Assembly (NCBI GenBank): GCA_017508385.1
Contig: JAFVZB010000068.1
Location: 62,001-126,000, forward strand
Length of the DNA stretch: 64,000 bases
Direction: 5' to 3'
From: Lentisphaeria bacterium
GTDB lineage: Bacteria > Verrucomicrobiota > Lentisphaeria > Victivallales > Victivallaceae
Part shown: positions 1-64,000 of the stretch, in pieces
Numbering within the stretch: the first letter of the stretch is position 1
How the letters are laid out: the number at the start of each line of letters is the position of its first letter
Notes under the pieces: generated by a model
What the model was told of the DNA's origin: nothing
The model's input: the letters and a program-made list of their open reading frames with translations, nothing else
Database searches by the model: none
Position numbers and translations under genes: made by a program

Positions 1-16
1 TGATCATCACAGAGCG

Positions 17-1170
17 TCAGAACTTTCCTGAGTTTCTTGCTTTATATTGCTCTTTCCATAACTCATCAGCTGCTTTGAGACGTAAAAACTCCTCTTTATC
101 AACGGGTATGGTTGGAGCTTTACTGATGATATGTTTGAGACATGAATCCGGAGTTGCCAGTTTTCCTGCAATGATATCAGATTCTGTTATGCGTGAAAAA
201 AGTATCTCCTTGTAGTCATTTCTGCCGTGATCGTGAACGATGTATATCGTTCCATTGTCATCAAAACCGCATCGGGATAAGATACATTTGTGTCTGGATC
301 GAGCAGTAATGACCACTTCCATGTGGCACCGTCATCATCGCTTAAAGAGGCGGTCATCCATTCACGCCGCCGTTCAATTTTGGCGTTGCGTATCAGAAGC
401 AGTTTTCCGGAAGGCAGACGTTTCAGGTAAAAACGTGATGATGGTGAGACAAGATTGGTGACTTCTCCATCAGTCCACGATTTTCCGCCGTCATAAGAGA
501 AGGATTGAGCAAGAGCTTTTTCTTCGCACCTTGCCATCATCCAGATAGATCCGTCGAGTTTTTCTACTGCCATGGCTTCATCGAACGGAGTGTTTACTTT
601 TTTGCCGCCGATTTTGCGGCACCATGTTTTACCGCCGTCACTGCTCTCGGAATAGCTGTATCTGTCGTTGCTCCAATCATAGGAAAACAACAGAATCCTG
701 CCATCTGAGAGCACGGTCGGTTGACAACGTAAAAAACCATGGGTCAAAAGTTTCGGTTCACTCCAAGTGAGCTCATCAGCATCCGGATTTTCACATATCA
801 TAGCCCACAATTTCAGATGATTGATGTCATTTTGGAGATAGTTGTCATCTCTGATCGTCCAAAAAGCCCACATCCGTTTGTCTGGAGATATCCAGAGCTG
901 AATATCGATAGCACGCACATGTAGTTCGGGATTGCTGGCAATGACAAGCTGTACATCACTCCAGGTTTCACCGTTGTCAGTGCTTTTGACCAAAACATTG
1001 CAGTTGAGTGGGGATGGTTCACCGGTTCCTCCGGTGTACCATCCTGCAAAAAGAATTCCTCCGTGGGTTCTGGCTATGGTTGGACAACCCTGCCAAAAAC
1101 GTTTGTTTTCGTTATAACTTTCGTCAGGAGAGGTTATGATTTTACCGAAAATTCCCACGGAGTTACTCAT
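17..1170 (-). pseudogene. Sialidase (BNR/Asp-box) family protein, frameshifted
   Basis: Six-bladed-propeller sialidase family, expected to hydrolyse or bind glycans. Four Asp boxes (S-x-D-x-G-x-T/S-W) are visible near residues 63-70, 176-183, 225-232 and 277-284. The frame starting at ATG 1170 runs through SYPDAV (about residue 302) and then turns into unrelated sequence, ending at 187. The expected C-terminal strand (DDNGTIYIVHDHGRNDYKEI) continues in another frame down to the stop at 17-19. Adding one T to the T4 run (the aaaa at 263-266 on the plus strand) would restore an uninterrupted protein of about 384 residues. It has no signal peptide, so a cytoplasmic role or another export route would apply. 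It is the last gene of the isomerase/MocA operon. It may be a real pseudogene or a homopolymer sequencing error; the family call is firm, the substrate is not. Confidence 0.8.
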
Positions 1171-1186
1171 TTACCGGTTCCCTGTT

Positions 1187-2263
1187 TTATTTTTCTGACG
1201 GGAACGGAATGTTGTTCTGCTCATAAGCCTTCTGCATAACTGCGATGCGGCGGCGGATGTCTGCCGGAGTTATCTCCTGCGGTTTACCGTTGCGAATCGC
1301 CTCAAACAGAGTGTCGTAGAGCTTTTTGACCGGTTTGGGGGCAGGGGCGGCGCCGGCACCGCTGTCGGCAGCACCTTCCGGCTCCCAGGTCTCGGTGATG
1401 AATTCAAGTTTCTCTGAGCAGTATTTGCGACCCTCGAGCGGAACGGTATCAAGCGGACGCTCGGGATATTTGCTCCAGTCAACATATTTCCACTCAAGTT
1501 TTGAGGTTCCGCCGTGGAGAGTTCCGGCAGTTCCGCAGATGGGCCAGCGATCCTGCGGAAAAGCGTTGGTGGCAGAAATGATCAATTCGACCTGCGGAGA
1601 GTTTTTGCCGTGCAGAGTGATATTGAACTCATCTTCAGCATCACCGCTTGAGAGACTGTTGCGCAGAAAAGCGCAAACTTCCGGTTCCTCTTCTGTGCCG
1701 AAGAGCTCCATACCGTGATCGACGAGGTGCGGACCGTTGTTGTAGAGCTGACCGCCTCCGAAGGCACGGCTGGTCTGCCAATCCCAGCGGCGTGAAAATC
1801 CGGGCCATGAAATTCTGACATATTTGATTTTGCCGAGGACTCCGCTCTTGCAGATTTCGAGAACTTTCTGGAAGTCCTCTTCGTAGCGTCTCTGCTGGAA
1901 GGGCTGAAGAATACGGTTGTTGCGTTTTGCGGCTTCGATCATGGCATCGACATCATCTGTTCTGTAACCGAATGGTTTCTCGCAGAGCACGTGTTTGCCT
2001 GCGTCAAGAGCCATGATGGCGTATTTGGCATGAGAGTAGTTGTAAGTGGCAACAACTACCAGCTCGACCTCTTTGTCTGCGAGGAGCTCTTCTGCCGTTG
2101 CATACTGTTTTGCATTGGGGAATGAAGCGTGAGTTCTGCGTTCAGGAATTTCGTCACAAATTGCGCAAATGGTGAAACGATCCTGCATCTTTTCGATTCC
2201 GGAGGCATGGATGCTGCATCCGCTTCTGCCAAAACCTATAATTCCGACTTTGATGGGTTCCAT
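1187..2263 (-). CDS. Gfo/Idh/MocA family oxidoreductase
   Basis: NAD(P)-dependent sugar or inositol dehydrogenase-type protein of 358 residues, a normal length for the family. The N-terminal Rossmann fold has GFGRSG at residues 10-15, and the family EKP motif follows at 95-97 (CEKPFGY). The C-terminal half is the usual alpha/beta domain, with a G-Q-L-Y-N-N-G-P-H-L-V-D-H segment where the catalytic His region lies. An Ala/Pro-rich insert occurs near residue 300 (GAADSGAGAAPAPKP). The start is supported by GAGGT eight bases upstream. It sits between a TIM-barrel isomerase and a sialidase-like gene, a pairing typical of carbohydrate catabolic operons in this group of bacteria. The substrate cannot be told from sequence. 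Confidence 0.9.
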   Translation of the reverse strand: MEPIKVGIIGFGRSGCSIHASGIEKMQDRFTICAICDEIPERRTHASFPNAKQYATAEELLADKEVELVVVATYNYSHAKYAIMALDAGKHVLCEKPFGYRTDDVDAMIEAAKRNNRILQPFQQRRYEEDFQKVLEICKSGVLGKIKYVRISWPGFSRRWDWQTSRAFGGGQLYNNGPHLVDHGMELFGTEEEPEVCAFLRNSLSSGDAEDEFNITLHGKNSPQVELIISATNAFPQDRWPICGTAGTLHGGTSKLEWKYVDWSKYPERPLDTVPLEGRKYCSEKLEFITETWEPEGAADSGAGAAPAPKPVKKLYDTLFEAIRNGKPQEITPADIRRRIAVMQKAYEQNNIPFPSEK

Positions 2264-2274
2264 GATATTTTACC

Positions 2275-3015
2275 TCAGTAGAGTTGACGGATATTTTCGA
2301 TTGATTTCTTGGTGCACTCAACAGCATCCGGTCCCTCGTATTCGACGACAGCGGAAATGATGTGCTCCATCTCTTTGAATTTGTTGAGAGTGTTTTCGAG
2401 TTCGAGCGCACCCTCTCCGACGATTGAGTCAACGTGCTTGCCGTTTCTGCTCCAGGTGAAATCCTTGAAGTGGATTCCATACATACGGTCGCCGAAAAGT
2501 TCCATCCACTGAACGGGATTTTCACGCTCGGTGTGGATGCACCAGGCGGTATCGAGACAGAGTCCGATGCGGTTTGAGCATTTTCCGAAAACATACTTCA
2601 TGATGGTTGAGTTGCCCAGCCAGTTGTAGCCGCCGTGGTTGTGGATAGCGGTGGGAATGGAGTACTCCTCACTGAATTTTTCCATGATGGCAAAAGTTTT
2701 TTCCCAGCCGTCGGGGTCGCAGCTGAAACTCACCAGCGGAATGTTTCCAAGTTTTGCGAATTCAAAAAAACGTCTGTTGAAATCTTCATCCGGAATGGTT
2801 CTGACAACACCGAGGCCGGTAATGGTCACTCCGTTATCTTGATAATCTGCGATGATTTTTTCCCAGGTTTCGGGTTTGTCATAATCGACGTGAGTTCCGG
2901 AAATGTCGGCAGTGCAGCCGCCGCAAAAAGCGATAGCTTTGGCACATTCGGCATTGTCTTTGATCTCTCTGAAAGAGAAGGTCTTGACACCGATGTTTTT
3001 CTTCAAATCAAACAT
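2275..3015 (-). CDS. Sugar phosphate isomerase/epimerase (xylose isomerase-like TIM barrel)
   Basis: 246-residue AP endonuclease/xylose-isomerase-like TIM barrel (PF01261 type). Metal-site motifs are recognisable: HNHGG in the middle of the protein, GLCLDTAW, and GIHFKDF further on, followed by a Glu in VVEYEG near the C-terminus. The start has AAGGAG a few bases upstream. It is the first gene of a three-gene operon with the MocA-type dehydrogenase and the sialidase-like gene, transcribed from the promoter next to the AraC gene. MocA dehydrogenase plus TIM-barrel isomerase pairs commonly oxidise and isomerise sugars or inositols; the exact reaction is unknown. Confidence 0.85.
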   Translation of the reverse strand: MFDLKKNIGVKTFSFREIKDNAECAKAIAFCGGCTADISGTHVDYDKPETWEKIIADYQDNGVTITGLGVVRTIPDEDFNRRFFEFAKLGNIPLVSFSCDPDGWEKTFAIMEKFSEEYSIPTAIHNHGGYNWLGNSTIMKYVFGKCSNRIGLCLDTAWCIHTERENPVQWMELFGDRMYGIHFKDFTWSRNGKHVDSIVGEGALELENTLNKFKEMEHIISAVVEYEGPDAVECTKKSIENIRQLY

Positions 3016-3052
3016 TTTTGTTCTCCTTGTTTAAGGTTTGATTTATGAAACT

Positions 3053-3091
3053 GTTATAATATAATCTGTAAACGGTTCAAACTCGTTCAAA
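3053..3091 (-). promoter_or_regulatory. Promoter with AraC-type direct repeat operator
   Basis: Reading the minus strand, TTGAAC (3080-3075), a 16-base spacer and TATAAC (3058-3053) form a candidate promoter for the isomerase-MocA-sialidase operon. The -35 lies in one of two GTTCAAA direct repeats (plus-strand positions 3075-3081 and 3085-3091) spaced exactly 10 bp, one helical turn. Direct repeats overlapping a -35 box fit a class II AraC activator site, and the neighbouring AraC gene is the obvious regulator. Confidence 0.5.
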
Positions 3092-3118
3092 GTTAAATCA
3101 AAAACGTACAAAATCCGC

Positions 3119-3865
3119 TCAAATATCGCTTGGTGAAATTTTTGTTTCAGCTTTGAATACGGTTGCAAAATGTTGAGGAGAAGAAAATCCGGTAAGATAC
3201 GCTGTTTCGCTGATGGAGACCCCTTTTTCCAGCATTTTTCTTGCGGCAGCCACTCTTATCATGCGGTAGCGGCGCATTACGGATACTCCGTGATGTTTTC
3301 TGAAAGCCCGTTCAAGTCCTGCTCGGGAAACTCCGACCAGTCGTGCTATATCATCGAGTTTAAGCAGTTTTTCCAGGTTGGCACCCATCAGGCGATCTGC
3401 GGCAAGACAGGCTTTGAAAGAGTCGTTTTCGCTGGTTGAAAATGTTCCGAAATCAATGTTAAAGAGTTCAGTTGCCAAATAGTTGAAACGCATATTCAAA
3501 ATGCTTTGCGGCTCTATTTTGCCTGAAATGGCATTGGCAAGTTTTCGTGCTGTTTCCAGCTGGTAGTTGTTGAGATGGAGCAGTTTCATGTTTTGTGTCA
3601 CAGGAATATCATCTTCAAAAATCACCACCAGAGCTTTTCCTGATGAGGAAAGTACCTCAAGACGTCTGCTCTTGCCGGGAGCAATGACAATACCATCTGC
3701 TGAACGGAGAATGAAATTTTTATCATCGCAGAAATATGAAACTTCTCCGTCAAGCACCGCATACAGCTGGCTGGTGTTGTGGCGGTGCTTGGCAAACACC
3801 ATGCCTTTTGACAAATCTGTAACGTGCATGTGCTGCACATTGAAGAGGTCTTTTATTTCGCTCAT
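3119..3865 (-). CDS. AraC family transcriptional regulator
   Basis: 248 residues. The N-terminal part is a cupin-like sensing domain (HRHNTSQLYAVLDGEVSYF). The C-terminal 95 or so residues are a double helix-turn-helix of the AraC/XylS type (LDDIARLVGVSRAGLERAF, then ETAYLTGFSSPQHFATVFK). It lies immediately downstream of the ABC ATPase gene, three bases apart, and immediately upstream of the sugar operon, whose promoter carries a 10-bp-spaced direct repeat. It is inferred to be the local activator of that operon; the effector is unknown. Confidence 0.92.
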   Translation of the reverse strand: MSEIKDLFNVQHMHVTDLSKGMVFAKHRHNTSQLYAVLDGEVSYFCDDKNFILRSADGIVIAPGKSRRLEVLSSSGKALVVIFEDDIPVTQNMKLLHLNNYQLETARKLANAISGKIEPQSILNMRFNYLATELFNIDFGTFSTSENDSFKACLAADRLMGANLEKLLKLDDIARLVGVSRAGLERAFRKHHGVSVMRRYRMIRVAAARKMLEKGVSISETAYLTGFSSPQHFATVFKAETKISPSDI

Positions 3866-3868
3866 AAT

Positions 3869-4657
3869 TCAGACACAAATGCTCCACAATCTGCCGTTGA
3901 TGCCGGGGACGAGTTTTATATTGATATTAAAGATTTTGCTCAGTTTCTCTTCGGTGAGCAAAGTGGATGTGTTTCCTGAATCGAAGTTTCTGCCGTCGGC
4001 AATGAGCACTCCATGGGCAAAACAGGGAGTGATATCTTCAATTCTCTGTGTGATGAACAACATGGTGATTTCCGGATTTTTTTCCGGAAGAAGTGCAATC
4101 TCAGAGAGCAGTTTTTCTCTGCCGGCGGGGTCAAGAAAGACGCTCGGCTCATCGAGTATCAGCAGGGCAGGGGAGCAGACAATAGCTCTGGCAATCAATA
4201 CTCTTATCTGTTCGCCGCTTGACATGTTTTTGAAACTGCGGTCGGCAAGATGAAGAGCGTTGAATTTTTCCAGTTGAAGCATTGCCAACTCTTTTTCATG
4301 CTCTGAATACTCACGGAATATCCCGAATACCGAGTCGATGCCGGTGAGCACTATTTCCAAACCTGAGAGGTTTATGTCTGTAAAAACCGAAAGCATCGGA
4401 CTTGCTACGGCAATGTGTCTGCGCAGTTCACGGATATCCGAGCTTCCGAATTTCCTGCCCAGCACTTCGATTGAGCCGCCAACAGCCGGATAGACGTGAC
4501 CGAGCAACAGTTTGACCAGAGTTGTTTTTCCCGAACCGTTCGGGCCGAGAATAAATGTGTGTCTGCCCCGGGGAATATCCAGTTCAAAATTATGCAGAAT
4601 TTCTCTGCCATCCAGATACACGCAGGCGTTGTTTATTTTGATGACACTTTTGCTCAT
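3869..4657 (-). CDS. ABC transporter ATP-binding protein (COG1119/ModF-YlmA-like)
   Basis: Single-domain ABC ATPase of 262 residues. Walker A GPNGSGKTT is at residues 38-46, the signature MSSGEQ at 145-150, Walker B LLILDEP at 165-171, and the switch position is Gln (FITQR) rather than His. The arrangement (LSGLEIVLTG, then H-x-x-x-x-L-I-A-D-G-R and a C-terminal GRLWS) resembles the stand-alone YlmA/ModF group. The ATG at 4657 is preferred over one ten codons upstream because it makes an ATGA overlap with the tyrA stop (4654-4657). No permease or binding-protein gene is nearby, so the transport partner, if any, is elsewhere. Confidence 0.85.
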   Translation of the reverse strand: MSKSVIKINNACVYLDGREILHNFELDIPRGRHTFILGPNGSGKTTLVKLLLGHVYPAVGGSIEVLGRKFGSSDIRELRRHIAVASPMLSVFTDINLSGLEIVLTGIDSVFGIFREYSEHEKELAMLQLEKFNALHLADRSFKNMSSGEQIRVLIARAIVCSPALLILDEPSVFLDPAGREKLLSEIALLPEKNPEITMLFITQRIEDITPCFAHGVLIADGRNFDSGNTSTLLTEEKLSKIFNINIKLVPGINGRLWSICV

Positions 4658-5523
4658 CTCTGGTTGTTTTGTTTGTATTCGAGCCAACGGTCACGCAGGA
4701 GTTTGCCGTGGGCAAAATCACGTTCAAAGGCATCGAAGTTGCCGGATTCGATTTCCTGTTTGAATTTGTTGTAAACCTGATCGAACTCCATAAGGGCATC
4801 GAGGACAGCTTCCCGGTTGTGTTCAACGATTTCTCTCCACATCTGCGGATTGCTTGAGGCAATGCGGCAGGTGTCACGGAAACCTGTTGCACAGCCGCGG
4901 AAAAGTTCAAGTTCTGTTTCCGGGTCTCTGGCATCAAGAATTCCGGTGGCGAGAGCCGAGGCAAGCACATGAAGCACATGACTGGTTCTTGCCACGATTG
5001 CATCGTGGTGTTTTGAGTCGATGACGGCAGGATGTCCGCCTACGGTTTTCCACAGTTCAAATACCATGTCGATCTGCTGTGGAGTTGCCTTGCAGTCAGG
5101 AGTCACAAACACATCTGCGTTTTCATAGAGGGTCGGAAAAGCGGCATAAAAACCGCTCTTTTCGGTTCCTGCCATCGGATGACTGCCGATGTAAGAAATT
5201 TCTTGCGGTAAAATGTCTGAGTGCTCCATCATCTTGTGCTTGATGCTGCCGAGGTCGGTGAGTACCGCTCCCGGCTTCATCTCTTTGCCGAGCAGAGCCA
5301 TATATTCCAATATCTGCGGAATAGGCATGGCAAGCACAACGATGTCGGCATTTTTTGCGGCTTCGGCGGCAGTGTCGAAACACTCATCGATAACATCAGT
5401 GTTGACTGCGGCACGGCGGATCTCTTTGCGGCGTGCCCATCCGGATCGCCGGATGTTTTTGCCGCGAAGAGCCATGCCGAGAGATGTTCCGAGGAGACCG
5501 AGACCGATTATTGAAACATTCAT
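4654..5523 (-). CDS. tyrA: Prephenate dehydrogenase
   Basis: 289-residue TyrA-type dehydrogenase, catalysing NAD(P)-dependent oxidative decarboxylation of prephenate (or arogenate) in tyrosine synthesis. The dinucleotide motif GLGLLGTSLG is at residues 7-16, and GSHPMAGTEKSG at 113-124 is the diagnostic substrate/catalytic motif. A helical C-terminal dimerisation domain contains the usual FRGCATGFRDTCRIA. There is no chorismate mutase or ACT domain, so it is monofunctional. Its stop overlaps the start of the ABC ATPase gene, and it begins one base after the MBL-fold gene stop. Confidence 0.93.
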   Translation of the reverse strand: MNVSIIGLGLLGTSLGMALRGKNIRRSGWARRKEIRRAAVNTDVIDECFDTAAEAAKNADIVVLAMPIPQILEYMALLGKEMKPGAVLTDLGSIKHKMMEHSDILPQEISYIGSHPMAGTEKSGFYAAFPTLYENADVFVTPDCKATPQQIDMVFELWKTVGGHPAVIDSKHHDAIVARTSHVLHVLASALATGILDARDPETELELFRGCATGFRDTCRIASSNPQMWREIVEHNREAVLDALMEFDQVYNKFKQEIESGNFDAFERDFAHGKLLRDRWLEYKQNNQR

Positions 5524-5524
5524 T

Positions 5525-6346
5525 TTACAGCTCTATGGTAAGTCCGTCGTAAGCCACAGTCATGTTGCGGGGAGCAAAAAACTCAACGAGTTTGTCGTGG
5601 TTTGCCTTTCCGTTGTGAGAGAAGTGGTTGACGTAAACCGGAGTATCTTTGGTGATACATCCCATCTCAAGCAGTTTGTCACGGAATTGCACGGTGGTAT
5701 TCACTCCGAGGTGACCGTTTTGCAAATCCGGCACACCGAAGGCGCAGGTAGATTCGATGACGGCGGTATCGAAAGTCACACCTTTGAGCATTTCCCAAGA
5801 GGAGTCGGCAAGCAATCCGGTATCGTTGGCGATAAGCAGCGTTTTGCCGTTGCGTCTTACTGCGAGGATCATCGGACCCATTCCGGGAGCGTGGTTTGCG
5901 GGGATAGGCAGAACTTCCATATCTTCGTCAGTGTGCCACTTTCCGGGTTTGAACTCGATCGGATTTATGTAGAGATCTTTGAATTCATGTCCGGTAAACT
6001 TGATGAAAGTTTTCAATGTTTCGGCACTTGCCAGCACATTTATAAAGTGGCTGACCTGGCTGAAGTAGGGGGAGCGGCGGAAGTAAAACTCCAGCGGAGA
6101 CATGTGGTCTTCGTGCGGATGGGTGAAGAGAATTCTTTTGAGTATGGTCTGGTCGATGTTGAACTCAATGCTTTGCCAAAAGCTGTCGGGACCGAAATCG
6201 ACGATGGTATCAGTGTCGATAAGATAGCTGCAGCGGCGGCGTAACTCTTTTCCTCCGAGCTGTTTTGCTTTGCGGCACACTTCGCACTCGCGCCAGATTG
6301 CCGGAATTCCTTCGGCGGCGGCAGTTCCCAAAAATTGAACTTTCAT
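5525..6346 (-). CDS. MBL-fold metallohydrolase (PhnP-like)
   Basis: 273-residue metallo-beta-lactamase-fold protein. The metal motif HPHEDH (H76, H78, D80, H81) is intact, with further ligands in PANHAPGMG, IANDTG and the C-terminal NHFSHNG. An early Cys pair (CEVC at 21-24) and a later Arg-rich RRRCSYLID segment match the PhnP/lipoyltransferase-associated branch, whose known member is a cyclic phosphodiesterase. It is encoded between the NUDIX hydrolase and tyrA with almost no spacing. The substrate is unknown. Confidence 0.85.
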   Translation of the reverse strand: MKVQFLGTAAAEGIPAIWRECEVCRKAKQLGGKELRRRCSYLIDTDTIVDFGPDSFWQSIEFNIDQTILKRILFTHPHEDHMSPLEFYFRRSPYFSQVSHFINVLASAETLKTFIKFTGHEFKDLYINPIEFKPGKWHTDEDMEVLPIPANHAPGMGPMILAVRRNGKTLLIANDTGLLADSSWEMLKGVTFDTAVIESTCAFGVPDLQNGHLGVNTTVQFRDKLLEMGCITKDTPVYVNHFSHNGKANHDKLVEFFAPRNMTVAYDGLTIEL

Positions 6347-6355
6347 AATACTTAC

Positions 6356-6865
6356 CTATATTATATTTATTTTACGGAGCTGTTCCAGTTCCTGAATAAG
6401 CAGCGGAGTAAAGTTTTTCCGGTTTTCCGGTTGAAACAACTCCTCTTTATTCCAGAACCGCAGCTCATCTATTTCGGTTTCCTGAAAGTGAAAAGGTCCG
6501 GCGTGGCGTAATGCAAATACACCGGCATCCTCACTTTCGATATCGTTTCTTACCTTTTCGATAAAGAGCCATTCGAGTTCCACATCTTCTGCGATACCGA
6601 GCTCTTCTGCAAGTTCACGCTTTGCTCCGGTAAGATAATCCTCGCCGGCATCAAGATGTCCGCCGACAGCGGTATCCCACTTGCCGGGCTGGATATCTTT
6701 GGTCATCTTGCGTTTTTGCAGCAGAATATCTCCGGTTTCCGGATGTATCACCACAACGTGCGCCGTGTGGTGGAGCAGAGCCGGATTTCCGTGACACTCG
6801 CTTCTCGGAGCAGTTCCGATGCGGTTTCCCGCTTCGTCGTAGATATCGAACAACTCTTTTTTCAT
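6356..6865 (-). CDS. NUDIX hydrolase (IPP isomerase-like/YfcD type)
   Basis: 169 residues with a full Nudix box (GHLDAGEDYLTGAKRELAEE, from residue 69) that binds Mg2+ for pyrophosphate cleavage. The opening FDIYDEAGNRIGTAPRSECH and the GKWDTAVGGH run match the YfcD/Idi-like NUDIX group. It lies six bases downstream of the phosphohexomutase stop, in the same operon. The substrate is not evident; true IPP isomerase residues are not clearly present. Confidence 0.88.
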   Translation of the reverse strand: MKKELFDIYDEAGNRIGTAPRSECHGNPALLHHTAHVVVIHPETGDILLQKRKMTKDIQPGKWDTAVGGHLDAGEDYLTGAKRELAEELGIAEDVELEWLFIEKVRNDIESEDAGVFALRHAGPFHFQETEIDELRFWNKEELFQPENRKNFTPLLIQELEQLRKINII

Positions 6866-6871
6866 AACAAG

Positions 6872-8191
6872 TTATTTCCTGATGATGGCAAGCAGTTCAT
6901 CACGCTTCTGCTGCATCAGTTCAGGAGTATCCGCTTCAACGATGAGTCGGAGCAGAGGCTCGGTGTTGGATGCACGGACATTGAACCACCAGTTGCTGTA
7001 CTCAGAGCTGATTCCGTCGAGTTCAAACATATTTCCGTCGGCGTATTTTTCTCTGATTTCAGCAAGGATGGGAGCAACGTCTTTGACTTTGGAGTTGATT
7101 TCTCCGCTGGAAAAATATTTTCTCAACGGAGCAACAAGTTCACTCACCGGAACACCTTTTTTGTTGATGAGATTGGCAAGCATGATGAATGCCAGTCCCT
7201 GTGACTCGGCGGTGAAGTTCTGTTTGAAATAGTAGTGTCCTGAAAGCTCTCCGGCAAAGACGGCATCGTTCTCTCTCATCTGAGCCTTGATGAAAGCGTG
7301 ACCGACTCTTGACTGAATGGCTTTGCCGCCGTTTTCACGGATGCACTCAGGTACCGCACGGCTGCTGCGCAAGTCGTAAAGAATGGTCGCAGGACCGTTT
7401 GAAAGAATATCCTGAGCGATGAGTGCGGTGAACAAATCCATCGGAATGATGTTGCCCTCGTTGTCAATGAAACCGCAACGGTCGGCATCGCCGTCAAAGG
7501 CGGCTCCGAAATCAGCACCGACCTCCTTGACTTTGGCGCAGATGGCATCGAGGGTATCGAGCTGAAGCGGATTGGCTTCGTGATTGGGAAACGTTCCGTC
7601 AAGCACATCATACATGGGAACGATATCGAACATATCGGTGATACCGGCTATTTCGTAAAGTCCCATGGCGTTGGCGTAATCGACCACCACTTTGAGTTTG
7701 CGGTCGGCAGGTTTGATGAAGCTCTTGAGGAATTTGGCATACTCCGGCTTGATATCATAGGTGGAAAGAGTTCCCGGTTTGTCAACTTTTTTCCATGCTC
7801 CTGAAAGAGCGATTTGTTTGATATCCTGAATTCCGGTCGCACCCGAGATGGGCACGGCGTTGGCTTTGCAGAGCTTGAAACCGTTCCACTCTCCCGGGTT
7901 GTGACTTGCGGTTATCATGATGCTTCCGTCAGCTTTGAGAGTGCCGTTGGCAAAGTAACTCTGCGGAGTTGATGAGAGTCCGAGGTCGATAACATCGGCT
8001 CCCTGAGCCATCATGCCTCTGCTGATGCCTTTGAAGAGCTCTTCAGAGTGCGGACGCATATCTCTGCCGACAACAACTTTCTTCGCGCCGGTAAATTCGA
8101 TGTAAGCACGTCCGATTTTCTCTGCGATTTCTTCGTTTATATCAACAGGATAGACCCCGCGGATATCGTATGCTTTGAAAATTTCAGCCAT
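6872..8191 (-). CDS. Phosphomannomutase/phosphoglucomutase
   Basis: 439-residue alpha-D-phosphohexomutase. The catalytic phosphoserine is in TASHNPGEWNGFK (Ser96), the Mg2+ loop is DGDADR, the sugar-specificity loop is GELSGHYYF, and the C-terminal phosphate-binding loop is RASNTEP. The protein begins directly with FKAYDIRG, a signature of the bacterial PMM/PGM subgroup. It interconverts hexose 1- and 6-phosphates for nucleotide sugar synthesis. It sits 18 bases downstream of transketolase and starts an apparent central-metabolism operon with it. Confidence 0.93.
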   Translation of the reverse strand: MAEIFKAYDIRGVYPVDINEEIAEKIGRAYIEFTGAKKVVVGRDMRPHSEELFKGISRGMMAQGADVIDLGLSSTPQSYFANGTLKADGSIMITASHNPGEWNGFKLCKANAVPISGATGIQDIKQIALSGAWKKVDKPGTLSTYDIKPEYAKFLKSFIKPADRKLKVVVDYANAMGLYEIAGITDMFDIVPMYDVLDGTFPNHEANPLQLDTLDAICAKVKEVGADFGAAFDGDADRCGFIDNEGNIIPMDLFTALIAQDILSNGPATILYDLRSSRAVPECIRENGGKAIQSRVGHAFIKAQMRENDAVFAGELSGHYYFKQNFTAESQGLAFIMLANLINKKGVPVSELVAPLRKYFSSGEINSKVKDVAPILAEIREKYADGNMFELDGISSEYSNWWFNVRASNTEPLLRLIVEADTPELMQQKRDELLAIIRK

Positions 8192-8209
8192 TTTATTTTA
8201 CTCCAGTTA

Positions 8210-10273
8210 TTATTCGTGGTCACAGCCGCACTCGCAGCCATGGTCGTGGTCATGGTCGCAGCCGCAGTCATCACCGCAGCAGCAGTCGTCTGAGAAGAAC
8301 TCTTTGATCTGCTCAACGACGCCCTCGGGAGTGAAGCCGAATTTCTCGGCGAGCACTTTGTAGGGGGCAGAAGCTCCGAAGTGGTCGAGACCGATCGAGA
8401 AGTTGGCCAGCTGACCCCATCCGTAAGTGGTTCCGGCTTCGAGGGAAATCACGCAGGGGCAATCTGAGGGAAGAACTGACTCCTGATACTCGTAATCCTG
8501 AGCGGCAAACAGCTCCTGACTCGGCATTGAGACGACACGCACACGCACCCCCTCGGCACGCAGCAGTTTGGCTGAGTCGATAGCAAGATTGACCTCGCTT
8601 CCTGTGGCAAGCAGGATGATGTCAAAATCCTCTTCGTCATCAACAACGAATGCACCCTTTGCCACATCGACATTTTTGGCGGTCTCAGCGGAGTAGGGGG
8701 CAAGGTTCTGACGGGTGAGCAGCAGAGCGACAGGTCCATCGGTTTCGAGAGCGACCGCCCACGCCTGAGCGACTTCGTGTGCCTCAGCCGGACGGATGAC
8801 AGTCATTCCCGGAATAGTGCGGAGCATTGCGATCTGCTCGATCGGCTCATGGGTCGGACCATCTTCACCGACGTAGAAGGAGTCGTGAGTGAAGACATAA
8901 ATCTGATGCAATCCCTGAATGGCAGCCAGACGGATGGCGGGTTTCATGTAGTCAGAGAAGACAAAGAATGTAGAGGTGTACGGAATGATCGTTCCGTTGA
9001 GAGCCATACCGTTTGCGGCAAGGCCCATGCCGAGTTCTCTCACGCCGAAGTGCAGATTACGTCCGGCGGGATTGTCGGCAGTGAAGTCTCCGCCGTTTTT
9101 GATATCGGTCTTGGTTGAAGGAGCAAGGTCTGCGGCTCCTCCGAAGAGGCTCGGAACAAGCTCGGCGGCTTTCTGAAGAATGATTCCTGAGCTGGCACGG
9201 GTGGCGACGGGCTCATCGACGGGAGCAACAGCCAACAACTGCTCTTTGATATCCTCAGGAACGGTGCGATTGATGTAGGTGTAAATGACTTTGGCACGCT
9301 CTTCGTCGGCATCGAGGAAGTTTTGGAATTTTTCTTCCCACTCTGCCGCCTCTTTCACCAACTCATCGCAACGCTCTTTGCAGTATTCTCTGACCTCCTG
9401 CGGAACGAAAAACTCATCTTCCGGCCAGCCGAGCTGTGCTTTGAGTGCGGCGACTTCGTCAACACCGAGCGGCTCGCCGTGGCTGGATGCTTTTCCCTCT
9501 TTGGTCGGAGCTTTGTATCCGATTTTGGTGTGACCGACGATGAGTGTCGGACGTCCGTCTCCGTTGTTGATGGCATCATCGAGAGCCGCATCGCACATTG
9601 CAGGGTCATTGGCATTGCCTATTTCTATAATGCGCCAGTTGTATGCGGCAAAGCGGGCGGCGACATTCTCTGAGAATGCACGGTCGGTCGAACCCTCGAT
9701 GGATATGTTGTTGCTGTCGTAGAAGACAATAAGTTCGTCAAGTTTCAGATGACCGGCAAGACTGGCTGACTCAGAGGTGCAGCCTTCCATCATGCAGCCG
9801 TCACCTGAGATGACGAAGATGCGGTTTTTGTAGAATCCGCTCTTGTCGAGGCCGGTCTTTGCAGCGAAGTGGCGGTCGGCGATAGCCATACCTACGGCTG
9901 AGGAAAATCCGCTGCCGAGGGGACCTGTGGTGATATCAACGCCATCGGTGTGACCGAACTCAGGATGTCCCGGAGTGAGACTTCCCCACTGACGGAATGC
10001 TTTAAGTTCTTCAATGTCAAGTCCGCAGTTGAAGAGGTGCAGCAGACTGTAAATGAGCATTGAACCGTGTCCTGCCGAGAGAACAAAGCGGTCACGACCT
10101 ATCCAGCGGGGATTTTCGGGATTGAAACGCAGATATTTGTTCCAGAGAGTGAAAGCGTAATCTGCGCATCCCATGGGCATTCCCGGGTGTCCGCTTTTGG
10201 CTTTCTGGATGGCTTCGGCTGTAAGAACACGGATGGTATCCGCCGCCTTGGAAGCAATTTTTACATCGTACAT
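8210..10273 (-). CDS. tkt: Transketolase with Cys/His/Asp-rich C-terminal tail
   Basis: TPP-dependent transketolase of the pentose phosphate pathway. The thiamine motif GDGCMMEGCTSESASLAGH, the pyrimidine domain, and the C-terminal domain (LLATGSEVNLA, SLEAGTTYGWG) are all present, and the length of about 687 is normal. The second ATG (10273) is preferred: AGGA lies eight bases before it but only two before the first ATG (10279). Oddly, after the normal end (EQIKEFF) there are about 25 residues with 8 Cys, 4 His and many Asp (8213-8290), as in metal-binding tails. Downstream genes are the hexomutase and NUDIX hydrolase; ruvB diverges upstream. Confidence 0.95.
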   Translation of the reverse strand: MYDVKIASKAADTIRVLTAEAIQKAKSGHPGMPMGCADYAFTLWNKYLRFNPENPRWIGRDRFVLSAGHGSMLIYSLLHLFNCGLDIEELKAFRQWGSLTPGHPEFGHTDGVDITTGPLGSGFSSAVGMAIADRHFAAKTGLDKSGFYKNRIFVISGDGCMMEGCTSESASLAGHLKLDELIVFYDSNNISIEGSTDRAFSENVAARFAAYNWRIIEIGNANDPAMCDAALDDAINNGDGRPTLIVGHTKIGYKAPTKEGKASSHGEPLGVDEVAALKAQLGWPEDEFFVPQEVREYCKERCDELVKEAAEWEEKFQNFLDADEERAKVIYTYINRTVPEDIKEQLLAVAPVDEPVATRASSGIILQKAAELVPSLFGGAADLAPSTKTDIKNGGDFTADNPAGRNLHFGVRELGMGLAANGMALNGTIIPYTSTFFVFSDYMKPAIRLAAIQGLHQIYVFTHDSFYVGEDGPTHEPIEQIAMLRTIPGMTVIRPAEAHEVAQAWAVALETDGPVALLLTRQNLAPYSAETAKNVDVAKGAFVVDDEEDFDIILLATGSEVNLAIDSAKLLRAEGVRVRVVSMPSQELFAAQDYEYQESVLPSDCPCVISLEAGTTYGWGQLANFSIGLDHFGASAPYKVLAEKFGFTPEGVVEQIKEFFSDDCCCGDDCGCDHDHDHGCECGCDHE

Positions 10274-10334
10274 AGTCATTATCCTTTATTTTTTTTGCAC
10301 TTTACACTGGCAAATTTGTCATATCAGTATTATC

Positions 10335-10365
10335 TTATTGTAAAGATAAAATGTAATTACAATAA
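10335..10365. promoter_or_regulatory. Inverted repeat in tkt/ruvB divergent intergenic region
   Basis: A perfect 9-bp inverted repeat, TTATTGTAA (10335-10343) and TTACAATAA (10357-10365), lies between the divergent tkt and ruvB genes. Its AT-rich sequence and position suit a regulator site or overlapping promoters. No regulator is identified. Confidence 0.3.
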
Positions 10366-10419
10366 AATAACACACGGTAAGCAGAAAAACAAGTCCTGTA
10401 AGCCGAAAAAGAGAAGATT

Positions 10420-11439
10420 ATGACGGAACGATTTATTACATCGACACTGAACAAGCGTGATTCTGCCAAAGAAACGACCCTGCGGCCGCCGACTTTTGCT
10501 GAATTTCCGGGGCAGGAAAAGGTCAAGGAGCAGCTGGAACTCTTTGTGAAAGCGGCAACTGCCCGTGACGAAGCGCTCGACCACATCCTTTTGAGCGGAC
10601 CTCCGGGATTGGGAAAGACCACACTTGCCTACATCATCGCCAATGAGCGTGGAACAAAACTCAAAAGTTCAAGCGGTCCCGCCATCGAAAAACCCGGCGA
10701 CCTTGCCGGACTTCTGACCAGTCTTGAGCCGGGTGACGTGCTTTTCATTGATGAAATCCACCGCCTGAGCACCACGGTTGAAGAGTACCTTTACAGTGCC
10801 ATGGAAGATTTCTTCATTGATATCATGCTCGAGCAGGGGGCAGGTTCACGCAGTGTCCGGCTTTCAGTTCCCCGTTTCACTCTGATCGGAGCAACGACCC
10901 GTCTCGGAATGATATCAGCTCCGCTGCGTGCCCGCTTCGGATTGAATATCCGTCTGGATTATTACGACCCCGAAAGCCTGAGCGAAATAATCAAGCGTTC
11001 AGCAGATATCCTTGATGTCGAGCTTGAAGATGAGGGGGCAAAGGTTATTGCCGGACGCTGCCGCGGAACTCCCCGTATCGCCAACAATCTTCTGCGCCGT
11101 GCGCGTGATTACGCTCAGGTGAGGGCGGATTCCGTCGTTACCGGAGAGGTCGCTTCTGCGGCTCTTGAAATGCTGCAAATCGACTCCGACGGACTCGATG
11201 AGATGGATATCCGCATACTTGAAACGATCATCTGCAACTTCAGGGGCGGTCCTGTCGGACTCAAAAATATTGCCGTTTCCGTCGGCGAAGAAGAGGATGC
11301 CATTGAGGATGTTTACGAGCCTTTCCTTATTCAGAAAGGTTATCTCACCCGTACTCCCAAAGGACGTGTTGCGACTCCGAAAGCATGGCGCAAGCTCGGT
11401 CTCGACCAGGCGACCGGCAGAGAAATGGAACTCTTTTAA
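10420..11439 (+). CDS. ruvB: Holliday junction branch migration helicase RuvB
   Basis: 339-residue AAA+ motor that drives Holliday junction migration with RuvA. Walker [10 protein letters not shown] is at 60-68, Walker B is [10 protein letters not shown], sensor 1 is TLIGATTR, and the C-terminal winged helix ([18 protein letters not shown]) is complete. The N-terminal [19 protein letters not shown] is the classic RuvB opening. ruvA and ruvC are not in the window. The gene heads a plus-strand unit with the zinc-ribbon, AlbA_2 and helicase genes. Confidence 0.97.
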
Positions 11440-11461
11440 CAACTTTAAGGAGCATTGTATT

Positions 11462-12172
11462 ATGGCTGTGACCTGTCTTGATGAACTCCTGAAACTTCAG
11501 GAGCTTGATTTGCGTTTGCGTGACCTTGAACTCCGGCTCAAAACCATTCCGCAGGAAATGAAAAATATGATAGCCAAACGTGATGCCGTCAATGCCTCGA
11601 CCGCATCAGCCGCTGCCGCTGTCAGGCGTATAGAGCTCGACATTAAAGCCTCGGAAGCGGAAATATCCCGCCTGCAAAACGAGAACGCCAAGCTGCTCCA
11701 GCAGTCAAGTCAGGTAAAAAAGCAGACTGAATATCAGGCGATGCTTCAGGCTATCGACAATAATAAAAAGAAAATTTCCGATGAGGAAGAAAAGAGTATT
11801 CTGCTCTACGATGACCTTGAGGCGGCAAAAAAGAGTTACTTCGTGACCAAAAAGAATAATGAGGATGAGATAAAGATCATCAAATCAGAGTTCGATGAGA
11901 TGATAGATTACTCCAAAAAAGTGGAAACCGAGATATCCCGCCTGAAAAAGGAGCGTCCTGAGCTGGTCAAAAAGGTCAATCCGGATATTCTTTCTACCTA
12001 CACCCGGCTGTTGAATGGCAAAAACGGAACGCCTCCGGTCTGCGCCGTTGAAGATGGAATATGTTCCGGCTGTCACCTGCGTGTGACTCCGCAGACCATA
12101 AACGATATCGTCCGTGAACGGATGGCGGTTTGCGACAACTGCCAGTGTTTTATTTATCTGCCTGCTGAGTGA
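11462..12172 (+). CDS. Coiled-coil zinc-ribbon protein (CT398/C4-type)
   Basis: 236 residues: a long antiparallel coiled-coil hairpin (about residues 5-170) followed by a C-terminal four-Cys zinc ribbon (CSGC and, about 20 residues on, CDNC). This is the architecture of the CT398 family seen in chlamydiae and many other bacteria, proposed to be a nucleic-acid or protein scaffold. The start at 11462 has AAGGAG nine bases upstream; the same frame is open much further upstream but overlaps ruvB. It lies between ruvB and the AlbA_2 gene, with a three-base gap to the latter. Confidence 0.85.
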   Translation: MAVTCLDELLKLQELDLRLRDLELRLKTIPQEMKNMIAKRDAVNASTASAAAAVRRIELDIKASEAEISRLQNENAKLLQQSSQVKKQTEYQAMLQAIDNNKKKISDEEEKSILLYDDLEAAKKSYFVTKKNNEDEIKIIKSEFDEMIDYSKKVETEISRLKKERPELVKKVNPDILSTYTRLLNGKNGTPPVCAVEDGICSGCHLRVTPQTINDIVRERMAVCDNCQCFIYLPAE

Positions 12173-12175
12173 GCT

Positions 12176-13357
12176 ATGTCGAAGATCAATTTTGAAGAAC
12201 TTGTAAAACGTGCGGTGGAATCCGATGAGCTTGATTACAAGGCTCATCAATCGTGGAACACCATGACCCGGAACGCAAAAGCGAAAATCGTCCGGCATCT
12301 CGCCGCATTTGCCAATACTCACGGCGGATATCTGGTCATCGGAGTCGGAGAAGACAACTCAGGTTATCCCGGTGATTTGCAGGGTTTGACCGATGAGGAG
12401 TGTGCCAGTTTCGACCCGAGCAAGGTCGGGGCTTTCGTCAAAAATTACATCGAGCCTCCCATAGATTTCACCATAGAACGGCCGCTTGTCGATGGCAAAC
12501 GCTTTGCGATTTTCGTGGTAAAACCCTTTTCCGCAATGCCGCACGTCTGCTGTCAGGCAGTCGAACACGAGTTGCGTGAGGGAGTTTTTTACATTCGCAC
12601 AGCCGATGCCTCAAGCCGTCCTGCCACCCGTGCCATGGAGCTGCATCAGCTTATCCAGAGGGCTCTGCGCAATCAGCGTGAGATGCTGGGCAGGATGCTC
12701 AGAGGAATACTCTATGAGACCAATTCATCGACCACTCTGCCTGAGCAGCCGGGAGTCGTTGAACAGTTGCGTTCAGCCATCGAATATTTTATCCGCCGCA
12801 AGAAGCCGGAAAAAGCTGAAGAGTACGCTCTTGTTCAGTTGACGATCGTTCCCGACGGCAACGTTGATTGTACTGTTCCTGCGATAAAATCTGCTGTTGC
12901 GGGAGAGCCTCTTGCTGAAATACTGCGCTCAGGATTTTGTTGTGACCCGTCGCAGGTGCATGAGACCAGTGTCGGAGTGCGTTATCTTGCCGCCCATGAG
13001 CGCAATATGTGGCAGCTTTTTCAAAACGGTTCTTTTTTGCGTGTGCTTTATCTGCCGCTTGTTGACGGAGTTGTGAATATTTCATCTCTCACGGAGACTG
13101 TTCTGGCATCAATAAAGTTTGTCTCAGGCATCGCCGCCTGTTTTGCTCAGGAAGAGCGGCTCTACTCAGTCCGGCTGGTTGTTTCGGGTGAAAAGCAGAT
13201 AGATTTCATGCTTGATGATAAAACAGTTGTATCAACCTCTCCCAACGGCTCGACTTCTGAAATCTGCCGCAGTGCGGCTGACTTGGCAAGTGCTCCGGAA
13301 GTCCATGCTGACAGAGTGATAAGAAAATTTTCTGCCGGGTTAGAGGCACGCCAATGA
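12176..13357 (+). CDS. AlbA_2/Schlafen-like putative DNA-binding domain protein
   Basis: 393 residues. The N-terminal 150 or so residues match the AlbA_2 (divergent AAA-4/Schlafen) domain: D-E-L-D-Y-K at the start, then HLAAFANTHGGYLVIGVGED and FYIRTADASSRPAT. The remaining 240 residues are not recognised. The stop overlaps the start of the DinG-like helicase (ATGA at 13354-13357), implying translational coupling. Related domains occur in transcription regulators and in RNA- or DNA-targeting Schlafen proteins; the activity here is unknown. Confidence 0.8.
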   Translation: MSKINFEELVKRAVESDELDYKAHQSWNTMTRNAKAKIVRHLAAFANTHGGYLVIGVGEDNSGYPGDLQGLTDEECASFDPSKVGAFVKNYIEPPIDFTIERPLVDGKRFAIFVVKPFSAMPHVCCQAVEHELREGVFYIRTADASSRPATRAMELHQLIQRALRNQREMLGRMLRGILYETNSSTTLPEQPGVVEQLRSAIEYFIRRKKPEKAEEYALVQLTIVPDGNVDCTVPAIKSAVAGEPLAEILRSGFCCDPSQVHETSVGVRYLAAHERNMWQLFQNGSFLRVLYLPLVDGVVNISSLTETVLASIKFVSGIAACFAQEERLYSVRLVVSGEKQIDFMLDDKTVVSTSPNGSTSEICRSAADLASAPEVHADRVIRKFSAGLEARQ

Positions 13358-15432
13358 TAATTCCTCAGGAACACTTGTCTGCCGATGAAGAAACCGCTCT
13401 TCCCAACCTTGACAAGTACAATGTAGAATACAATATAGAAGAGGCTCCTGAACTCGGAGATTGCGAGGGAACAGGCGACCTCGTGACCGACTGCCGCAAC
13501 TTTTTTGCCAAAGACGGAATCCTTGCCAACGGTGATTTCGGCCCCCGTGAATACGAAGAGAGACCTCAGCAGACCGCTATGGCTGTCGGCGTCGCCGAAG
13601 CTCTGGTTGAGGGAAACAACCTCTGTGTTGAGGCTCCGACCGGAGTCGGCAAGAGTTTTGCTTACCTTGTTCCCCTGATATACCGCAGCCGTTACTGCGC
13701 ACTGCCGTCTGTGGTTTCCACCGAGACGATAAATTTGCAGGAGCAGTTGATGAATAAAGATATTCCGATGCTGCGCACGCTCACCGGAATAGATATCAAA
13801 GCCGCTCTCTCCAAAGGACGCCACAACTATATCTGCCGCCGCAGGCTTGATATGCTTTCGGGCGACCAGCGTGATGCGCTTTTGCCGGTTCCGTCACTGG
13901 TGCTCGATTTGGAAAAAATCAACGATTGTGTCGAAGACGGAATATCCGGTGAGCGTGATGAACTGAATTTCAGAATAGACCCTCAGGTGTGGAGTCTGGT
14001 CTGCTGTGAAGCCGGCAACTGCGCCGGAGCCAAGTGCAGATATTTCCGCAACTGTTACTACTATAAAGCACGCCGCACCTGGGAGGATGCCAATATCATC
14101 ATCGCCAATCACGCACTCTTTTTTACCGACCTTGCCATGCGTGGCGAGGGGTGTGAGAGTCCGCTTCTTCCCAATTACGGAGCTGTGATGATAGATGAGG
14201 CTCACACACTTGAAAACAATGCGGCTGACCACCTCGGACTACATGTTTCAAAGAGCGGACTTATCGGAGTATTGAACCGTCTCTACAATCCCGATAACGC
14301 AAGAGGGTTACTGCTGCGTTCCGGAGCGGCGGCGATCGAGCTCCGGGGACTTGCCGGCGATGCGAGGGATGAGGTTTACGGATATTTCCGTTTTTACGAG
14401 GAGCTGCTCGAAAGCCGCCATGAGACTGCTTTGAAAATTCCCCGTCCTGACATGTGTTCTGAAAACCTCACCCGGGCACTGCTGGCACTTGCCCGCAAAC
14501 TTGACGAGTTCATCGAAGAGACAGAGGATGAGGATTCTTTCAAAACAGAAATGCAGTCTCAGCTGTCGAGACTGCGGGAGTACATCGATGCAGTAAGCAC
14601 ATTCCACCATCAAACCCAGCCTGATGCGGTTTATTATATAGAAAGTGACCGTGGCAGTGTGACTCTGCACGGAGCTCCGCTCAACGTCTCTGAGCTTCTG
14701 CGCAGCAGGTTGTTCAATCAGGACTTCCCCGTAATGCTGTGCAGTGCCACATTGACATACCGGGGGAGATTTGATTATTTTTGGAGCAGAACAGGTTTTG
14801 TCGGCGGCAGTGGAATGCGCCTTGATTCTCCGTTTTCATCTGAGCAGGCTGCTATATACCTGCCCAGAGAGATGCCCGACCCGTCGAGCAGTGATTTCGT
14901 GCCTGCTCTGATAGAGAAAATTCCGGAATTCATCAGGTTGACCGATGGCAAGGCGTTTGTTCTCTTTACCAGCTATCAGGCGTTGAAGCAGTGCGCCGAG
15001 AGCCTGAAGTGGTCATTCATGCACGAAAACTGGAAACTTCTGGTGCAGGGCGGAGACCTCACCCGCAGTCAGCTGTTGGCAGAGTTCAAAGAGGATATAA
15101 ACTCAGTGCTCTTCGGAACCGACAGTTTCTGGACAGGTGTAGATGTTCCGGGCGAAGCATTGAGCAACGTTATCGTGACCAAACTTCCGTTTGCCGTTCC
15201 GAGCCATCCTCTGATAGCTGCAAGAATGGCAAAAATCGAAGAAATGGGCGGCAGTTCGTTTTCGGAGTACTCACTTCCTGAAGCCGTGCTGAAATTCCGT
15301 CAGGGGGCAGGGCGTCTAATCCGCAGCCGCAGTGACCGCGGAGTTATCGTGATACTCGACCGCCGGGTGATATCCAAAGGATACGGCAAACTCTTTCTCG
15401 ACAGCCTGCCGTACAAGGTGGAAATAATATAA
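13354..15432 (+). CDS. DinG/XPD-like ATP-dependent DNA helicase
   Basis: 692-residue SF2 helicase of the XPD/DinG group. Walker A is EAPTGVGKS (93-101), four spaced Cys at about 217-237 (C-x5-C-x4-C-x5-C) probably hold a 4Fe-4S cluster, DEAH is near 281, and the last motif is QGAGRLIRS. FWTGVDVPGEALSNVIVTKLPF is a typical DinG segment. It probably unwinds DNA with 5'-3' polarity during repair, R-loop or G4 processing. There is no exonuclease domain. The start overlaps the AlbA_2 gene, and GAGG lies seven bases upstream. An inverted repeat, CCGCTT/AAGCGG (15445-15470), follows the stop. Confidence 0.9.
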   Translation: MIIPQEHLSADEETALPNLDKYNVEYNIEEAPELGDCEGTGDLVTDCRNFFAKDGILANGDFGPREYEERPQQTAMAVGVAEALVEGNNLCVEAPTGVGKSFAYLVPLIYRSRYCALPSVVSTETINLQEQLMNKDIPMLRTLTGIDIKAALSKGRHNYICRRRLDMLSGDQRDALLPVPSLVLDLEKINDCVEDGISGERDELNFRIDPQVWSLVCCEAGNCAGAKCRYFRNCYYYKARRTWEDANIIIANHALFFTDLAMRGEGCESPLLPNYGAVMIDEAHTLENNAADHLGLHVSKSGLIGVLNRLYNPDNARGLLLRSGAAAIELRGLAGDARDEVYGYFRFYEELLESRHETALKIPRPDMCSENLTRALLALARKLDEFIEETEDEDSFKTEMQSQLSRLREYIDAVSTFHHQTQPDAVYYIESDRGSVTLHGAPLNVSELLRSRLFNQDFPVMLCSATLTYRGRFDYFWSRTGFVGGSGMRLDSPFSSEQAAIYLPREMPDPSSSDFVPALIEKIPEFIRLTDGKAFVLFTSYQALKQCAESLKWSFMHENWKLLVQGGDLTRSQLLAEFKEDINSVLFGTDSFWTGVDVPGEALSNVIVTKLPFAVPSHPLIAARMAKIEEMGGSSFSEYSLPEAVLKFRQGAGRLIRSRSDRGVIVILDRRVISKGYGKLFLDSLPYKVEII

Positions 15433-15543
15433 AAAAGCAAAAATCCGCTTGTAAAATATATAAGCGGGTGCAATATTATAGATGTGCGTTTGTGCTGAAA
15501 TGCATAAATGCGTGATGATTTACAACCGTTATATTTCAGCAAA

Positions 15544-15684
15544 TATGCCTAAAACCGACCAAGTAAGAAGTTTATTTGCCGCAACAACAGGTGAAATGTA
15601 TCCGGCTGGATTGTATCTTTACGATCTTGAGCCGGACGTTTTGTCGCATTGTTGTGGCAGGTTCTTGGTCGGACCTTAGGCATA
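15544..15684 (+). ncRNA. Putative structured RNA, rod-like (6S RNA-like shape)
   Basis: Five nested helices can be traced by eye. Pairings are 15544-15552 with 15676-15684 (9 bp); 15555-15563 with 15664-15672 (9 bp); 15578-15587 with 15649-15658 (10 bp, one G-U); 15601-15607 with 15630-15636 (7 bp); and 15610-15615 with 15620-15625 (6 bp, one G-U, loop TCTT). A 14/5-nt asymmetric bubble lies between the second and third helices. A TATATT (15530-15535) sits eight bases before the first pair, and a T8 tract lies at 15702-15709. Shape and probable length (about 145-170 nt) resemble 6S RNA, but identity is inference. The fold works on either strand; plus is chosen from the -10 and T tract. Confidence 0.5.
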
Positions 15685-15781
15685 GTGTGAGGAACGTCTG
15701 GTTTTTTTTATGCCTGAATAAATCCGAACATCAAATACCGTGGAGTGCCTTTCTCTTTTTTACCATAGTATTTTTGCTGAG

Positions 15782-15810
15782 TTGAACAAAATACTGATAA
15801 AAATTATAAA
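15782..15810 (+). promoter_or_regulatory. Promoter of the AIDA-repeat giant gene
   Basis: TTGAAC (15782-15787), a 17-base spacer and TATAAA (15805-15810) lie 24 bases before the ATG at 15834, leaving a very short leader with GAGGAAAAGAGAAA as ribosome site. The separate promoter implies the upstream structured RNA is not this gene's leader. Confidence 0.5.
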
Positions 15811-15833
15811 TAACGAAAAGAGGAAAAGAGAAA

Positions 15834-18800
15834 ATGGCGGCTATCCACATTTCCCGCGGTCAAATCAGTTCAGGTCTGATTGTTCTAAACAACTCCATGT
15901 ATGTTTCAAACGGCGGAGTAGCGAACTACACTACCGTCGATTCCAGTGGGTATATGTATATCTCAAGCGGCGGCAAAGCGAACGACACTACCGTCGATTC
16001 CGGTGGGCGTATGTATATCTCAAGCGGCGGCAAAGCGAACAGAACTACCGTCTATGACCATGGGTCTATGCATATCTCAAGCGGCGGCGAAGCGAACAAC
16101 ACTACCGTTAGCAGTGGGTATATGTATATCTCCAGCGGCGGCGTAGCGGACTTCACTAAAGTTAGCAGTGGGTATATGTATATCTCCAGCGGCGGCAAAG
16201 CGAACAACACTACCGTCGATTCCGGTGGGCGTATGCATATCTCAAACGGCGGCGTGGCGAACAGCACTACCGTCTATGACCATGGGTCTATGCATATCTC
16301 AAGCGGCGGCGTAGCGAACTACACTAAAGTTATAAGTGGGTATATGTATATCTCAAGCGGCGGCGAAGCGAACAGCACTACCGTCAATTACGGTGGGGAT
16401 ATGTATATCTCAAGCGGCGGCGTAGCAAACTACACTACCGTTGACTATAGCGGAAATATGTATATCTCCAGCGGCGGCGAAGCGAACAGCACTGACGTCT
16501 ATGACCATGGGTCTATGCATATCTCAAACGGCGGCGTAGCGAACAGCACTAACGTCAATTACGGTGGGGCTATGCATATCTCAAGCGGCGGCGTAGCGAA
16601 CAACACTACCGTCGATTGGCTCGGGTCTATGTATATCTCTAAGGGCGGCGAAGCGAACAACACTACCGTCAATTCCGCTGGGTCTATGTATATCTCAAGC
16701 GGCGGCGAAGCGAATAGCACTACCGTCAATTCCAGCGGGATTATGTATATCTCAAGCGGTGGCGAAGCGAATAGCACTACCGTCAATTCCAGCGGGATTA
16801 TGTATATCTCAAGCGGTGGCGAAGCGAACAACACTACCGTCAATTCCGGTGGGTCTATGTATATCTCAAGCGGCGGCGAAGCGAATAGCACTACCGTCAA
16901 TTCCAGCGGGATTATGTATATCTTAAGCGGCGGAATAGCGACAGAACTTTATTTGAAAGCCGGTGGAGCTCTCTGGAATTTTTCTTTTAATGAAGATAAG
17001 CATTTCGCCAAAATCAACGGTGTTGCAGAAATTTCTCATAACGTGTTTGTAGTTGAAAGCAGTATGCTTGTTTCCAGCGGCGGCGTAGCGAACTACACTA
17101 CCGTCAATGACCGTGGGTCTATGTATATCTCAAGCGGCGGCGTAGCGAACTACACTACCTTAAGTTGGGCTATGTATATCTCGAACGGCGGCGTAGCGAA
17201 CAACACTACCGTTAACTCCAGAGGGACTATGTATATCTCAAGCGGCGGCGTAGCGAACAGCACTGCCGTCAATGCAGACGGGCGCATGATTATATCCGGC
17301 GGAACAGTAAATAATACCACAGTTAATTCCTATGGCAGTCTTTATGTTTCCAACGGAGGAAAGTGTCAAGACACTATCGTTAATGCCCAGGGACGTATGT
17401 TCGTTTACAGTGGAGTTGCAAGTGACACAACTGTAAATTCAGGAGGATCTCTGCATCTTGACGCCGGCAGTGGAAATTTCACATACCAAACTACGATCAA
17501 TTCCGGTGGAAAAATGACTGCCGATGGAGGCGTGATTAATAATACAACAGTGAAATCCGGAGGATCGCTTGTTTGCTATTATGTAAACGGAAAAAATCTT
17601 ATTCTTTCCCGTGGTGCTGTGTTGGGCGGATTTTCTTTTGAAGATGAAAAGAAAATTGATACAATAACAAATGGTTCCGCAATTTTATCTCCCTCTATTT
17701 ACATATCAGGCTATAATATGACTGTGTCGGATGGCGGAGTAGCAACAGGAACGACTGTTGGCGAAAGTATGTTTACCGGAGATATTGTACTTGGGGTTGG
17801 CGGGGGCAATCTCCGTGTTTACAGTGGTGGTATTATTTCAAAAACGATTGCCGCTTCTGATGGAAATGTAAACGTTTATTCCGGCGGTATTGCAAACAGT
17901 ACATTGGTTGATTCCGGCGGTTCTATGTGTGTTTACAGTGGGGGCTCTGCATTTTATATAAAAGAAAACGGCGGTTACGTAGATGTTAAAAGTGGAGCAA
18001 ATGTGAGCTTTATTCCCAATACCATCGACGGGCTGACGTTGAGCCATACTCTGTACGAAAAAACAACACTTCATTCCGGTACAGTGGCGAATAACATGAC
18101 CGTCAACTGGAATGGTGCGCTTTATATTTTCAGCAGCGGATTGGCAAATAACACAACTTTTAATGGCGGATTCTTGTATATTTACAATGGCGGTGTTGCA
18201 AGCAACACTACCGTAAAAACAGAAGGCGGTCCTAATTCTAATGTTGTAAAAATTTACAGCGGAGGTGTACATAAAGGTCGTCTGAACATGAACAGTGTCC
18301 GTTTTGGCACTATTGTTTCTGCTTATCAAGGTGCAATTATTGATTTTACAGTGGCTGATGTTGCACCGCAAAGTGATTATCTCATCAATAATGTTTCTCA
18401 GATTTCCGGTGCTCCTACCTATACTATCACGGTCAAAGCTGACCAGAAAGAGGGTACTTACAATTTGGCTCAGGAGGCAGGGGAGTTTACCGGTACACTC
18501 ACTATCGGAGATGATTCCAAACGTTATGGCAATATCACTGTAAATGGTGATACTGTTACCTATAACAATGTGAAATATACTTTGAGGCAGAAAGATGGCA
18601 ACCTCAATCTTTTTGTCGGCGACTTTTCTCTGCTTGCCGCTCCGACTTATACGCTATCACCTGCGGAGGGATGGACTGCCGGCGATGTAGTCATTACCGT
18701 TGTCTTTGACAAGGAATCCGTTCTTAACGAGTATTCACTTGATAACGGTTCCAAATGGCTGAAGTGTGAGGGAAACACGATAACCGTTTCCAATAACGGA

Positions 18801-21797
18801 ACTGTTCTTCTGCGTTCATCAGATTCCAATGGTATTTCAAGTACGGTAACTACCGTTGATATCAGCAATATCGACAAAGAAAAACCGGTTGTATCCGCTG
18901 CTGCTGAAACTCCGTCATCTTACGTCAGCAAGGTTACGATCACAGTTTCCGCAACCGACAGCCAGAGCGGTATCGACAAAATTGAATACAGTCTCGATAA
19001 AAAACAATGGTTTGCCGTAAGTGGAAATTCTTACACTGCAACTGCCAACGGAACTGTTTATTTCCGTGCCACTGACAAGGTGGGGCTGGTTTCTGACATC
19101 AAAAGCGTCTCAGTAAGCAAAATAGATGTTGAAAAACCGACTCTTCTTGTTACCGGAAATCCGACAGAGTTTACCGAAGAAAGTGTGGTGCTCGCCATTA
19201 CAGCAACCGACAAGACCAGCGGAATCGACAAGGTCGAATACTCCATTGATGGAGCTGATTACAAGAGCGTAACCCTTGACGCTCAGGGCATGGGCACTCT
19301 CACCATCGACAAAAACTGCAAAGTTACTGTGCGGGCATTTGACAAAGCCGGACTCTTTGCCGAAGAGGTGGTGACAGTTGACAAGATAGAGAAAGATGCT
19401 CCTGTAATAACGATAAAATCCGATCCTGCATCCTGGACAAATGCCGCAGTTGTTACCGTCAGTGCCACCGCAACCGATGATGCAAGCGGCGTTAAGAGTC
19501 TTGAATACTGGAATGGAACTGAATGGGTCGCAGGTTCATCCGTTGAAGTCACCGAAAACAATACTGTTGTCAAATTCAAAGCTGTTGACAATTTCAACAG
19601 AAGCAGCGAAAAGAGTTTTACCGTAAACTTCATCGACCGTATCGCTCCGTCAGCAGTGATTTCAGGCAACTCAGAAAAACTTGTAAAAGAGTTGACGCTT
19701 TCAGTTTCAGCAACCGATGATGCAAGCGGTATTTCTTCGGTCAAATACAGTTTTGACAACAGGGTTTGGAATGAGGGAAAAAGCGTATTGGTCACAGACA
19801 ACGGAACCGTTTATTTCCAAGTCACGGATAAAGCGGGCAACGTTGTCACCGTCTCCGAAAAAGTGGTCAACATAGACAACGTTAAACCGGAACTCACTGT
19901 AACCGGAAATCCGGCAGCGTATCAGGAAAACGATGTTATCCTGCGTGCAACCGCCACAGATAATCTCTCTCCGGTGGTATTCATCAGTTACAGTTTAGAC
20001 AATAAATCAACATGGCAGCTGTATTCAGATGATGCTCCATGTGTCGTCACCGGAAATCAGACCGTCTATTTCAGAGCTGTGGATTCAGTGGGCAACATTA
20101 CTGAAAAGGCAATAGTCGTTGATAAAATCGACAAGGATAACCCGGTAATTTCCGTTTCAGGATACGATGGCAAATGGATAAATAAAGATGTTATTTTAAC
20201 CATCAACGCCACCGACGCTTCAAGTCCTGTTGTGAAAACAGAATACCGCATCGGCGACAATGGCGAGTGGATTTCAGGCAAAAGAGTTGTTGTCACCGAA
20301 AATACAAAGGTTTATTTCCGTGCCACCGACTCGATAGGACACGTCACCACGAGCGATATCGTTATCGATAAAATCGACAAAATCGCTCCTGCCGCTCCGC
20401 AGGTCTCGGCTGACATCACCTCATGGGTAAATAAAGATGTGACGCTTTCTGCGGTGTTTGCGGCAGACTCCGTGAAAAACGAATACTCTGTCAATGGCGG
20501 AGCTTATCAAACTTACACCTCAAGCGGGGTCATCGTAAGCGAAAACGGAACCGTTGATTTCCGTTCTACCGATGCCGCAGGAAATATTGCCGTTACCGCT
20601 TTTGAAGTCAAAAACATTGATAAAACAGCTCCGGTAATTACAGTTTCAGGTTTATCCGCAACCAGAACACGCCGTCCGGTCACCGTCACCGCCGATGCCG
20701 CAGACTCTGCCAGCGGAGCCAAAACGCTTGAGTACAGTTTCGACAACAAAACATGGCGTTCAGGTGCTTCAGTTACCGTAACAGAAAACTGCACAATTTA
20801 TTTCCGTGCCGGAGATGTCGCAGGTAATACCGGCGTTGTAACTGCGGTGGTCGATAACATCGTTGAAACTCCGCCGGATTCAAGTCTGCTCGGCAATGGC
20901 ACAAGTCAGATCACAGGTTTCGATTCCGTCAGGGGAAAAGTCGGATTTGTTGCAGTCGATGGCAATGTTTCTCCGCAGTGGCAGGGCGTCTGGGAGTGGA
21001 GCGGAAAAGATATCTCTACATGGCGTGTAGCCGCAGTTGGCAAGTTTGCCGGAAGTGCCTCAAACAACGATGGTCTTCTGCTTCAAAACACCTCCAATAA
21101 CACATTCGCCGCCTGGAGTGACCTCGGCAGAGGCGACTACGGATACGTGAGTCTTGCCACTGTCGATGGAAACTTTTCAGCCGTCAGCATCGTTGACCTC
21201 GGCGGAAGCAGTAAGTTTGACGATGTCCTCATCAGAGATGAGAACGGCAGCACCGGAGTAGTCATTGATGGCACGACCTACCACGATATCTGGCACGTCA
21301 ACGACGGTGAATATTCCGCATGGGAGTTTTACGGTTCAGGCAATTTCGGCGACAACATCAGCTCACTCGTTGCCAGAAACTGTTACACCAATCACCTCGT
21401 ACTTTGGGCAAACAATGACATCACCTTTGAAACCTGGGATTGGAGCATCCGCACTCTCGGCTATCTCGGCAACGATTTTGAATTTGCCGCTGTCGGAGAT
21501 TTTTACGGTGATGAAACAGATGATATCCTCGTCCGCAACAACAAGGATAACAGTCTGTGGGTCTGGGATGACGGCAACGCCTCGACCGCCCGTTGGGTGG
21601 TGACTCCCGAAAAAGGCTTTGCGGTCGAGGGAGTCGGTGATTACAACGGAGACTGCAAAGATGATATCCTCGTGCGTGAGTACAACACAAAATGGGGCGG
21701 TCTCGGTTACTATGCTCCGGGAACAGATACCCTCTGGAACGACCTCAACGCCCGTATTGAGACAGGTTACGAAAGCAATTTTGCCATTATAGCGTGA
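15834..21797 (+). CDS. Giant AIDA-repeat, Ig-like and FG-GAP-like surface protein
   Basis: 1987 residues, unusual in every part. Residues about 20-375 are 18 near-identical 18-19-residue AIDA-type repeats (MYISSGGVANNTTVxxxG). After a spacer (FSFNEDKHF...) come more, increasingly divergent repeats to about 830, broken by a second similar spacer (FSFEDEKK...). About 930-1680 holds nine Ig-like modules (YSLDNGSKW, NGTVYFRATD-type motifs, linker IDK-x-x-P). The last 300 residues carry FG-GAP/VCBS-like motifs (VGDFYGDETDDILVR, VGDYNGDCKDDILVR). There is no N-terminal signal peptide and no autotransporter barrel, so type I or another secretion route is inferred. It is probably a cell-surface adhesin or stalk. 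The promoter is 24 bases upstream. Confidence 0.88.
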   Translation: MAAIHISRGQISSGLIVLNNSMYVSNGGVANYTTVDSSGYMYISSGGKANDTTVDSGGRMYISSGGKANRTTVYDHGSMHISSGGEANNTTVSSGYMYISSGGVADFTKVSSGYMYISSGGKANNTTVDSGGRMHISNGGVANSTTVYDHGSMHISSGGVANYTKVISGYMYISSGGEANSTTVNYGGDMYISSGGVANYTTVDYSGNMYISSGGEANSTDVYDHGSMHISNGGVANSTNVNYGGAMHISSGGVANNTTVDWLGSMYISKGGEANNTTVNSAGSMYISSGGEANSTTVNSSGIMYISSGGEANSTTVNSSGIMYISSGGEANNTTVNSGGSMYISSGGEANSTTVNSSGIMYILSGGIATELYLKAGGALWNFSFNEDKHFAKINGVAEISHNVFVVESSMLVSSGGVANYTTVNDRGSMYISSGGVANYTTLSWAMYISNGGVANNTTVNSRGTMYISSGGVANSTAVNADGRMIISGGTVNNTTVNSYGSLYVSNGGKCQDTIVNAQGRMFVYSGVASDTTVNSGGSLHLDAGSGNFTYQTTINSGGKMTADGGVINNTTVKSGGSLVCYYVNGKNLILSRGAVLGGFSFEDEKKIDTITNGSAILSPSIYISGYNMTVSDGGVATGTTVGESMFTGDIVLGVGGGNLRVYSGGIISKTIAASDGNVNVYSGGIANSTLVDSGGSMCVYSGGSAFYIKENGGYVDVKSGANVSFIPNTIDGLTLSHTLYEKTTLHSGTVANNMTVNWNGALYIFSSGLANNTTFNGGFLYIYNGGVASNTTVKTEGGPNSNVVKIYSGGVHKGRLNMNSVRFGTIVSAYQGAIIDFTVADVAPQSDYLINNVSQISGAPTYTITVKADQKEGTYNLAQEAGEFTGTLTIGDDSKRYGNITVNGDTVTYNNVKYTLRQKDGNLNLFVGDFSLLAAPTYTLSPAEGWTAGDVVITVVFDKESVLNEYSLDNGSKWLKCEGNTITVSNNGTVLLRSSDSNGISSTVTTVDISNIDKEKPVVSAAAETPSSYVSKVTITVSATDSQSGIDKIEYSLDKKQWFAVSGNSYTATANGTVYFRATDKVGLVSDIKSVSVSKIDVEKPTLLVTGNPTEFTEESVVLAITATDKTSGIDKVEYSIDGADYKSVTLDAQGMGTLTIDKNCKVTVRAFDKAGLFAEEVVTVDKIEKDAPVITIKSDPASWTNAAVVTVSATATDDASGVKSLEYWNGTEWVAGSSVEVTENNTVVKFKAVDNFNRSSEKSFTVNFIDRIAPSAVISGNSEKLVKELTLSVSATDDASGISSVKYSFDNRVWNEGKSVLVTDNGTVYFQVTDKAGNVVTVSEKVVNIDNVKPELTVTGNPAAYQENDVILRATATDNLSPVVFISYSLDNKSTWQLYSDDAPCVVTGNQTVYFRAVDSVGNITEKAIVVDKIDKDNPVISVSGYDGKWINKDVILTINATDASSPVVKTEYRIGDNGEWISGKRVVVTENTKVYFRATDSIGHVTTSDIVIDKIDKIAPAAPQVSADITSWVNKDVTLSAVFAADSVKNEYSVNGGAYQTYTSSGVIVSENGTVDFRSTDAAGNIAVTAFEVKNIDKTAPVITVSGLSATRTRRPVTVTADAADSASGAKTLEYSFDNKTWRSGASVTVTENCTIYFRAGDVAGNTGVVTAVVDNIVETPPDSSLLGNGTSQITGFDSVRGKVGFVAVDGNVSPQWQGVWEWSGKDISTWRVAAVGKFAGSASNNDGLLLQNTSNNTFAAWSDLGRGDYGYVSLATVDGNFSAVSIVDLGGSSKFDDVLIRDENGSTGVVIDGTTYHDIWHVNDGEYSAWEFYGSGNFGDNISSLVARNCYTNHLVLWANNDITFETWDWSIRTLGYLGNDFEFAAVGDFYGDETDDILVRNNKDNSLWVWDDGNASTARWVVTPEKGFAVEGVGDYNGDCKDDILVREYNTKWGGLGYYAPGTDTLWNDLNARIETGYESNFAIIA
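15895..16940 (+). repeat. Tandem 54-57 bp DNA repeats encoding AIDA units
   Basis: About 18 head-to-tail units built around TATGTATATCTCAAGCGGC. Several adjacent units (for example within 16680-16920) are identical or differ by one or two bases, meaning recent duplication or conversion at the DNA level, not only protein conservation. Copy number is likely to vary between strains and may be misassembled from short reads. Confidence 0.9.
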
Positions 21798-21814
21798 TTT
21801 TTGACGGTTTCAGG

Positions 21815-21843
21815 TTGAAAAACTTGCTTTGCGTTGTTATATT
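21815..21843 (+). promoter_or_regulatory. hflX promoter
   Basis: TTGAAA (21815-21820), 17 bases, TATATT (21838-21843). The expected transcription start (about 21850) is downstream of an in-frame TTG at 21829, which supports the ATG at 21883 as the hflX start. Confidence 0.6.
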
Positions 21844-21882
21844 ACTTCGGTTATGTTTTTACAGTCACCAATCGGAGTATCA

Positions 21883-23172
21883 ATGATCGAAGTAGCAGCA
21901 GAGTATGAGGGCCCCGTCAGAAGAGCCATGCTCGTCGGACTCGCAGGAAAAGATGATGATATCAATCTTATTTCCGAGCAGCTCGACGAATTGGCAGAAC
22001 TGGTGAAGAACCTCGGAATAGTTCCTCTCGAACCTGAAATCGTAAAGGTTAGAGAGTATCATGTCCGCTACCGCATGGGCACAGGAAAAGCCGAAGAGGT
22101 CGCACAGCTTGCACAGGAGTGCGAAGCTGACCTCGTCGTCTTTGACAGTGACCTGACTCCGTCTCAACAGCGCAACTGGGAGCGTCTGGTCAAGTGTCCG
22201 GTCATCGGCAGGGAAGAGGTGATCCTCGATATCTTTGCCGAAAGAGCTCAGACCAAAGAGGCTGTCTTACAGGTCGAACTTGCCCGCAGCAGATATTTTC
22301 TGCCCCGGCTCACCAAAGCATGGGGGCACTTTTCCCGCCAGCGGGGAGGCAGTGCCACCACCCGGGGCGAGGGCGAAGCTCAGATCGAAACCGACCGCCG
22401 TCTGCTCAAAAGAAGAATTCAACAGCTCGAGCAGGAGTTATCTGTTGTAAGAAAGCAGCGTGATGTTCAGAGAAAATCCCGCAACAGAAAACCCGTTGTT
22501 CAGGGAGCTATCGTCGGATACACCAACGTCGGCAAATCAAGTCTGCTCAAGGCTCTCACCGGAGCTGATATCTTCGTCAAAGACCAGCTCTTTGCGACAC
22601 TCGACCCGGTGGCAAGAAAAATCAAGCTCGACGGAAATTTGGAAATAGTGTTGACTGACACCGTCGGATTTGTCCGCAAACTTCCGCACGCTCTCATTGA
22701 GGCGTTCAAGTCAACTCTCGAAGAGGCGGTACTTGCCGACTTCCTGCTTCTGGTACTGGATATATCCTCAGCCGACCTCGACAACGAGTGGGAAACCACT
22801 ATGAACGTTTTGCGTGAACTCGGAGCAGACGAGAAGCGTATCACGGTTGTGTTCAACAAAATCGACCGCATAGACAGAGAAAAAGACGCGGTCATGCTTT
22901 CAAGAATAAACGGATTGTTTCCCAATGCACTTTATGTTTCAGCCGCAACAGGCGAGGGGATGGATGAGCTTTTGAAAACCCTCTCGGCATTGAGCAGTGA
23001 TGCCAGAAAACTTCTGACAGTTGAAATTCCGCCGACAAGGCACGACCTTGTGGCTTTTATACACGCAAACGCCCAGATTTACGAAGAGGAGTATCTCGAT
23101 GACGGTTCTCTCAGGGCAGTGTTTGCAGTTGAAGAGAAATATCATAATAAATTTACGGAATATTCGGTATGA
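21883..23172 (+). CDS. hflX: GTPase HflX
   Basis: 429-residue ribosome-associated GTPase that rescues or splits stalled ribosomes. The N-terminal HflX domain contains the expected RYRMGTGKAEE and PSQQRNWER motifs, followed by a coiled linker with RGGSATTRGEGEAQIETDRR. The GTPase domain has G1 GYTNVGKSSL (about residue 211), G3 DTVGF and G4 NKID. The ATG at 21883 has GGAG five bases upstream. Its stop overlaps the start of the coiled-coil/TPR gene (ATGA), so the two are probably co-translated. Confidence 0.96.
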   Translation: MIEVAAEYEGPVRRAMLVGLAGKDDDINLISEQLDELAELVKNLGIVPLEPEIVKVREYHVRYRMGTGKAEEVAQLAQECEADLVVFDSDLTPSQQRNWERLVKCPVIGREEVILDIFAERAQTKEAVLQVELARSRYFLPRLTKAWGHFSRQRGGSATTRGEGEAQIETDRRLLKRRIQQLEQELSVVRKQRDVQRKSRNRKPVVQGAIVGYTNVGKSSLLKALTGADIFVKDQLFATLDPVARKIKLDGNLEIVLTDTVGFVRKLPHALIEAFKSTLEEAVLADFLLLVLDISSADLDNEWETTMNVLRELGADEKRITVVFNKIDRIDREKDAVMLSRINGLFPNALYVSAATGEGMDELLKTLSALSSDARKLLTVEIPPTRHDLVAFIHANAQIYEEEYLDDGSLRAVFAVEEKYHNKFTEYSV

Positions 23173-26100
23173 AAAAATTTGTTTTTCTGATTTGTCTGGC
23201 GGTCGGAGTCTTATGGAGTTTGCCGCTTGAGGCATCTCCGTGGGATTCATGGCGTTCAGCATACAGCTGTTTTGAGCAGGGCGAGACTTTCAGGGATAAG
23301 GGAGATTATCTTCAGGCGTTAAAGAGTTTTGAAGAGGCACTTTCTCATTATCAGGCGGTAAAAAAAGCCCGTCCTGACTGGAATCAGCGGGTCATCACCA
23401 TGCGTATGGAAAAATGTCGCACCGAATGTGAAAAAATGAGGCGTCTGCTGGGCAAAAATGCTCCGGCATCAGCGGAGCAGGGAGCGGGAGGCGGCAAACC
23501 GTTTACTGAGCCTGAACTTCCGCAGCGTTCCGGTGACAGTGTTGAATTGCGTCAGGCTCAGACCAAACTTCAACAGGCATCGCTCGAGCTTCGTGAACTG
23601 CGCCGCAAACAGGCTAGTTCCAGGAAATTCGAGAATGAGATTGCGAATCTCATGCGTGATTTGCGCATATCAAGAGAGGAATACGCCCTGCTTTTACGCC
23701 GCTGCCAACTTCTGGAAGAAAAGTTGAAAAATCCTGATTCAGGCAGCGAAAATCTGAAAAAACAGCTTTTGGAATCCTCGGTCAGATACGAGCGTCTGAA
23801 AAAACAGTATGATGGAACAGTCAGCCGGATGCGTACTCTCGAAGAGAGCATGCTCAATCAATCCGGACTCAGAAATGCCGCCGAAAATGCGGTGATAAAG
23901 CTGCGCAACGACAATGAAAAACTGGTGAAAACTCTTGATGAATTGAGAGAAAAAATAGCCGACAGTTCCAGCCGTATAAGAATTCTCGAACACGATTTGA
24001 AAGAGGCGAACCGTCTCCGCAAAGAGGCTGAAGAGAGTTCGGAAAAACGCCAAAATGCTGCCAATGAAGCAGTTTCAGCTTCAACCGAGCACCGCAGGGA
24101 AATTTTGAAATTAAAATCAGAGCTCGACAGACAGAATATACTTTTACGGGATGCGGTCAAAAAATACAACGACTCCGAACAGCAGCTTATCGCAACAAAA
24201 AATAAAATAGCCGCATTACAGGAGCAGCTCAATTCAACCGGGCAGCTTCTTGAGCATGAGCGCAATTCTTCAAAAATCACTCTCAAAGAGCTTGAACAGT
24301 TGCGTGACATGAAGAACTCCCTCGAAACCGAGCTTGCCAGAGTTTCAGGTGAACTTCACAAGAGTGAAAAGAGAGTTTCCGAGCGCAACAGCAAGGATTT
24401 TATTGCTCTCACCAAAGCTGAAAAAAGAGTTCAGCAGCTCCAAAATCAGCTTGATAAAATCAGACAGGAGATGGTGAAATATAAGGTGAGCAGTGAAGAG
24501 GGACGCACCAAAAGTAATGACCTCGCTTCTCAGGTTGAAAAGTTGAAGCAGGAGCTTTTACGCATCACCGCAGAGCGCAATATGCTTGCCGAACAGGATT
24601 CCAAACAGCGGGCAAAACTTATCAAACTTGAAAAAGCTGATTCCGAACTGGCAAAACTGCGCAAGAATTTTGAAGCTCTCTCAGCTGAAAACCGGGAAAA
24701 CCGCCGTCTGGCTGAGGCGGCGAAACCCCGTGAAGCCGAGTTCTCACGCATCAAGTTGCGCCTTGCTGAACTCGATCGTCTCAACGACTCTCTCAATCGT
24801 GAGCAGAGACTCAATGAAGAGTTGAAGAGTGTAAACCGCAAGATGGAAAAAGAGCTTGCCGAAACCGCCAATATCCGCAATCAGTTCTACACGGCAAAAA
24901 AACGTCTTGCCGAACTTGAACCGCTGGTCGCAGAAGTGAAAGCCCTGAAAAAACTCAATGCCGAGCTTGCCGGAGCCAAGAAATTTGAAGCGCAGGTCGT
25001 GGCTCTCAAAGCCAGGATCGCAACTCTGGAACCGGCGGTAAAAGAGCTCGAGTCAGTGCGGAAGCTCCTGAATCGGATGAACTCTGAACGCAATGAACTT
25101 GAAAAAGAGATAGCACGCATCCGCAATATCCACGCCGGAACTCAGCTTCTTGACGGAGAATTGAAAAATCTGCGTGCACAGTATGACAAGTTGAGCAGTG
25201 ATAAAAACGAGCTCGAACACCGCAACGAGGCTTTGCGCACCAGGCTTGCCGCACTGGAAAACATCGACCGTGAATTTGAACGCCAGAAGAAAATCAACAG
25301 TCAGCTGGTGGCTATGATGCCGTCTCCGCAGGAAATGAAGGCTCTCAAAGACTCTCTGGCAAAAGCTCAGGAGCTCGAAAAACGACTTGCCGCCAAAGAT
25401 GAGTTTGAAAAGCAACTGCTGGCTATAAACGGCAAGATGAAAGAGGAACTTTCAAAACTCAGACTTGCCGTTGCCGAGATGCAAAACAAATATGGCAAAC
25501 AAAGTGAAATTCCGGTTCAGAAAAAAGCAGAACCTCAAGTCGATTTGGAAAAATACAAGCTGCTTGAGTTGCAGATCACCTCTCTCAAAAAACAGCTGGA
25601 AAGTATTTCCATGCGTGAGAAAGATAAAAATGAAAAGCTCACACTCGATTATGAAAAACTCAAAAGTGCAATTTCCGGAACCAATGAAAAGAACGCTGCT
25701 CTTGAAGCAAGATGTGTTGAGCTTGAAGCAGAGTTGAAGAAGAGCGCAAACGAACTCGAAGCCGCAAGAAATGATATCCGAGCGGTCGAGCAACTCAAGT
25801 TTGAGCTTGATGTGCTCAAAAAACGCAATCTGCAGCTTATCGGAGAAAACACCAATTTGAAGAATCGAGCCCGTATTGCTGACAACTCCGCCACCGAGAT
25901 CACCCGTTTGAAATCAGAAGCCGCCAACTTGCGTCAGTTGGCAGCACAGCTTGAAAAAGCAAAGCAGGCTGAAAGTGAACTTGCCGCACTCAAACTCAAA
26001 TACTCCGAGTTTGACCAGTTGAAGGATGAGTTGACCAGAGTCAACCGCCTCAACCGTGAGCTTTACGCCAGACGTGACGTGCTTGAAAAAGAGCTGCGTG

Positions 26101-27134
26101 AAAGACCGAGGTTCGGAGTCGGTGGCGTAAGTGCTCCTGTTGTGAAAGTGAAGGGCAAGCCTGAGGATTTTACCAATTCCGGCAAAATTGCCGAGGCTGA
26201 CGGAAATTACGAGCTTGCACGCTGGAATTATGAAGAGGCTCTGAAAATAAATCCGGAATACTCCGAAGCGATGAAACGTGCCGCCGCCCTTGCATTGAAA
26301 CGCGGCGAGTTTACCCGCAGCAGCGAACTGCTGTCAAAAATGCGTGACAAAGATCCGGTCAACCAGAAACTTGCCCTCGACCTTGCCCGTTCTTATGCAG
26401 GTGAGAAACGCTATGGAAACGCTCTTGCCATTCTCGAAAGTATGCGCAGTGCCCGCATCAATGATCCTGAATTTCAGGAACTTATTTCAGATGTATTTTT
26501 CGGGACAGGACGTTTCGAAGATGCAGAACAGTGTTTGAAAATGGCGTTGAGGGTCAGAAAAAACTCTCCGTCACTGATGATAAAGCTGGCGAAGGTCATA
26601 CTGGCAAGTTCGGCGACCAGGAATACCGAAGCAGCTTCCCTCTACGAAAGAGCCCGTGCCATGGGAGCAAATGCCGATATCGATCTTGAACCGAAGCTCG
26701 GTAAAATGATCGACGAGAGGCGGGATTTTGAAATATTCCTGTTCGATGCGGCTCAGGAGGCTGAACGCAACCGTGATTTTCTTGGCAGTCAATGGTATTA
26801 CAAGCAGCTTATCGAGCTTGGCAGGAACAAAGAAAAATATATTCCGCGTATGGCATTTGCCAAATATATGTGCGACGACCCATCGGCACTTGAAACTTTG
26901 ACTTTCAACGCAAAAACTCCGCTGGGAAATCTGGTGTTGACGTTGATACATCTTAAAAACAAAGATGAGAAACACGCCATTCAGGCAGCGAAGCAGGCGA
27001 AGTTCCTCAACAATGGAAAAGCGGTTGTCATTCCAGACGACTGGCACGAGCTTGCAGTTGAACTCCGGGTTCGTCTCAGAGCCGCAGATTTGGGGTTGAG
27101 AGGAGTAATTTCCGAAAATTTTGCAACAAAGTGA
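23169..27134 (+). CDS. Large secreted coiled-coil/TPR protein
   Basis: 1321 residues. A signal peptide (MKKFVFLICLAVGVLWSLPLEA) is followed by a TPR-like segment (about 30-75). A very long, Glu/Lys/Leu-rich coiled coil fills about 115-985. A C-terminal block of TPR motifs (about 995-1300) follows, e.g. GNYELARWNYEEALKINPEY. No catalytic motif is seen. Such a protein could be a periplasmic or envelope scaffold about 100 nm long. The start codon overlaps the hflX stop. Sequence composition is typical of fibrous proteins, so database matches to myosin or SMC would be spurious. Confidence 0.85.
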   Translation: MKKFVFLICLAVGVLWSLPLEASPWDSWRSAYSCFEQGETFRDKGDYLQALKSFEEALSHYQAVKKARPDWNQRVITMRMEKCRTECEKMRRLLGKNAPASAEQGAGGGKPFTEPELPQRSGDSVELRQAQTKLQQASLELRELRRKQASSRKFENEIANLMRDLRISREEYALLLRRCQLLEEKLKNPDSGSENLKKQLLESSVRYERLKKQYDGTVSRMRTLEESMLNQSGLRNAAENAVIKLRNDNEKLVKTLDELREKIADSSSRIRILEHDLKEANRLRKEAEESSEKRQNAANEAVSASTEHRREILKLKSELDRQNILLRDAVKKYNDSEQQLIATKNKIAALQEQLNSTGQLLEHERNSSKITLKELEQLRDMKNSLETELARVSGELHKSEKRVSERNSKDFIALTKAEKRVQQLQNQLDKIRQEMVKYKVSSEEGRTKSNDLASQVEKLKQELLRITAERNMLAEQDSKQRAKLIKLEKADSELAKLRKNFEALSAENRENRRLAEAAKPREAEFSRIKLRLAELDRLNDSLNREQRLNEELKSVNRKMEKELAETANIRNQFYTAKKRLAELEPLVAEVKALKKLNAELAGAKKFEAQVVALKARIATLEPAVKELESVRKLLNRMNSERNELEKEIARIRNIHAGTQLLDGELKNLRAQYDKLSSDKNELEHRNEALRTRLAALENIDREFERQKKINSQLVAMMPSPQEMKALKDSLAKAQELEKRLAAKDEFEKQLLAINGKMKEELSKLRLAVAEMQNKYGKQSEIPVQKKAEPQVDLEKYKLLELQITSLKKQLESISMREKDKNEKLTLDYEKLKSAISGTNEKNAALEARCVELEAELKKSANELEAARNDIRAVEQLKFELDVLKKRNLQLIGENTNLKNRARIADNSATEITRLKSEAANLRQLAAQLEKAKQAESELAALKLKYSEFDQLKDELTRVNRLNRELYARRDVLEKELRERPRFGVGGVSAPVVKVKGKPEDFTNSGKIAEADGNYELARWNYEEALKINPEYSEAMKRAAALALKRGEFTRSSELLSKMRDKDPVNQKLALDLARSYAGEKRYGNALAILESMRSARINDPEFQELISDVFFGTGRFEDAEQCLKMALRVRKNSPSLMIKLAKVILASSATRNTEAASLYERARAMGANADIDLEPKLGKMIDERRDFEIFLFDAAQEAERNRDFLGSQWYYKQLIELGRNKEKYIPRMAFAKYMCDDPSALETLTFNAKTPLGNLVLTLIHLKNKDEKHAIQAAKQAKFLNNGKAVVIPDDWHELAVELRVRLRAADLGLRGVISENFATK

Positions 27135-27143
27135 AGATAAAAC

Positions 27144-27171
27144 TTGATATTGCCGTGATATCGGCTATATT
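27144..27171 (+). promoter_or_regulatory. Ferredoxin promoter
   Basis: TTGATA (27144-27149), 16 bases, TATATT (27166-27171), followed by a short leader and AAGGAG before the ATG at 27205. Confidence 0.6.
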
Positions 27172-27204
27172 ATAGATAGTTCAACCATTAACAAGGAGAG
27201 AAAA

Positions 27205-27375
27205 ATGGCTGCTAAAGTTGACAAAGAGAAATGCGTCGGTTGCGAGAGCTGCGTCGGAGCTTGCCCCGTCAGTGCTATCGCCGTTGCCGATGGTGTTGCC
27301 CAGATTGATGAGAGCAACTGCATTGAGTGCGGTGCTTGCGTTGGCGAGTGCCCGACCGAGGCAATCAGCCTCTAA
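27205..27375 (+). CDS. 2[4Fe-4S] ferredoxin
   Basis: 56-residue clostridial-type ferredoxin, a soluble electron carrier of low redox potential. Two complete cluster motifs are visible: CVGCESCVGACP (residues 10-21) and CIECGACVGECP (39-50), with the usual pseudo-twofold repeat. It has its own promoter, an AAGGAG ribosome site and a terminator, so it is monocistronic. Its presence suits an anaerobic metabolism. No partner oxidoreductase is adjacent. Confidence 0.95.
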   Translation: MAAKVDKEKCVGCESCVGACPVSAIAVADGVAQIDESNCIECGACVGECPTEAISL

Positions 27376-27400
27376 GCTGAGCTTCAGTTCAAACAATGGT

Positions 27401-27437
27401 CACCTTATCCTGCGGGGTTTGGTGACTTTTGTTTTTC
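27401..27437 (+). terminator. Ferredoxin terminator
   Basis: Stem GTCACC/GGTGAC with a GC-containing loop, followed by TTTTGTTTTT. It covers an in-frame TTG at 27429, arguing that the next gene starts at ATG 27459. Confidence 0.75.
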
Positions 27438-27458
27438 AAGAAGGATGGTGACTCTATC

Positions 27459-28454
27459 ATGTCACAATTTTATTGCGGACATCTTTCAAAAAGTGATATG
27501 CTTTTTGAGTTTTTGAGGTGGGAAATTTTTCCTCAGCTCGGCTGTGATTGCCGGGATGGTATCAGAGTATTCCGCACCAATGGCTCCAATGCAGTTTATA
27601 TTTACGAAGACCGGCAGACTTGTCAGAAGGTTGTTGGTAAGTTCTTCCGCTCCGACCGCCAGAGAGATTGGAACATCGCCAGACGGCGACTGGAACGTGA
27701 GTTTTCAAATATAAATGAGTTCCGCAGATATCTCGGCAAATATCACTATGTTGCCCGTCCGCTCGGACGTAATGAGGATCTCGGTTGTCTGCTGGTCGTC
27801 GAGTATTGCGGTGGTGAGGCTCTTGACAGTGTGATCCTTCGCAGCATCAACAGCGGCAAAGATTCAATACTTTATGAAAAACTCACTTCTCTTGCTTATT
27901 TTCTGGCGACAGTCCACAACCGCTCAGTTCAGGGCAGGGGAGTTGACTTCAATGAGCAGTGTCGTTATTTTGAGTGTATGCTGCAAGGCATTGAAGAAGT
28001 GACCTCAAGAGGTGAACGTGATGCGTTGTGGGATCTGTGTTCCCGGTGGCGCAATGACTGGGCTGTGTGGCAGGATCAGGAGGTGTTGGTGCATGGTGAT
28101 GCCACTCCGTCAAACTTTCTTTTCGGAGATGGCTTGCATGTCATATCCTTTGATATGGAACGGGTAAAGCGTGCCGACCGTTGTTTTGATGTCGGCAGAC
28201 TTGCTGCAGAGCTCCAACACTTTTTTATGAGAACTACCGGCAATAAATATCATGCCGAAAAGTTTATCGGGCATTTTCTGTGGGAATACTGCTGTCATTT
28301 TCCTGACCGTGAAAGTGCGTTCAAAGCCGTTTGCAGCAGGATTCCTTTTTATATGGGCAGCACCCTTTTGCGTATTTCCCGCAACCGTTACCTTGACAAC
28401 AATTACCGCCGCCGTCTTGTAAGCGAAGCGTTTCTTACCCTCGAACGGAAATAA
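27459..28454 (+). CDS. Phosphotransferase (APH/choline kinase-like fold)
   Basis: 331 residues. The catalytic loop VHGDATPSNFLF (H-G-D-x4-N) and the following metal Asp in ISFDMERVKRADRCFDVGRL identify the aminoglycoside phosphotransferase/choline kinase fold. The N-terminal half has a plausible ATP-binding Lys region (QKVVGKFF). The start at 27459 is chosen because the upstream in-frame TTG lies in the ferredoxin terminator. The HAD phosphatase follows two bases later, suggesting a small-molecule phosphorylation/dephosphorylation pair. Antibiotic resistance is not implied; the substrate is unknown. Confidence 0.8.
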   Translation: MSQFYCGHLSKSDMLFEFLRWEIFPQLGCDCRDGIRVFRTNGSNAVYIYEDRQTCQKVVGKFFRSDRQRDWNIARRRLEREFSNINEFRRYLGKYHYVARPLGRNEDLGCLLVVEYCGGEALDSVILRSINSGKDSILYEKLTSLAYFLATVHNRSVQGRGVDFNEQCRYFECMLQGIEEVTSRGERDALWDLCSRWRNDWAVWQDQEVLVHGDATPSNFLFGDGLHVISFDMERVKRADRCFDVGRLAAELQHFFMRTTGNKYHAEKFIGHFLWEYCCHFPDRESAFKAVCSRIPFYMGSTLLRISRNRYLDNNYRRRLVSEAFLTLERK

Positions 28455-28456
28455 TT

Positions 28457-29182
28457 ATGATAAAAGCACTTCTTTTTGACCTTAACGGAACAGTCATTGA
28501 TATATTGACCAACGAAGCTGACGACAACGTTTATCGGGTAACTGCAAATTTTCTCTCTTATTATGGAGTGTATGTGCCGGCGGAAACATTGAAAGAGAGA
28601 TTTTTTCAACTGAACCGCAAACAGAGAAAAGAGTCCGGCGAGGAGTTTCCTGAATTTGACTCGGCAAAAATATTTTCTGAGATAATCAAAGAGTTTTCTT
28701 CAGAAACTCCGGCTGATATTGCGATGTTGAGCTATACATCATCGAGAGTTTTCCGTGCGGCGACACGATACAAACTTACTCTTTATGACGGAGTTTTTGA
28801 TACGTTGAGTTATCTGCACAAATCCTGCCGTATGGCAGCTGTTTCGGATGGACAATCGCTTTGGGCTGTTCCCGAACTCAGATGTTCCGGAATAGAGCAA
28901 TTCTTTTCATTTGTTCTTGTTTCCGGCGACTTCGGATACCGCAAACCCGATGTACGTCTGTTTGAAACTGCGATAAAAAAACTTGGTGTCAGCAGGAGCG
29001 AAATCCTTTTTGTCGGCAACGATATGTACCGGGATGTTTACGGAGCGAAAAATGCAGGAATAAAAAGCGTATTTTTCAAGTCCAACCAGGGGGAGCAGGG
29101 ATATTGCGGAGCTGAACCTGATTACATCATCTATAATTTTCCGCAGCTTATTGAAGCCGTCAACTTTTTTAATGCTCAGTAG
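28457..29182 (+). CDS. HAD family hydrolase
   Basis: 241-residue HAD phosphatase-like protein with an alpha-helical cap. Motif I is DLNGT (residues 8-12), with the usual second Asp replaced by Asn. Motif II Ser/Thr is in AAVSDGQ, motif III Lys in GYRKPD, and motif IV is GNDMYRDVYGAKNAG. Loss of the second Asp can slow phosphoenzyme hydrolysis or fit a mutase-like or dehalogenase-like reaction, but Asn occurs in some annotated phosphatases. It is co-transcribed with the APH-type kinase. Confidence 0.85.
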   Translation: MIKALLFDLNGTVIDILTNEADDNVYRVTANFLSYYGVYVPAETLKERFFQLNRKQRKESGEEFPEFDSAKIFSEIIKEFSSETPADIAMLSYTSSRVFRAATRYKLTLYDGVFDTLSYLHKSCRMAAVSDGQSLWAVPELRCSGIEQFFSFVLVSGDFGYRKPDVRLFETAIKKLGVSRSEILFVGNDMYRDVYGAKNAGIKSVFFKSNQGEQGYCGAEPDYIIYNFPQLIEAVNFFNAQ

Positions 29183-29254
29183 AAGCACCGCAAGGAAAAA
29201 ACATCGGTTGACGGACTTGGTTTTGAAAAATAAATACTCCTGTAATTAAGCCTG

Positions 29255-29290
29255 ATCCTCCATGCTTTTGGCGCAAGGAGGATTTTTTTT
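29255..29290 (+). terminator. Terminator after the HAD gene
   Basis: Stem ATCCTCC (29255-29261) with GGAGGAT (29277-29283), extended by partial pairing of the inner bases, followed immediately by a T8 tract. Confidence 0.85.
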
Positions 29291-29321
29291 GCTTTTTTCT
29301 CTTGAAAAACGCTAAAAAGAC

Positions 29322-29350
29322 TTGCAAAATCAGCGTAAAATCAGTACATT
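29322..29350 (+). promoter_or_regulatory. hisI promoter
   Basis: TTGCAA (29322-29327), 17 bases, TACATT (29345-29350), about 40 bases before the hisI ATG. Confidence 0.5.
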
Positions 29351-29390
29351 GTACCGTGACATTGTTATCTGCGTATTTGAGGGTATTTTT

Positions 29391-29768
29391 ATGAAACTTG
29401 ATTTTGAAAAAACAGACGGACTTATTCCGGCGATCGCTCAGGATTTTGCCACCGGAGAAGTGCTTATGCTGGCATATATAAATGAGGAGGCTTGGAACGA
29501 AACCATTGCCACCGGCAGAGCCGTATATTACTCACGCAGCCGGAAAAAACTCTGGCGCAAAGGCGAAGAGAGCGGAAATGTTCAAGTAATCAAAGATATC
29601 CGGGTCGATTGCGATTGCGATACGGTCATTTTCATGGTCGAACAAATCGGCGGAGCCGCATGTCACACCGGGCACCGCAGCTGTTTTTACACCAGTGTTT
29701 CCGCTGACGGAACAACAAAAGAGTTGAGTGAGCCGATTTTTGACCCGGCAAAAGTTTACGGCAAATAA
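29391..29768 (+). CDS. hisI: Phosphoribosyl-AMP cyclohydrolase
   Basis: 125-residue HisI, third step of histidine synthesis (opens the PR-AMP purine ring). Diagnostic features are [10 protein letters not shown], the Mg2+ site DCDCDT and the zinc ligand segment [10 protein letters not shown]. There is no fused HisE domain, so PR-ATP pyrophosphatase must be encoded elsewhere. GAGGG lies seven bases before the ATG at 29391. No other his gene is nearby; the MurB-Ddl gene follows by 14 bases. Confidence 0.95.
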
Positions 29769-29782
29769 CACGGGGGAACAAA

Positions 29783-31873
29783 ATGAAATTATTTAACAAA
29801 ATAGCCAAAAAGTTTCCGGCATTGCCCCTGAAATCCGGAGTTCCGTATCGTGAAATAACGACCCTCGGAGTAGGCAGTGTGCTTCCTGTTCTTGCCGAGC
29901 CTGAGTCGGTTGAGCAACTATCAGAGCTTGTCGGATATCTGAATTCAAAACGGATAGCATGGTTCGTTTTCGGAGCAGGCAGCAACGTTGTCGGTATGGA
30001 TAAACCATACAATGGCATTGGTATCAGATTGAGCAGCAAAGCGTTTTCGGTACAGACAATTGATGATACAAATGTAATTTGCGGAGCCTATGTTCGTCTG
30101 CCCCGTCTGGCGGCTGATCTTGCTGAAGCAGGTCTCGGCGGACTCTCTCCGCTAGCCGGTATTCCGGGCACCATAGGCGGTGCGGTAAGAATGAATGCCG
30201 GAGCAAATGGAACTGAAATCGGTAATTTCGTCCGCAAAGTAAGTGGTATCGATGAGTGCGGCAATGCATGGGAAAAGCTCCATGACGAAATAAACTGGCG
30301 TTATCGCGGCTGTGACATTCCTGCAAATTGGATAATCACTCAGGTAGAGTTTGCATTTACCCGAAGTACGCCTGAAGCCGAGCAGAAAATAATTTCCGAT
30401 GAGCTGGCGGCAAGACGTGCAAGGGAGCCTTTCGGCAGAACTGCCGGCTGTGTGTTCCGCAATGTCTCTTCGGTAGAGCCTGCCGGTATGCTTATAGACC
30501 GATGCGGACTGCGTGACTGCCACTTCGGAAATCTCGCTCTGAGTGCAAAGCACGCCAATTATATAATCAACCTCGGCAGTGCCTCCGAAGAGGAGTACTT
30601 TTCGCTCGTTTCCACCTGCCGCCGTGCGGTTGCCGAAAAATACGGTTTCTATCTGCAGCTCGAACAGTGCTGCATCGACCCTGATTTTACCGACCGCCTG
30701 AACCGTTTTGTTCCGGCAGTGAAAGTTAATGTTCTCGCCGGTGGCACTTCAAGTGAGCGAGAGGTATCATTGCAAAGTGCGACTGCCGTTTACAATGCCC
30801 TCAAAAGAGCCGGACTCGATGCAGTTCTGAGCGATATCAAAAGCTGCCGTGTCACCGATACCATGAAGAACAGCCATGTTGTTTATCCTGTACTGCACGG
30901 CGGTTTCGGAGAAAACGGAGAGCTTCAGAAGCACCTCGAGCGTGAGGGAATAGCTTTTGTCGGCTCAGGTTCAGTAGCCTGCAATCTTATTATGGATAAA
31001 ATCCTTACCAAACGTCTGCTCGACAGATTGATGCTGCCGACTGCCAGATGGAAAATTGCGACAAGGGAAAATCGTGAGTTTCCTGAAGAATTGAAGTTTC
31101 CGGTTATCCTCAAAGTTCCGGATGAGGGTTCGACTTTCGGTATTATCAAGGTTGACTCGCTTGAAGAGTGGAAAGAGGCTCTTGATAAAGAGCTTAAACT
31201 CGCAGATGAAATACTCGTTGAAGAGTTCATCGACGGAATAGAGATCACCGTTCCCATCATTCAGGGGAGGGTGCTTGATGCTATTGAAATACGTTCTCCC
31301 AACGGATTTTATGATTACGATGCAAAATATCTCTACAAAAACGGCCACACGGAGTACTTCTGTCCTCCGGTGAGTTTGAGCGAAAGCGTTATCGAAGAGG
31401 CAAAGCGTTCTGCGTTGATACTCTACCGTGCCGCCGGATGCAGGGATATCCTGCGTGTCGATTTCATTATTGGTAAAAATGACAATATTCCTTATATGCT
31501 CGAAGGAAACGCCATTCCGGGATGCACAGAAACAAGTCTGGTTCCCAAAGCTGCAAAAGCCTCAGGAATATCTTTTGAACGCATGACCACCGATATGGTT
31601 TATGCGGCTCTGCGCCGTCCGGCAAATGCGGCAGGCGGATATACTCTTGATAATGTTCCCAACACACTGCTGGTCAATATAGCCACATGGATGGTGAGAT
31701 TCTGCTGCTGGTGCTGCGGAGTGTTTCTGCTGGCAATCGGAGTTTATCAAATCCAGCACAATATGCCGGGAATTCCGTTGATGCTCAGCGGCATACTCGT
31801 GATTATGGCTGAATCTATTTTCAACTTGCTCAACAAAATGCGGAAAAACTCCGCAACAGGTAAAAAGAAATGA
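29783..31873 (+). CDS. MurB-Ddl fusion with C-terminal membrane segments
   Basis: 696 residues joining two peptidoglycan enzymes. Residues 1-305 are UDP-N-acetylenolpyruvoylglucosamine reductase (MurB): FAD-site FGAGSNVV, AGIPGTIGGAVRMNAGANG and GRTAGCVFRN. The usual catalytic Ser position is Cys223. Residues about 313-625 are D-Ala-D-Ala ligase: HGGFGENG near 372, KVPDEGSTFGI, ATP-grasp VDFI and EGNAIPGCTETS. Residues about 640-683 form two hydrophobic segments with a Lys-rich end, so the enzyme is probably tethered to the inner membrane. There is no stop or frame change between domains. GGGGG lies six bases before the ATG; the stop overlaps the next gene. Confidence 0.93.
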   Translation: MKLFNKIAKKFPALPLKSGVPYREITTLGVGSVLPVLAEPESVEQLSELVGYLNSKRIAWFVFGAGSNVVGMDKPYNGIGIRLSSKAFSVQTIDDTNVICGAYVRLPRLAADLAEAGLGGLSPLAGIPGTIGGAVRMNAGANGTEIGNFVRKVSGIDECGNAWEKLHDEINWRYRGCDIPANWIITQVEFAFTRSTPEAEQKIISDELAARRAREPFGRTAGCVFRNVSSVEPAGMLIDRCGLRDCHFGNLALSAKHANYIINLGSASEEEYFSLVSTCRRAVAEKYGFYLQLEQCCIDPDFTDRLNRFVPAVKVNVLAGGTSSEREVSLQSATAVYNALKRAGLDAVLSDIKSCRVTDTMKNSHVVYPVLHGGFGENGELQKHLEREGIAFVGSGSVACNLIMDKILTKRLLDRLMLPTARWKIATRENREFPEELKFPVILKVPDEGSTFGIIKVDSLEEWKEALDKELKLADEILVEEFIDGIEITVPIIQGRVLDAIEIRSPNGFYDYDAKYLYKNGHTEYFCPPVSLSESVIEEAKRSALILYRAAGCRDILRVDFIIGKNDNIPYMLEGNAIPGCTETSLVPKAAKASGISFERMTTDMVYAALRRPANAAGGYTLDNVPNTLLVNIATWMVRFCCWCCGVFLLAIGVYQIQHNMPGIPLMLSGILVIMAESIFNLLNKMRKNSATGKKK

Positions 31874-32988
31874 AAAAAATCGCCCTTCTATTATTGTTGC
31901 TGCTCACCGTGGCGGGCAGGGCAGGGGAGATGCTGCCCCTCGGAAGCAATGCTCCGGAACTTGATGTAAAAAAATGGGTACACAGGGATTCTGTCACCAT
32001 TGCTCAGTACAGAAATCAGAAAGTTGTCGTTCTCTTCTTCTGGGCTCTTGACAACAACTCCCTCATGGCTTTCAAACCGCTTGCTGAACTGGTCGGTAAA
32101 GTTGGTGACAAAGTTGCCTGGATAGGTGTTGCCGAGGGGGACGAAAATAATATTTCCAAATTCAAACTCACCAAAATACTGCCGTTTCCGGTTGCAGTTG
32201 ACAGTGGAAAGACAGTTGAAGCGTATATGCCTCCCAAAGTCAAATATCCTGCGTGTGCGATCATTGCAAAAGACGGCAGATTGGTGTGGAGAGGGAGCGT
32301 GCGGAGCGTTCCTCATGTACTCAAACGTCTGCTTGCAGGAAAATTGGATATAAACGAAATCGTCCGCAAAGAACAATTTAATATCAGTCTCGGAAAAGCG
32401 GTCAGGAACAAAAACTTTAAGGAGGCTGTTGCGCTCATCGAAAAAGAGCAGAAATTAAAGTTTTCCTCTGAGCTGACAGCTCTTCACCTGCAGATTCTGC
32501 TTGAGGCGAAGGATACAAGCGGAGCAATAAAGATGCTCGATAAGACTATCGAGGAACATCCGGAACTTCCCGGACCGCATTTGTTACGTCAGATGCTTTT
32601 CCGCAGTTATTTCAAGGATGAAGCCAAAGCAGCAAGGGCAGGGCGGGATTCTATTGATAAATTAAAGAAATTTCCGATGGTGCTCGGTAATTTGCTGCAG
32701 AACGAAATGAAACTCTCTCTCGATCAACGCTCTCCTGAGTTCATATACAACATGGCAGAAGCTCTGTATTCATCGAAGAATACTTTGAAGCCGGCAGAGC
32801 AGGGGGCATTGCTGCTTGTTTATGCACAGGCGATGAATATGTGTGCCGATAACGAAAAAGCCGTATCGGCTGCAGCTGAGGCGGAAACTCTTCTGAATGA
32901 TGAGCGTGCTAAAAAAACAGCCATCATGTTGAAAAACTACTGCGAAAAGCTCAATAAACTGCAAAAACAAAAAAAGATTGCAAAATAA
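31870..32988 (+). CDS. Secreted thioredoxin-fold protein with TPR-like C-terminus
   Basis: 372 residues. A signal peptide (MKKIALLLLLLLTVAGRAG) is followed by an AhpC/TlpA-like domain (about 20-160: G-S-N-A-P-E-L-D, VVVLFFWALDNN, then the cis-Pro region YPACAII). The rest is helical and repeat-like (TPR-type). The CxxC active site is absent (WALDN in its place), so it is probably not a thiol oxidoreductase. It is translationally coupled to murB-ddl (ATGA overlap), hinting at an envelope role. Confidence 0.75.
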   Translation: MKKIALLLLLLLTVAGRAGEMLPLGSNAPELDVKKWVHRDSVTIAQYRNQKVVVLFFWALDNNSLMAFKPLAELVGKVGDKVAWIGVAEGDENNISKFKLTKILPFPVAVDSGKTVEAYMPPKVKYPACAIIAKDGRLVWRGSVRSVPHVLKRLLAGKLDINEIVRKEQFNISLGKAVRNKNFKEAVALIEKEQKLKFSSELTALHLQILLEAKDTSGAIKMLDKTIEEHPELPGPHLLRQMLFRSYFKDEAKAARAGRDSIDKLKKFPMVLGNLLQNEMKLSLDQRSPEFIYNMAEALYSSKNTLKPAEQGALLLVYAQAMNMCADNEKAVSAAAEAETLLNDERAKKTAIMLKNYCEKLNKLQKQKKIAK

Positions 32989-33002
32989 CTGGAGTCCGAG
33001 GG

Positions 33003-33031
33003 TTGAATTTATTGTATTTGAGTGATAAATT
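33003..33031 (+). promoter_or_regulatory. Candidate promoter before the small secreted protein
   Basis: TTGAAT (33003-33008), 17 bases, TAAATT (33026-33031), ten bases before the ATG at 33041, so a near-leaderless message. Confidence 0.4.
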
Positions 33032-33040
33032 ATCTTTATT

Positions 33041-33415
33041 ATGAGAAGATACCTTAACATATTATTTTTAGTGCTTGCGCTATCCGTTGCCTGCGTTCCC
33101 AACCGTGTGCAGGCGATGGATCCGGTCACTATTGCAATTCTTGCCCCGATCGCAATTAAGGCAGCTCAAGCGGCAAGACCGTATATCGTGCGCGGATTGA
33201 TAAACCTCGGCAAGGGTTTTGTCAAGATATTAAAGAGTGCATTCGGTTTGGTGTTCCTGCCTTACGGACTTGGAAAAATGATGTTTGCCTGGCCATGGGG
33301 AGGGTTCAGGTCAGGATTTATATACACCTTGAAGGGATTGATTGCTCCTTTCAAGATGTTGTTCCACACCCTGCTTCTGCCGCTCTATATGGTGGGTCTT
33401 GAAATCAATGCCTGA
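33041..33415 (+). CDS. Small secreted hydrophobic protein of unknown function
   Basis: 124 residues. A signal peptide (MRRYLNILFLVLALSVACVPNRVQA) is followed by about 98 mostly hydrophobic and amphipathic residues rich in Gly, Lys and Phe (IAILAPIAIKAAQAARPYIVRG, ending in LLLPLYMVGLEINA). No family is recognised. It could associate with membranes. It precedes the DUF721 gene by two bases in the same direction, so both share a message. Confidence 0.65.
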   Translation: MRRYLNILFLVLALSVACVPNRVQAMDPVTIAILAPIAIKAAQAARPYIVRGLINLGKGFVKILKSAFGLVFLPYGLGKMMFAWPWGGFRSGFIYTLKGLIAPFKMLFHTLLLPLYMVGLEINA

Positions 33416-33417
33416 AA

Positions 33418-33852
33418 ATGAGTGACACCTACCGGTTATCATACGCTCGCAAAAAGGAGCTTTTTGAACGCCGCAAGCGTTTCGGATTGCTTTCCGACTG
33501 GTATGGTGAAGAGTTTGCCAGAACTGAAATCGCAGCCCACACTTCAAAGGTACACTCTATCAGTGCTGATATTGACGAGCTTTTAGGGGAGGTCGTCAAT
33601 AAAGAAAATCAGGCCTACGTTGATCTTGCAGCCAACTGGAAAACGGTCGGCGGAGCAATGGCACAACTGGCGACCCCCGGCGGATTGCGTGACGGAGTGC
33701 TTTACCTTGAGGTCAGACACAGTGCCCTGCTTCGCGAGCTTCATAACATTTCAGAAATAATCCTGCCGAAACTCGCAGAGCGTTACGGCGACGGCGTATT
33801 CAAAGAAATCAAACTGGTCTGCGGCGGCAGAGCCAATTACTCAAGACGTTGA
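33418..33852 (+). CDS. DUF721/DciA-like protein
   Basis: 144 residues. The C-terminal half carries the DUF721 pattern (DGVLYLEVRHSALLRELHNIS, then ILPKLAERYGDGVFKEIKLVCGG), as in DciA, which helps load the replicative helicase. The N-terminal 45 residues are charged and helical (KKELFERRKRFG). Assignment rests on the motif pattern alone. It is co-transcribed with the small secreted protein upstream, an unlikely functional pair. Confidence 0.65.
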   Translation: MSDTYRLSYARKKELFERRKRFGLLSDWYGEEFARTEIAAHTSKVHSISADIDELLGEVVNKENQAYVDLAANWKTVGGAMAQLATPGGLRDGVLYLEVRHSALLRELHNISEIILPKLAERYGDGVFKEIKLVCGGRANYSRR

Positions 33853-34240
33853 CCCTGCTCCTCAGTGCTGCACATTGACGTGCCTGCCCAAGTTGTTCTT
33901 TTCTCTTCAGTGCAAACTGGAATGTTTTGCCTCTCCAGTTGTCTGTGCTGTAAAAGATATCAAACAAACTTTTGTTACTCATAAGGTATCGTTTCTAACA
34001 CCTTTTCCAGCGACGTGTATCGCACTTTTGTTTTTTGTATCCGGAGTATCTGCCGAATCAAAAATTGATATCTCGGTTGGTTTGTAATGTCGCATAATAT
34101 ATATTATGTAAAATTAGATATAGGGTTAATGGGGCAGGTTTGATTTGGTAACATGCTGATGCGTAAAGTGTTGCGTGTTATCAACGAGGTGCTTGTTAAT
34201 AACTTGTTGATAAAAAACTCCGGTTGTTGACAAAAAGATG

Positions 34241-34330
34241 GGCTCTGTTCCCGACACGGGTAGGTAAAGGTAAATAAAAAAGTTTCCCCGCTTTTCTTGA
34301 AAGGGAGAGAGGGGCGCGGGGAGAAAGGGA
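34241..34330 (+). repeat. Dispersed intergenic repeat, copy 1
   Basis: About 90 bp, from GGCTCTGTTCCCGACACGGG to GGGGAGAAAGGGA. The reverse complement of 38102-38191 matches it with only a handful of differences. It contains the internal inverted words CCCCGC and GCGGGG. Confidence 0.85.
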
Positions 34331-34372
34331 ATAAAGCTAAAAGATAAAATTCAAGAGCAGCGAGATGATCAC

Positions 34373-34401
34373 TTGAAGAAAATCTGATTGAGTGCTATCT
34401 T
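34373..34401 (+). promoter_or_regulatory. acpS promoter
   Basis: TTGAAG (34373-34378), 17 bases, TATCTT (34396-34401), 34 bases before the GTG start. Confidence 0.5.
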
Positions 34402-34435
34402 ATACTAAAGTAATTTACAAAAATGGAGATATGAA

Positions 34436-34816
34436 GTGATTATTGGGCAGGGAGTCGATATCGTTGAAATCAAACGTATCAAAAATGCAATAGAGCGTGG
34501 TGGTGCTCCGTTTGTCAAAAGAGTGTTCACCGGGAGCGAAACAGAACAGGCGGAGTCCAGAAATGCAGCAAAGTATTCGTATTATGCCGGACGCTGGGCT
34601 GCAAAGGAGGCTTTATCAAAGGCTTTGGGGTGTGGAATAGGTGAACACTGCTCTTTTACCGATATCGAGGTGCTGTCTGACGGCAACGGAGTTCCCCGGA
34701 TGAGTTTGAATAACAATGCCAAGATGCAGTGTGACAAGCTCGGAGGAGCATATATCCATGTTTCCATCAGTCACGAGGCGGAGTATGCCGTTGCATTCGT
34801 GACTGTGGAAAAATAA
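34436..34816 (+). CDS. acpS: Holo-[acyl-carrier-protein] synthase
   Basis: 126-residue AcpS, which moves 4'-phosphopantetheine from CoA to acyl carrier protein. The signature GVDIVEIKRI is at residues 6-15, and RWAAKEALSKALG carries the metal-binding Glu. The C-terminal HVSISHEAEYAVAFV is also typical. The start is GTG with GGAG seven bases upstream. It converges with murD, leaving one base between stop codons. Confidence 0.96.
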   Translation: MIIGQGVDIVEIKRIKNAIERGGAPFVKRVFTGSETEQAESRNAAKYSYYAGRWAAKEALSKALGCGIGEHCSFTDIEVLSDGNGVPRMSLNNNAKMQCDKLGGAYIHVSISHEAEYAVAFVTVEK

Positions 34817-34817
34817 T

Positions 34818-36044
34818 TTAAAGAGAGTTCACCAGCTCGCAGAATTGATTTCCGCGGTCATCGTACCCCTTAAACATATCAAAACTGGCGCAGGCCGGTG
34901 ATAACAGCACGATATCCCCCTGCTCTGCTGCATTGAAGGCAAGTTCAACAGCTTTTTTCAAATCCATTCCGGCGGAATATTTTTTCAAATCGTCTGAAAA
35001 CACCTTGCCGATATTTTCTCCTGATGCTCCGAACAAAACGGCGCACCTCAATTCGTTTTCGAGCAGTCTGAGTTCACTGAAATCCATTCCTTTGTCGGAA
35101 CCGCCGAGCATGAGAACTATCTTACCCCCCTGCCCCTTCAATGCGTTGACTGCCGATGTGACAGCCGATGGATTGGTGGCTTTTGAGTCATTATAAAATT
35201 TAACTCCGTTTTTTTGAGCAACAAACTCTATGCGGTGGCGTCCGAACTTGAACGAGCGTACTGCTTGCGCAAAACGGGGAATGTCAAGTTCGTTTTGCGG
35301 AATTATGCTCATGACCAACTGGGTTGCCGCCGCAAGATTTTCCTGATTGTGAGGCGCGGCAAATCCGGTTTCGTCAAGTTTATCAACCAATATCATTCCG
35401 TCATAAACCAGGGTGTTTTCAGAAACGACCGCCCTGCCCTTAATGGAAAAAGAGTTTATTCCGTAAAAACGCCGCTCTGTGGGAACGTTTTTGAATATGC
35501 TCTTTTTTACGGCTGCGTACTCTTCAAATCCTCCGGGGTATCTCTCTTCATGGTCGGATTTCAAATTGAGCAATACTGCCGCCGTCGGAGCAAAGTTTTC
35601 AGCCAGTTCAAGCTGGAAGCTGCTCACCTCAATCACCACCGCCTCAACCGATGAATCTGCCGCATTGGCAACCGCTGAAACAGGAAGTCCGATGTTTCCG
35701 CAAGCGACGGTTTTCACTCCGAGTGCGTTGAGCAAATGGCAGGTGAGTTCTGTTGTAGTGGTTTTTCCATTGGTTCCCGTTACCGTCAGAATGGGGATAT
35801 CACCCAGCTGAGCAGCTCCGAAAGCCATTTCGCCCGTCATCGCCCTGCCCTCTTTTACCGCTTGTCGGTAGAGATGTGATTTAAGCGGATGAACTCCGGG
35901 ACTTGCCACGATCAGATCGGATTCCGGCAGTAGAGAAGCATCGTTATCGTTGATTATAATTGCATCATATCCTAATTTTCTACCGAGGTCGAATGCGGCT
36001 CTGCCCGAGACTCCGCCACCTAAAATAACCAGCTTTTTTTTCAT
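34818..36044 (-). CDS. murD: UDP-N-acetylmuramoylalanine--D-glutamate ligase
   Basis: 408-residue MurD, adding D-Glu to UDP-MurNAc-L-Ala in the cytoplasm. The N-terminal Rossmann-like LGGGVSGRAAFDLGRKLG, the ATP loop TGTNGKTTTTE and the central IEVSSFQLE are diagnostic. Later come FGRHRIEFV, NDSKATNPSA and the C-terminal LLSPACASFDMFKGYDDRG. It stands alone, not in a dcw cluster, and is transcribed divergently from the Nif3-like gene with back-to-back promoters. Confidence 0.96.
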   Translation of the reverse strand: MKKKLVILGGGVSGRAAFDLGRKLGYDAIIINDNDASLLPESDLIVASPGVHPLKSHLYRQAVKEGRAMTGEMAFGAAQLGDIPILTVTGTNGKTTTTELTCHLLNALGVKTVACGNIGLPVSAVANAADSSVEAVVIEVSSFQLELAENFAPTAAVLLNLKSDHEERYPGGFEEYAAVKKSIFKNVPTERRFYGINSFSIKGRAVVSENTLVYDGMILVDKLDETGFAAPHNQENLAAATQLVMSIIPQNELDIPRFAQAVRSFKFGRHRIEFVAQKNGVKFYNDSKATNPSAVTSAVNALKGQGGKIVLMLGGSDKGMDFSELRLLENELRCAVLFGASGENIGKVFSDDLKKYSAGMDLKKAVELAFNAAEQGDIVLLSPACASFDMFKGYDDRGNQFCELVNSL

Positions 36045-36073
36045 TTTTGATTCCTTTTTATTGCATTATATAA

Positions 36074-36131
36074 AAGATAGCATAAAGAAAATTCTTTTCA
36101 ATCTTGAAATCCTGATATGTGGTGTTATATT
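36074..36131. promoter_or_regulatory. Back-to-back promoters for murD and the Nif3-like gene
   Basis: Minus strand: TTGAAA (36101-36096), 16 bases, TATCTT (36079-36074) for murD. Plus strand: TTGAAA (36104-36109), 16 bases, TATATT (36126-36131) for the Nif3-like gene. The two -35 boxes are two bases apart, so the promoters may compete for polymerase. Confidence 0.6.
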
Positions 36132-36155
36132 TCAATAATAAAAGGAGTTTTTTAT

Positions 36156-36920
36156 ATGACAACACTTGAAAACCTTGTGGCGTTTCTCGATGAACGGCTG
36201 AAATTAACTGATTTTCCGGGAGATTATTCCAACAACGGACTGCAAATCCAGGGCGGCGACACAGTAAAAAAAGCTGTGTTCGGAGTTGATGCCTGTCAGG
36301 CACTCTTTGATGCCGCCGCGGAGCGCAATGCTGACTTTATCTTCACTCACCACGGCATAAGCTGGGGTAGCGAGCCCCGTCTCTGGACCGGAATTACCGC
36401 AAAACGTTTTTCAACATTGTTCAAAAATAATATCAGTCTCTACGGAGCGCATCTTCCGCTTGATGCCAGCGAAGAGTATGGAAACAACCGGGTGCTGGCT
36501 GATATCGCAGGGTTGACCGGATTGCATAAGTGCTGCCGCTATGCAGGCTGCGATATTGGATTTTGCGGAATAAATTCAGAAAAGCTGAGTGTCTCCAAGC
36601 TTTCAGAGAGATACGCTTGTTCCTTGCCGAAAAAGCCGGTTATATACGGTAACGGGGATATCATTCCCGAAAAAGCCGTTGTCGTGTCAGGCGGAGGCGG
36701 CATGGATGCCCTGAATACTGCGGTATCGTGCGGAGCGAAACTGCTGATAACCGGAGAGATGGAGCACATCATGTTCCATCCTGCTCTTGAAAACGGTGTA
36801 ACTGTTCTTGCGCTTGGACATTATTCAAGTGAAACGACTGGTCCCCGTGCGGTCTGTGAATTGGTTGCCCAAAACTTTGATATTGAAACTGAGTTTGTTG
36901 ATATCTATGTTGATCTTTGA
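36156..36920 (+). CDS. Nif3-like dinuclear metal centre hexameric protein
   Basis: 254-residue Nif3/YbgI/DUF34 family protein. Metal-site motifs are IFTHHGISWG, GAHLPLDAS (early half), and TGEMEHIM plus LALGHYSSET near the C-terminus. YSNNGLQIQG near residue 23 is the family opening. Members form toroidal hexamers with two metals per subunit and may act as GTP cyclohydrolase type 1-like or nucleic-acid-related enzymes; the role is unsettled. The ATG at 36156 has AAAGGAG eight bases upstream. Confidence 0.9.
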   Translation: MTTLENLVAFLDERLKLTDFPGDYSNNGLQIQGGDTVKKAVFGVDACQALFDAAAERNADFIFTHHGISWGSEPRLWTGITAKRFSTLFKNNISLYGAHLPLDASEEYGNNRVLADIAGLTGLHKCCRYAGCDIGFCGINSEKLSVSKLSERYACSLPKKPVIYGNGDIIPEKAVVVSGGGGMDALNTAVSCGAKLLITGEMEHIMFHPALENGVTVLALGHYSSETTGPRAVCELVAQNFDIETEFVDIYVDL

Positions 36921-36959
36921 GCAACAGCCACAAAATTGAACAAAAAAGTTCATAATAGC

Positions 36960-36988
36960 TTGTAAAAACAGACAAACAAAGTTATATT
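36960..36988 (+). promoter_or_regulatory. tRNA-Arg promoter
   Basis: TTGTAA (36960-36965), 17 bases, TATATT (36983-36988), ending 18 bases before the tRNA. Confidence 0.65.
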
Positions 36989-37006
36989 ATTTGAACAACA
37001 TTGGTT

Positions 37007-37083
37007 GCACCCGTAGCTCAGCTGGATAGAGCGTCTGCCTCCGGAGTAGAAGGTCGTGGGTTCGAATCCCGCCGGGTGTACCA
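37007..37083 (+). tRNA. tRNA-Arg (anticodon CCG)
   Basis: A full cloverleaf can be drawn. The acceptor is GCACCCG/CGGGTGT, the D stem GCTC/GAGC, and the anticodon stem TCTGC/GTAGA with loop CTCCGGA (anticodon CCG, reads CGG). The T arm is GTGGG-TTCGAAT-CCCGC, and CCA is encoded (37081-37083). An eight-T run follows immediately and may end transcription. It has its own promoter. Confidence 0.97.
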
Positions 37084-37118
37084 TTTTTTTTGCCCGAAAA
37101 ATGATGGAGTTCAATAAA

Positions 37119-38030
37119 ATGACCGATTTGGCTGTGAAAGTTTTTCCTGTCGGAGCTGTGCTTTTTTCGATTTTCGCCTGTCTGTTTCCCGGTACGCTTT
37201 CAGGATTGGGATTTTTGATTATTCCGCTGCTCGGTTTGATAATGTTGAGCATGGGGGCAACTTTGTCCACGAGTGACTTTATCAATGCTGCAAAAAAGCC
37301 GAAGTTTGTTTTTCTCGGAATGTTTTTGCAATTTACTTTGATGCCCGCATTCGCCTGGGTCACAGGTAAAATCCTTCAGCTCCCTCAGGAGCAGTTTATC
37401 GGTCTTGTTATGGTCGGATGTGTGGCAGGCGGCACTGCTTCAAACGTAATAACTTATCTTGCAGGCGGAGACGTTGCTCTATCCATTACCATGACTGCCT
37501 GCTCTACTGCGGCTGGAGTTTTTATTACTCCGCTGGTATCATCGTTTCTGTTGGGCAAAATGGTTCATGTTCCTGCTCTGCAAATGTTCAACAGTATCAT
37601 TTTTGTTGTGGCTGTTCCGGTAACAGTCGGTCTGATCATCAATAAAATTTTCAGAAAGCAAAGGAGCGTTCTGGAAAAGATTTGTCCCATCGTATCCGTA
37701 GCGGCTATAATTTTTGTTATCGGAATTATCGTTTCACTCAATGTGAAAACACTTTACAGCTGCGGAGCACTGGTTATCGCCGCAGTGTTCGTTCATAACG
37801 CTTTGGGAATGGGTGCCGGATATTTTTGCGCCAAGTTATTGAAATGTGACCACAAAACCGCTGTCACCATAGCCATTGAAGTCGGAATGCAAAACTCCGG
37901 ACTTGCAGCTGCGCTGTCAGGCAAACTTTTCGGTGCGGCATCCGCCCTGCCCGGTGCTATTTTCAGTATATGGCACAATATATCCGGTGCTGTTTTCGCC
38001 TCATTTTCACGCCGCATGATAAAAAAATAA
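37119..38030 (+). CDS. Bile acid:sodium symporter (BASS) family transporter
   Basis: About 303 residues with nine or ten hydrophobic helices. The LLGLIMLSMGATLSTSDF motif and the later VGCVAGGTASNVITYLAGGDVALS and IAIEVGMQNSGLAAAL segments are BASS/PanS family signatures, forming the two Na+-site crossover helices. The ATG at 37119 is chosen because GGAG lies nine bases upstream; two ATGs at 37101 and 37104 have no ribosome site. The substrate (pantoate, bile acid, keto acid or other) is not predictable. The gene follows the tRNA by 35 bases. Confidence 0.88.
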   Translation: MTDLAVKVFPVGAVLFSIFACLFPGTLSGLGFLIIPLLGLIMLSMGATLSTSDFINAAKKPKFVFLGMFLQFTLMPAFAWVTGKILQLPQEQFIGLVMVGCVAGGTASNVITYLAGGDVALSITMTACSTAAGVFITPLVSSFLLGKMVHVPALQMFNSIIFVVAVPVTVGLIINKIFRKQRSVLEKICPIVSVAAIIFVIGIIVSLNVKTLYSCGALVIAAVFVHNALGMGAGYFCAKLLKCDHKTAVTIAIEVGMQNSGLAAALSGKLFGAASALPGAIFSIWHNISGAVFASFSRRMIKK

Positions 38031-38191
38031 GCTCTGTTCCTGATATGGGGAGATGATGCGGGGAAAGCGTGAAAACTTCTTTTCACGAGAAAAGAAGTTT
38101 TCCCTCTCTCCCCGCGCCCCTCTCTCCCTTTCAAGAAAAGCGGGGAACTTTTTTATTCACCTTTACCTACCCGTGTCGGGCACAGCGCCCC
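38031..38191. repeat. Dispersed intergenic repeat, copy 2, with hairpin and terminal inverted repeats
   Basis: 38102-38191 is the inverted copy of 34241-34330. Next to it is a perfect 14-bp hairpin: GAAAACTTCTTTTC (38071-38084), loop ACGA, and its complement (38089-38102). The left edge GCTCTGTTCCTGATATGG (38031-38048) is an imperfect inverted match of the right edge (38171-38190). Together they form a MITE-like element of about 160 bp. The hairpin may also serve as terminator for the BASS gene. Confidence 0.7.
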
Positions 38192-38223
38192 AAAAAATAA
38201 GGGAGAGCGTTTGCCGCCCTCCC
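38192..38223 (-). terminator. Terminator of the downstream beta-helix gene
   Basis: On the minus strand, stem GGGAGGGC/GCTCTCCC (8 bp, one G-U) with a seven-base loop, followed by TTATTTTTT. Confidence 0.85.
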
Positions 38224-38247
38224 CTGTCAGAGTTATCTGATTTTACA

Positions 38248-40704
38248 TCATTTAGGTTCAAATGATGCCGGAGAATCCGTGAGTACGAGACCGTCGAACT
38301 TGAATGATGATTTGTCACCTTTTATGCGCAGAGTGTGCACTCCGGGCTTCAAGTCGTAATGACGGCACATATTGCCGAATCCACGGTCAGGAGTAAGCAT
38401 TGTCCATGACATATACCCGAAAGTCTGCTGACGTGATGACTCGAACTTATCTTTATCGACCGACACCATCAGTCTCGGACGGCTCTTGCCGTAGCCGTGG
38501 ATCATGAAATAATAACGTCCGGCTTTGGGAACGTTGACTTTGTATTCATAAACCTTGCGGGGGCTGACAACGGCAACCTTGCCATCTTTACCGAGAGCAT
38601 CTTCTTTAACGGTAATGGTGTTGGCTTTATTGTTCTTTGCGGTGTACGCCTTGCCCTTGAACGCATCGATATAAATAGCAGTCTCTCCGGCTTTCTCGAG
38701 CTTGAACGGCTGAACAAAGTCGGTTGAAGCGTAGATGGAAACTCCGCGGGAATATCCGTCAGCGGTGCGGAGAAGGAACGCTCCGCGGTAGTCGTGACGC
38801 TGATTCATCTTTTCCGGAATAAACTTCACGGTAAAGGTGATTTTGTCACCAGACTTGAGCACGCCTTTTGCCGGAGTCACTTCAAACCAGTCAAACACCC
38901 GGTTTTTGCGAATGGAATAAGCCGATTTGAAGTTTTTTCCGCCGACTGTGCAGGTTATTTTTACGCTGGCAGGATTGGCTTTCCCGTTTTTGACTGTCAC
39001 ATCGACAATACTGTTTCTATCAAGATGGAACGGAACAGGACGGTATGGCAGATCAAGAGTGTTACTCTTCTGGTAAGCTCCGCGAACTCCTCCGTTGGGC
39101 AGGAAGTTGGCAATTTTTACCGCTTCTGCTGAGTCAACAGGAGTGTAGATGCCCTTCTTTGCATCGGTAAAGGTGGTGGTAAATTCTTCACGTCCTTCAC
39201 CGAAGCCGTGTTTGCCCGCATTTGCAACAGAGTTGCTTTCGTATTCTGAAATGGGAGATTTGGCAGCGTGGCAGATATTCTGACCGTCAGAAAAAACATT
39301 GTTTTTCACTACACTCTTGAGGGTATTCATCATGGTGATTCCGGAGCCTTTACCGACAAGAGTGTTGTTGAAGATAAAGGCGTGGGCATTGATTCCATGC
39401 TTGCCGCCGCCTGTTTTGATGGTCTGCCCGGAACCGCCGAACTCTTCGCACATTGAGAAGAAGATGTTTTCAAAGAGATACACCGGACTGGTCATGCAGC
39501 CCTGAATCGAAACTCCGCAGAGAGCCGCTTCAAAACGGTTCCAGAAGCAACGGACATTCTGCTGTCCTCCGTCAAGCTCAATATTGTCATCGTTGCAGTA
39601 AATCATGAAGTTGCCGTACACATCGGCATCACGGTTGATTCCTCCGTTACTGTGGAAGTTGCCGGAACTTTCGACGGCATCGTTGAAACGGTGGATGTCA
39701 CTGCCGATAAAGTCGTTGTAACGAATCACAATCGAGTGATCAGGCTTGTAGCACATGATCGCCTCTGGTCCGGCAGGATGGCTGTAAAACCAGCTGTTGG
39801 CGTGAGCCAGCGGGTCATGGATATAACAACGCTCAACGACAACTTCGCTGCTGCCGGGTCGGATACTGATAGCTCCGTCAAAGTTGATGCTGTGTTTGGA
39901 TTCGTACGGTTTGCCGTTCTTTTTCAGCGTCTCAAAGAACTGACCCTTGCGGTCAAATCTCTGGATACCGGTTCTTCCCCAATCGGTGATTTCGCAGTTG
40001 CGTACCCGTACCGCCTTTGATTTCTCAATGGAAATCACATCGCGACTGGGACCTCCGACAATGACCATATCATCAAGAAGAACATAAGCAGCGCCTCTGA
40101 CAACTATCGGAGTCTTGTTTGATTTGTTTACCAGAACTTTGCCTTTTTCAGTTGTATAACGTATCCAGCCTTCGGGAGTTCCTTTGTCTGAAATAACATA
40201 CTGTTTATCAAGATTATCGATGTAAACAGTTTTTGCAACCGGAACATTGCTTTTCCATGTGGTGAATTTTCCACTCTTCAAAACATTGCTGCCGTCGCAG
40301 AAACGCACCTCGTAAACAGTGTTTTCGTCAAGTTTAACGATGCTGCCTCTGTACTCGTTCATGACCAAACCGCTCTTGGTGTTCTGATCTTCGAAGAAGT
40401 GCACAGGAGTAAAGGCATCCTGCCATTTGCTTTCACCGGCTTTGCGGAATTGCAGTACAGGATTATCTACTTTATCGGTTCCGTAATAGAAGCCGCAGGC
40501 GTTGAAGGTCGGACGCAGCAGCAGCTCGCCCATTTTCACCGGCTTGATCAATTCAAGACGATTTTTTTCATACGGAGTTGCGAGAATCTTTTTGGAACGC
40601 TCTGCCATAGCCTTATCCATTCCCGATGTTTTTTTATTCGCCATCGTGATGAATGGAGCAGCAAGAGTCAATGCCAAAAAGAACATTGTGTACCGTTTAA
40701 ACAT
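38248..40704 (-). CDS. Secreted right-handed parallel beta-helix protein (paralogue 1)
   Basis: 818 residues. A signal peptide (MFKRYTMFFLALTLAAPFITMA) is followed by a fibronectin-like N-terminal part. A parallel beta-helix core occupies about residues 190-460 (VVERCYIHDP, VIRYNDFIGSD, NVRCFWNRFEAALCGVSIQG ladder motifs). A C-terminal half follows with Ig-like and carbohydrate-binding-like segments, e.g. FDWFEVTPAKGVLKSG and GRYYFMIHGYGKSRPR. It is clearly paralogous to the adjacent 905-residue protein. Beta-helix proteins include polysaccharide lyases and glycosidases, but no catalytic residues can be assigned. It has its own promoter and terminator. Confidence 0.85.
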   Translation of the reverse strand: MFKRYTMFFLALTLAAPFITMANKKTSGMDKAMAERSKKILATPYEKNRLELIKPVKMGELLLRPTFNACGFYYGTDKVDNPVLQFRKAGESKWQDAFTPVHFFEDQNTKSGLVMNEYRGSIVKLDENTVYEVRFCDGSNVLKSGKFTTWKSNVPVAKTVYIDNLDKQYVISDKGTPEGWIRYTTEKGKVLVNKSNKTPIVVRGAAYVLLDDMVIVGGPSRDVISIEKSKAVRVRNCEITDWGRTGIQRFDRKGQFFETLKKNGKPYESKHSINFDGAISIRPGSSEVVVERCYIHDPLAHANSWFYSHPAGPEAIMCYKPDHSIVIRYNDFIGSDIHRFNDAVESSGNFHSNGGINRDADVYGNFMIYCNDDNIELDGGQQNVRCFWNRFEAALCGVSIQGCMTSPVYLFENIFFSMCEEFGGSGQTIKTGGGKHGINAHAFIFNNTLVGKGSGITMMNTLKSVVKNNVFSDGQNICHAAKSPISEYESNSVANAGKHGFGEGREEFTTTFTDAKKGIYTPVDSAEAVKIANFLPNGGVRGAYQKSNTLDLPYRPVPFHLDRNSIVDVTVKNGKANPASVKITCTVGGKNFKSAYSIRKNRVFDWFEVTPAKGVLKSGDKITFTVKFIPEKMNQRHDYRGAFLLRTADGYSRGVSIYASTDFVQPFKLEKAGETAIYIDAFKGKAYTAKNNKANTITVKEDALGKDGKVAVVSPRKVYEYKVNVPKAGRYYFMIHGYGKSRPRLMVSVDKDKFESSRQQTFGYMSWTMLTPDRGFGNMCRHYDLKPGVHTLRIKGDKSSFKFDGLVLTDSPASFEPK

Positions 40705-40740
40705 GACTTTTCCTTTCTTTGTTGTTTACGGATGATTAAT

Positions 40741-40769
40741 ACCATAACACACAAAACCTTTTTTTTCAA
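40741..40769 (-). promoter_or_regulatory. Promoter of beta-helix paralogue 1
   Basis: TTGAAA (40769-40764), 17 bases, TATGGT (40746-40741) on the minus strand, directly after the terminator of the upstream paralogue. Confidence 0.5.
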
Positions 40770-40811
40770 ATAAAAACGGAAATAAACAGATGAAAAAATG
40801 TTTATTTCCGT
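40770..40811 (-). terminator. Terminator of beta-helix paralogue 2
   Basis: Perfect 13-bp stem ACGGAAATAAACA (40776-40788 and its complement 40799-40811) with a ten-base loop, followed on the minus strand by TTTTATTTG. It separates the two paralogues into distinct transcripts. Confidence 0.85.
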
Positions 40812-40876
40812 CAAAATCAAAAGTATTGAAAATGGGCAGAAATCAGAAAATGAAATCTGCGCATTTTATGATGATT

Positions 40877-43594
40877 TTACTGTTTGGGCTCGAAAGACTC
40901 CGGATTGTCAATAAGGGCGATGCCGTCAATGTGCATCAGACGGTTATTTGCTGCTCTGATCTTCAATGTGCAGATTCCCTTCTTGAGATCATAATGCTGT
41001 GCTCTGCGACCTTGTTTTCTGCCGGGCATTACCATTGTCCAACCGGAATACGGCTTCACACGGTGCTCGGAAACGGCAAATTTTGAACCATTGACCGATG
41101 CATACAATCTGGCTACTCCATCATTGCCGTAACCGTGGAGCATGATGTAGTAACGTCCATCTTCAGGAACGTCAAGTTTATACTCATAGATAAGCTTCTG
41201 AGAGGGTGTGATTGTTTTGCCTTCGACTCCGAGTTTATCACTTTTGTTGATCACAGCAACAGCTTTTCCTTTGCCTCTGACTTTGGTGACCTTGGGTGAG
41301 AATGCATCGAAGTAGAATGCTTTTTCGCCCGGTTTTTCAAGTTTGAACGCCTGCACAAAATCGGTTTTGGCACGAACTGCCACGACCCGTGAAAATCCGT
41401 TGGCGAGTCTGATGAGGAATGCTCCACGGTAGTTGTGGAGTTTTTTCATCTTTTCAGGTTTGAATTTGACCGTGAAAGTAACTTTCTCACCTGACTTGAA
41501 CACGCCATTTGCCGGAGTCACTTCAAACCAGTCAAAGACATCATTCTGACGGATGGTGTAGGCTGATTGGAAACCGCTTCCTCCGACGGTTGCAGTGATT
41601 TTGACGGTGCCGGGAGTAGCGACTCCATTTTTGACGACCACGTTTTCGATGCGGGTGCGGTCAAGGGTTACCGGAATCGGACGGTAGGGCAAATCAACTT
41701 TTGAATTGACAAAAGCTCCGGTATTTCCTCCATCGGGCAGGAAGTTTGCGATTTTTACCGACGGCTTTGCATTGGTTGAAGCATAGTTGCCTCTGGCTGT
41801 ATTCTGCAATTTGTTTTTGTAACTGGCAACACCTTCGGGACTGCCTTTGACAACAATTTCGGAAAAATTGTTTTCCAAATCTGAAGCCGGACTTTTTTCA
41901 AAACCGCTTATCTTCTGACTGCCACCGATGAGCACGTTGTTTTTGACGATGCATTTAAGGGTCGAAAGCAGACGCAGTCCGCTTCCCTGTCCGATCATGG
42001 TATTGTTGAATATGAATGCGGTTGCATCAGGACCGTTGTTGGTACTGGTTTTGATAGAGGTGTTGGTCAATTCAAACTCATCGCCCATTCCGGCAAACAT
42101 ATTTTCGAATACATATACCGGACTGGTCATACATCCCTGGATGGAAACTCCGCAAAGAGCGGATTCAAAGTGATTCCAGAAGCAGCGGACATTCTGTTGA
42201 CCGCCGTCGATTTCGATGCAGTCATCGTTGCAGTAAATCATGTAGTTTCCGTACACATCGGCATCACGGTTGATTCCTCCGGTGCAGTAGAAGTTTCCCG
42301 GCCCCTCGACGGCATCGTTGAAGCGGTGCAGGTCACTGCCGATAAAGTCATTGTAGCGGAGCACGGTGGTGCTGTCGGCGTATGCACAAATTACCGCCTG
42401 CGGACCTGCGGGGTGGCTGTAATACCAGCTGTTGGCTCTGCTGTACGGGTCATGGATGTAACAACGCTCGACAACAACATCTTTGCTGCCCTCTTTGATA
42501 TAAATTGCTCCGTCATAGTTGACTGCATAATATCTGCCTCTGGCGTTTTTGACGTAATACATTCCGACACCCTTGACATCGGCATAGAGCGGAATACCCA
42601 CCCTGCCCCATTTGGAAATATCGCAGTTGCGGACACGCACGCCTTTGGATTTGGTGACAGAAATCACGCTCTGACTGCCTTTCCCGCTGGTAATAACCAT
42701 ATCGTCAAGCAGAACGTAAGCGGCGTTTTTGATATCGAAAACAAGATTTTTGCTCTTATTGACCAGTTTTTTGCCATCTTTTGTGGTATAACGTATCCAG
42801 CCGTCAGGAGTTCCTTTAGCTGAAATAACGTAAGGAGCTTTGAAGTTTTCGGTATCGATGTAAATGGTTTTTGCGATTGGAACATCGGTTTTCCATGTGG
42901 TAAATTTGCCCTTCTTGAGCACCTTTTTGCCGTCGAGAACGCGCACATCGTATTGGGTGTTTTCCTCAAGCTTCACGATGCTGCCGCGGTACTCTGACAT
43001 GAGCTTTTTGCCGTCGGACTCGGTAAAAAAGTGCGGAGTGAACGCTTTGAGCCATTTGCTGTCTGAGCTTTTTTTGTACTCAACAGAAAACCCGGCTCTC
43101 TTTACTGTTCCGTAGTAGATACCGCAGGAGTTGAAGGTGGGCACAAGTTTGAGTTCGCCCATCTTTGCCGGTCTCACAAGCTTGAGACGATCAGGTTCCG
43201 GTCTGATGAAAGAGCCGGAAGCAACGGTTTTGCCATCATTTTTGATGTTGAAATTCAAAGTTTTATGGCTTTTGTACCCCCTGCGGTCTTTTACTTTGTC
43301 AATAATGTTATTGATATTGATGATGTAACATGACACGGTATTTCCGTTTATCTCTTTTGAGCCGTATGAGATATCGTCCACCTGAGTCCAACCGGTTCCG
43401 GCACCGGATAAATCGTATTCAAAAGTCAAACCATCCTGCTCATCGCAGACGTAGTACACTTTTGCTGAGTTTACTCCGGAACTCGTCCAAAGATTTTTAC
43501 CTGCCGGTTTGATGATTTCCGGAACACTACCCGAATCGCACACTGCCGTATAAACGGCTGCACACAACAACATCAACAACAAACGTTTCAGCAT
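40877..43594 (-). CDS. Secreted right-handed parallel beta-helix protein (paralogue 2)
   Basis: 905 residues with an N-terminal signal peptide (MLKRLLLMLLCAAVYTAVC). About 90 extra residues at the N-terminus, absent from the neighbour, carry a small beta domain. The rest follows the same plan as the 818-residue paralogue: a fibronectin-like part, a beta-helix core (VVERCYIHDP, VLRYNDFIGSD, CIEIDGGQQNVRCFWNHFE) and a C-terminal Ig/CBM-like region (FDWFEVTPANG, GRYYIMLHGYG). Conservation across the helix core suggests a shared ligand. GGAG lies six bases before the ATG. Its neighbour on the upstream side is an AraC regulator. Confidence 0.85.
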   Translation of the reverse strand: MLKRLLLMLLCAAVYTAVCDSGSVPEIIKPAGKNLWTSSGVNSAKVYYVCDEQDGLTFEYDLSGAGTGWTQVDDISYGSKEINGNTVSCYIININNIIDKVKDRRGYKSHKTLNFNIKNDGKTVASGSFIRPEPDRLKLVRPAKMGELKLVPTFNSCGIYYGTVKRAGFSVEYKKSSDSKWLKAFTPHFFTESDGKKLMSEYRGSIVKLEENTQYDVRVLDGKKVLKKGKFTTWKTDVPIAKTIYIDTENFKAPYVISAKGTPDGWIRYTTKDGKKLVNKSKNLVFDIKNAAYVLLDDMVITSGKGSQSVISVTKSKGVRVRNCDISKWGRVGIPLYADVKGVGMYYVKNARGRYYAVNYDGAIYIKEGSKDVVVERCYIHDPYSRANSWYYSHPAGPQAVICAYADSTTVLRYNDFIGSDLHRFNDAVEGPGNFYCTGGINRDADVYGNYMIYCNDDCIEIDGGQQNVRCFWNHFESALCGVSIQGCMTSPVYVFENMFAGMGDEFELTNTSIKTSTNNGPDATAFIFNNTMIGQGSGLRLLSTLKCIVKNNVLIGGSQKISGFEKSPASDLENNFSEIVVKGSPEGVASYKNKLQNTARGNYASTNAKPSVKIANFLPDGGNTGAFVNSKVDLPYRPIPVTLDRTRIENVVVKNGVATPGTVKITATVGGSGFQSAYTIRQNDVFDWFEVTPANGVFKSGEKVTFTVKFKPEKMKKLHNYRGAFLIRLANGFSRVVAVRAKTDFVQAFKLEKPGEKAFYFDAFSPKVTKVRGKGKAVAVINKSDKLGVEGKTITPSQKLIYEYKLDVPEDGRYYIMLHGYGNDGVARLYASVNGSKFAVSEHRVKPYSGWTMVMPGRKQGRRAQHYDLKKGICTLKIRAANNRLMHIDGIALIDNPESFEPKQ

Positions 43595-43613
43595 TTTTTA
43601 CTCCTTTCCTGAG

Positions 43614-43682
43614 CGTTTACTATTAACGTACTATGTATAAACGTAATTTTTATACTATACTTCACCAAAAGGAATAATGCAA
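43614..43682 (-). promoter_or_regulatory. Promoter and possible operator of beta-helix paralogue 2
   Basis: TTGCAT (43682-43677), 17 bases, TATAGT (43659-43654) on the minus strand. Just downstream in the leader are an inverted CGTTTA/TAAACG pair (43614-43619 and 43638-43643) and two direct AACGTA words 15 bp apart, which could bind the adjacent AraC protein. Confidence 0.45.
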
Positions 43683-43727
43683 ATGTACGGTTGCTCTTTT
43701 AGCAGGATTTCCCGGCAATGCTGATAT

Positions 43728-44633
43728 TCAATCTGAATTTAGTTTTTCAGCATGATTATTGTTGCCGAGCACATAAGCATTACGGTACTTTTCAGGAGAC
43801 ACCCCTACCCTCTGCTTGAAACGTCGGCTGAAGTGGTACGGGTCAAGGTATCCGAACTTTGCAGCCACCTCTGTAACAGACAAACTGGAATCCAACAGCA
43901 GTGCTGCCGCCTGACGTATCTTCAACTCTTCGATATATTGTTTGGGAAGCATTCCTGTGTGACGCACAAAATTGCGGCGCAGCTGGTCGGTTGAAAGCTG
44001 ACAGAATTCGGCAAGTTCAGCAACAGTCCACCAGTAGTCAGGACGTTGTTTCAACTCCTTGATAAGTTGGTCGATGGCTGACGGAGCACTGTTTTCCCGT
44101 TCACGTATGTTGTAGAGATCGACCAGCAGTTTCTGAAGGGAAATGTTGGCGTTTATCTGAGTGCTCTCTCTGGGGTCACAGGCAAGCTCGTGAATACTCA
44201 GCAGCTGGCGGCAGTTTGTTCCTTTGATGACTCCGCTTTTGATAACGCCTGCCTCGCGCATACCGTCAACTGCCGGGCCGCAAAACCGTATTGCATCTTC
44301 AATGTAAGGTTGATCATCAGCTCCTCCGTAGCGATTCATGTCGCCCGGACAGATCAAAATCCAATCGCCGACATTAAGCTGAGTCTCACCGCTGTCAGCA
44401 AGCCACAATTTGCCGCTTCCTCCGATAAGATGGCTGAGCGAATAAAACTCGAACTTGCGGATTGGACAGGTTGAATAACTGTTGACCGCAGATTTGAAAT
44501 CAACACTGCTGTTGATTATCCACAAACCATACTTCTGCTGAAGCTGAGGCATCTTACCGATCAAGCGGTGAATAAGTTTGCCGTTTTGAACAGTGTAGGA
44601 TATTTTTTGTGATGCAAATACACTTTTATCCAT
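43728..44633 (-). CDS. AraC family transcriptional regulator
   Basis: 301 residues. The N-terminal AraC-type ligand domain (SHLIGGSGKLWLADSGETQL, then VGDWILICPGDMNRYGG) is cupin-like. The C-terminal double HTH spans about 190-290: VAELAEFCQLSTDQLRRNFVRH and VTEVAAKFGYLDPYHFSRRFKQ. GGAG lies five bases before the ATG. It is upstream of, and oriented with, the beta-helix genes and probably controls them. Confidence 0.92.
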   Translation of the reverse strand: MDKSVFASQKISYTVQNGKLIHRLIGKMPQLQQKYGLWIINSSVDFKSAVNSYSTCPIRKFEFYSLSHLIGGSGKLWLADSGETQLNVGDWILICPGDMNRYGGADDQPYIEDAIRFCGPAVDGMREAGVIKSGVIKGTNCRQLLSIHELACDPRESTQINANISLQKLLVDLYNIRERENSAPSAIDQLIKELKQRPDYWWTVAELAEFCQLSTDQLRRNFVRHTGMLPKQYIEELKIRQAAALLLDSSLSVTEVAAKFGYLDPYHFSRRFKQRVGVSPEKYRNAYVLGNNNHAEKLNSD

Positions 44634-44717
44634 CTTGACTCCAAGTTTGAACTGATAAAATATATATCACATCACAATTTTTTTCAAATAAATTTGTGTG
44701 TTGCAGCTTGAAAAATT

Positions 44718-46100
44718 TTATTTTTTCTCGTGTTCCTGCAGTCTGCGCTGAATGGTCCTGCGGCTGATTCCGAGCACTTCCGCTGCTTTTGAACGGTTGC
44801 CGTTGCACTCGGCAAGCGTCTTTTCGATGAGTTCCCACTCAACATCACGCATCGCTTTTGATGAGGATTTTTTCGCTTCCTGAGCATCAATTTCGCCAGC
44901 GTTGATTTCAACGGAGTCAATGTGAGGCATTGTAAGCGGAATATCATCTTTGTCGATAATATCTTTCTGCAACAGCACTACACATGACTCTATACAGTTG
45001 CGCAGCTGGCGGATGTTTCCGGGCCAATCAAACGAACAGAGTTTTTCCATCGCCTCATCTGATATTTCCGGAACGCTTCTGTTGTTTTCAAGTGAAAACT
45101 CACGGATAAATTTCTTTGCCAGAGCAGGAATTTCCTGACGGCGTTTGCGCAAAGGAGGCAGTTCAAGGTTTATCACGGCAAGGCGATAATACAAATCCTC
45201 ACGGAAAGTACCGTCTGTAACCATATCCCGCAGATTTCTGTTCGTTGCGGCAACCAGACGGAAATCGCTTTTCACCTGTTCGACTCCGCCGACACGCTCG
45301 AAACTGCGGGTCTCGAGAACTCTCAGCAGTTTGACCTGGGTTGCAAGGTCGATTTCGCCTATTTCGTCAAGGAAGAGTGTTCCTCCGTCGGCGATCTCAA
45401 ATTTACCTTTTCTCTGTTCAGCGGCTCCGGTAAAAGCTCCTTTTTCGTAACCGAAAAGCTCGCTCTCGAGAATGGTGGAAGTCAAGGCGGCGCAGTGCAC
45501 AGGAACAAATTTTCCCTGCCTGCCGCTTTTCTCATGGATGAGGCGGGCGATTACCTCTTTGCCTGTTCCGCTCTCTCCGCTGAGCAGAACCGAGGCACGG
45601 CTTGCAGCAACAGCGCAGGCGTTGTCGTAAACCGGCTTCATCGGGTCGTTATCCTGCGGAACTATCATATCCGTGTCATCACTTGCCTTGATTTCCCGTA
45701 CCGGAGCTGCGTTTTTCACAGCTCCGTTTTGCGGTTCAATTCCGGAAAGTGCGGATTTTATGACCGCTTCAAGCTGGTCGAGCTTTATCGGTTTTGAAAC
45801 AAAATCGAAAGCTCCCGTCTTTACTGCTCTTACGGCATCGACTATCGAACCGTAAGCTGTCAACACCACGCATGGAGTCCTGCCGGAAGCGTTGGCAGCC
45901 GCCAGTACCTCAAAACCATCCGCCCCCGGCATACGCAAATCGGTTAGGACAAGGTCGTAACGGTTTGTTCCCAGCTTGTTTTTTGCCTCAATACCGTCTA
46001 TTGCGGTATCGACATCGTAACTGCGCCGCATATATTTTGCGAGAGTCTCACGGGTGTTGAACTCATCGTCGGCAATAAGTATTTTGTAACGGTCTGCCAT
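44718..46100 (-). CDS. Sigma-54-dependent response regulator (NtrC family)
   Basis: 460 residues in three domains. The receiver has acidic pocket D11/D12 and phospho-acceptor D54 (VLTDLRMPG). The AAA+ domain has Walker A GESGTGKE, the sigma-54 contact loop GAFTGA, and Walker B GGTLFLDEIGEI. A Fis-type HTH is at the end (RSKAAEVLGISRRTIQRRL). It activates sigma-54 promoters when phosphorylated. No histidine kinase gene is adjacent, so the partner is elsewhere. The small unknown gene and der are upstream in the same direction. Confidence 0.94.
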   Translation of the reverse strand: MADRYKILIADDEFNTRETLAKYMRRSYDVDTAIDGIEAKNKLGTNRYDLVLTDLRMPGADGFEVLAAANASGRTPCVVLTAYGSIVDAVRAVKTGAFDFVSKPIKLDQLEAVIKSALSGIEPQNGAVKNAAPVREIKASDDTDMIVPQDNDPMKPVYDNACAVAASRASVLLSGESGTGKEVIARLIHEKSGRQGKFVPVHCAALTSTILESELFGYEKGAFTGAAEQRKGKFEIADGGTLFLDEIGEIDLATQVKLLRVLETRSFERVGGVEQVKSDFRLVAATNRNLRDMVTDGTFREDLYYRLAVINLELPPLRKRRQEIPALAKKFIREFSLENNRSVPEISDEAMEKLCSFDWPGNIRQLRNCIESCVVLLQKDIIDKDDIPLTMPHIDSVEINAGEIDAQEAKKSSSKAMRDVEWELIEKTLAECNGNRSKAAEVLGISRRTIQRRLQEHEKK

Positions 46101-46129
46101 GTTTCAAACTGTTTCCGGAAAAATATATT

Positions 46130-46591
46130 TTATCTGTTGCCGCTGATGGCGCGCTCAAGTTCCATCTGGAAGAGCTGGATATCATCTTGAGTCGGTTTTT
46201 CGCCGACGAGATTTTCCAAGCCGAGTCTTCCGGTGCGGTCGAGATACCAGTCGGCACTTGAACCGGAAGCAAACTTGACACTGCCCGAAAGTGCCATTCC
46301 GGGGCGGACAAGTTTACTTATCTCAACAACGGTCTTGCCGGCAGTTTCCTGCGGCTCAGCGGTTTCAGCCGCTTCTGCCTCTTCAGCCTTTTCCTCAGCG
46401 GTTTTTACCGGATGGGGGTCGCCTTTTTTCCAATCAACATCAAGTGTTGAAGCGATGATCCTGATATCCATAAAGGTGAGCTGCACTCCGAGAGCCTTGT
46501 TTATCTCGTTCTGTGCATCCGAGAGAGACACTCCGTCTGCAAGCAGAGCGGCGAGCATCTCCTTTACTTTTGCCTCATCTTCCCTTGTCAT
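46130..46591 (-). CDS. Small protein of unknown function
   Basis: 153 residues. The N-terminal 60 are predicted helical (EDEAKVKEMLAALLADGVSLSDAQNEI). A low-complexity Glu/Ala linker follows (AEEKAEEAEAAETAE), then a short beta-rich end with a GMALSGSVKFASGSSADWYLD segment. No family is recognised. GAGGAG lies seven bases before the ATG, which directly follows the der stop (TAAATG), so the two are probably coupled. Confidence 0.7.
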   Translation of the reverse strand: MTREDEAKVKEMLAALLADGVSLSDAQNEINKALGVQLTFMDIRIIASTLDVDWKKGDPHPVKTAEEKAEEAEAAETAEPQETAGKTVVEISKLVRPGMALSGSVKFASGSSADWYLDRTGRLGLENLVGEKPTQDDIQLFQMELERAISGNR

Positions 46592-48061
46592 TTAACGTCT
46601 CCTCTTCTCAGCTTTTTTGCGGCGCATAGCCGGACGTTTTTCCTGATTTTTGCGGATGGTCTCGATCTTCTTCGGTCGGGATACCACATTTATTATAATC
46701 GGAATTCCCGCCAAATCAAATGCATCACGCAGTTTGTTTTTCAAAAATGTTATATAATTGTCTGCTGCCAGATCGGCGCGGTTGACAAAAAGTTTGAAGG
46801 TCGGAGGCTTCTGCCCCACCATCGAAGCGTAAAAGAGCTTCAACGGAGCCGTTCCCATCACCGGAGGCGGATTTGATTCAAATGCCGCCTGCAATACTCT
46901 GTTGAGTACTCCGGTCGGAATATCCTGTTCAAGCTGCTCCATCACCTTCGCCACATTGTCCAGCAATATGTCGAGGTTTTGACGTTTCGCAGCACTGATG
47001 AGCACTGCGGGAACAAATCCCATTCCCGGCAGGCTGTAACGCAGCTCGGAAATCAGTTTTTTGACGGCCACTTCAGGATAAAGATCCCACTTGTTCACCG
47101 CTATGACACAGGCTTTGCCTGCTTTGGAAATCATTCCGGCAATGCGCCTATCCTGAGCGGTAGCTCCGTCAAGTCCTGCCTCGACAACAAAGATGACAAG
47201 GTCGGCTCGCTCAATCGCACTCTTGCTGCGCATAACACTGAAGTATTCGACGATCTCATCGACCTTGGCTGATTTGCGCAAACCTGCGGTATCGACCAGA
47301 ACTGCCGGATGGGATTCACCGTTGAACGTGATGTCAAAATCGATATCAACGGCATCACGGGTGGTTCCTGCGATATCGCTGGTCATCACCCGCTCATCAC
47401 CGAGAAGAGCATTGATCAAACTTGATTTGCCGACGTTTGGACGTCCGATAACGGCGATATTTATGCGCTCGGCACTGTTTTCGTTCTCATCACCCCACTC
47501 GACATCTTTGGGGAATGCTGCCCACACTCTTTCGAGAAGAGCTGCGATTCCACCTCGATGCTGACAGCAGATCGGGGAAACGTTACCGAATCCGAGGCGT
47601 ACAAACTCTGCCGCATCATCTTTCAGCTGAGCAGTATCGCACTTGTTTGCTGCCATAACCACCGGTTTTCCGGCGGCTCGCAGGCGGTCGGCGACATCCA
47701 TATCGAGCGGAGTGACTCCGGCTTGGGCATCGCCGACCATGATGAGCACGTCGGCATCGGCGACAGCGGCTTCCACCTGAACGGCGATGCCGGCATCCCA
47801 CATTTCAACATTTTTTGTCTCTCCGGCAAGCAGACCGAGACCTCCGGTGTCAATGAGGGTAAAACAGCGTCCGTCACGGCGCACCGTGGTTGATACACGG
47901 TCACGGGTGACTCCGCTCATCTCGTGCACGATAGCCATGCGGCGGCCGAGAATAGCGTTGAACAAACTTGATTTACCGACATTCGGTCTGCCCACGATGG
48001 CTATTGTTGGATAGCGGCGTGCAGATGAGGTGATTATCGGTTCAAATGAAGTATCTTCCAT
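46592..48061 (-). CDS. der: Ribosome biogenesis GTPase Der
   Basis: 489-residue EngA/Der, needed for 50S subunit assembly. Two tandem GTPase domains are visible: GRPNVGKSSLFNAI near residue 24 with DTGG and NKCD, and GRPNVGKSSLINAL near residue 207 with DTAGL and NKWD. A KH-like C-terminal domain follows, ending in a very basic tail (AMRRKKAEKRRR). The start is slightly extended compared with E. coli Der. pyrF lies six bases upstream. Confidence 0.96.
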   Translation of the reverse strand: MEDTSFEPIITSSARRYPTIAIVGRPNVGKSSLFNAILGRRMAIVHEMSGVTRDRVSTTVRRDGRCFTLIDTGGLGLLAGETKNVEMWDAGIAVQVEAAVADADVLIMVGDAQAGVTPLDMDVADRLRAAGKPVVMAANKCDTAQLKDDAAEFVRLGFGNVSPICCQHRGGIAALLERVWAAFPKDVEWGDENENSAERINIAVIGRPNVGKSSLINALLGDERVMTSDIAGTTRDAVDIDFDITFNGESHPAVLVDTAGLRKSAKVDEIVEYFSVMRSKSAIERADLVIFVVEAGLDGATAQDRRIAGMISKAGKACVIAVNKWDLYPEVAVKKLISELRYSLPGMGFVPAVLISAAKRQNLDILLDNVAKVMEQLEQDIPTGVLNRVLQAAFESNPPPVMGTAPLKLFYASMVGQKPPTFKLFVNRADLAADNYITFLKNKLRDAFDLAGIPIIINVVSRPKKIETIRKNQEKRPAMRRKKAEKRRR

Positions 48062-48067
48062 AAAGGA

Positions 48068-48883
48068 TTACTTTCTGAATGAGTTGATTTGATCTCTCAA
48101 TGCTTTGGCGGCATTGCGTGATGCTTCGGCGAAATTCTCATCTTTTCCGGCGAAAATAATTCCGCGTGAGGAGTTGATCATGAGACCGCCGCCGTCGGCA
48201 GTGCATCCGAGACGGACGACTTTTTCAACATCTCCCCCCTGTGCTCCGACTCCGGGAACCAGGAAGGGCAGTTCCGGGCAGAGCTTGCGGAGTCTTTCGA
48301 GCTCCTCAGGATAAGTCGCTCCGACCACGATTGCTGCATTTCCGGCAGTGTTCCACTTGTCTCTCACAAGTCTTGCGACGTGCTCATAGACAGGCATTCC
48401 GTCGCAGACAAGACTCTGGAGATCACCTGAGTTCGGATTCGAGGTGCGGCAAAGGATAATCACACCTTTCTCGGTGTAATCAAGGAACGGCTTGAGCGTA
48501 TCATAGCCCATGTAGGGGTTGACGGTCACTGCATCTGCCTGATAACGCTCGAAAGCCTCTTTTGCGTACTGCTCGGCGGTTGAACCGATATCACCGCGTT
48601 TCACATCGAGGATGACCGGGATTCCGGGAGCATTTTCATGGATGTAGCTGATAGTCTCAAGCAGCTCATCTTCTCTGCCGCATCCGGCATAGTAAGCAGC
48701 CTGCGGCTTGTAGCATGACACATAATCTTTGGTGGCATCAACTATCGCTTTGTTGAACTCCAAAAAAGGTTTTGCAGCACCTTTGACGCACTCGGGAAGT
48801 TTTTTGAAATCGGGATCAAGTCCGACACAAACCAGACTGTTGTTGCGTGCGGATGCGGCGTTTACATCACTGAAAAAGCTCAT
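48068..48883 (-). CDS. pyrF: Orotidine 5'-phosphate decarboxylase (type 2)
   Basis: 271-residue OMP decarboxylase, last step of UMP synthesis. The catalytic DVKRGDIGSTAEQYAKEAF (D-x-K-x3-D-I-x-x-T) is the type 2 (longer) subfamily signature, with VCVGLDPDFKKLP at the N-terminus and VPGVGAQGGD near the phosphate site. No other pyr gene is adjacent. Confidence 0.95.
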   Translation of the reverse strand: MSFFSDVNAASARNNSLVCVGLDPDFKKLPECVKGAAKPFLEFNKAIVDATKDYVSCYKPQAAYYAGCGREDELLETISYIHENAPGIPVILDVKRGDIGSTAEQYAKEAFERYQADAVTVNPYMGYDTLKPFLDYTEKGVIILCRTSNPNSGDLQSLVCDGMPVYEHVARLVRDKWNTAGNAAIVVGATYPEELERLRKLCPELPFLVPGVGAQGGDVEKVVRLGCTADGGGLMINSSRGIIFAGKDENFAEASRNAAKALRDQINSFRK

Positions 48884-48916
48884 TTTTTCCTCTCTGTTTA
48901 TATGAATGATCTGTTG

Positions 48917-49576
48917 TTATTTTCTCATCCGCTTGCGCGGCATAGGTTCGGGAACGTTTTTCTCGGCTTCGCAGAGTGCTCTGAGATTGGCATCGCTCTG
49001 CTCTTTTTTCCAGCTTTCGGCGGCGTGTTTGAACTCATCATCCTGCATAAAATGTCGGAGAGCGCGTGATTGCTGTTTGTACTGGATATCTGATATGGCG
49101 GCTCTGATGCTCTCTTCACTGTTCATGTCAACTTTGGCAGGAGCGGCTTTTGCGGCATAGAAAGCTCTGACCACCAACTCTGCTCCTGAAGCTCCGCCGG
49201 CTGAACGTCTGCGGCGCATCATTCTCATTTTAGCGAGGGTCAGATCGCACTCGGCTTCGGCGATTTTGGCGGCAGAAGCGTTGTTCTTTTTGAGCACAGT
49301 GATCAGACTCTCACGCAGAGCCATCTCGTTCTGGCGCATTTTGCGAAACTCTTCCATGCGCTTTTTAAAAGCTGCTTTCTGTTCCGGAGTAAGTTCAGGA
49401 CGGGCGGCGGCGAACCTTTTTGCCCGTTCCTGCTGTTCAGCCATTTTTTTGTTGCGCAGATAATCCTCTTTGAAGAGGTGTTCCCAGGTTGACCATGCTG
49501 CTATCGCCAATGTTATAAATACAACATTGACCAGAATGGAAATCAGGGCGGTGCGGGCGTCGTTAGAAAGTTTCAT
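48917..49576 (-). CDS. Membrane-anchored LTxxQ/Spy-CpxP-like protein
   Basis: 219 residues. The ATG at 49576 (MKLSNDARTAL) is chosen for its AAAGGA ribosome site; the frame stays open upstream into the next gene. A single transmembrane helix (about 10-30) is followed by charged helices containing LTPEQKAAFKKRMEEFRKMRQNE, similar to the helical hairpin of periplasmic Spy/CpxP/CnrR metal- or stress-sensing proteins. It is Met/Arg-rich (MRMMRRRRS). Function is inferred loosely from the motif. It follows the LolA-like gene. Confidence 0.6.
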   Translation of the reverse strand: MKLSNDARTALISILVNVVFITLAIAAWSTWEHLFKEDYLRNKKMAEQQERAKRFAAARPELTPEQKAAFKKRMEEFRKMRQNEMALRESLITVLKKNNASAAKIAEAECDLTLAKMRMMRRRRSAGGASGAELVVRAFYAAKAAPAKVDMNSEESIRAAISDIQYKQQSRALRHFMQDDEFKHAAESWKKEQSDANLRALCEAEKNVPEPMPRKRMRK

Positions 49577-49587
49577 TTTCTTTCCTT

Positions 49588-50319
49588 TCAATTTTGTTTT
49601 GGAGGCAGTTTTTTGATTACCTTTACAGGTTTCGAAGCATCGTAGATTCCCATTGTGCACCTTGACTCATCGAAAATGATGCGGCTGCGCCATCCCGGCC
49701 CCTCGACCCGCATTCTTGATGCGTAGTAGAGAGAGTTCTTTTCGGCAAAACCGTCGATCTCGAGTGTACGCCAAGGTTTGTTTTCCCCCTGCCTGAAAAA
49801 CTCCGCTTTCAGCGGAAAGTAGTGCTGTTTGGATATGTATATGCGGCTTATTTCACCGCTCTTGAGATTTCTGAAACGTATTACCCTGCACTGCACGAGT
49901 CCGGAAACAGTCTCGTTTTCATCCTCTCCGATGACCTCATCGAAGAGAAACGCCAGCGTGAGATCAGAGGCTCTCACGCCCACGTTGTCGAGAAGTTCGG
50001 TCGATTTCTGCATCGGAAGTACGGAGCTTGCGGAGGCACTTCTGCCCTGCCCCAATAGATATCCCTCACGGTTATCGAGAATAATCTGCCCGGTAGTACG
50101 TTCCGGCTGGATTATCAAGCCGAGATAAAGCGGAATTGCTATCGCTGATTTTCCGCTGCGGCGGTGCTGGATAGTTCCGTTGAGCTGCGCATAACTTGAG
50201 CCGCGCAGAGTGCGGACTTTTTCAACAAAAGCCGTAGTCTCAGGCGCAAGTTTTTTGGCTGAGAGCGTAAAGCAGAACATAAACGCAAGCAGAAATGTGA
50301 GCGTGCAGCGGATAAACAT
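49588..50319 (-). CDS. LolA-like outer-membrane lipoprotein-sorting family protein
   Basis: 243 residues with a signal peptide (MFIRCTLTFLLAFMFCFTLSA). Alternating strands and the pattern LTLAFLFDE, VQCRVIRFRN, ISRIYISKQHYFPLKAEFF and RTLEIDGF are typical of the LolA/LolB half-barrel fold in 'lipoprotein-sorting' proteins. It is likely periplasmic. TAATG overlap with the lon stop at 50319 suggests coupling, an unusual partner. GAGGAGGG lies upstream. Confidence 0.65.
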   Translation of the reverse strand: MFIRCTLTFLLAFMFCFTLSAKKLAPETTAFVEKVRTLRGSSYAQLNGTIQHRRSGKSAIAIPLYLGLIIQPERTTGQIILDNREGYLLGQGRSASASSVLPMQKSTELLDNVGVRASDLTLAFLFDEVIGEDENETVSGLVQCRVIRFRNLKSGEISRIYISKQHYFPLKAEFFRQGENKPWRTLEIDGFAEKNSLYYASRMRVEGPGWRSRIIFDESRCTMGIYDASKPVKVIKKLPPKQN

Positions 50320-52727
50320 TATTTTATACCCTCCTCAAGAGCGAGTTTCAAAACGCTTTCGCAATCCCTGACAAAGTGGAACACCACTTTCTTTTTTATT
50401 TCTTCCGGCAGTTCGTCTGCATCCTTGCGGTTTTCTTCAGGGAGAATGATTGTACCGACTCCGGCTTGCGATGCGGCGGTAACCTTTTCTCTTATTCCGC
50501 CCACGGCAGTAACATGACCGTGAAGAGTTATTTCACCGGACATCGAAAGCGCATTTCTGACTACTCTGCCGCTTATCAGCGAAACCAGTGCTGTGACCAG
50601 TGTCACACCTGCCGATGGACCATCTTTGGGAGTTGCTCCGTCGGGAACGTGGATGTGGAAATCATTGGTGTTGAAAAACTCAGGCTCAACATTGTGTTTT
50701 TTTGCAATACTGCGGACAAATGAAAAGGCGGTTTCGGCAGACTCCTGCATTACTTTACCGAGACTTCCGGTAAGTTTCAGATTGCCCTTGCCGCCGGGGA
50801 TAGCGAGTATCTCGACCGGCAGAACAGCTCCGCCGGCACCTGTCCACGCCATGCCGAGGACATACCCCGGTTTCCGGTCTTTGCGCAGACCGTCGGGCAG
50901 ATAACGCTTTTTGCCGAGCAATTCGGCAACAAGTGCCGAGTCAACGACAAACTTTTCATCATTATTGCCGGAAACAATACTTTTGGCAATTTTACGGCAG
51001 ACTCGGGCTATGATTCGCTCAAGTTCCCGGACTCCTGACTCCATGGTGTAGAACTTTATCATATCGTCAATACCGGTCACCCGGAACGATATCTGTTTGG
51101 CTTTCAAGCCGCACTCACTGATCTGGCGTGGAGCAAGATAACGCTTGGCTATCTCACGTTTTTCAAGTGAGGTGTAGCCCGGGACGTTGATTATTTCCAT
51201 ACGGTCACGCAGAGGTCCGGGGATATTCTCGATAGAGTTCGCAGTAGCGATAAAAAACACCTTTGAAAGGTCAAATCCAAGTTCAATATAGTTATCGTTG
51301 AACGAATGATTCTGCGCAGGGTCGAGCACTTCAAGCAGAGCAGAGCCCGGGTCTCCCCGGAAATCCTGAGCGAGCTTATCGACCTCGTCGAGCATGAATA
51401 CCGGGTTGGAACTGCCTACCCGTTTGAGGTTTTGAATGATTCTTCCCGGCATAGCTCCGACATAAGTTCTGCGGTGACCTCTTATCTCGGCTTCATCACG
51501 GACTCCGCCCAGAGAGACACGGATGAAATTTCGGTTCATCGCCCGGGCAATGGATTGACCGATCGAAGTTTTACCGACTCCGGGAGGACCGACGAGGCAG
51601 AGTATCGGAGCTTTGGATGACTGTTCACCGTTTCTCAACTGCAACACGGCAAGGAACTCCAAGATACGCTCTTTCACATCCTTGAGTCCGTAATGATCCT
51701 CTTCGAGCACCTCGCGGGCGACATCGCAATCCAGCCTGTCTTCGGTGAACTTGCACCACGGGCAGTCAAGCAGCCAATTGACGTAGGCAAAACTGATATG
51801 GAACTCAGGAGTCGAAGTCGGCAGACACTCAAGACGCTCCAATTCGGTTCTTACTGTCTCCTCAACGTTTTCCGGTAATTCGGTATCGAGAAGTTTATTT
51901 TCAAGAAAGGCGATATCACCGCCTCTTGACTCCTCACCGAGTTCACGTTTTACTATTCTGAGCTGCTCGCGCAGGAAAAATTCACGCTGAGAGTCTCCCA
52001 TTGCCTCCTGCACTTGATTCTGGATGCGCAGTCCGAGACTTGCAACTTCGAGCTCTCTTGTGACCAAAATGCCAAGCAGGTCAAGACGCTCAGTTATATC
52101 GGTCATGGAAAGGATGGTAACTTTTTCATCCATGGTAAACCCGAGTGCATCTGCAAGCACATCAGCCTGACGTCCGGGAAGAGAGTTGTTTTCGAGCGCA
52201 GCCTGAACCTCTTCAGGAACATTCTGAAGCATTGCCGCAAGCTCGTGATACATTGAGAGTATCATCTTTATGCGGGCGATATTTTCGTATTCGCTGTTGC
52301 CTTTCACATCCTCTTCGAGAGAGTGATACTGAACCTGCAAAGAGCCGTCAGCTCCCTTTTTGAGAGCCTCGTACTCGATACGTTTGATACCGCGGACAAC
52401 GATTTTTATACTGCCGTCCGGAAGTTGAAGCTCACGGACTATTCTTGCCAGAACTCCGACTTTCGACAAAACTTCTCCGTCAGCCTTGAACACCGGGATT
52501 TCCGGCAATTCAACTGAAACACCCTCGCCGGTGTAGTTGTAAACCGGAAACATTGCCACCAGCCGGTCGGTTTTCATTGCCTCCTGCACAATGGAAATAT
52601 TTTCGTCCCGATCAACCGATATCGGAGTGAGGCTGAGCGGAAACACGACCTGACTGCGCAGTACAAACAATCCTGCGGTCGAGCCGAGCTTGCGCATTCC
52701 GGCAACACTTATTGTTCTTTCATCCAT
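50319..52727 (-). CDS. lon: ATP-dependent protease Lon
   Basis: 802-residue LonA, degrading misfolded and regulatory proteins. The N-terminal substrate domain (LFVLRSQVVFPLSLTPI) is followed by the AAA+ module with Walker A GPPGVGKTS and Walker B VFMLDEVDKL. The protease domain has the Ser in PKDGPSAGVT and the Lys in GGIREKVTAA, forming the Ser-Lys dyad. Length is normal. The downstream LolA-like gene overlaps by one base. Confidence 0.97.
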   Translation of the reverse strand: MDERTISVAGMRKLGSTAGLFVLRSQVVFPLSLTPISVDRDENISIVQEAMKTDRLVAMFPVYNYTGEGVSVELPEIPVFKADGEVLSKVGVLARIVRELQLPDGSIKIVVRGIKRIEYEALKKGADGSLQVQYHSLEEDVKGNSEYENIARIKMILSMYHELAAMLQNVPEEVQAALENNSLPGRQADVLADALGFTMDEKVTILSMTDITERLDLLGILVTRELEVASLGLRIQNQVQEAMGDSQREFFLREQLRIVKRELGEESRGGDIAFLENKLLDTELPENVEETVRTELERLECLPTSTPEFHISFAYVNWLLDCPWCKFTEDRLDCDVAREVLEEDHYGLKDVKERILEFLAVLQLRNGEQSSKAPILCLVGPPGVGKTSIGQSIARAMNRNFIRVSLGGVRDEAEIRGHRRTYVGAMPGRIIQNLKRVGSSNPVFMLDEVDKLAQDFRGDPGSALLEVLDPAQNHSFNDNYIELGFDLSKVFFIATANSIENIPGPLRDRMEIINVPGYTSLEKREIAKRYLAPRQISECGLKAKQISFRVTGIDDMIKFYTMESGVRELERIIARVCRKIAKSIVSGNNDEKFVVDSALVAELLGKKRYLPDGLRKDRKPGYVLGMAWTGAGGAVLPVEILAIPGGKGNLKLTGSLGKVMQESAETAFSFVRSIAKKHNVEPEFFNTNDFHIHVPDGATPKDGPSAGVTLVTALVSLISGRVVRNALSMSGEITLHGHVTAVGGIREKVTAASQAGVGTIILPEENRKDADELPEEIKKKVVFHFVRDCESVLKLALEEGIK

Positions 52728-52812
52728 AAATTTATTTTTCTTTCAAAGCAGGCACACTGTGTCCTGTTAAAACTTTATCAACTCTATAAATTAACCTGAC
52801 ATCGGCTGCTTT

Positions 52813-53595
52813 TCAACACCCTTTGCCGGATATTCCATTAAAAAACTTCAAAGCCCGCTGTATATTGCGGTCCCAGAACTCCCAGTTGTGCACGCCCGGC
52901 TCTTCGAGATAGGTGTAGTTTTCAAAGCCGCACTCTTTCACCTTGTCTCTGAAACTGCGGTTGTATTCGATAAGGAAATCCTCTGAGCCGCAGGCGTGGA
53001 AGAGTGCCGGAAGCTCAACTTTTTCAGCGGCACGTCTTGATACGAGCTCCATGACGTCGCTGTTCTGACGTACAATATCCTCTTTCGATTTGAAAATCAT
53101 CTTCATTTCGAAGTTCAATCCGGCATCTTTGATGACGACATCATCTATCCACTTCCGGATATCTGCCACTGCGGAAAATGCCGCAACTCCGGCGAAGCGT
53201 CCTGGGAAATTCAGGGCAAGTTTGAGTGCTCCGTAGCCGCCCATCGAGAGTCCGGCGACAAAATTATCTTCTCTGCGTTCCGACAGAGGAAATATCGAGC
53301 GGCAGACTTTCGGCAGCTCTTCGGAAATGAAAGTCCAGTATTTCGGACCGGAAGCCATATCAGCATAGAAACTTCTGCCGCCGTCAGGCATGACCACAGC
53401 AAAGCCCTCTTCTCTGGCGTAACGGCTGATTGAACTGAGTTCAGTCCAGCTTGAGCAGTTGTCACTCAAACCGTGCAGTAACCAGACCACGGGAAACCTG
53501 CCGCTTTCAGGCAGTTGCTCTGACGGCAGGATGACTTCGAGCGGAACTCTCTTTCTCAGAGAGACCGAACTTATTGTACAACTTAAATTGACCAT
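52813..53595 (-). CDS. Esterase D-like alpha/beta hydrolase
   Basis: 260 residues of the esterase D/tributyrin esterase family. The oxyanion-hole segment WLLHGLSDN, nucleophile GLSMGGYGALKLAL, a late Asp in GSEDFLIEYNR and the His in GVHNWEFWD complete the triad. There is no signal peptide. It may deacylate sugars (acetyl or feruloyl) or simple esters. It is encoded between lon and the topoisomerase A subunit. Confidence 0.88.
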   Translation of the reverse strand: MVNLSCTISSVSLRKRVPLEVILPSEQLPESGRFPVVWLLHGLSDNCSSWTELSSISRYAREEGFAVVMPDGGRSFYADMASGPKYWTFISEELPKVCRSIFPLSERREDNFVAGLSMGGYGALKLALNFPGRFAGVAAFSAVADIRKWIDDVVIKDAGLNFEMKMIFKSKEDIVRQNSDVMELVSRRAAEKVELPALFHACGSEDFLIEYNRSFRDKVKECGFENYTYLEEPGVHNWEFWDRNIQRALKFFNGISGKGC

Positions 53596-53615
53596 GTCAA
53601 ACTCTTTTCTCTCTT

Positions 53616-56057
53616 TCAGAATCCGAATTCAGGCTGAACCATTCCGAAATCCTCATCGGAATCATCGGTGATGATCGTCTTTTTGGACGGCTGCTTTTTA
53701 CTCTTTTTTTCTTCAACCGGCACATCAACAAGTTCAGGCTGAGACGTCGGCTCGGGCTCGGGAGTCGGCTCGGGTTCAGGTGTCGGCTCTGGCTCAGGTG
53801 TCGGCTCGGGCTCGGGAGTCGGTTCGGATTCGGGAGTCGGCTCGGGTTCAGGTGCCGGCTCGGGCTCGGGAGTCGGTTCGACAACCGCCTCAACTTTGTC
53901 GGCGACAGGAGTATCTTCGACCTCAGCAGTGATCTCCGGCTCTTCTGCGGCTTCTGTCTCTTCTGACTCCGCAGGCACAGCAAACGCAGCCATTTCCTCT
54001 TCGGTGAGGTAACGCTGGTGGGTTATTTTCACTAACTTGTTTCCGGTAATCAACAGACCTCTTGCCTTGGGAGAACGTGCCGGAAGTTCCATCAGGTTTA
54101 CTTCAACGGCTGTTTCCCTGCCCCTGCCGTCAACGCATACCATCTGGTATATCGCATCGGCTCTCGGAGTAAACAGTTCGAGGGCACATCCCTCAGGACA
54201 CATCATATAGTCACGCTCAAGAATAAATCCGCTGATCGTGCTGCGTTTTCCGTAATACTTGCCGCTCTTCTTCTCACGGTATATCACTCCGAACTCGGTT
54301 GCGGCATCGTAACGGCGGAAATCATACATCTTGCCGATAAACATCTTCTTCTCTGCCGGAAGCGGAATGATACGGTATTTGCCGGATTTTTCCAGACAGA
54401 TAAAGCGGTCGAACTCGTTGCAGACCAGCGTGTCGTCACTCTTGATGGCGGTTCCGATATATCCGGTCTTGCGCTCCCAGCCGATTTTGATGTTGTTGAG
54501 GGCGGCTTTGGTGCGGTCGATCTGCTCAAACTGTTCGATCTCGGTTCTTCTCGGGAACATGGCTCCGAACTTCTCTTTCAATCCCTCAAGATAGCCGATC
54601 GTGTACTCAACAAGATGAGCGAGATTGTGTTTTATCTTCTTGATGTTTTCTGCGATTTCACGCAGCTCTTTCTGGTTCTTTTCGATATCAAAGCGTGCTA
54701 TTCTGCGCACCGGCAGGGCAAGCAGTTTATCAACGTCCTCTTTGGTGACATCACGGAGCAGCTCTTTTCTGAACGGAGCAAGTCCGTCTATGACCTCTTT
54801 GTACTCTTCCTCAACGCTTGCGCACTCTTCGATGCGTTTGTAGATGCGGTTTTCAAAGAATATCTGAGCAAGAGTTTTTGCGTGACGCAGCTCATTCAAA
54901 CGCTCAAGCTCGATCTCAAACTCACGCTTGATAAACCCGAGCAGCTTCTGTACGTTGCGTTTCAAAACCTGCGTGACCGTCATCTGCACCGGTTTGCGGT
55001 CGCATATAACCATCATTTTGGGAGAGACACGCACTGAGCAATCGGTGTACATGTAGAGTCCCTGAAGCACCTTTTCCGGGTCCTGACCTTTGGTCGGAGT
55101 CACTCTTATTTCCACCCGGTCGGTGGTAAAGTCCTGAACGTTGGAAATCTTTATCTTGTTTTTCTTCCAAGCCTTTTCGATCGACTCGACAAGAGTTTCC
55201 GTTGTGCAGGTGGCTGGAATCTCTTTAATGACCAGCACTCTTCCGTCGATATCGATTTTTGCCCGCAAAGTTATTCTTCCGTTGCCGTCGTCATATTCAC
55301 GGACATCCATGAGTCCGCCTTGCTGGAAGTCGGGGAAAAGCTGGAAACTTTCCCCCTTCAACTCAGCTATTTCTGCATCTATCAACTCGTTGAAGTTGTG
55401 CGGAAGAACTGTTGTTGACATACCGACTGCGATTCCGTCACTGCCGAGCATAAGAAGACTCGGAACTTTGGCAGGAAGCAGAACCGGCTCTTTTTTGCGA
55501 CCATCATAGTTGGGGACAAAGTCGGTGATATCATTGTTGAACATGGTCTCATACGCCAGAAGCGAGAGAGAACACTCTGTGTATCGTGTTGCTGCCGCAC
55601 GGTCTCCGGTGAGCAGGTTGCCGAAGTTTCCCTGAGTCTTGATGAAGTAGGGATAACTTACGTTGACAAGTTTTTTGCTCTTGCTCTTGGCATCGAAAAC
55701 CTCTTCTTCACGGCATCCGCCCTTGTTGGCGAGCACCACGATGGCATCGCCGATGGAGGCATCTCCGTGCGGATGGTAATGCATGGCGTTACCGACGATA
55801 TTGGCGGTCTTGGTGGTGCGTCCGTTTTCATACGCCTGATAAAGAGTCCACATGATTCTACGCTGAACCGGTTTCAAACCGTCGTCAACGTCAGGAATGG
55901 CACGGGAACCGATGACATAACTTGCGTAATCGAGGAAGTTGCGATCCATCATCGCACGGAAAAAGTCGTTGCTTCCCCTGCCCTTTTCTGCGACTTCGCC
56001 GATGACCTGCTCTTCGTCGTTCTGTTCGACGGAGTTTTTAAGCTCTTCATCACTCAT
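53616..56057 (-). CDS. DNA gyrase/topoisomerase IV subunit A with Pro-Glu repeat tail
   Basis: 813 residues. The breakage-reunion domain is complete: [35 protein letters not shown], and catalytic Tyr159 in [10 protein letters not shown] long coiled-coil region follows, then a short C-terminal domain without a GyrA box (QRRGGKG), favouring a ParC/second-type subunit. From about residue 700 the chain becomes acidic and ends in Pro-Glu-Pro-Thr repeats (53745-53880), then [10 protein letters not shown] and an acidic end. The start overlaps the subunit B stop by eight bases; GGAGG lies nine bases upstream. Confidence 0.92.
53745..53880 (-). repeat. In-frame 12/24-bp tandem repeats in topoisomerase A tail
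   Basis: About ten degenerate copies encode PEPTPEPE-type units. Copies differ mostly at third bases (TCGGGCTCGGGAGT and TCGGGTTCAGGTGT forms), meaning old, diverging repeats maintained in frame. This tail is likely to vary in length between strains. Confidence 0.85.
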
Positions 56058-57879
56058 AATCGACTACCTCCAGGTTCTGCATGATATACTCTTTGCGGTC
56101 GGGAGTGTTTTCGCCCATGTAGAATTTGAGTATCTCAGGGATTCCACGCATGTTATCGAGCGATACCGGACTCAATCGGATATTTTCACCGATAAACTCA
56201 CCGAAGTCGTCAGGACTGATCTCTCCCAATCCCTTGAATCGGGTTATTTCTGCTTTGCTGCCGAGTTGTTTCGCCGCCGCATCACGCTCGTTTTCGTTGT
56301 AGCAGTAGATCGGAGACTCTTTCGGTTTGCTGACCCGGAAGAGCGGCGTTTCAAGTATGTAAAGGTGTCCTGACAACACAAGCTGTTCATAGAAACAGAG
56401 GAAGAAGGTCAGAAGCAGATTTCTGATATGCAATCCGTCCACGTCGGCATCGGTTGCGATGATAACTTTGTCGTAACGCAGATTTTCGGTGCTTTCCTCA
56501 ATTCCGAGAGCCTGGATGAGGAAGTTGAGCTCCTCGTTTTTGTAAATCATCTCTATGGTTTCACCGTAGGCGTTTTTGGGTTTTCCGCGCAGGGCGAAGA
56601 TAGCCTGACACTCAACGTCACGCTTTTTGACCAGACTGCCAGCGGCTGAATCTCCCTCGGTGAGAAAAATCATAGTCTCACGGGGCTCAGTGCCCCGGGG
56701 CCACTTGGCTCCGACGTGATACTTGCAGTCTTTGAGTTTCGGAATGCGCAAGACCATCTTTTGGGTGGTCTCACGGGACATCTTCTTTACTTCCTGTATC
56801 TTGCGGTGCATCTGCTCGTTGCGCTGGACTTTATCGAGCACGCACTCGGCGATTTCCTTGTTTTTGTGCAGAAAATCCGCCACTGCCGCACTGACCTGAG
56901 CAACGATTGGTCCCCTGACATCGGTATTGACCAGTTTGTTTTTTGTCTGGCTTTCAAAATTCGGCTCTTTGACTTTTACAGAAATGACTCCGACCATTCC
57001 GTCGCGGATGGCATCAGCTTTGAATGATTTGCCGCTGTACTCATTTATTCCTTTGAGCACACCCTCTTTGAATGCTGAAAGATGGGTTCCTCCGTCACTG
57101 GTGTACTGACCGTTGACAAAACTCATGGCGGTTTCCCCGTAACGGTCACTGTGGGTCAGTGCGAACTCAACATCCTTGCTTTTGAAGTGGATGATGTCGT
57201 AAAGTTTCTCATCTCCCGTTTCGGAATCAAGCAGGTCAAGCAAGCCGTTTGAGGAGTAATAACGTTCGCCGTTGTAATAGAGGGATATACCGCTGTTGAG
57301 GTAAGCATACATCCAGAGACGCTTGCTGATGTAGTCCGAGCGGAATTTGTACTCGGGGAAAATCGTTTCATCGGGCACAAAACGGATGAATGTACCGTTT
57401 TTCTCATCGCTCTCACCTTCGATGGTATCAATAAGTTTTCCGCAGCTGAAATGCGCCTCGCGGAACTTGCCGTCACGGGTACTGCGTACGGTAAAATCTA
57501 TTGAAAGAGCGTTGACAGCTTTGGTGCCGACTCCGTTGAGTCCGATGGAAAACTTGAATACATCATCATTGTACTTGCCGCCGGTGTTCATCACTGAGAC
57601 ACACTCAACGAGCTTTTCAAGCGGAATACCTCTTCCGTAATCCCGCACCGATGCAACATTGCCTTCGATTTTTACATCGACACGCTTGCCGCATCCCATG
57701 ATGAATTCGTCGATACTGTTGTCGATGACCTCTTTTAGCAATATATATATGCCGTCATCCTGATGGCTTCCGTTGCCCTGCCTGCCGATATACATACCGG
57801 GGCGTTTACGGACATGATCGAGCGGATCAAGATGGATTATGCTGTCTGCTGTATATGCCTGAACTGCGTCTGTCGCCAT
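56050..57879 (-). CDS. DNA gyrase/topoisomerase IV subunit B
   Basis: 609-residue type IIA topoisomerase ATPase subunit. The GHKL ATPase has [20 protein letters not shown] and RDYGRGIP. The transducer and Toprim domain follow ([32 protein letters not shown]). Length and lack of an insertion suit ParE or the short GyrB form. The ATG at 57879 is chosen: AGG lies eight bases upstream and the alignment begins with it; an upstream in-frame ATG at 57990 would add a non-conserved tail. It is paired with subunit A by overlap. Confidence 0.92.
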
Positions 57880-58056
57880 AACTAAAGCCTGTTCTCCCGA
57901 AAATAAAGTTATAATTATTCTGTTAAATATATCATAAATATGCTTTTTTTCAAGCATAAAAAGAGATAAAAAAGGCGTTGCATACGACAAAAACTCAATT
58001 ATTGCCGATAACGCCAGAAATCAAATGGTTTGAATACGGAAGATTTTGCGCAGAAA

Positions 58057-59484
58057 CTACTGCTGCAATTTTTTGATAAACTCAGTCATGAAGCCGTAGA
58101 CCCGCTCAACAGAGTCGATGCTGACCCGCTCTTTGGTGCTGTGGATATCATAAGCTGTCGGTCCGAAACTTATCAGCTCAAGTTCAGGATTTATTTTACT
58201 TAAAATACCGGCTTCAAGTCCTGCATGAATGACATGAAATACCGGCTTTTCACCGTAGAGTTTTTCCCACACTTCGGACGCCGTTTTGTTGATGCGGCTC
58301 TCCGGAGCGGGATTCCAGCCGGAATACTCTTTTGACACACTGACGGTTTTATCCAATTTATCAAAGGCTTTGATGACCAGCTCTGTCGCCTCTTTGCGCT
58401 TGGCATTGTCGAGACTGCGCTGGCTGAAATGCAGATTCAGAACGCCGTCATTCACTTTTGCGGCGGCAAAATTACTGCTGGTACGTGGAACTCCGAACTC
58501 ATCGGCGAACTCAAGCACTCCGTTGGGAACATTTGCCATGGCTGATATCATCTTTTTGCGCCATGCGGATTCCCACATGCTGTCGAGCTCAGATATCTCA
58601 CTTACGGTGACTTCAAGTTCAACTCCGTCGGCAAGCTGTTCTTTGTATTTCTCTACCTTGGAGCAGAAGATATTTGCCAATGACTCCGGCGGCTCGGATG
58701 ATATTACCCGGGCAACCGCTGCACCGGGAATAACATTATCAGCGTTCTGACAGAGGATATCTGACACCTCAACTTTGCTTTCGGCAAGCAGCTGCGCAAG
58801 AAAAACCAGAGCGTTGCCGTGCTTCTTGTTGATTTCAACTCCGGAGTGACCTCCCGGCAGACCGGAAACGCTTATTTCAGCGCAGTACCCGCAAGCGGCG
58901 GGGGCGAATGGAACTGGAATATCCATCGTAAGCCTGGCTCCTCCTGCGCAGCCGATGGCAAATATTCCCTCTTCATCGCTGTCGAGGTTGAGCAGATATT
59001 TGCCGCAGAGCATATCGGATGAGAGATTTGCAGCTCCGACAAGTCCGACCTCTTCTTCAACTGTAAACACTCCGGCAAGAGCTCCGCCCACGTGATTTTC
59101 GTCAAAAAGCAACGCCAACGCCATTGCGGCACCGATGCCGTTATCTGCACCCAGAGTGGTTCCGCAGGCGTGCAGATATCCATCGGATACCTCCGTTTTT
59201 ATTCCTTCTGTTTGGAAGTCGAAATCAAGCTCAGGAAGTTTTTCGCATATCATATCAAGATGTCCCTGCATCAACACCGCAGGTTTGTCTTCAAATCCCG
59301 GCGATGCTTTGCGGTCGATACGCAAATTACCGTAACTGTCAAACTTCGCTTCGAGACCTCTTGAACGTGCTTCCTGAGCAAGACGTTCACTTAATTTATG
59401 CTCGCTGCCTGACGGATGCGGTATTGACAGTATCAACTTGAACATATCCCAGACTCTGCCGGTCGGGAAAGTGTTTTCACTCAT
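58057..59484 (-). CDS. pepD: Aminoacyl-histidine dipeptidase (PepD)
   Basis: 475-residue M20/M28-type metallopeptidase cleaving Xaa-His and other dipeptides. The metal ligands are in VLMQGHLDM, TTLGADNGIG, EEEVGLVGAAN and, late, VIHAGLEAGI. The sequence HSGVEINKKHGNAL is the PepD lid-domain signature. GAGGG lies six bases before the ATG. It is monocistronic, with its own promoter and 178 bases before the topoisomerase gene. Confidence 0.93.
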   Translation of the reverse strand: MSENTFPTGRVWDMFKLILSIPHPSGSEHKLSERLAQEARSRGLEAKFDSYGNLRIDRKASPGFEDKPAVLMQGHLDMICEKLPELDFDFQTEGIKTEVSDGYLHACGTTLGADNGIGAAMALALLFDENHVGGALAGVFTVEEEVGLVGAANLSSDMLCGKYLLNLDSDEEGIFAIGCAGGARLTMDIPVPFAPAACGYCAEISVSGLPGGHSGVEINKKHGNALVFLAQLLAESKVEVSDILCQNADNVIPGAAVARVISSEPPESLANIFCSKVEKYKEQLADGVELEVTVSEISELDSMWESAWRKKMISAMANVPNGVLEFADEFGVPRTSSNFAAAKVNDGVLNLHFSQRSLDNAKRKEATELVIKAFDKLDKTVSVSKEYSGWNPAPESRINKTASEVWEKLYGEKPVFHVIHAGLEAGILSKINPELELISFGPTAYDIHSTKERVSIDSVERVYGFMTEFIKKLQQ

Positions 59485-59522
59485 AGGGTACCCTCATGAT
59501 AGTTTTTGTATAATCAAGAGAT

Positions 59523-59551
59523 AAGATATCACAAGAGGATGGTTTTTTCAA
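59523..59551 (-). promoter_or_regulatory. pepD promoter
   Basis: TTGAAA (59551-59546), 17 bases, TATCTT (59528-59523) on the minus strand, just after the preceding gene's terminator. Confidence 0.55.
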
Positions 59552-59563
59552 GTGCTCTGTTAC

Positions 59564-59594
59564 AAAAAAGCTCCGGAAACAACACTCCGGAGCT
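59564..59594 (-). terminator. Terminator of the two-domain secreted protein gene
   Basis: 9-bp stem AGCTCCGGA/TCCGGAGCT (59569-59577 with 59586-59594), eight-base loop, followed by a T6 run on the minus strand. Confidence 0.9.
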
Positions 59595-59614
59595 TTGATA
59601 TGGGTTGAGTTGTA

Positions 59615-60490
59615 TTACTTGACTTTTTTCAAAGTAAGATTGCTGAAAGCCGCCTTTTTGCCGACAAATCTCTCAACAAGAGGAACACGGCACTGCAGCA
59701 CAAGTCGGTCACAACCATCGGTGTTGATTTCAAGAGAGAGTTTTCCCTTGGCCGCTTTGCCGTAGGCTTGCTTGCGTTTGAGCTCCCTGTTGCCTTTGTA
59801 ATACTTTACTTCAAGGTACGCCATTCTCGGAGCATCAGCGGTATAGTCCGCTTCAAAAAGATACTTGTTTCCCGGACTGACCGACCTTACGACCAGCATT
59901 GAGGCGTGGAGTTTTTCTGCGCTTTCCACATTGATGGTAAAGCCGCCGGCAGAGATATCTGTTACATTGAATCCCTTTTTTCCGCCCTGCATCCAGTTGT
60001 CAAATATCCTGCCATCCTCTTCCAAAGCGAGTTTGAGATTGGAAAATTTGAAATCCCTGCCGGCTCCGCTGCGATTTATACGCATGGCGAATTCAACATA
60101 ATCCGCGTCAGGATGAGTCGCAGAAACAACCAGAGATAATTTACCGGAATGAGCAACGATGGAATTACGGCGGAGTATCTCTTTATTCTTCTTGAACATC
60201 TTTATCTGAAGGTAAGCCGCTTTGACATCTGACTGCACATCAGCCGAAAAAACATAGACTTTATCGGATGGCTCAATCCGCATTCCCTGATAAACGCAAT
60301 CCTCAAACCTGCCTTTCACGGCAGTAACGGTCAGAGTTTTTTCCGCCACGGCAAGTTTGGCGTTGTTTGTGTTGCGCCACGATTCAAGTTGACCGTTGTT
60401 GAACTTGGCAAAGTCGCTGTTTGTCAACTCAACGGCAAAGAGAGAAAAACTCAGCACTCCGGCGATGATAACGGAACTCTTTTTCAACAT
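59615..60490 (-). CDS. Secreted protein with two similar CBM-like beta domains
   Basis: 291 residues. A signal peptide (MLKKSSVIIAGVLSFSLFAVEL) is followed by two repeated beta-sandwich-like segments of about 125 residues each. Both share a Y-L-x-I/V-K-x-x-K-x-N/G-K/R-E pattern (AYLQIKMFKKNKEILRR and AYLEVKYYKGNRELKRK) and end in FSNLxL. This resembles carbohydrate-binding modules, but no family is assigned. AGGAG lies eight bases before the ATG at 60490. It diverges from the glycosidase gene. Confidence 0.7.
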   Translation of the reverse strand: MLKKSSVIIAGVLSFSLFAVELTNSDFAKFNNGQLESWRNTNNAKLAVAEKTLTVTAVKGRFEDCVYQGMRIEPSDKVYVFSADVQSDVKAAYLQIKMFKKNKEILRRNSIVAHSGKLSLVVSATHPDADYVEFAMRINRSGAGRDFKFSNLKLALEEDGRIFDNWMQGGKKGFNVTDISAGGFTINVESAEKLHASMLVVRSVSPGNKYLFEADYTADAPRMAYLEVKYYKGNRELKRKQAYGKAAKGKLSLEINTDGCDRLVLQCRVPLVERFVGKKAAFSNLTLKKVK

Positions 60491-60527
60491 GGTGAAATCT
60501 CCTGTATGTTTTTTTGTGGAATGATAA

Positions 60528-60586
60528 AAAATACCGTAAGAAACATGATTTGTCAAGTTTGAAAGAAAGAAAATCACTGCTATATT
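60528..60586. promoter_or_regulatory. Divergent promoters, secreted protein / glycosidase
   Basis: Minus strand: TTGACA (60556-60551), 17 bases, TATTTT (60533-60528). Plus strand: TTGAAA (60559-60564), 16 bases, TATATT (60581-60586). The -35 boxes are two bases apart. Confidence 0.6.
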
Positions 60587-60627
60587 ATGTAAAAACACCA
60601 TAATTAAACAAAAAGGAACACAAGAAA

Positions 60628-62631
60628 ATGCGTTTCAGGCAGGTTCATCTTGACTTTCACACCTCTCCGCTCATTCCGGAAATCGGAGTCAAGTTTGATA
60701 AAAAGCATTGGCAGGAAACCCTGAAAGCGGCAGAAGTCGATTCGATAACCTGCTTTTCATGCTGTCACCACGGATACAGTTATCATCCGACAAAGGTCGG
60801 AATGATGCATCCGCATTTGAAATTCAATCTGCTCAGGGAGCAGATCGATGCTTCTCACGAGATCGGAGTCAACGTTCCCATTTATATCACTGCCGGAATC
60901 AATCAGTATGCCAGCGAAAAAAATCCGGCGTGGAGAGCGGTTGACTGCAACGGCAAATACACCAGCTGGAATGACTCTCCGCTCAAAGCCGGTTACTACA
61001 AACTCTGTTTCAATGCCGACGGATATCTTGATTTTCTCTCTGACCTTATCGAAGAGAGTGTCACCATGTTCCCCGATGCCGACGGAGTGTTTCTCGATAT
61101 CACCAGTCAGCCCGAATGCTGCTGCCCCGCCTGTATCAGGGATATGCTGGCAAACGGACTCGACCCGCAGAATGGTACCGACCGCAAGAAGATGGCCCGC
61201 ATAAGCATGATGAAATACTATCGTACTGCTGTTGCCGCTATCAGAAAACACAGCGATACAATGACCATCTTCCACAATGCCGGTCACATTACTATGGGTG
61301 ATACAGAGATACTACCCTATTTCACCCACCTTGAACTTGAGAGCCTGCCCACCGGAGGCTGGGGGTACGACCATTACCCGATATCAGCGGCTTACAGCAG
61401 AAAACTCGGCTTGGAGTTTCTCGGTATGACCGGTAAATTCCACACAAGCTGGGGAGAATTCGGCGGCTTCAAGCATCCCAACGCCCTGCGCTATGAGTGC
61501 GCCGCCATGCTTGCCAACGGTTCAAAATGCAGCATCGGTGACCAGCTTCATCCGTCGGGAAAACTCGACAGTTCGACCTACTCCATCATCGGAACAGCCT
61601 ATCGTGAAGTCAAAGCCAAGGAATCTTACTGCGACAATGTAACCGGCACGGCTGATATCGCCATTCTCGGGGCAGAACCATTTTTGACTGCCGACGAACA
61701 GATTGCCGGCAGTGTCTATCCCGACGGTTCAATAGGAGCAAGCAGACTCCTGCTCGAACTGCACCAGTTCTTCGACTTTGTGACTCTTGATATGGATTTG
61801 TCTCAATACAAGGTACTCATTCTGCCCGATGTCATCAAACTCAAAAATGATGAATTTACTCTGATACAAGCGTTCCTCGACCGGGGCGGAAAAGTTGTGC
61901 TTTCCGGAGACAGCGGCTTTGACCGTGAGGGAAATAAATTCCTGTTCGATATCAAGGCTCAGGTATCCGAAAAGAGCAGTTTCGACCCGGATTATCTTGA
62001 GCCTGCAGAGAAATTTGCTCCGGAATATATGCACACTCCGATGGTCATGTACGCGCCGAGCAGAAGAGTCGTTCCTGACGACTGGAAAAACGCCACCGGC
62101 AAAATTTATGATTCATACTTCAACCGCTCCTTTGCAGCGTTTTGCAGTCACAAACACACTCCGAACAAGCCAGAGGAGTCAGGTTACGCTTCAGGAGTTA
62201 TCACAGACAACATCCTCTATTTTGCCCATCCTGTGTTTTCACTCTACCGCCGTTATGGAAACACCGCCGTCAAAGAGCATTTTGCCAAGGCATTTTTTGA
62301 ACTGCTCGGCAGTGACCGCAAGTTCACCTGCGACCTGCCGGCTCAGGGACGTGCAACTTTGCAGTACCAGAAAGAGTTTGACCGTGAGATACTGCACCTG
62401 CTCTTTGCAACTCCGTCGCTGAGAGGCGGAGGAAGCGGTGAGAGCATCGAGGTCGTCGAAGATCTCCTGCCCTGCCCTGAGGTGAATGTTGAACTCAAAT
62501 GCAACCGACCGGTCAAAAGCGTGAGAATCGTTCCGGAAAACAAAGATGTGTGCTTCTCTTTTGACAACGGAGTGCTCTCTTTTACCGCTCCCGGGTTTAT
62601 CTGTCATCAAATGTTGGAAATCCAATACTGA
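60628..62631 (+). CDS. Putative glycoside hydrolase (GHL6 barrel with trimerisation domain)
   Basis: 667 residues. The N-terminal 350 or so form a TIM barrel of the hypothetical-glycosidase type: DSITCFSCCHHGYSYHPTKVG, DGVFLDITSQPECCCPAC, HLELESLPTGGWGYDHYP. The middle is a beta-galactosidase trimerisation/glutaminase-like domain (VLILPDVIKLKNDEF, GGKVVLSGDSGF), then a short beta C-terminus. No signal peptide, so it acts in the cytoplasm on imported oligosaccharides. The acidic catalytic pair cannot be fixed. Its own promoter and AAGGA ribosome site precede it; the aldolase gene follows at 15 bases. Confidence 0.78.
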   Translation: MRFRQVHLDFHTSPLIPEIGVKFDKKHWQETLKAAEVDSITCFSCCHHGYSYHPTKVGMMHPHLKFNLLREQIDASHEIGVNVPIYITAGINQYASEKNPAWRAVDCNGKYTSWNDSPLKAGYYKLCFNADGYLDFLSDLIEESVTMFPDADGVFLDITSQPECCCPACIRDMLANGLDPQNGTDRKKMARISMMKYYRTAVAAIRKHSDTMTIFHNAGHITMGDTEILPYFTHLELESLPTGGWGYDHYPISAAYSRKLGLEFLGMTGKFHTSWGEFGGFKHPNALRYECAAMLANGSKCSIGDQLHPSGKLDSSTYSIIGTAYREVKAKESYCDNVTGTADIAILGAEPFLTADEQIAGSVYPDGSIGASRLLLELHQFFDFVTLDMDLSQYKVLILPDVIKLKNDEFTLIQAFLDRGGKVVLSGDSGFDREGNKFLFDIKAQVSEKSSFDPDYLEPAEKFAPEYMHTPMVMYAPSRRVVPDDWKNATGKIYDSYFNRSFAAFCSHKHTPNKPEESGYASGVITDNILYFAHPVFSLYRRYGNTAVKEHFAKAFFELLGSDRKFTCDLPAQGRATLQYQKEFDREILHLLFATPSLRGGGSGESIEVVEDLLPCPEVNVELKCNRPVKSVRIVPENKDVCFSFDNGVLSFTAPGFICHQMLEIQY

Positions 62632-62646
62632 AAAGGAATATAAAAA

Positions 62647-63939
62647 ATGGAAAAAATCACTCAACTTCATCCAAGCGAGCAGATCGTTGAATTCATGAAC
62701 CGCATCTATCAGAATGCGATGACCACCACAAGCGGCGGCAATCTTTCGATTCTTGATTCAGACGGAAACATGTGGATCAGTCCGGGAAGTGTTGACAAGG
62801 GAACTTTGCGCATCGAAGATATCGTCTGCGTCAAAGCTGACGGCTCGATCGAAGGACGTCACAAACCCTCTTGTGAGTACCCCTTTCATCGTGCCATCTA
62901 CCGTCGCCGTCCTGATGTGAGTGCCATTTTGCACGCACACTCCCCTGCCCTTGTCTCTTACAGTATCATCGGAGGTTTGCCCGATACCAATATCACTCCG
63001 CTTACAGCAAAGGTTTGTCAGGAGCCGGGATTCGCTCCTTACGCTGTTCCCGGCAGTGAGGCTCTCGGTGAAAAAATTTCCTGCTGTTTCAGCAAGATGT
63101 ATAACACCATCCTGCTCGAAAACCATGGAACCTGCAACGCAGGAATCTCTCTCATGCAGGCATACAAGCGTTTCGAGACTCTCGATTTCTGCGCCAGAAT
63201 GCTGCTCGGAGCAAAGCACCTCGGTAAGGTGAACTCACTTTCTGATGAGCAACTTGCCGAAGCCGCCGTTGACCGAAACGGCAAGTTTTCTGCTGCCGAG
63301 TTTGAGGTGAGTTCAAGTGTCGAGCGTGATATCCGCTCCAGGATGGTCAAACTCATCCGTCGTGCGTACAGCCAGAAACTCTTTACTTCAGTCTGCGGAA
63401 CCTACGCCGCGAGAGTCAACGCCGATACTTTCATCGTCACTCCTGACGATATCGACCGTGCCACCATCGAAGAGAGTGATCTCGTTCTGGTCAAAGGGTT
63501 CGAGTACGAAGCCGGAAAAGAGCTGCCGGCAAGTGCATGGCTCATCAAAAAGATTTTTGACACCAGAAGTGAATTCAACTCTCTCATCATCGCAGCTCCT
63601 CCGAGCGTGATGGCTTACAACATCACCGACACAAAGTTTGACCCGAGAGTTATTCCGGAGAGTTATCTGCTGCTCCGTGAGATGCCCTCTTTTGAGTTCG
63701 GAGCTTACTACAACTCAAACAGTGTGCTCGATACCCTCTCGATGCGCAACCCGATCATCATGGTCAAAAACGATTGCGTCATCTCTTCGGGCAGAACTCT
63801 GCTCGAGTCATTCGACCGTCTGGAAGTCGCTGAATACAGTGCCCGTGCCACCATCGCCGCAGTTCCCTTCGGAGGAATGAAACCGATGAATCAGGAGCAG
63901 GTTGCAGAAATCGTTGAGGCATTCAATCTCATTCCGTAA
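62647..63939 (+). CDS. Class II aldolase/adducin protein with duplicated domain
   Basis: 430 residues. Residues 1-215 are a complete class II (fuculose-phosphate aldolase-like) domain. TTSGGNLSI binds phosphate, the catalytic Glu is E77 (SCEYPFH), and zinc ligands are H96/H98 (HAHSP) and H160 (ENHG). Residues about 230-430 look like a second, degenerate copy (FTSVCGTYAARVNADTFIVTPDD) without the His ligands, an arrangement seen in some two-domain aldolases. It probably acts on an L-fuculose- or rhamnulose-type phosphate. It is co-transcribed with the glycosidase; a terminator follows. Confidence 0.87.
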   Translation: MEKITQLHPSEQIVEFMNRIYQNAMTTTSGGNLSILDSDGNMWISPGSVDKGTLRIEDIVCVKADGSIEGRHKPSCEYPFHRAIYRRRPDVSAILHAHSPALVSYSIIGGLPDTNITPLTAKVCQEPGFAPYAVPGSEALGEKISCCFSKMYNTILLENHGTCNAGISLMQAYKRFETLDFCARMLLGAKHLGKVNSLSDEQLAEAAVDRNGKFSAAEFEVSSSVERDIRSRMVKLIRRAYSQKLFTSVCGTYAARVNADTFIVTPDDIDRATIEESDLVLVKGFEYEAGKELPASAWLIKKIFDTRSEFNSLIIAAPPSVMAYNITDTKFDPRVIPESYLLLREMPSFEFGAYYNSNSVLDTLSMRNPIIMVKNDCVISSGRTLLESFDRLEVAEYSARATIAAVPFGGMKPMNQEQVAEIVEAFNLIP

Positions 63940-63962
63940 AAACGCATTGCGCTCTTTTTCAG

Positions 63963-64000
63963 GTGCGGATGGATCCAATCAGATTTTTATCCGCACTTTT
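63963..64000 (+). terminator. Terminator after the aldolase gene
   Basis: 8-bp stem GTGCGGAT/ATCCGCAC (63963-63970 with 63989-63996) followed by TTTT at the window edge. Confidence 0.8.

Follow-up and report, generated by a model that had tools for sequence, protein, structure and literature searches.

The window analyzed here, a stretch of 64,000 nucleotides from a Lentisphaeria bacterium (assembly GCA_017508385.1, contig JAFVZB010000068.1), contains a gene for a giant surface protein that is preceded by a segment predicted to fold as a long rod. A sequence-only reading had proposed that this segment is an independent RNA resembling 6S RNA. The question raised by this locus is whether the rod belongs to an RNA that acts on its own or to one that acts on the gene located behind it.

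The Rod RNA in the Window

Folding of positions 15530-15710 of the forward strand gave a minimum free energy (MFE) of −74.3 kcal/mol versus −43.1 ± 3.8 for 200 shuffled sequences, none of which folded as well (0/200; z −8.3). The weaker fold of the reverse strand (−58.5, z −5.9) is what a contribution of G-U pairs would predict. The rod previously described at 15544-15684 was recovered in the MFE fold with the same span and the same helix positions, and with more than the 41 bp originally counted: the helices were 15544-15552/15676-15684, 15555-15563/15664-15672, 15574-15587/15649-15662, and 15590-15615/15620-15645 (the last with a small bulge), and the base of the rod was extended by pairing of AACCG (15524-15528) with a 3′ CUGGU. 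The T8 tract reported 3′ of the rod was also found (U8, 15702-15709). The TATATT box noted at 15530 is not a promoter but a conserved RNA segment, UAUAUUUC, that pairs with GAAAUGUA (15593-15600) in an alternative fold (see below). Analysis with cmscan detected no Rfam family at this region. The rod RNA at 15530-15710 is real, and the original observation was both confirmed and enlarged. The coordinates of the features considered in this work are shown in Table 1.

Table 1. Features of the leader RNA and of the gene located downstream (positions of the window).
Feature	Position	Strand	Remarks
Probable leader promoter	15449-15477	+	−35 TTGTAA 15449-15454, 17-nt spacer, −10 AATATT 15472-15477; inferred from the consensus of copies
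5′ hairpin P0	15486-15511	+	Arms 15486-15495/15502-15511; −14.1 kcal/mol, z −4.9; sequence-variable, 3′ of predicted start site
Strand 1, AACCG	15524-15528	+	Partners: CCGG 15602-15605 (terminator fold) and 3′ CUGGU (rod); pairing in 91.6-98.3% of cells; A3 shows double changes
5′ half-domain	15530-15600	+	P1, UAUAUUUC 15530-15537/GAAAUGUA 15593-15600; P2, GCAAAUA 15539-15545/UAUUUGC 15573-15579
Rod (antiterminator-type fold)	15544-15684	+	z −8.3; 87.1% of cells paired; 27 double-change pairs
Strand 2, apical hairpin P3 and strand 3	15601-15645	+	Strand 2, UCCGG 15601-15605; P3, 15608-15627; strand 3, GCCGGACG 15631-15638
Terminator-type fold of 3′ half	15632-15709	+	P4, CCGGACGU 15632-15639/ACGUCUGG 15694-15701; P5, GGUUC 15660-15664/GGACC 15671-15675; U8, 15702-15709
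Downstream gene	15834-21797	+	1987-aa AIDA-type (Ag43/AIDA-I stalk repeat) surface protein

Distribution of the RNA Family

BLAST searches of the own assembly revealed five copies including that of the window, the other four being diverged (70-78% identity to it), and, with a permissive cut-off, matches were detected in 46 of 60 relatives, about half of these being strong. Using covariance model R1, which was built from 28 copies, the RNA was found in 81 of 137 genomes searched from the order Victivallales (about 60%), mainly in two of its families and with up to eight copies per genome, while some near-complete genomes contained none. In a phylum sample of 388 genomes there were 58 carriers, 57 of them in the order and one outside it but in the same class. 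The named carriers were mostly Lentisphaeria/Victivallales metagenome bins, together with Victivallis vadensis DSM 14823. Viral contigs yielded one pattern match (L087), which was unconfirmed by the covariance model. Genus g48 harbors a divergent subfamily (loci L155-L176) with up to eight copies per genome, in which strand 1 is UCGGU and strand 4 is GUCCGGC. In three species the element is located behind the same peptidase-like gene (L014 (L082), L016, and L017), apparently an old, vertically inherited site.

Rfam searches of the window, ten other loci, and one full leader returned only tRNAs, and no aptamer of a known riboswitch class matched in the sequences scanned. Neither was the RNA described in the open-access literature searched, a kind of library that cannot prove absence. 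The family is thus new to Rfam and to the literature searched.

Two Mutually Exclusive Folds Are Conserved

The rod was evaluated on a sequence-only alignment of the copies (A1), where 87% of cells were paired versus less than 50% in slid controls, and where 27 pairs showed double changes, amounting to 175 such cells versus 64.5 ± 6.3 in shuffled alignments. The rod covaries strongly among the copies, and the earlier proposal that selection acts on RNA structure was strongly supported. Its outer variable helix was paired in only 70% of cells on a MAFFT alignment, in which this hypervariable part is partly misaligned.

Analysis of the same alignment A1 by RNAalifold gave different helices, namely UAUAUUUC/GAAAUGUA, GCAAAU/AUUUGC, CCGGACGCUU/..GCGUUCGG, and GGYUC/GGRCC, with 98.2% of cells paired. 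This alternative fold was paired in 96.9% of cells in alignment A2 (62 distinct rows; 60 double-change cells versus 16.5 shuffled) and in 94.5% in A3 (89 distinct rows; 112 double-change cells versus 33.5 ± 6.8 shuffled). Since A2 and A3 had been fitted to the rod model, these alignments gave no favor to the alternative fold. Across copies, P1 was paired in 92-99% and P2, the loop of which contains GACCAA, in 91-95% of cells. P4 and P5 also covary, P5 having the loop UUGGUC; one pair of the P5 hairpin (GGYUC) is U-A in about half of the copies and C-G in the rest, a change that the rod neither requires nor explains. The 3′ stem was compensated in distant copies (CCGGUC/GACCGG in L167, GGGUGC/GCAUUC in L152, and GCUGGGCG/CGUCCGGC in genus g48), and its complementarity scored 24.0 for arms of the same copy versus 21.4 ± 0.2 for mismatched copies, 11 standard deviations above. 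These results showed that both folds are kept by compensatory change. The two folds share strands and are mutually exclusive: strands 1 and 2 and strands 3 and 4 pair in one of them, whereas strands 2 and 3 and strands 1 and 4 pair in the rod; hairpin P3, which has a conserved UCUU loop, is common to both. This is the pair of exclusive, conserved terminator and antiterminator folds that an attenuator should have.

Family-wide, the 3′ half forms a hairpin (GCCGGACG../..CGUYCGG) followed directly by the T-tract. A run of at least five T's was present at the terminator position in 81% of 110 copies versus 5% of control windows, so that a U-tract follows the terminator stem, as in an attenuator. 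In the window, the 3′ half by itself (15632-15701) folded as a 70-nt hairpin of −33.2 kcal/mol (z −4.9) directly 5′ of U8, which is long and irregular in comparison with a classical intrinsic terminator. For the full RNA, the rod reached −92.0 kcal/mol and the terminator fold −75.4 kcal/mol; being 17 kcal/mol more stable, the rod would prevail at equilibrium, and the terminator would need kinetic or ligand stabilization. When growing prefixes of the RNA were folded, P1 formed first and the rod took over near 15651-15663. Based on this order, we propose a delaying or gating effect of the 5′ half-domain on the rod, with the terminator as the competing outcome.

The frames crossing this region were also considered, since a fold could arise by chance from codons. 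In the window copy, an open frame of 59 aa crosses the rod, and open frames were found in 52 of 110 copies versus 31 expected, but no single frame is kept: relative to two anchors the open frames occur in numerous combinations, and the spacings vary in all three phases; many copies contain stops, and no Pfam family was matched (best E 0.11). As no consistent frame exists among copies, a coding region was rejected and is barely credible.

Promoter and 5′ End

Most copies contain TTG-N16-19-TATATT upstream, in the same place as the candidate promoter of the window, and the start of the −10 box mostly lies 10-15 nt 5′ of a variable hairpin similar to P0 that is also present in most copies. The best-match score for this promoter was 9.6 versus 8.5 for shuffled AT-rich sequence, a modest excess that reflects the AT-richness of the DNA. 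The site at 15449-15477 was missed by a generic promoter scan, so the putative leader promoter rests on its recurrence when copies are compared. With this consensus-derived promoter, the element occupies the position of an attenuator, between a promoter and a codirectional gene. It had also been claimed that the giant gene has its own promoter. By eye, TTGAAC-17-TATAAA can be seen at 15785-15815, between the leader and the ATG of the giant gene, and constitutes a possible second promoter, but this site was absent from the list of the generic scan.

A Second Module in About Half of the Copies

Within about 90 nt past the T-tract, GCTGGATTTCGC or a closely similar sequence was found in 51 of 109 copies (chance 3.5%), marking a second terminator-antiterminator module. 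It is often followed by a second terminator-like hairpin, and in 33 copies the 5′ arm of this hairpin is complementary to GCTGGATTTCGC, as in L076 (GCTGAATTTCAC/GTGAGATTCAGC) and L032. The duplexes of these 33 copies scored a mean of 20.8 versus 11.3 for shuffled arms. Own pairs exceeded swapped pairs only slightly (20.8 versus 19.7 ± 0.4), so covariation of the second module is suggestive rather than strong. The window copy lacks the module. At several loci (L044, L064, L004, L152, and others) a second conserved module located 20-300 nt past the core contains a hairpin reusing the terminator strand, the hairpin GAUUUCgCAGC-gaaa-GUUGgGAAAUC as read by eye, and another terminator, CCGCGAAATCCAGC...GGATTATCGCGG, which is complementary to GCUGGAUUUCGC.

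The RNA Is Linked to the Gene Located Downstream

The first ORF of at least 100 aa was codirectional with the RNA in 91 of 104 copies downstream and in 58 of 95 upstream (Fisher p 2e-5; simple ORF calling, among copies that are related to one another). Pairs of copies with related neighbors (at least 100 aa, AIDA excluded) shared them downstream only in 28 cases, upstream only in eight, and on both sides in one. These linkage counts are to be taken as indicative, since the copies are mutually related. In two families, a WYL regulator 87% identical is located 3′ of the element while the upstream genes are unrelated.

Linkage of this kind speaks against an independent RNA, and the resemblance to 6S RNA was not supported. 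The Rfam 6S (ssrS) covariance model gave no match in the window, the own genome, or 60 genomes of the order, while controls were positive in E. coli, B. subtilis, and others; the 6S RNA of the order (60 genomes lacking an Rfam match) is undescribed or very divergent. The rod of 6S RNA (ssrS, RF00013; 6S-flavo, RF01685) is likewise long and has internal loops, but a 6S RNA would be expected in few copies untied to a downstream gene. In an independent trans-acting small RNA, 6S-like or other, the promoter, rod, and terminator would form a self-contained transcript of about 225 nt, the gene behind being incidental. The RNA's own promoter-like sequences, T-tract, and rod shape, the lack of a canonical 6S RNA in the order, and the possible promoter of the giant gene all agree with this. 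Against it stand the 5-8 diverged copies in some genomes and their absence from some near-complete ones, the conserved neighbors and codirectional genes on the downstream side, the conservation of a second fold besides the rod, a predicted intrinsic terminator that would not be expected for a 6S rod, and the half of copies that run into a second conserved module beyond the T-tract. We consider this explanation unlikely, and the terminated RNA may have an additional role in trans.

The dispersed, multi-copy, and inverted-repeat-like character of the element, with lineage-specific groups of copies such as those of genus g48, could also suggest a palindrome of mobile or repeat origin (MITE/REP/attC-like) that was inserted close to genes. 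The copies within the genome of the window are only 70-78% identical, though, the G-U pairs are strand-specific, two folds covary, the orientation to the downstream gene is fixed, and the element keeps the same gene across species. A mobile palindrome was rejected because the copies are diverged and tied to downstream genes, and it is highly improbable.

The 88 downstream proteins included six AIDA-type adhesins, several glycosyltransferases, and lipoproteins, as well as one or two each of Mrr- and GmrSD-type restriction proteins, WYL regulators, radical SAM, TerD, caspase-like, and NusG-domain proteins. The target genes are thus accessory, coding for AIDA-type adhesins, glycosyltransferases, restriction/defense-type proteins, and lipoproteins, which points to a role in accessory functions of surface and conflict rather than in one metabolite pathway. 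Pfam and NCBIfam scans revealed no metabolic theme among the downstream proteins, and a single riboswitch-like theme was discarded on these grounds; since the genes share no common pathway, no signal can be named. A regulator specific for AIDA-type genes was discarded too, because only six of the 88 downstream proteins are of this type and one of several AIDA-type ORFs in the genome has the element. A defense-only regulon was rejected because restriction, WYL, GmrSD, and other PADLOC-type matches were a minority. Several large AIDA-type repeat ORFs are present on contigs C30, C33, C39, C51, C69, and C72 of the own genome (G000), and the RNA lies upstream of that of the window only. At another locus (L174:2142-2678), the first gene 3′ of a copy codes for a NusG-domain (RfaH/UpxY-like) protein.

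Adhesins, glycosyltransferases, and island genes are the usual clients of processive-antitermination systems. In a processive-antitermination leader of the put/EAR/JUMPstart-ops type, the rod would load onto RNA polymerase, possibly with a NusG paralogue, and allow it to pass terminators in long surface or island operons. The nature of the targets, the NusG-domain protein behind one copy, and the second terminator in about half of the copies would fit such a leader. However, each copy has its own terminator/antiterminator pair, so that local attenuation suffices, and for most first genes a long operon is not evident; we therefore regard this reading as quite unlikely.

Discussion

We propose, with a probability of roughly two in three, that this region holds the core of a bistable leader that acts in cis by transcription attenuation. 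Most likely, this RNA would decide between stop and read-through of transcription into the surface, sugar-coat, or defense-type gene located 3′ of it. An RNA started from the promoter at about 15450-15477 would contain the 5′ hairpin and then four strands able to exchange partners. In the OFF fold, strands 1 and 2 would pair in the 5′ half (AACCG/CCGG, UAUAUUUC/GAAAUGUA, and GCAAAU/AUUUGC) and strands 3 and 4 in the 3′ half (CCGGACGU/ACGUCUGG), which would place an intrinsic terminator at U8. Pairing of strand 2 with 3 and of strand 1 with 4, the ON fold, would turn the entire RNA into a long rod and block the terminator stem, and RNA polymerase would continue into the downstream gene, in the window that of the giant AIDA-type protein. 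We infer from these folds that RNA polymerase stops at the U-tract and that the rod prevents this, the balance presumably being set by a ligand, a protein, another RNA, or the speed of RNA polymerase. As the P5 loop UUGGUC is complementary to GACCAA of the P2 loop, a loop-loop kiss could nucleate the switch.

The proposed leader is similar to trp-type attenuators in having four exchangeable strands, with strands 3 and 4 forming a terminator followed by U's and strands 2 and 3 an antiterminator, between a promoter and a codirectional gene. Unlike them, strands 1 and 4 also pair, so that the ON state is one rod of about 190 nt, and many copies per genome head unrelated genes; no consistent reading frame runs through the core (a short 5′ stretch was read by eye). 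Transcriptional riboswitches likewise have a conserved 5′ half-domain competing with a 3′-half terminator and occur as multi-copy leaders, but here there is no Rfam riboswitch match and the genes lack a metabolic theme. The put, EAR, and JUMPstart/ops elements also lead surface-polysaccharide and other long or accessory operons, whereas the RNA described here has its own terminator and antiterminator and no Rfam sequence match to them (JUMPstart, RF01707). Acido-Lenti-1 RNA (RF01687) is a structured RNA reported in Lentisphaerae and listed as not cis-regulatory (PMC2864571). It differs from the present RNA, for which cmscan gave no match.

Few regulatory RNAs have been described in Lentisphaeria to our knowledge, and this leader would add a large family to that class of bacteria. 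It would also join unrelated surface, glycan, and defense-type genes in one RNA-controlled regulon. Because compensatory changes reveal which strands take part in each fold, the mechanism is directly testable by point mutations in vitro. More tentatively, and with somewhat less than even odds, the family may represent a novel class of large RNA switch with two states, about half of its copies having tandem terminators, which would serve one order as a plug-in controller of its accessory genes for surface and conflict functions and respond to a shared signal. If a common ligand or protein indeed sets the switch, it would reveal the signal for surface and defense change in gut and environmental Victivallales.

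Follow-up and report, generated by a model that had tools for sequence, protein, structure and literature searches.

The window, that is the whole stretch of 64,000 nucleotides of Lentisphaeria DNA analysed here, carries on its forward strand a gene in which the peptidoglycan precursor enzyme MurB, a D-alanine-D-alanine ligase (Ddl) and a hydrophobic C-terminal tail are encoded together. ORF reading gives a single frame of 696 amino acids from ATG to stop (29783-31873, +) without an internal stop, and its ATG is preceded by a GGGGG run in the position expected of a ribosome-binding site. The features of the locus are:

29388..29768, + strand: hisI (phosphoribosyl-AMP cyclohydrolase), upstream neighbour, conserved in the family; domain match and locus comparison
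29783..31873, + strand: murB-ddl-tail fusion gene, 696 aa; frame and domain matches
29783..30697, + strand: MurB part, residues 1-305; FAD_binding_4 and MurB_C matches
30716..31627, + strand: D-Ala-D-Ala ligase part, residues 312-615; Pfam and NCBIfam matches
31628..31870, + strand: C-terminal tail, residues 616-696 (81 residues); homologue of a stand-alone two-helix membrane protein of relatives
31688..31744, + strand: hydrophobic stretch 1, residues 636-654; hydropathy window and helix model
31772..31828, + strand: hydrophobic stretch 2, residues 664-682; hydropathy window and helix model
31870..32988, + strand: AhpC/TSA-domain gene, downstream neighbour; its start overlaps the fusion stop by 4 bases (ATGA)

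A preliminary description of this DNA had reported MurB followed by Ddl in one uninterrupted frame, with two hydrophobic helices behind them, and both observations stand. Pfam places FAD_binding_4 at residues 36-155, MurB_C at 208-295, Dala_Dala_lig_N from 314 and Dala_Dala_lig_C at 422-606, all four above cut-off, and hydropathy analysis gives peaks at residues 636 and 664. The two MurB domains score 64.8 bits against a cut-off of 26.4 (FAD_binding_4) and 68 bits against 27 (MurB_C), and those of the ligase 138.5 against 24 (PF07478) and 66 against 34.6 (PF01820). The MurB half lies under the NCBIfam equivalog cut-offs (TIGR00179, 134.3 versus 144.5; PRK13905, 214.1 versus 259); judged by these scores it is a divergent MurB which still meets the Pfam cut-offs. 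The Ddl half exceeds the curated cut-off of PRK01372 (283.8 versus 243) and falls narrowly under that of TIGR01205 (241.6 versus 245.65).

In an alignment of 75 MurB-Ddl proteins the positions which we take to be active-site residues are well kept. Tyr174 and Glu294 of MurB are found in all 75, Arg175 in 74, and Cys223, presumably the Ser/Cys proton donor, in 73 with Ser in the other 2; a Cys at the MurB Ser position is also present in the aligned structure 2gqt. Seven presumed active-site residues of Ddl (Glu325, Ser450, Tyr510, Arg558, Asp560, Glu574 and Asn576) occur in 75 of 75. Both enzyme halves are probably catalytically active, and the ligase would form D-Ala-D-Ala.

The genome from which the window derives (2.48 Mb) is assembled in 94 contigs and is 86% complete, and one might suspect that faulty assembly or a frameshift had joined two separate genes. 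This can be ruled out: a second MAG, SIG84, has an identical MurB-Ddl-tail layout with 77% identity to the window protein, and 72 of the 78 family genomes carry MurB and Ddl in a single frame, each locus having been read individually. The window genome thus shares its fusion with most of its family; in a search of 288 genomes of the phylum, matches covering both domains were frequent across the window's order. The preliminary description had named, as one finding that would speak against it, that the fusion be a common annotated architecture. It is common within family and order, and a full-text search of open-licence papers found no published description of a MurB-Ddl fusion.

Six family genomes lack the single frame. 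In G332 and G241 the locus is cut by contig ends. In G337 (genus g1; 6% contamination) MurB is joined straight to a membrane hairpin without Ddl (L215:1517-2671). In two genomes of g165, G338 and G339 (L216:1486-2601 and L217:1502-2614), MurB is followed by about 75 further residues which look like a degenerate remnant of the start of Ddl, and G338 has a distinct Ddl-like gene elsewhere in its genome. A genome search of G022 (g1, 97% complete) gave no MurB-Ddl match, which may reflect an assembly gap or a real loss. With 72 of 78 genomes fused, and MurB-hairpin and Ddl remnants among the others, we regard the MurB-Ddl fusion as a family-wide trait which has decayed in places. At one locus (L043:1690-5262, genome G275) MurB-Ddl is in frame with about 570 more residues containing seven or eight hydrophobic stretches; no Pfam family was found in this extension at E 1e-4.

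Hidden separate copies of murB or ddl, for which a genome scan had been suggested, are not supported. Whole-genome profile searches of the 86% complete assembly gave one MurB_C match, that of the fusion locus, and four matches to Dala_Dala_lig_C (PF07478), with 142 bits at the fusion locus and 43, 38 and 27 bits elsewhere (cut-off 24). The three weaker matches are taken to be other ATP-grasp enzymes; neither a second murB nor a further convincing ddl was seen. A gene of its own on contig C30 encodes MurC, and C44 codes for a second MurC-like protein. Hydropathy analysis revealed no transmembrane stretch in MurD, in the two Mur ligases of contig C63 or in the second MurC-like protein, and a single marginal peak close to the N-terminus of MurC. 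The two MurC-family proteins (L113:3665-5233 and L112:9484-10746) form a TIGR01082 pair of a kind that recurs in the order. MurD itself lies in the window (34818-36044, -; 408 residues); it matches TIGR01087 only from model position 57, and Pfam did not find its N-terminal Mur_ligase domain. A protein of 1987 residues, also encoded in the window (15834-21797, +), contains nine stalk repeats of the AIDA type and matches DUF7743 and FG-GAP.

The origin of the tail is revealed by relatives in which murB-ddl ends without it. In genera g4 (L032, L033, L192), g11 (one genome, L037) and g14 (L194, where only the ddl end of murB-ddl was seen at the locus) a separate small frame encoding a hairpin lies directly downstream of the tailless murB-ddl, and in L032 and L037 it overlaps the murB-ddl stop by four bases. 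The gene order in g4 and g11 is hisI, murB-ddl, small gene, AhpC/TSA, which equals hisI, murB-ddl-tail, AhpC/TSA in g1 and g2. The small protein of L032 shows up to 44% identity to fused tails (best E 6e-13, in a small database). A tail-only profile, built from 15 fused tails and no stand-alone proteins, detects every one of the five stand-alone frames (E 2e-13, 2e-12, 6e-13, 1e-7 and 1e-9) as well as the fused tail of g164 (E 2e-5). When an alignment of fused tails and two stand-alone proteins was searched through the 78 whole genomes, 28 gave a match, one each, and every one was at the murB-ddl locus; as every genome encodes numerous other membrane proteins, this also controls for mere hydrophobicity. 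Homologues that stand alone next to murB-ddl and a single copy at the locus thus identify the tail as a neighbouring gene that was captured. Four tails or small proteins scanned against Pfam gave no family over cut-off, the best being DUF7533 at E 0.0027. A structure model of the tail has helices at 627-659 and 664-691 with moderate confidence (mean pLDDT 61, to be read as indicative); the full-length model, built from two sequences, had a mean pLDDT of 39 and was unusable.

The membrane tail is limited to a few genera. A fused MurB-Ddl-tail was seen in 35 of the 78 family genomes: 27 of 34 in g1 (one on split contigs), 7 of 9 in g2 and the single g164 genome. The tail-only profile misses twelve of the g1 tails, which have diverged too far and were assigned from their position and hydropathy alone. 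The tail is dispensable in three g1 and two g2 genomes, where the gene is complete at its end but stops without one; the other g1 genomes not counted among the 27 are G336 and G332, whose loci run into contig ends, G022, which has no locus, and G337 with its MurB-hairpin. On a quick tree of 75 rows, from which the partial proteins L034, L213, L220 and L221 were left out, the tail state changes at least eight times (SH-aLRT support only; the outgroup is not one clade). For the tail, seven of nine pairwise comparisons gave a dN/dS of 0.15-0.46, the other two being saturated, and the stand-alone g4 gene has a dN of 0.12 against a dS of 0.36-0.44. As the tail values exceed those of the enzyme body yet stay below 1, the tail is under purifying selection, though loosely. 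A random hydrophobic extension is rejected both by this selection and by the homologous stand-alone gene.

Taken together, we consider it likely that the locus encodes a bifunctional precursor enzyme, derived from murB, ddl and a small hairpin gene, which is held at the inner face of the cytoplasmic membrane. MurB and Ddl act at early, non-consecutive cytoplasmic steps of the pathway. Three neighbouring genes, the third specifying a small two-helix membrane protein, would have been joined; the MurB half would make UDP-MurNAc and the Ddl half D-Ala-D-Ala. With a cytoplasmic enzyme ahead of helix 1 and a basic end following helix 2, the hairpin would have both its ends on the cytoplasmic side. 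Judging by hydropathy and the moderate-confidence helix model, the tail may insert in the membrane and would then anchor both active sites at the inner face, near MraY and MurG, where the finished precursor joins the lipid carrier. The benefit would lie in concentrating precursors at the membrane, and a membrane-tethered precursor assembly point, as the preliminary description had it, may be inferred. Counting against this reading are the five tailless g1 and g2 genomes, the twelve g1 tails missed by the tail-only profile and the MurB scores under the NCBIfam cut-offs. Mur complexes at the membrane, in an arrangement of such a kind, are discussed in part of PMC6420597.

How specific such an anchor might be is less clear. 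No hairpin residue is invariant in the alignment of tails, and the divergent tails retain hydrophobicity rather than sequence. These features favour a general anchor without a specific partner, which only raises local enzyme concentration or stability at the membrane, and we hold this to be a real possibility. Against it, two positions, an Arg where helix 1 begins and a Glu within helix 2, hardly vary in the core group and always occur together (27 tails with both, 14 with neither, none with one), a pattern which amounts to 3-4 independent changes (sign test p 0.25). With so few changes, and with the alignment gapped at the helix 2 Glu in most of the divergent tails, we do not claim an Arg-Glu salt bridge. 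We would propose only tentatively that the small two-helix protein is a dedicated membrane docking subunit for cytoplasmic precursor enzymes; it would act in cis in g1, g2 and g164 but in trans in g4, g11 and g14, and would bring MurB to where lipid I is made, in G337 even in the absence of Ddl.

The hairpin might also have a task of its own apart from MurB-Ddl, perhaps as a partner of the AhpC/TSA protein, the fusion being a near-neutral loss of the stop codon between overlapping genes. An AhpC/TSA gene accompanies 20 of 31 g1, 8 of 9 g2, 3 of 3 g4, 2 of 2 g11 and 1 of 1 g14 loci and is absent from the locus in all other genera, g9 excepted; the four-base overlaps in L032 and L037 would offer an easy start for fusion, and the tail evolves faster than the enzyme body. 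We nevertheless think this unlikely. The two genes do come apart: g164 has the fused hairpin without an AhpC/TSA gene, g9 has the AhpC/TSA gene without a hairpin, and the tailless loci L010, L018 and L034 retain the AhpC/TSA gene. Moreover, most g1 and g2 genomes retain the hairpin in one protein with MurB, as does even G337, where that protein has no Ddl part.

If the docking proposal were true, the early Mur pathway would possess a membrane anchor that is genetically encoded. A membrane-bound Mur assembly line is an old question which has been argued mainly from interactions and from fusions like MurE-MurF (PMC6420597). In the relatives described here the hairpin is a separate gene, is attached to MurB alone or is absent; this natural series makes the tethering idea directly testable.

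Fusions including MurC were found in other families. Three loci of f10 (L057, L058 and L059) and one of f13 (L060), both of them families of the window's class, encode MurC-MurB-Ddl in one frame of 1026-1108 residues, confirmed by Pfam for two of the four; hydropathy indicates no C-terminal tail in these frames, and the full-text search of open-licence papers did not find the triple fusion in print. In f11 (G114, L061:282-3224) a 980-residue MurC-Ddl frame has a shortened MurB of about 200 residues between the two, and the genome contains a second partial MurB match elsewhere. In family f9 each of MurB, Ddl and MurC is matched in a frame of its own. Outside the class, 12 loci picked among the stronger matches of the 288-genome search were read. 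In 11 of these a frame of 748-837 residues ends in MurB, with ddl adjoining, and the N-terminal part is MurC in the two such frames inspected (L064 and L074). This layout agrees with the MurB/C fusion of Verrucomicrobium spinosum and the murB/C-ddlB order, as given in part of PMC4803751. In the MurB tree all MurB of the class group together, fused or not, with an SH-aLRT of 100; the exception is the long branch of G046.

The fusions named in the pertinent passage of PMC6420597 are MurE-MurF, MurB with MurC, MurG with MurC, MurC with Ddl and MraY with MurG, and MurB with Ddl is not among them; passages of PMC12283558 on the subject mention only murCB and the chlamydial murC-ddl, and part of PMC8871954 deals with dcw gene order. 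The V. spinosum MurB/C (from the account in PMC4803751) belongs to the same phylum and likewise has MurB fused to a cytoplasmic precursor enzyme, often with ddl as the next gene; its partner, however, is MurC and not Ddl, no hairpin is described in that account, and MurC of the window's genome is separate on C30. The MurC-Ddl of Chlamydia trachomatis, as treated in parts of PMC4803751 and PMC12283558, also has Ddl behind a Mur enzyme of a non-consecutive step, but its N-terminal partner is MurC, whereas that of the window fusion is MurB. The preliminary description had drawn the same distinction from the chlamydial protein, and it holds, Pfam having found no Mur_ligase domain in the fusion protein. 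To our knowledge the chlamydial MurC-Ddl has no hairpin. The f10 and f13 frames resemble the window fusion in having MurB directly before Ddl but differ in their N-terminal MurC and lack of a tail. Bordetella pertussis MurE-MurF with its MurG scaffold is likewise a fusion of cytoplasmic precursor enzymes, discussed in part of PMC6420597 as belonging to a complex at the membrane; the enzymes are different, and membrane contact is via MurG rather than via a hairpin within the fusion. Mur-enzyme fusions are already known, and the tail is the new part.
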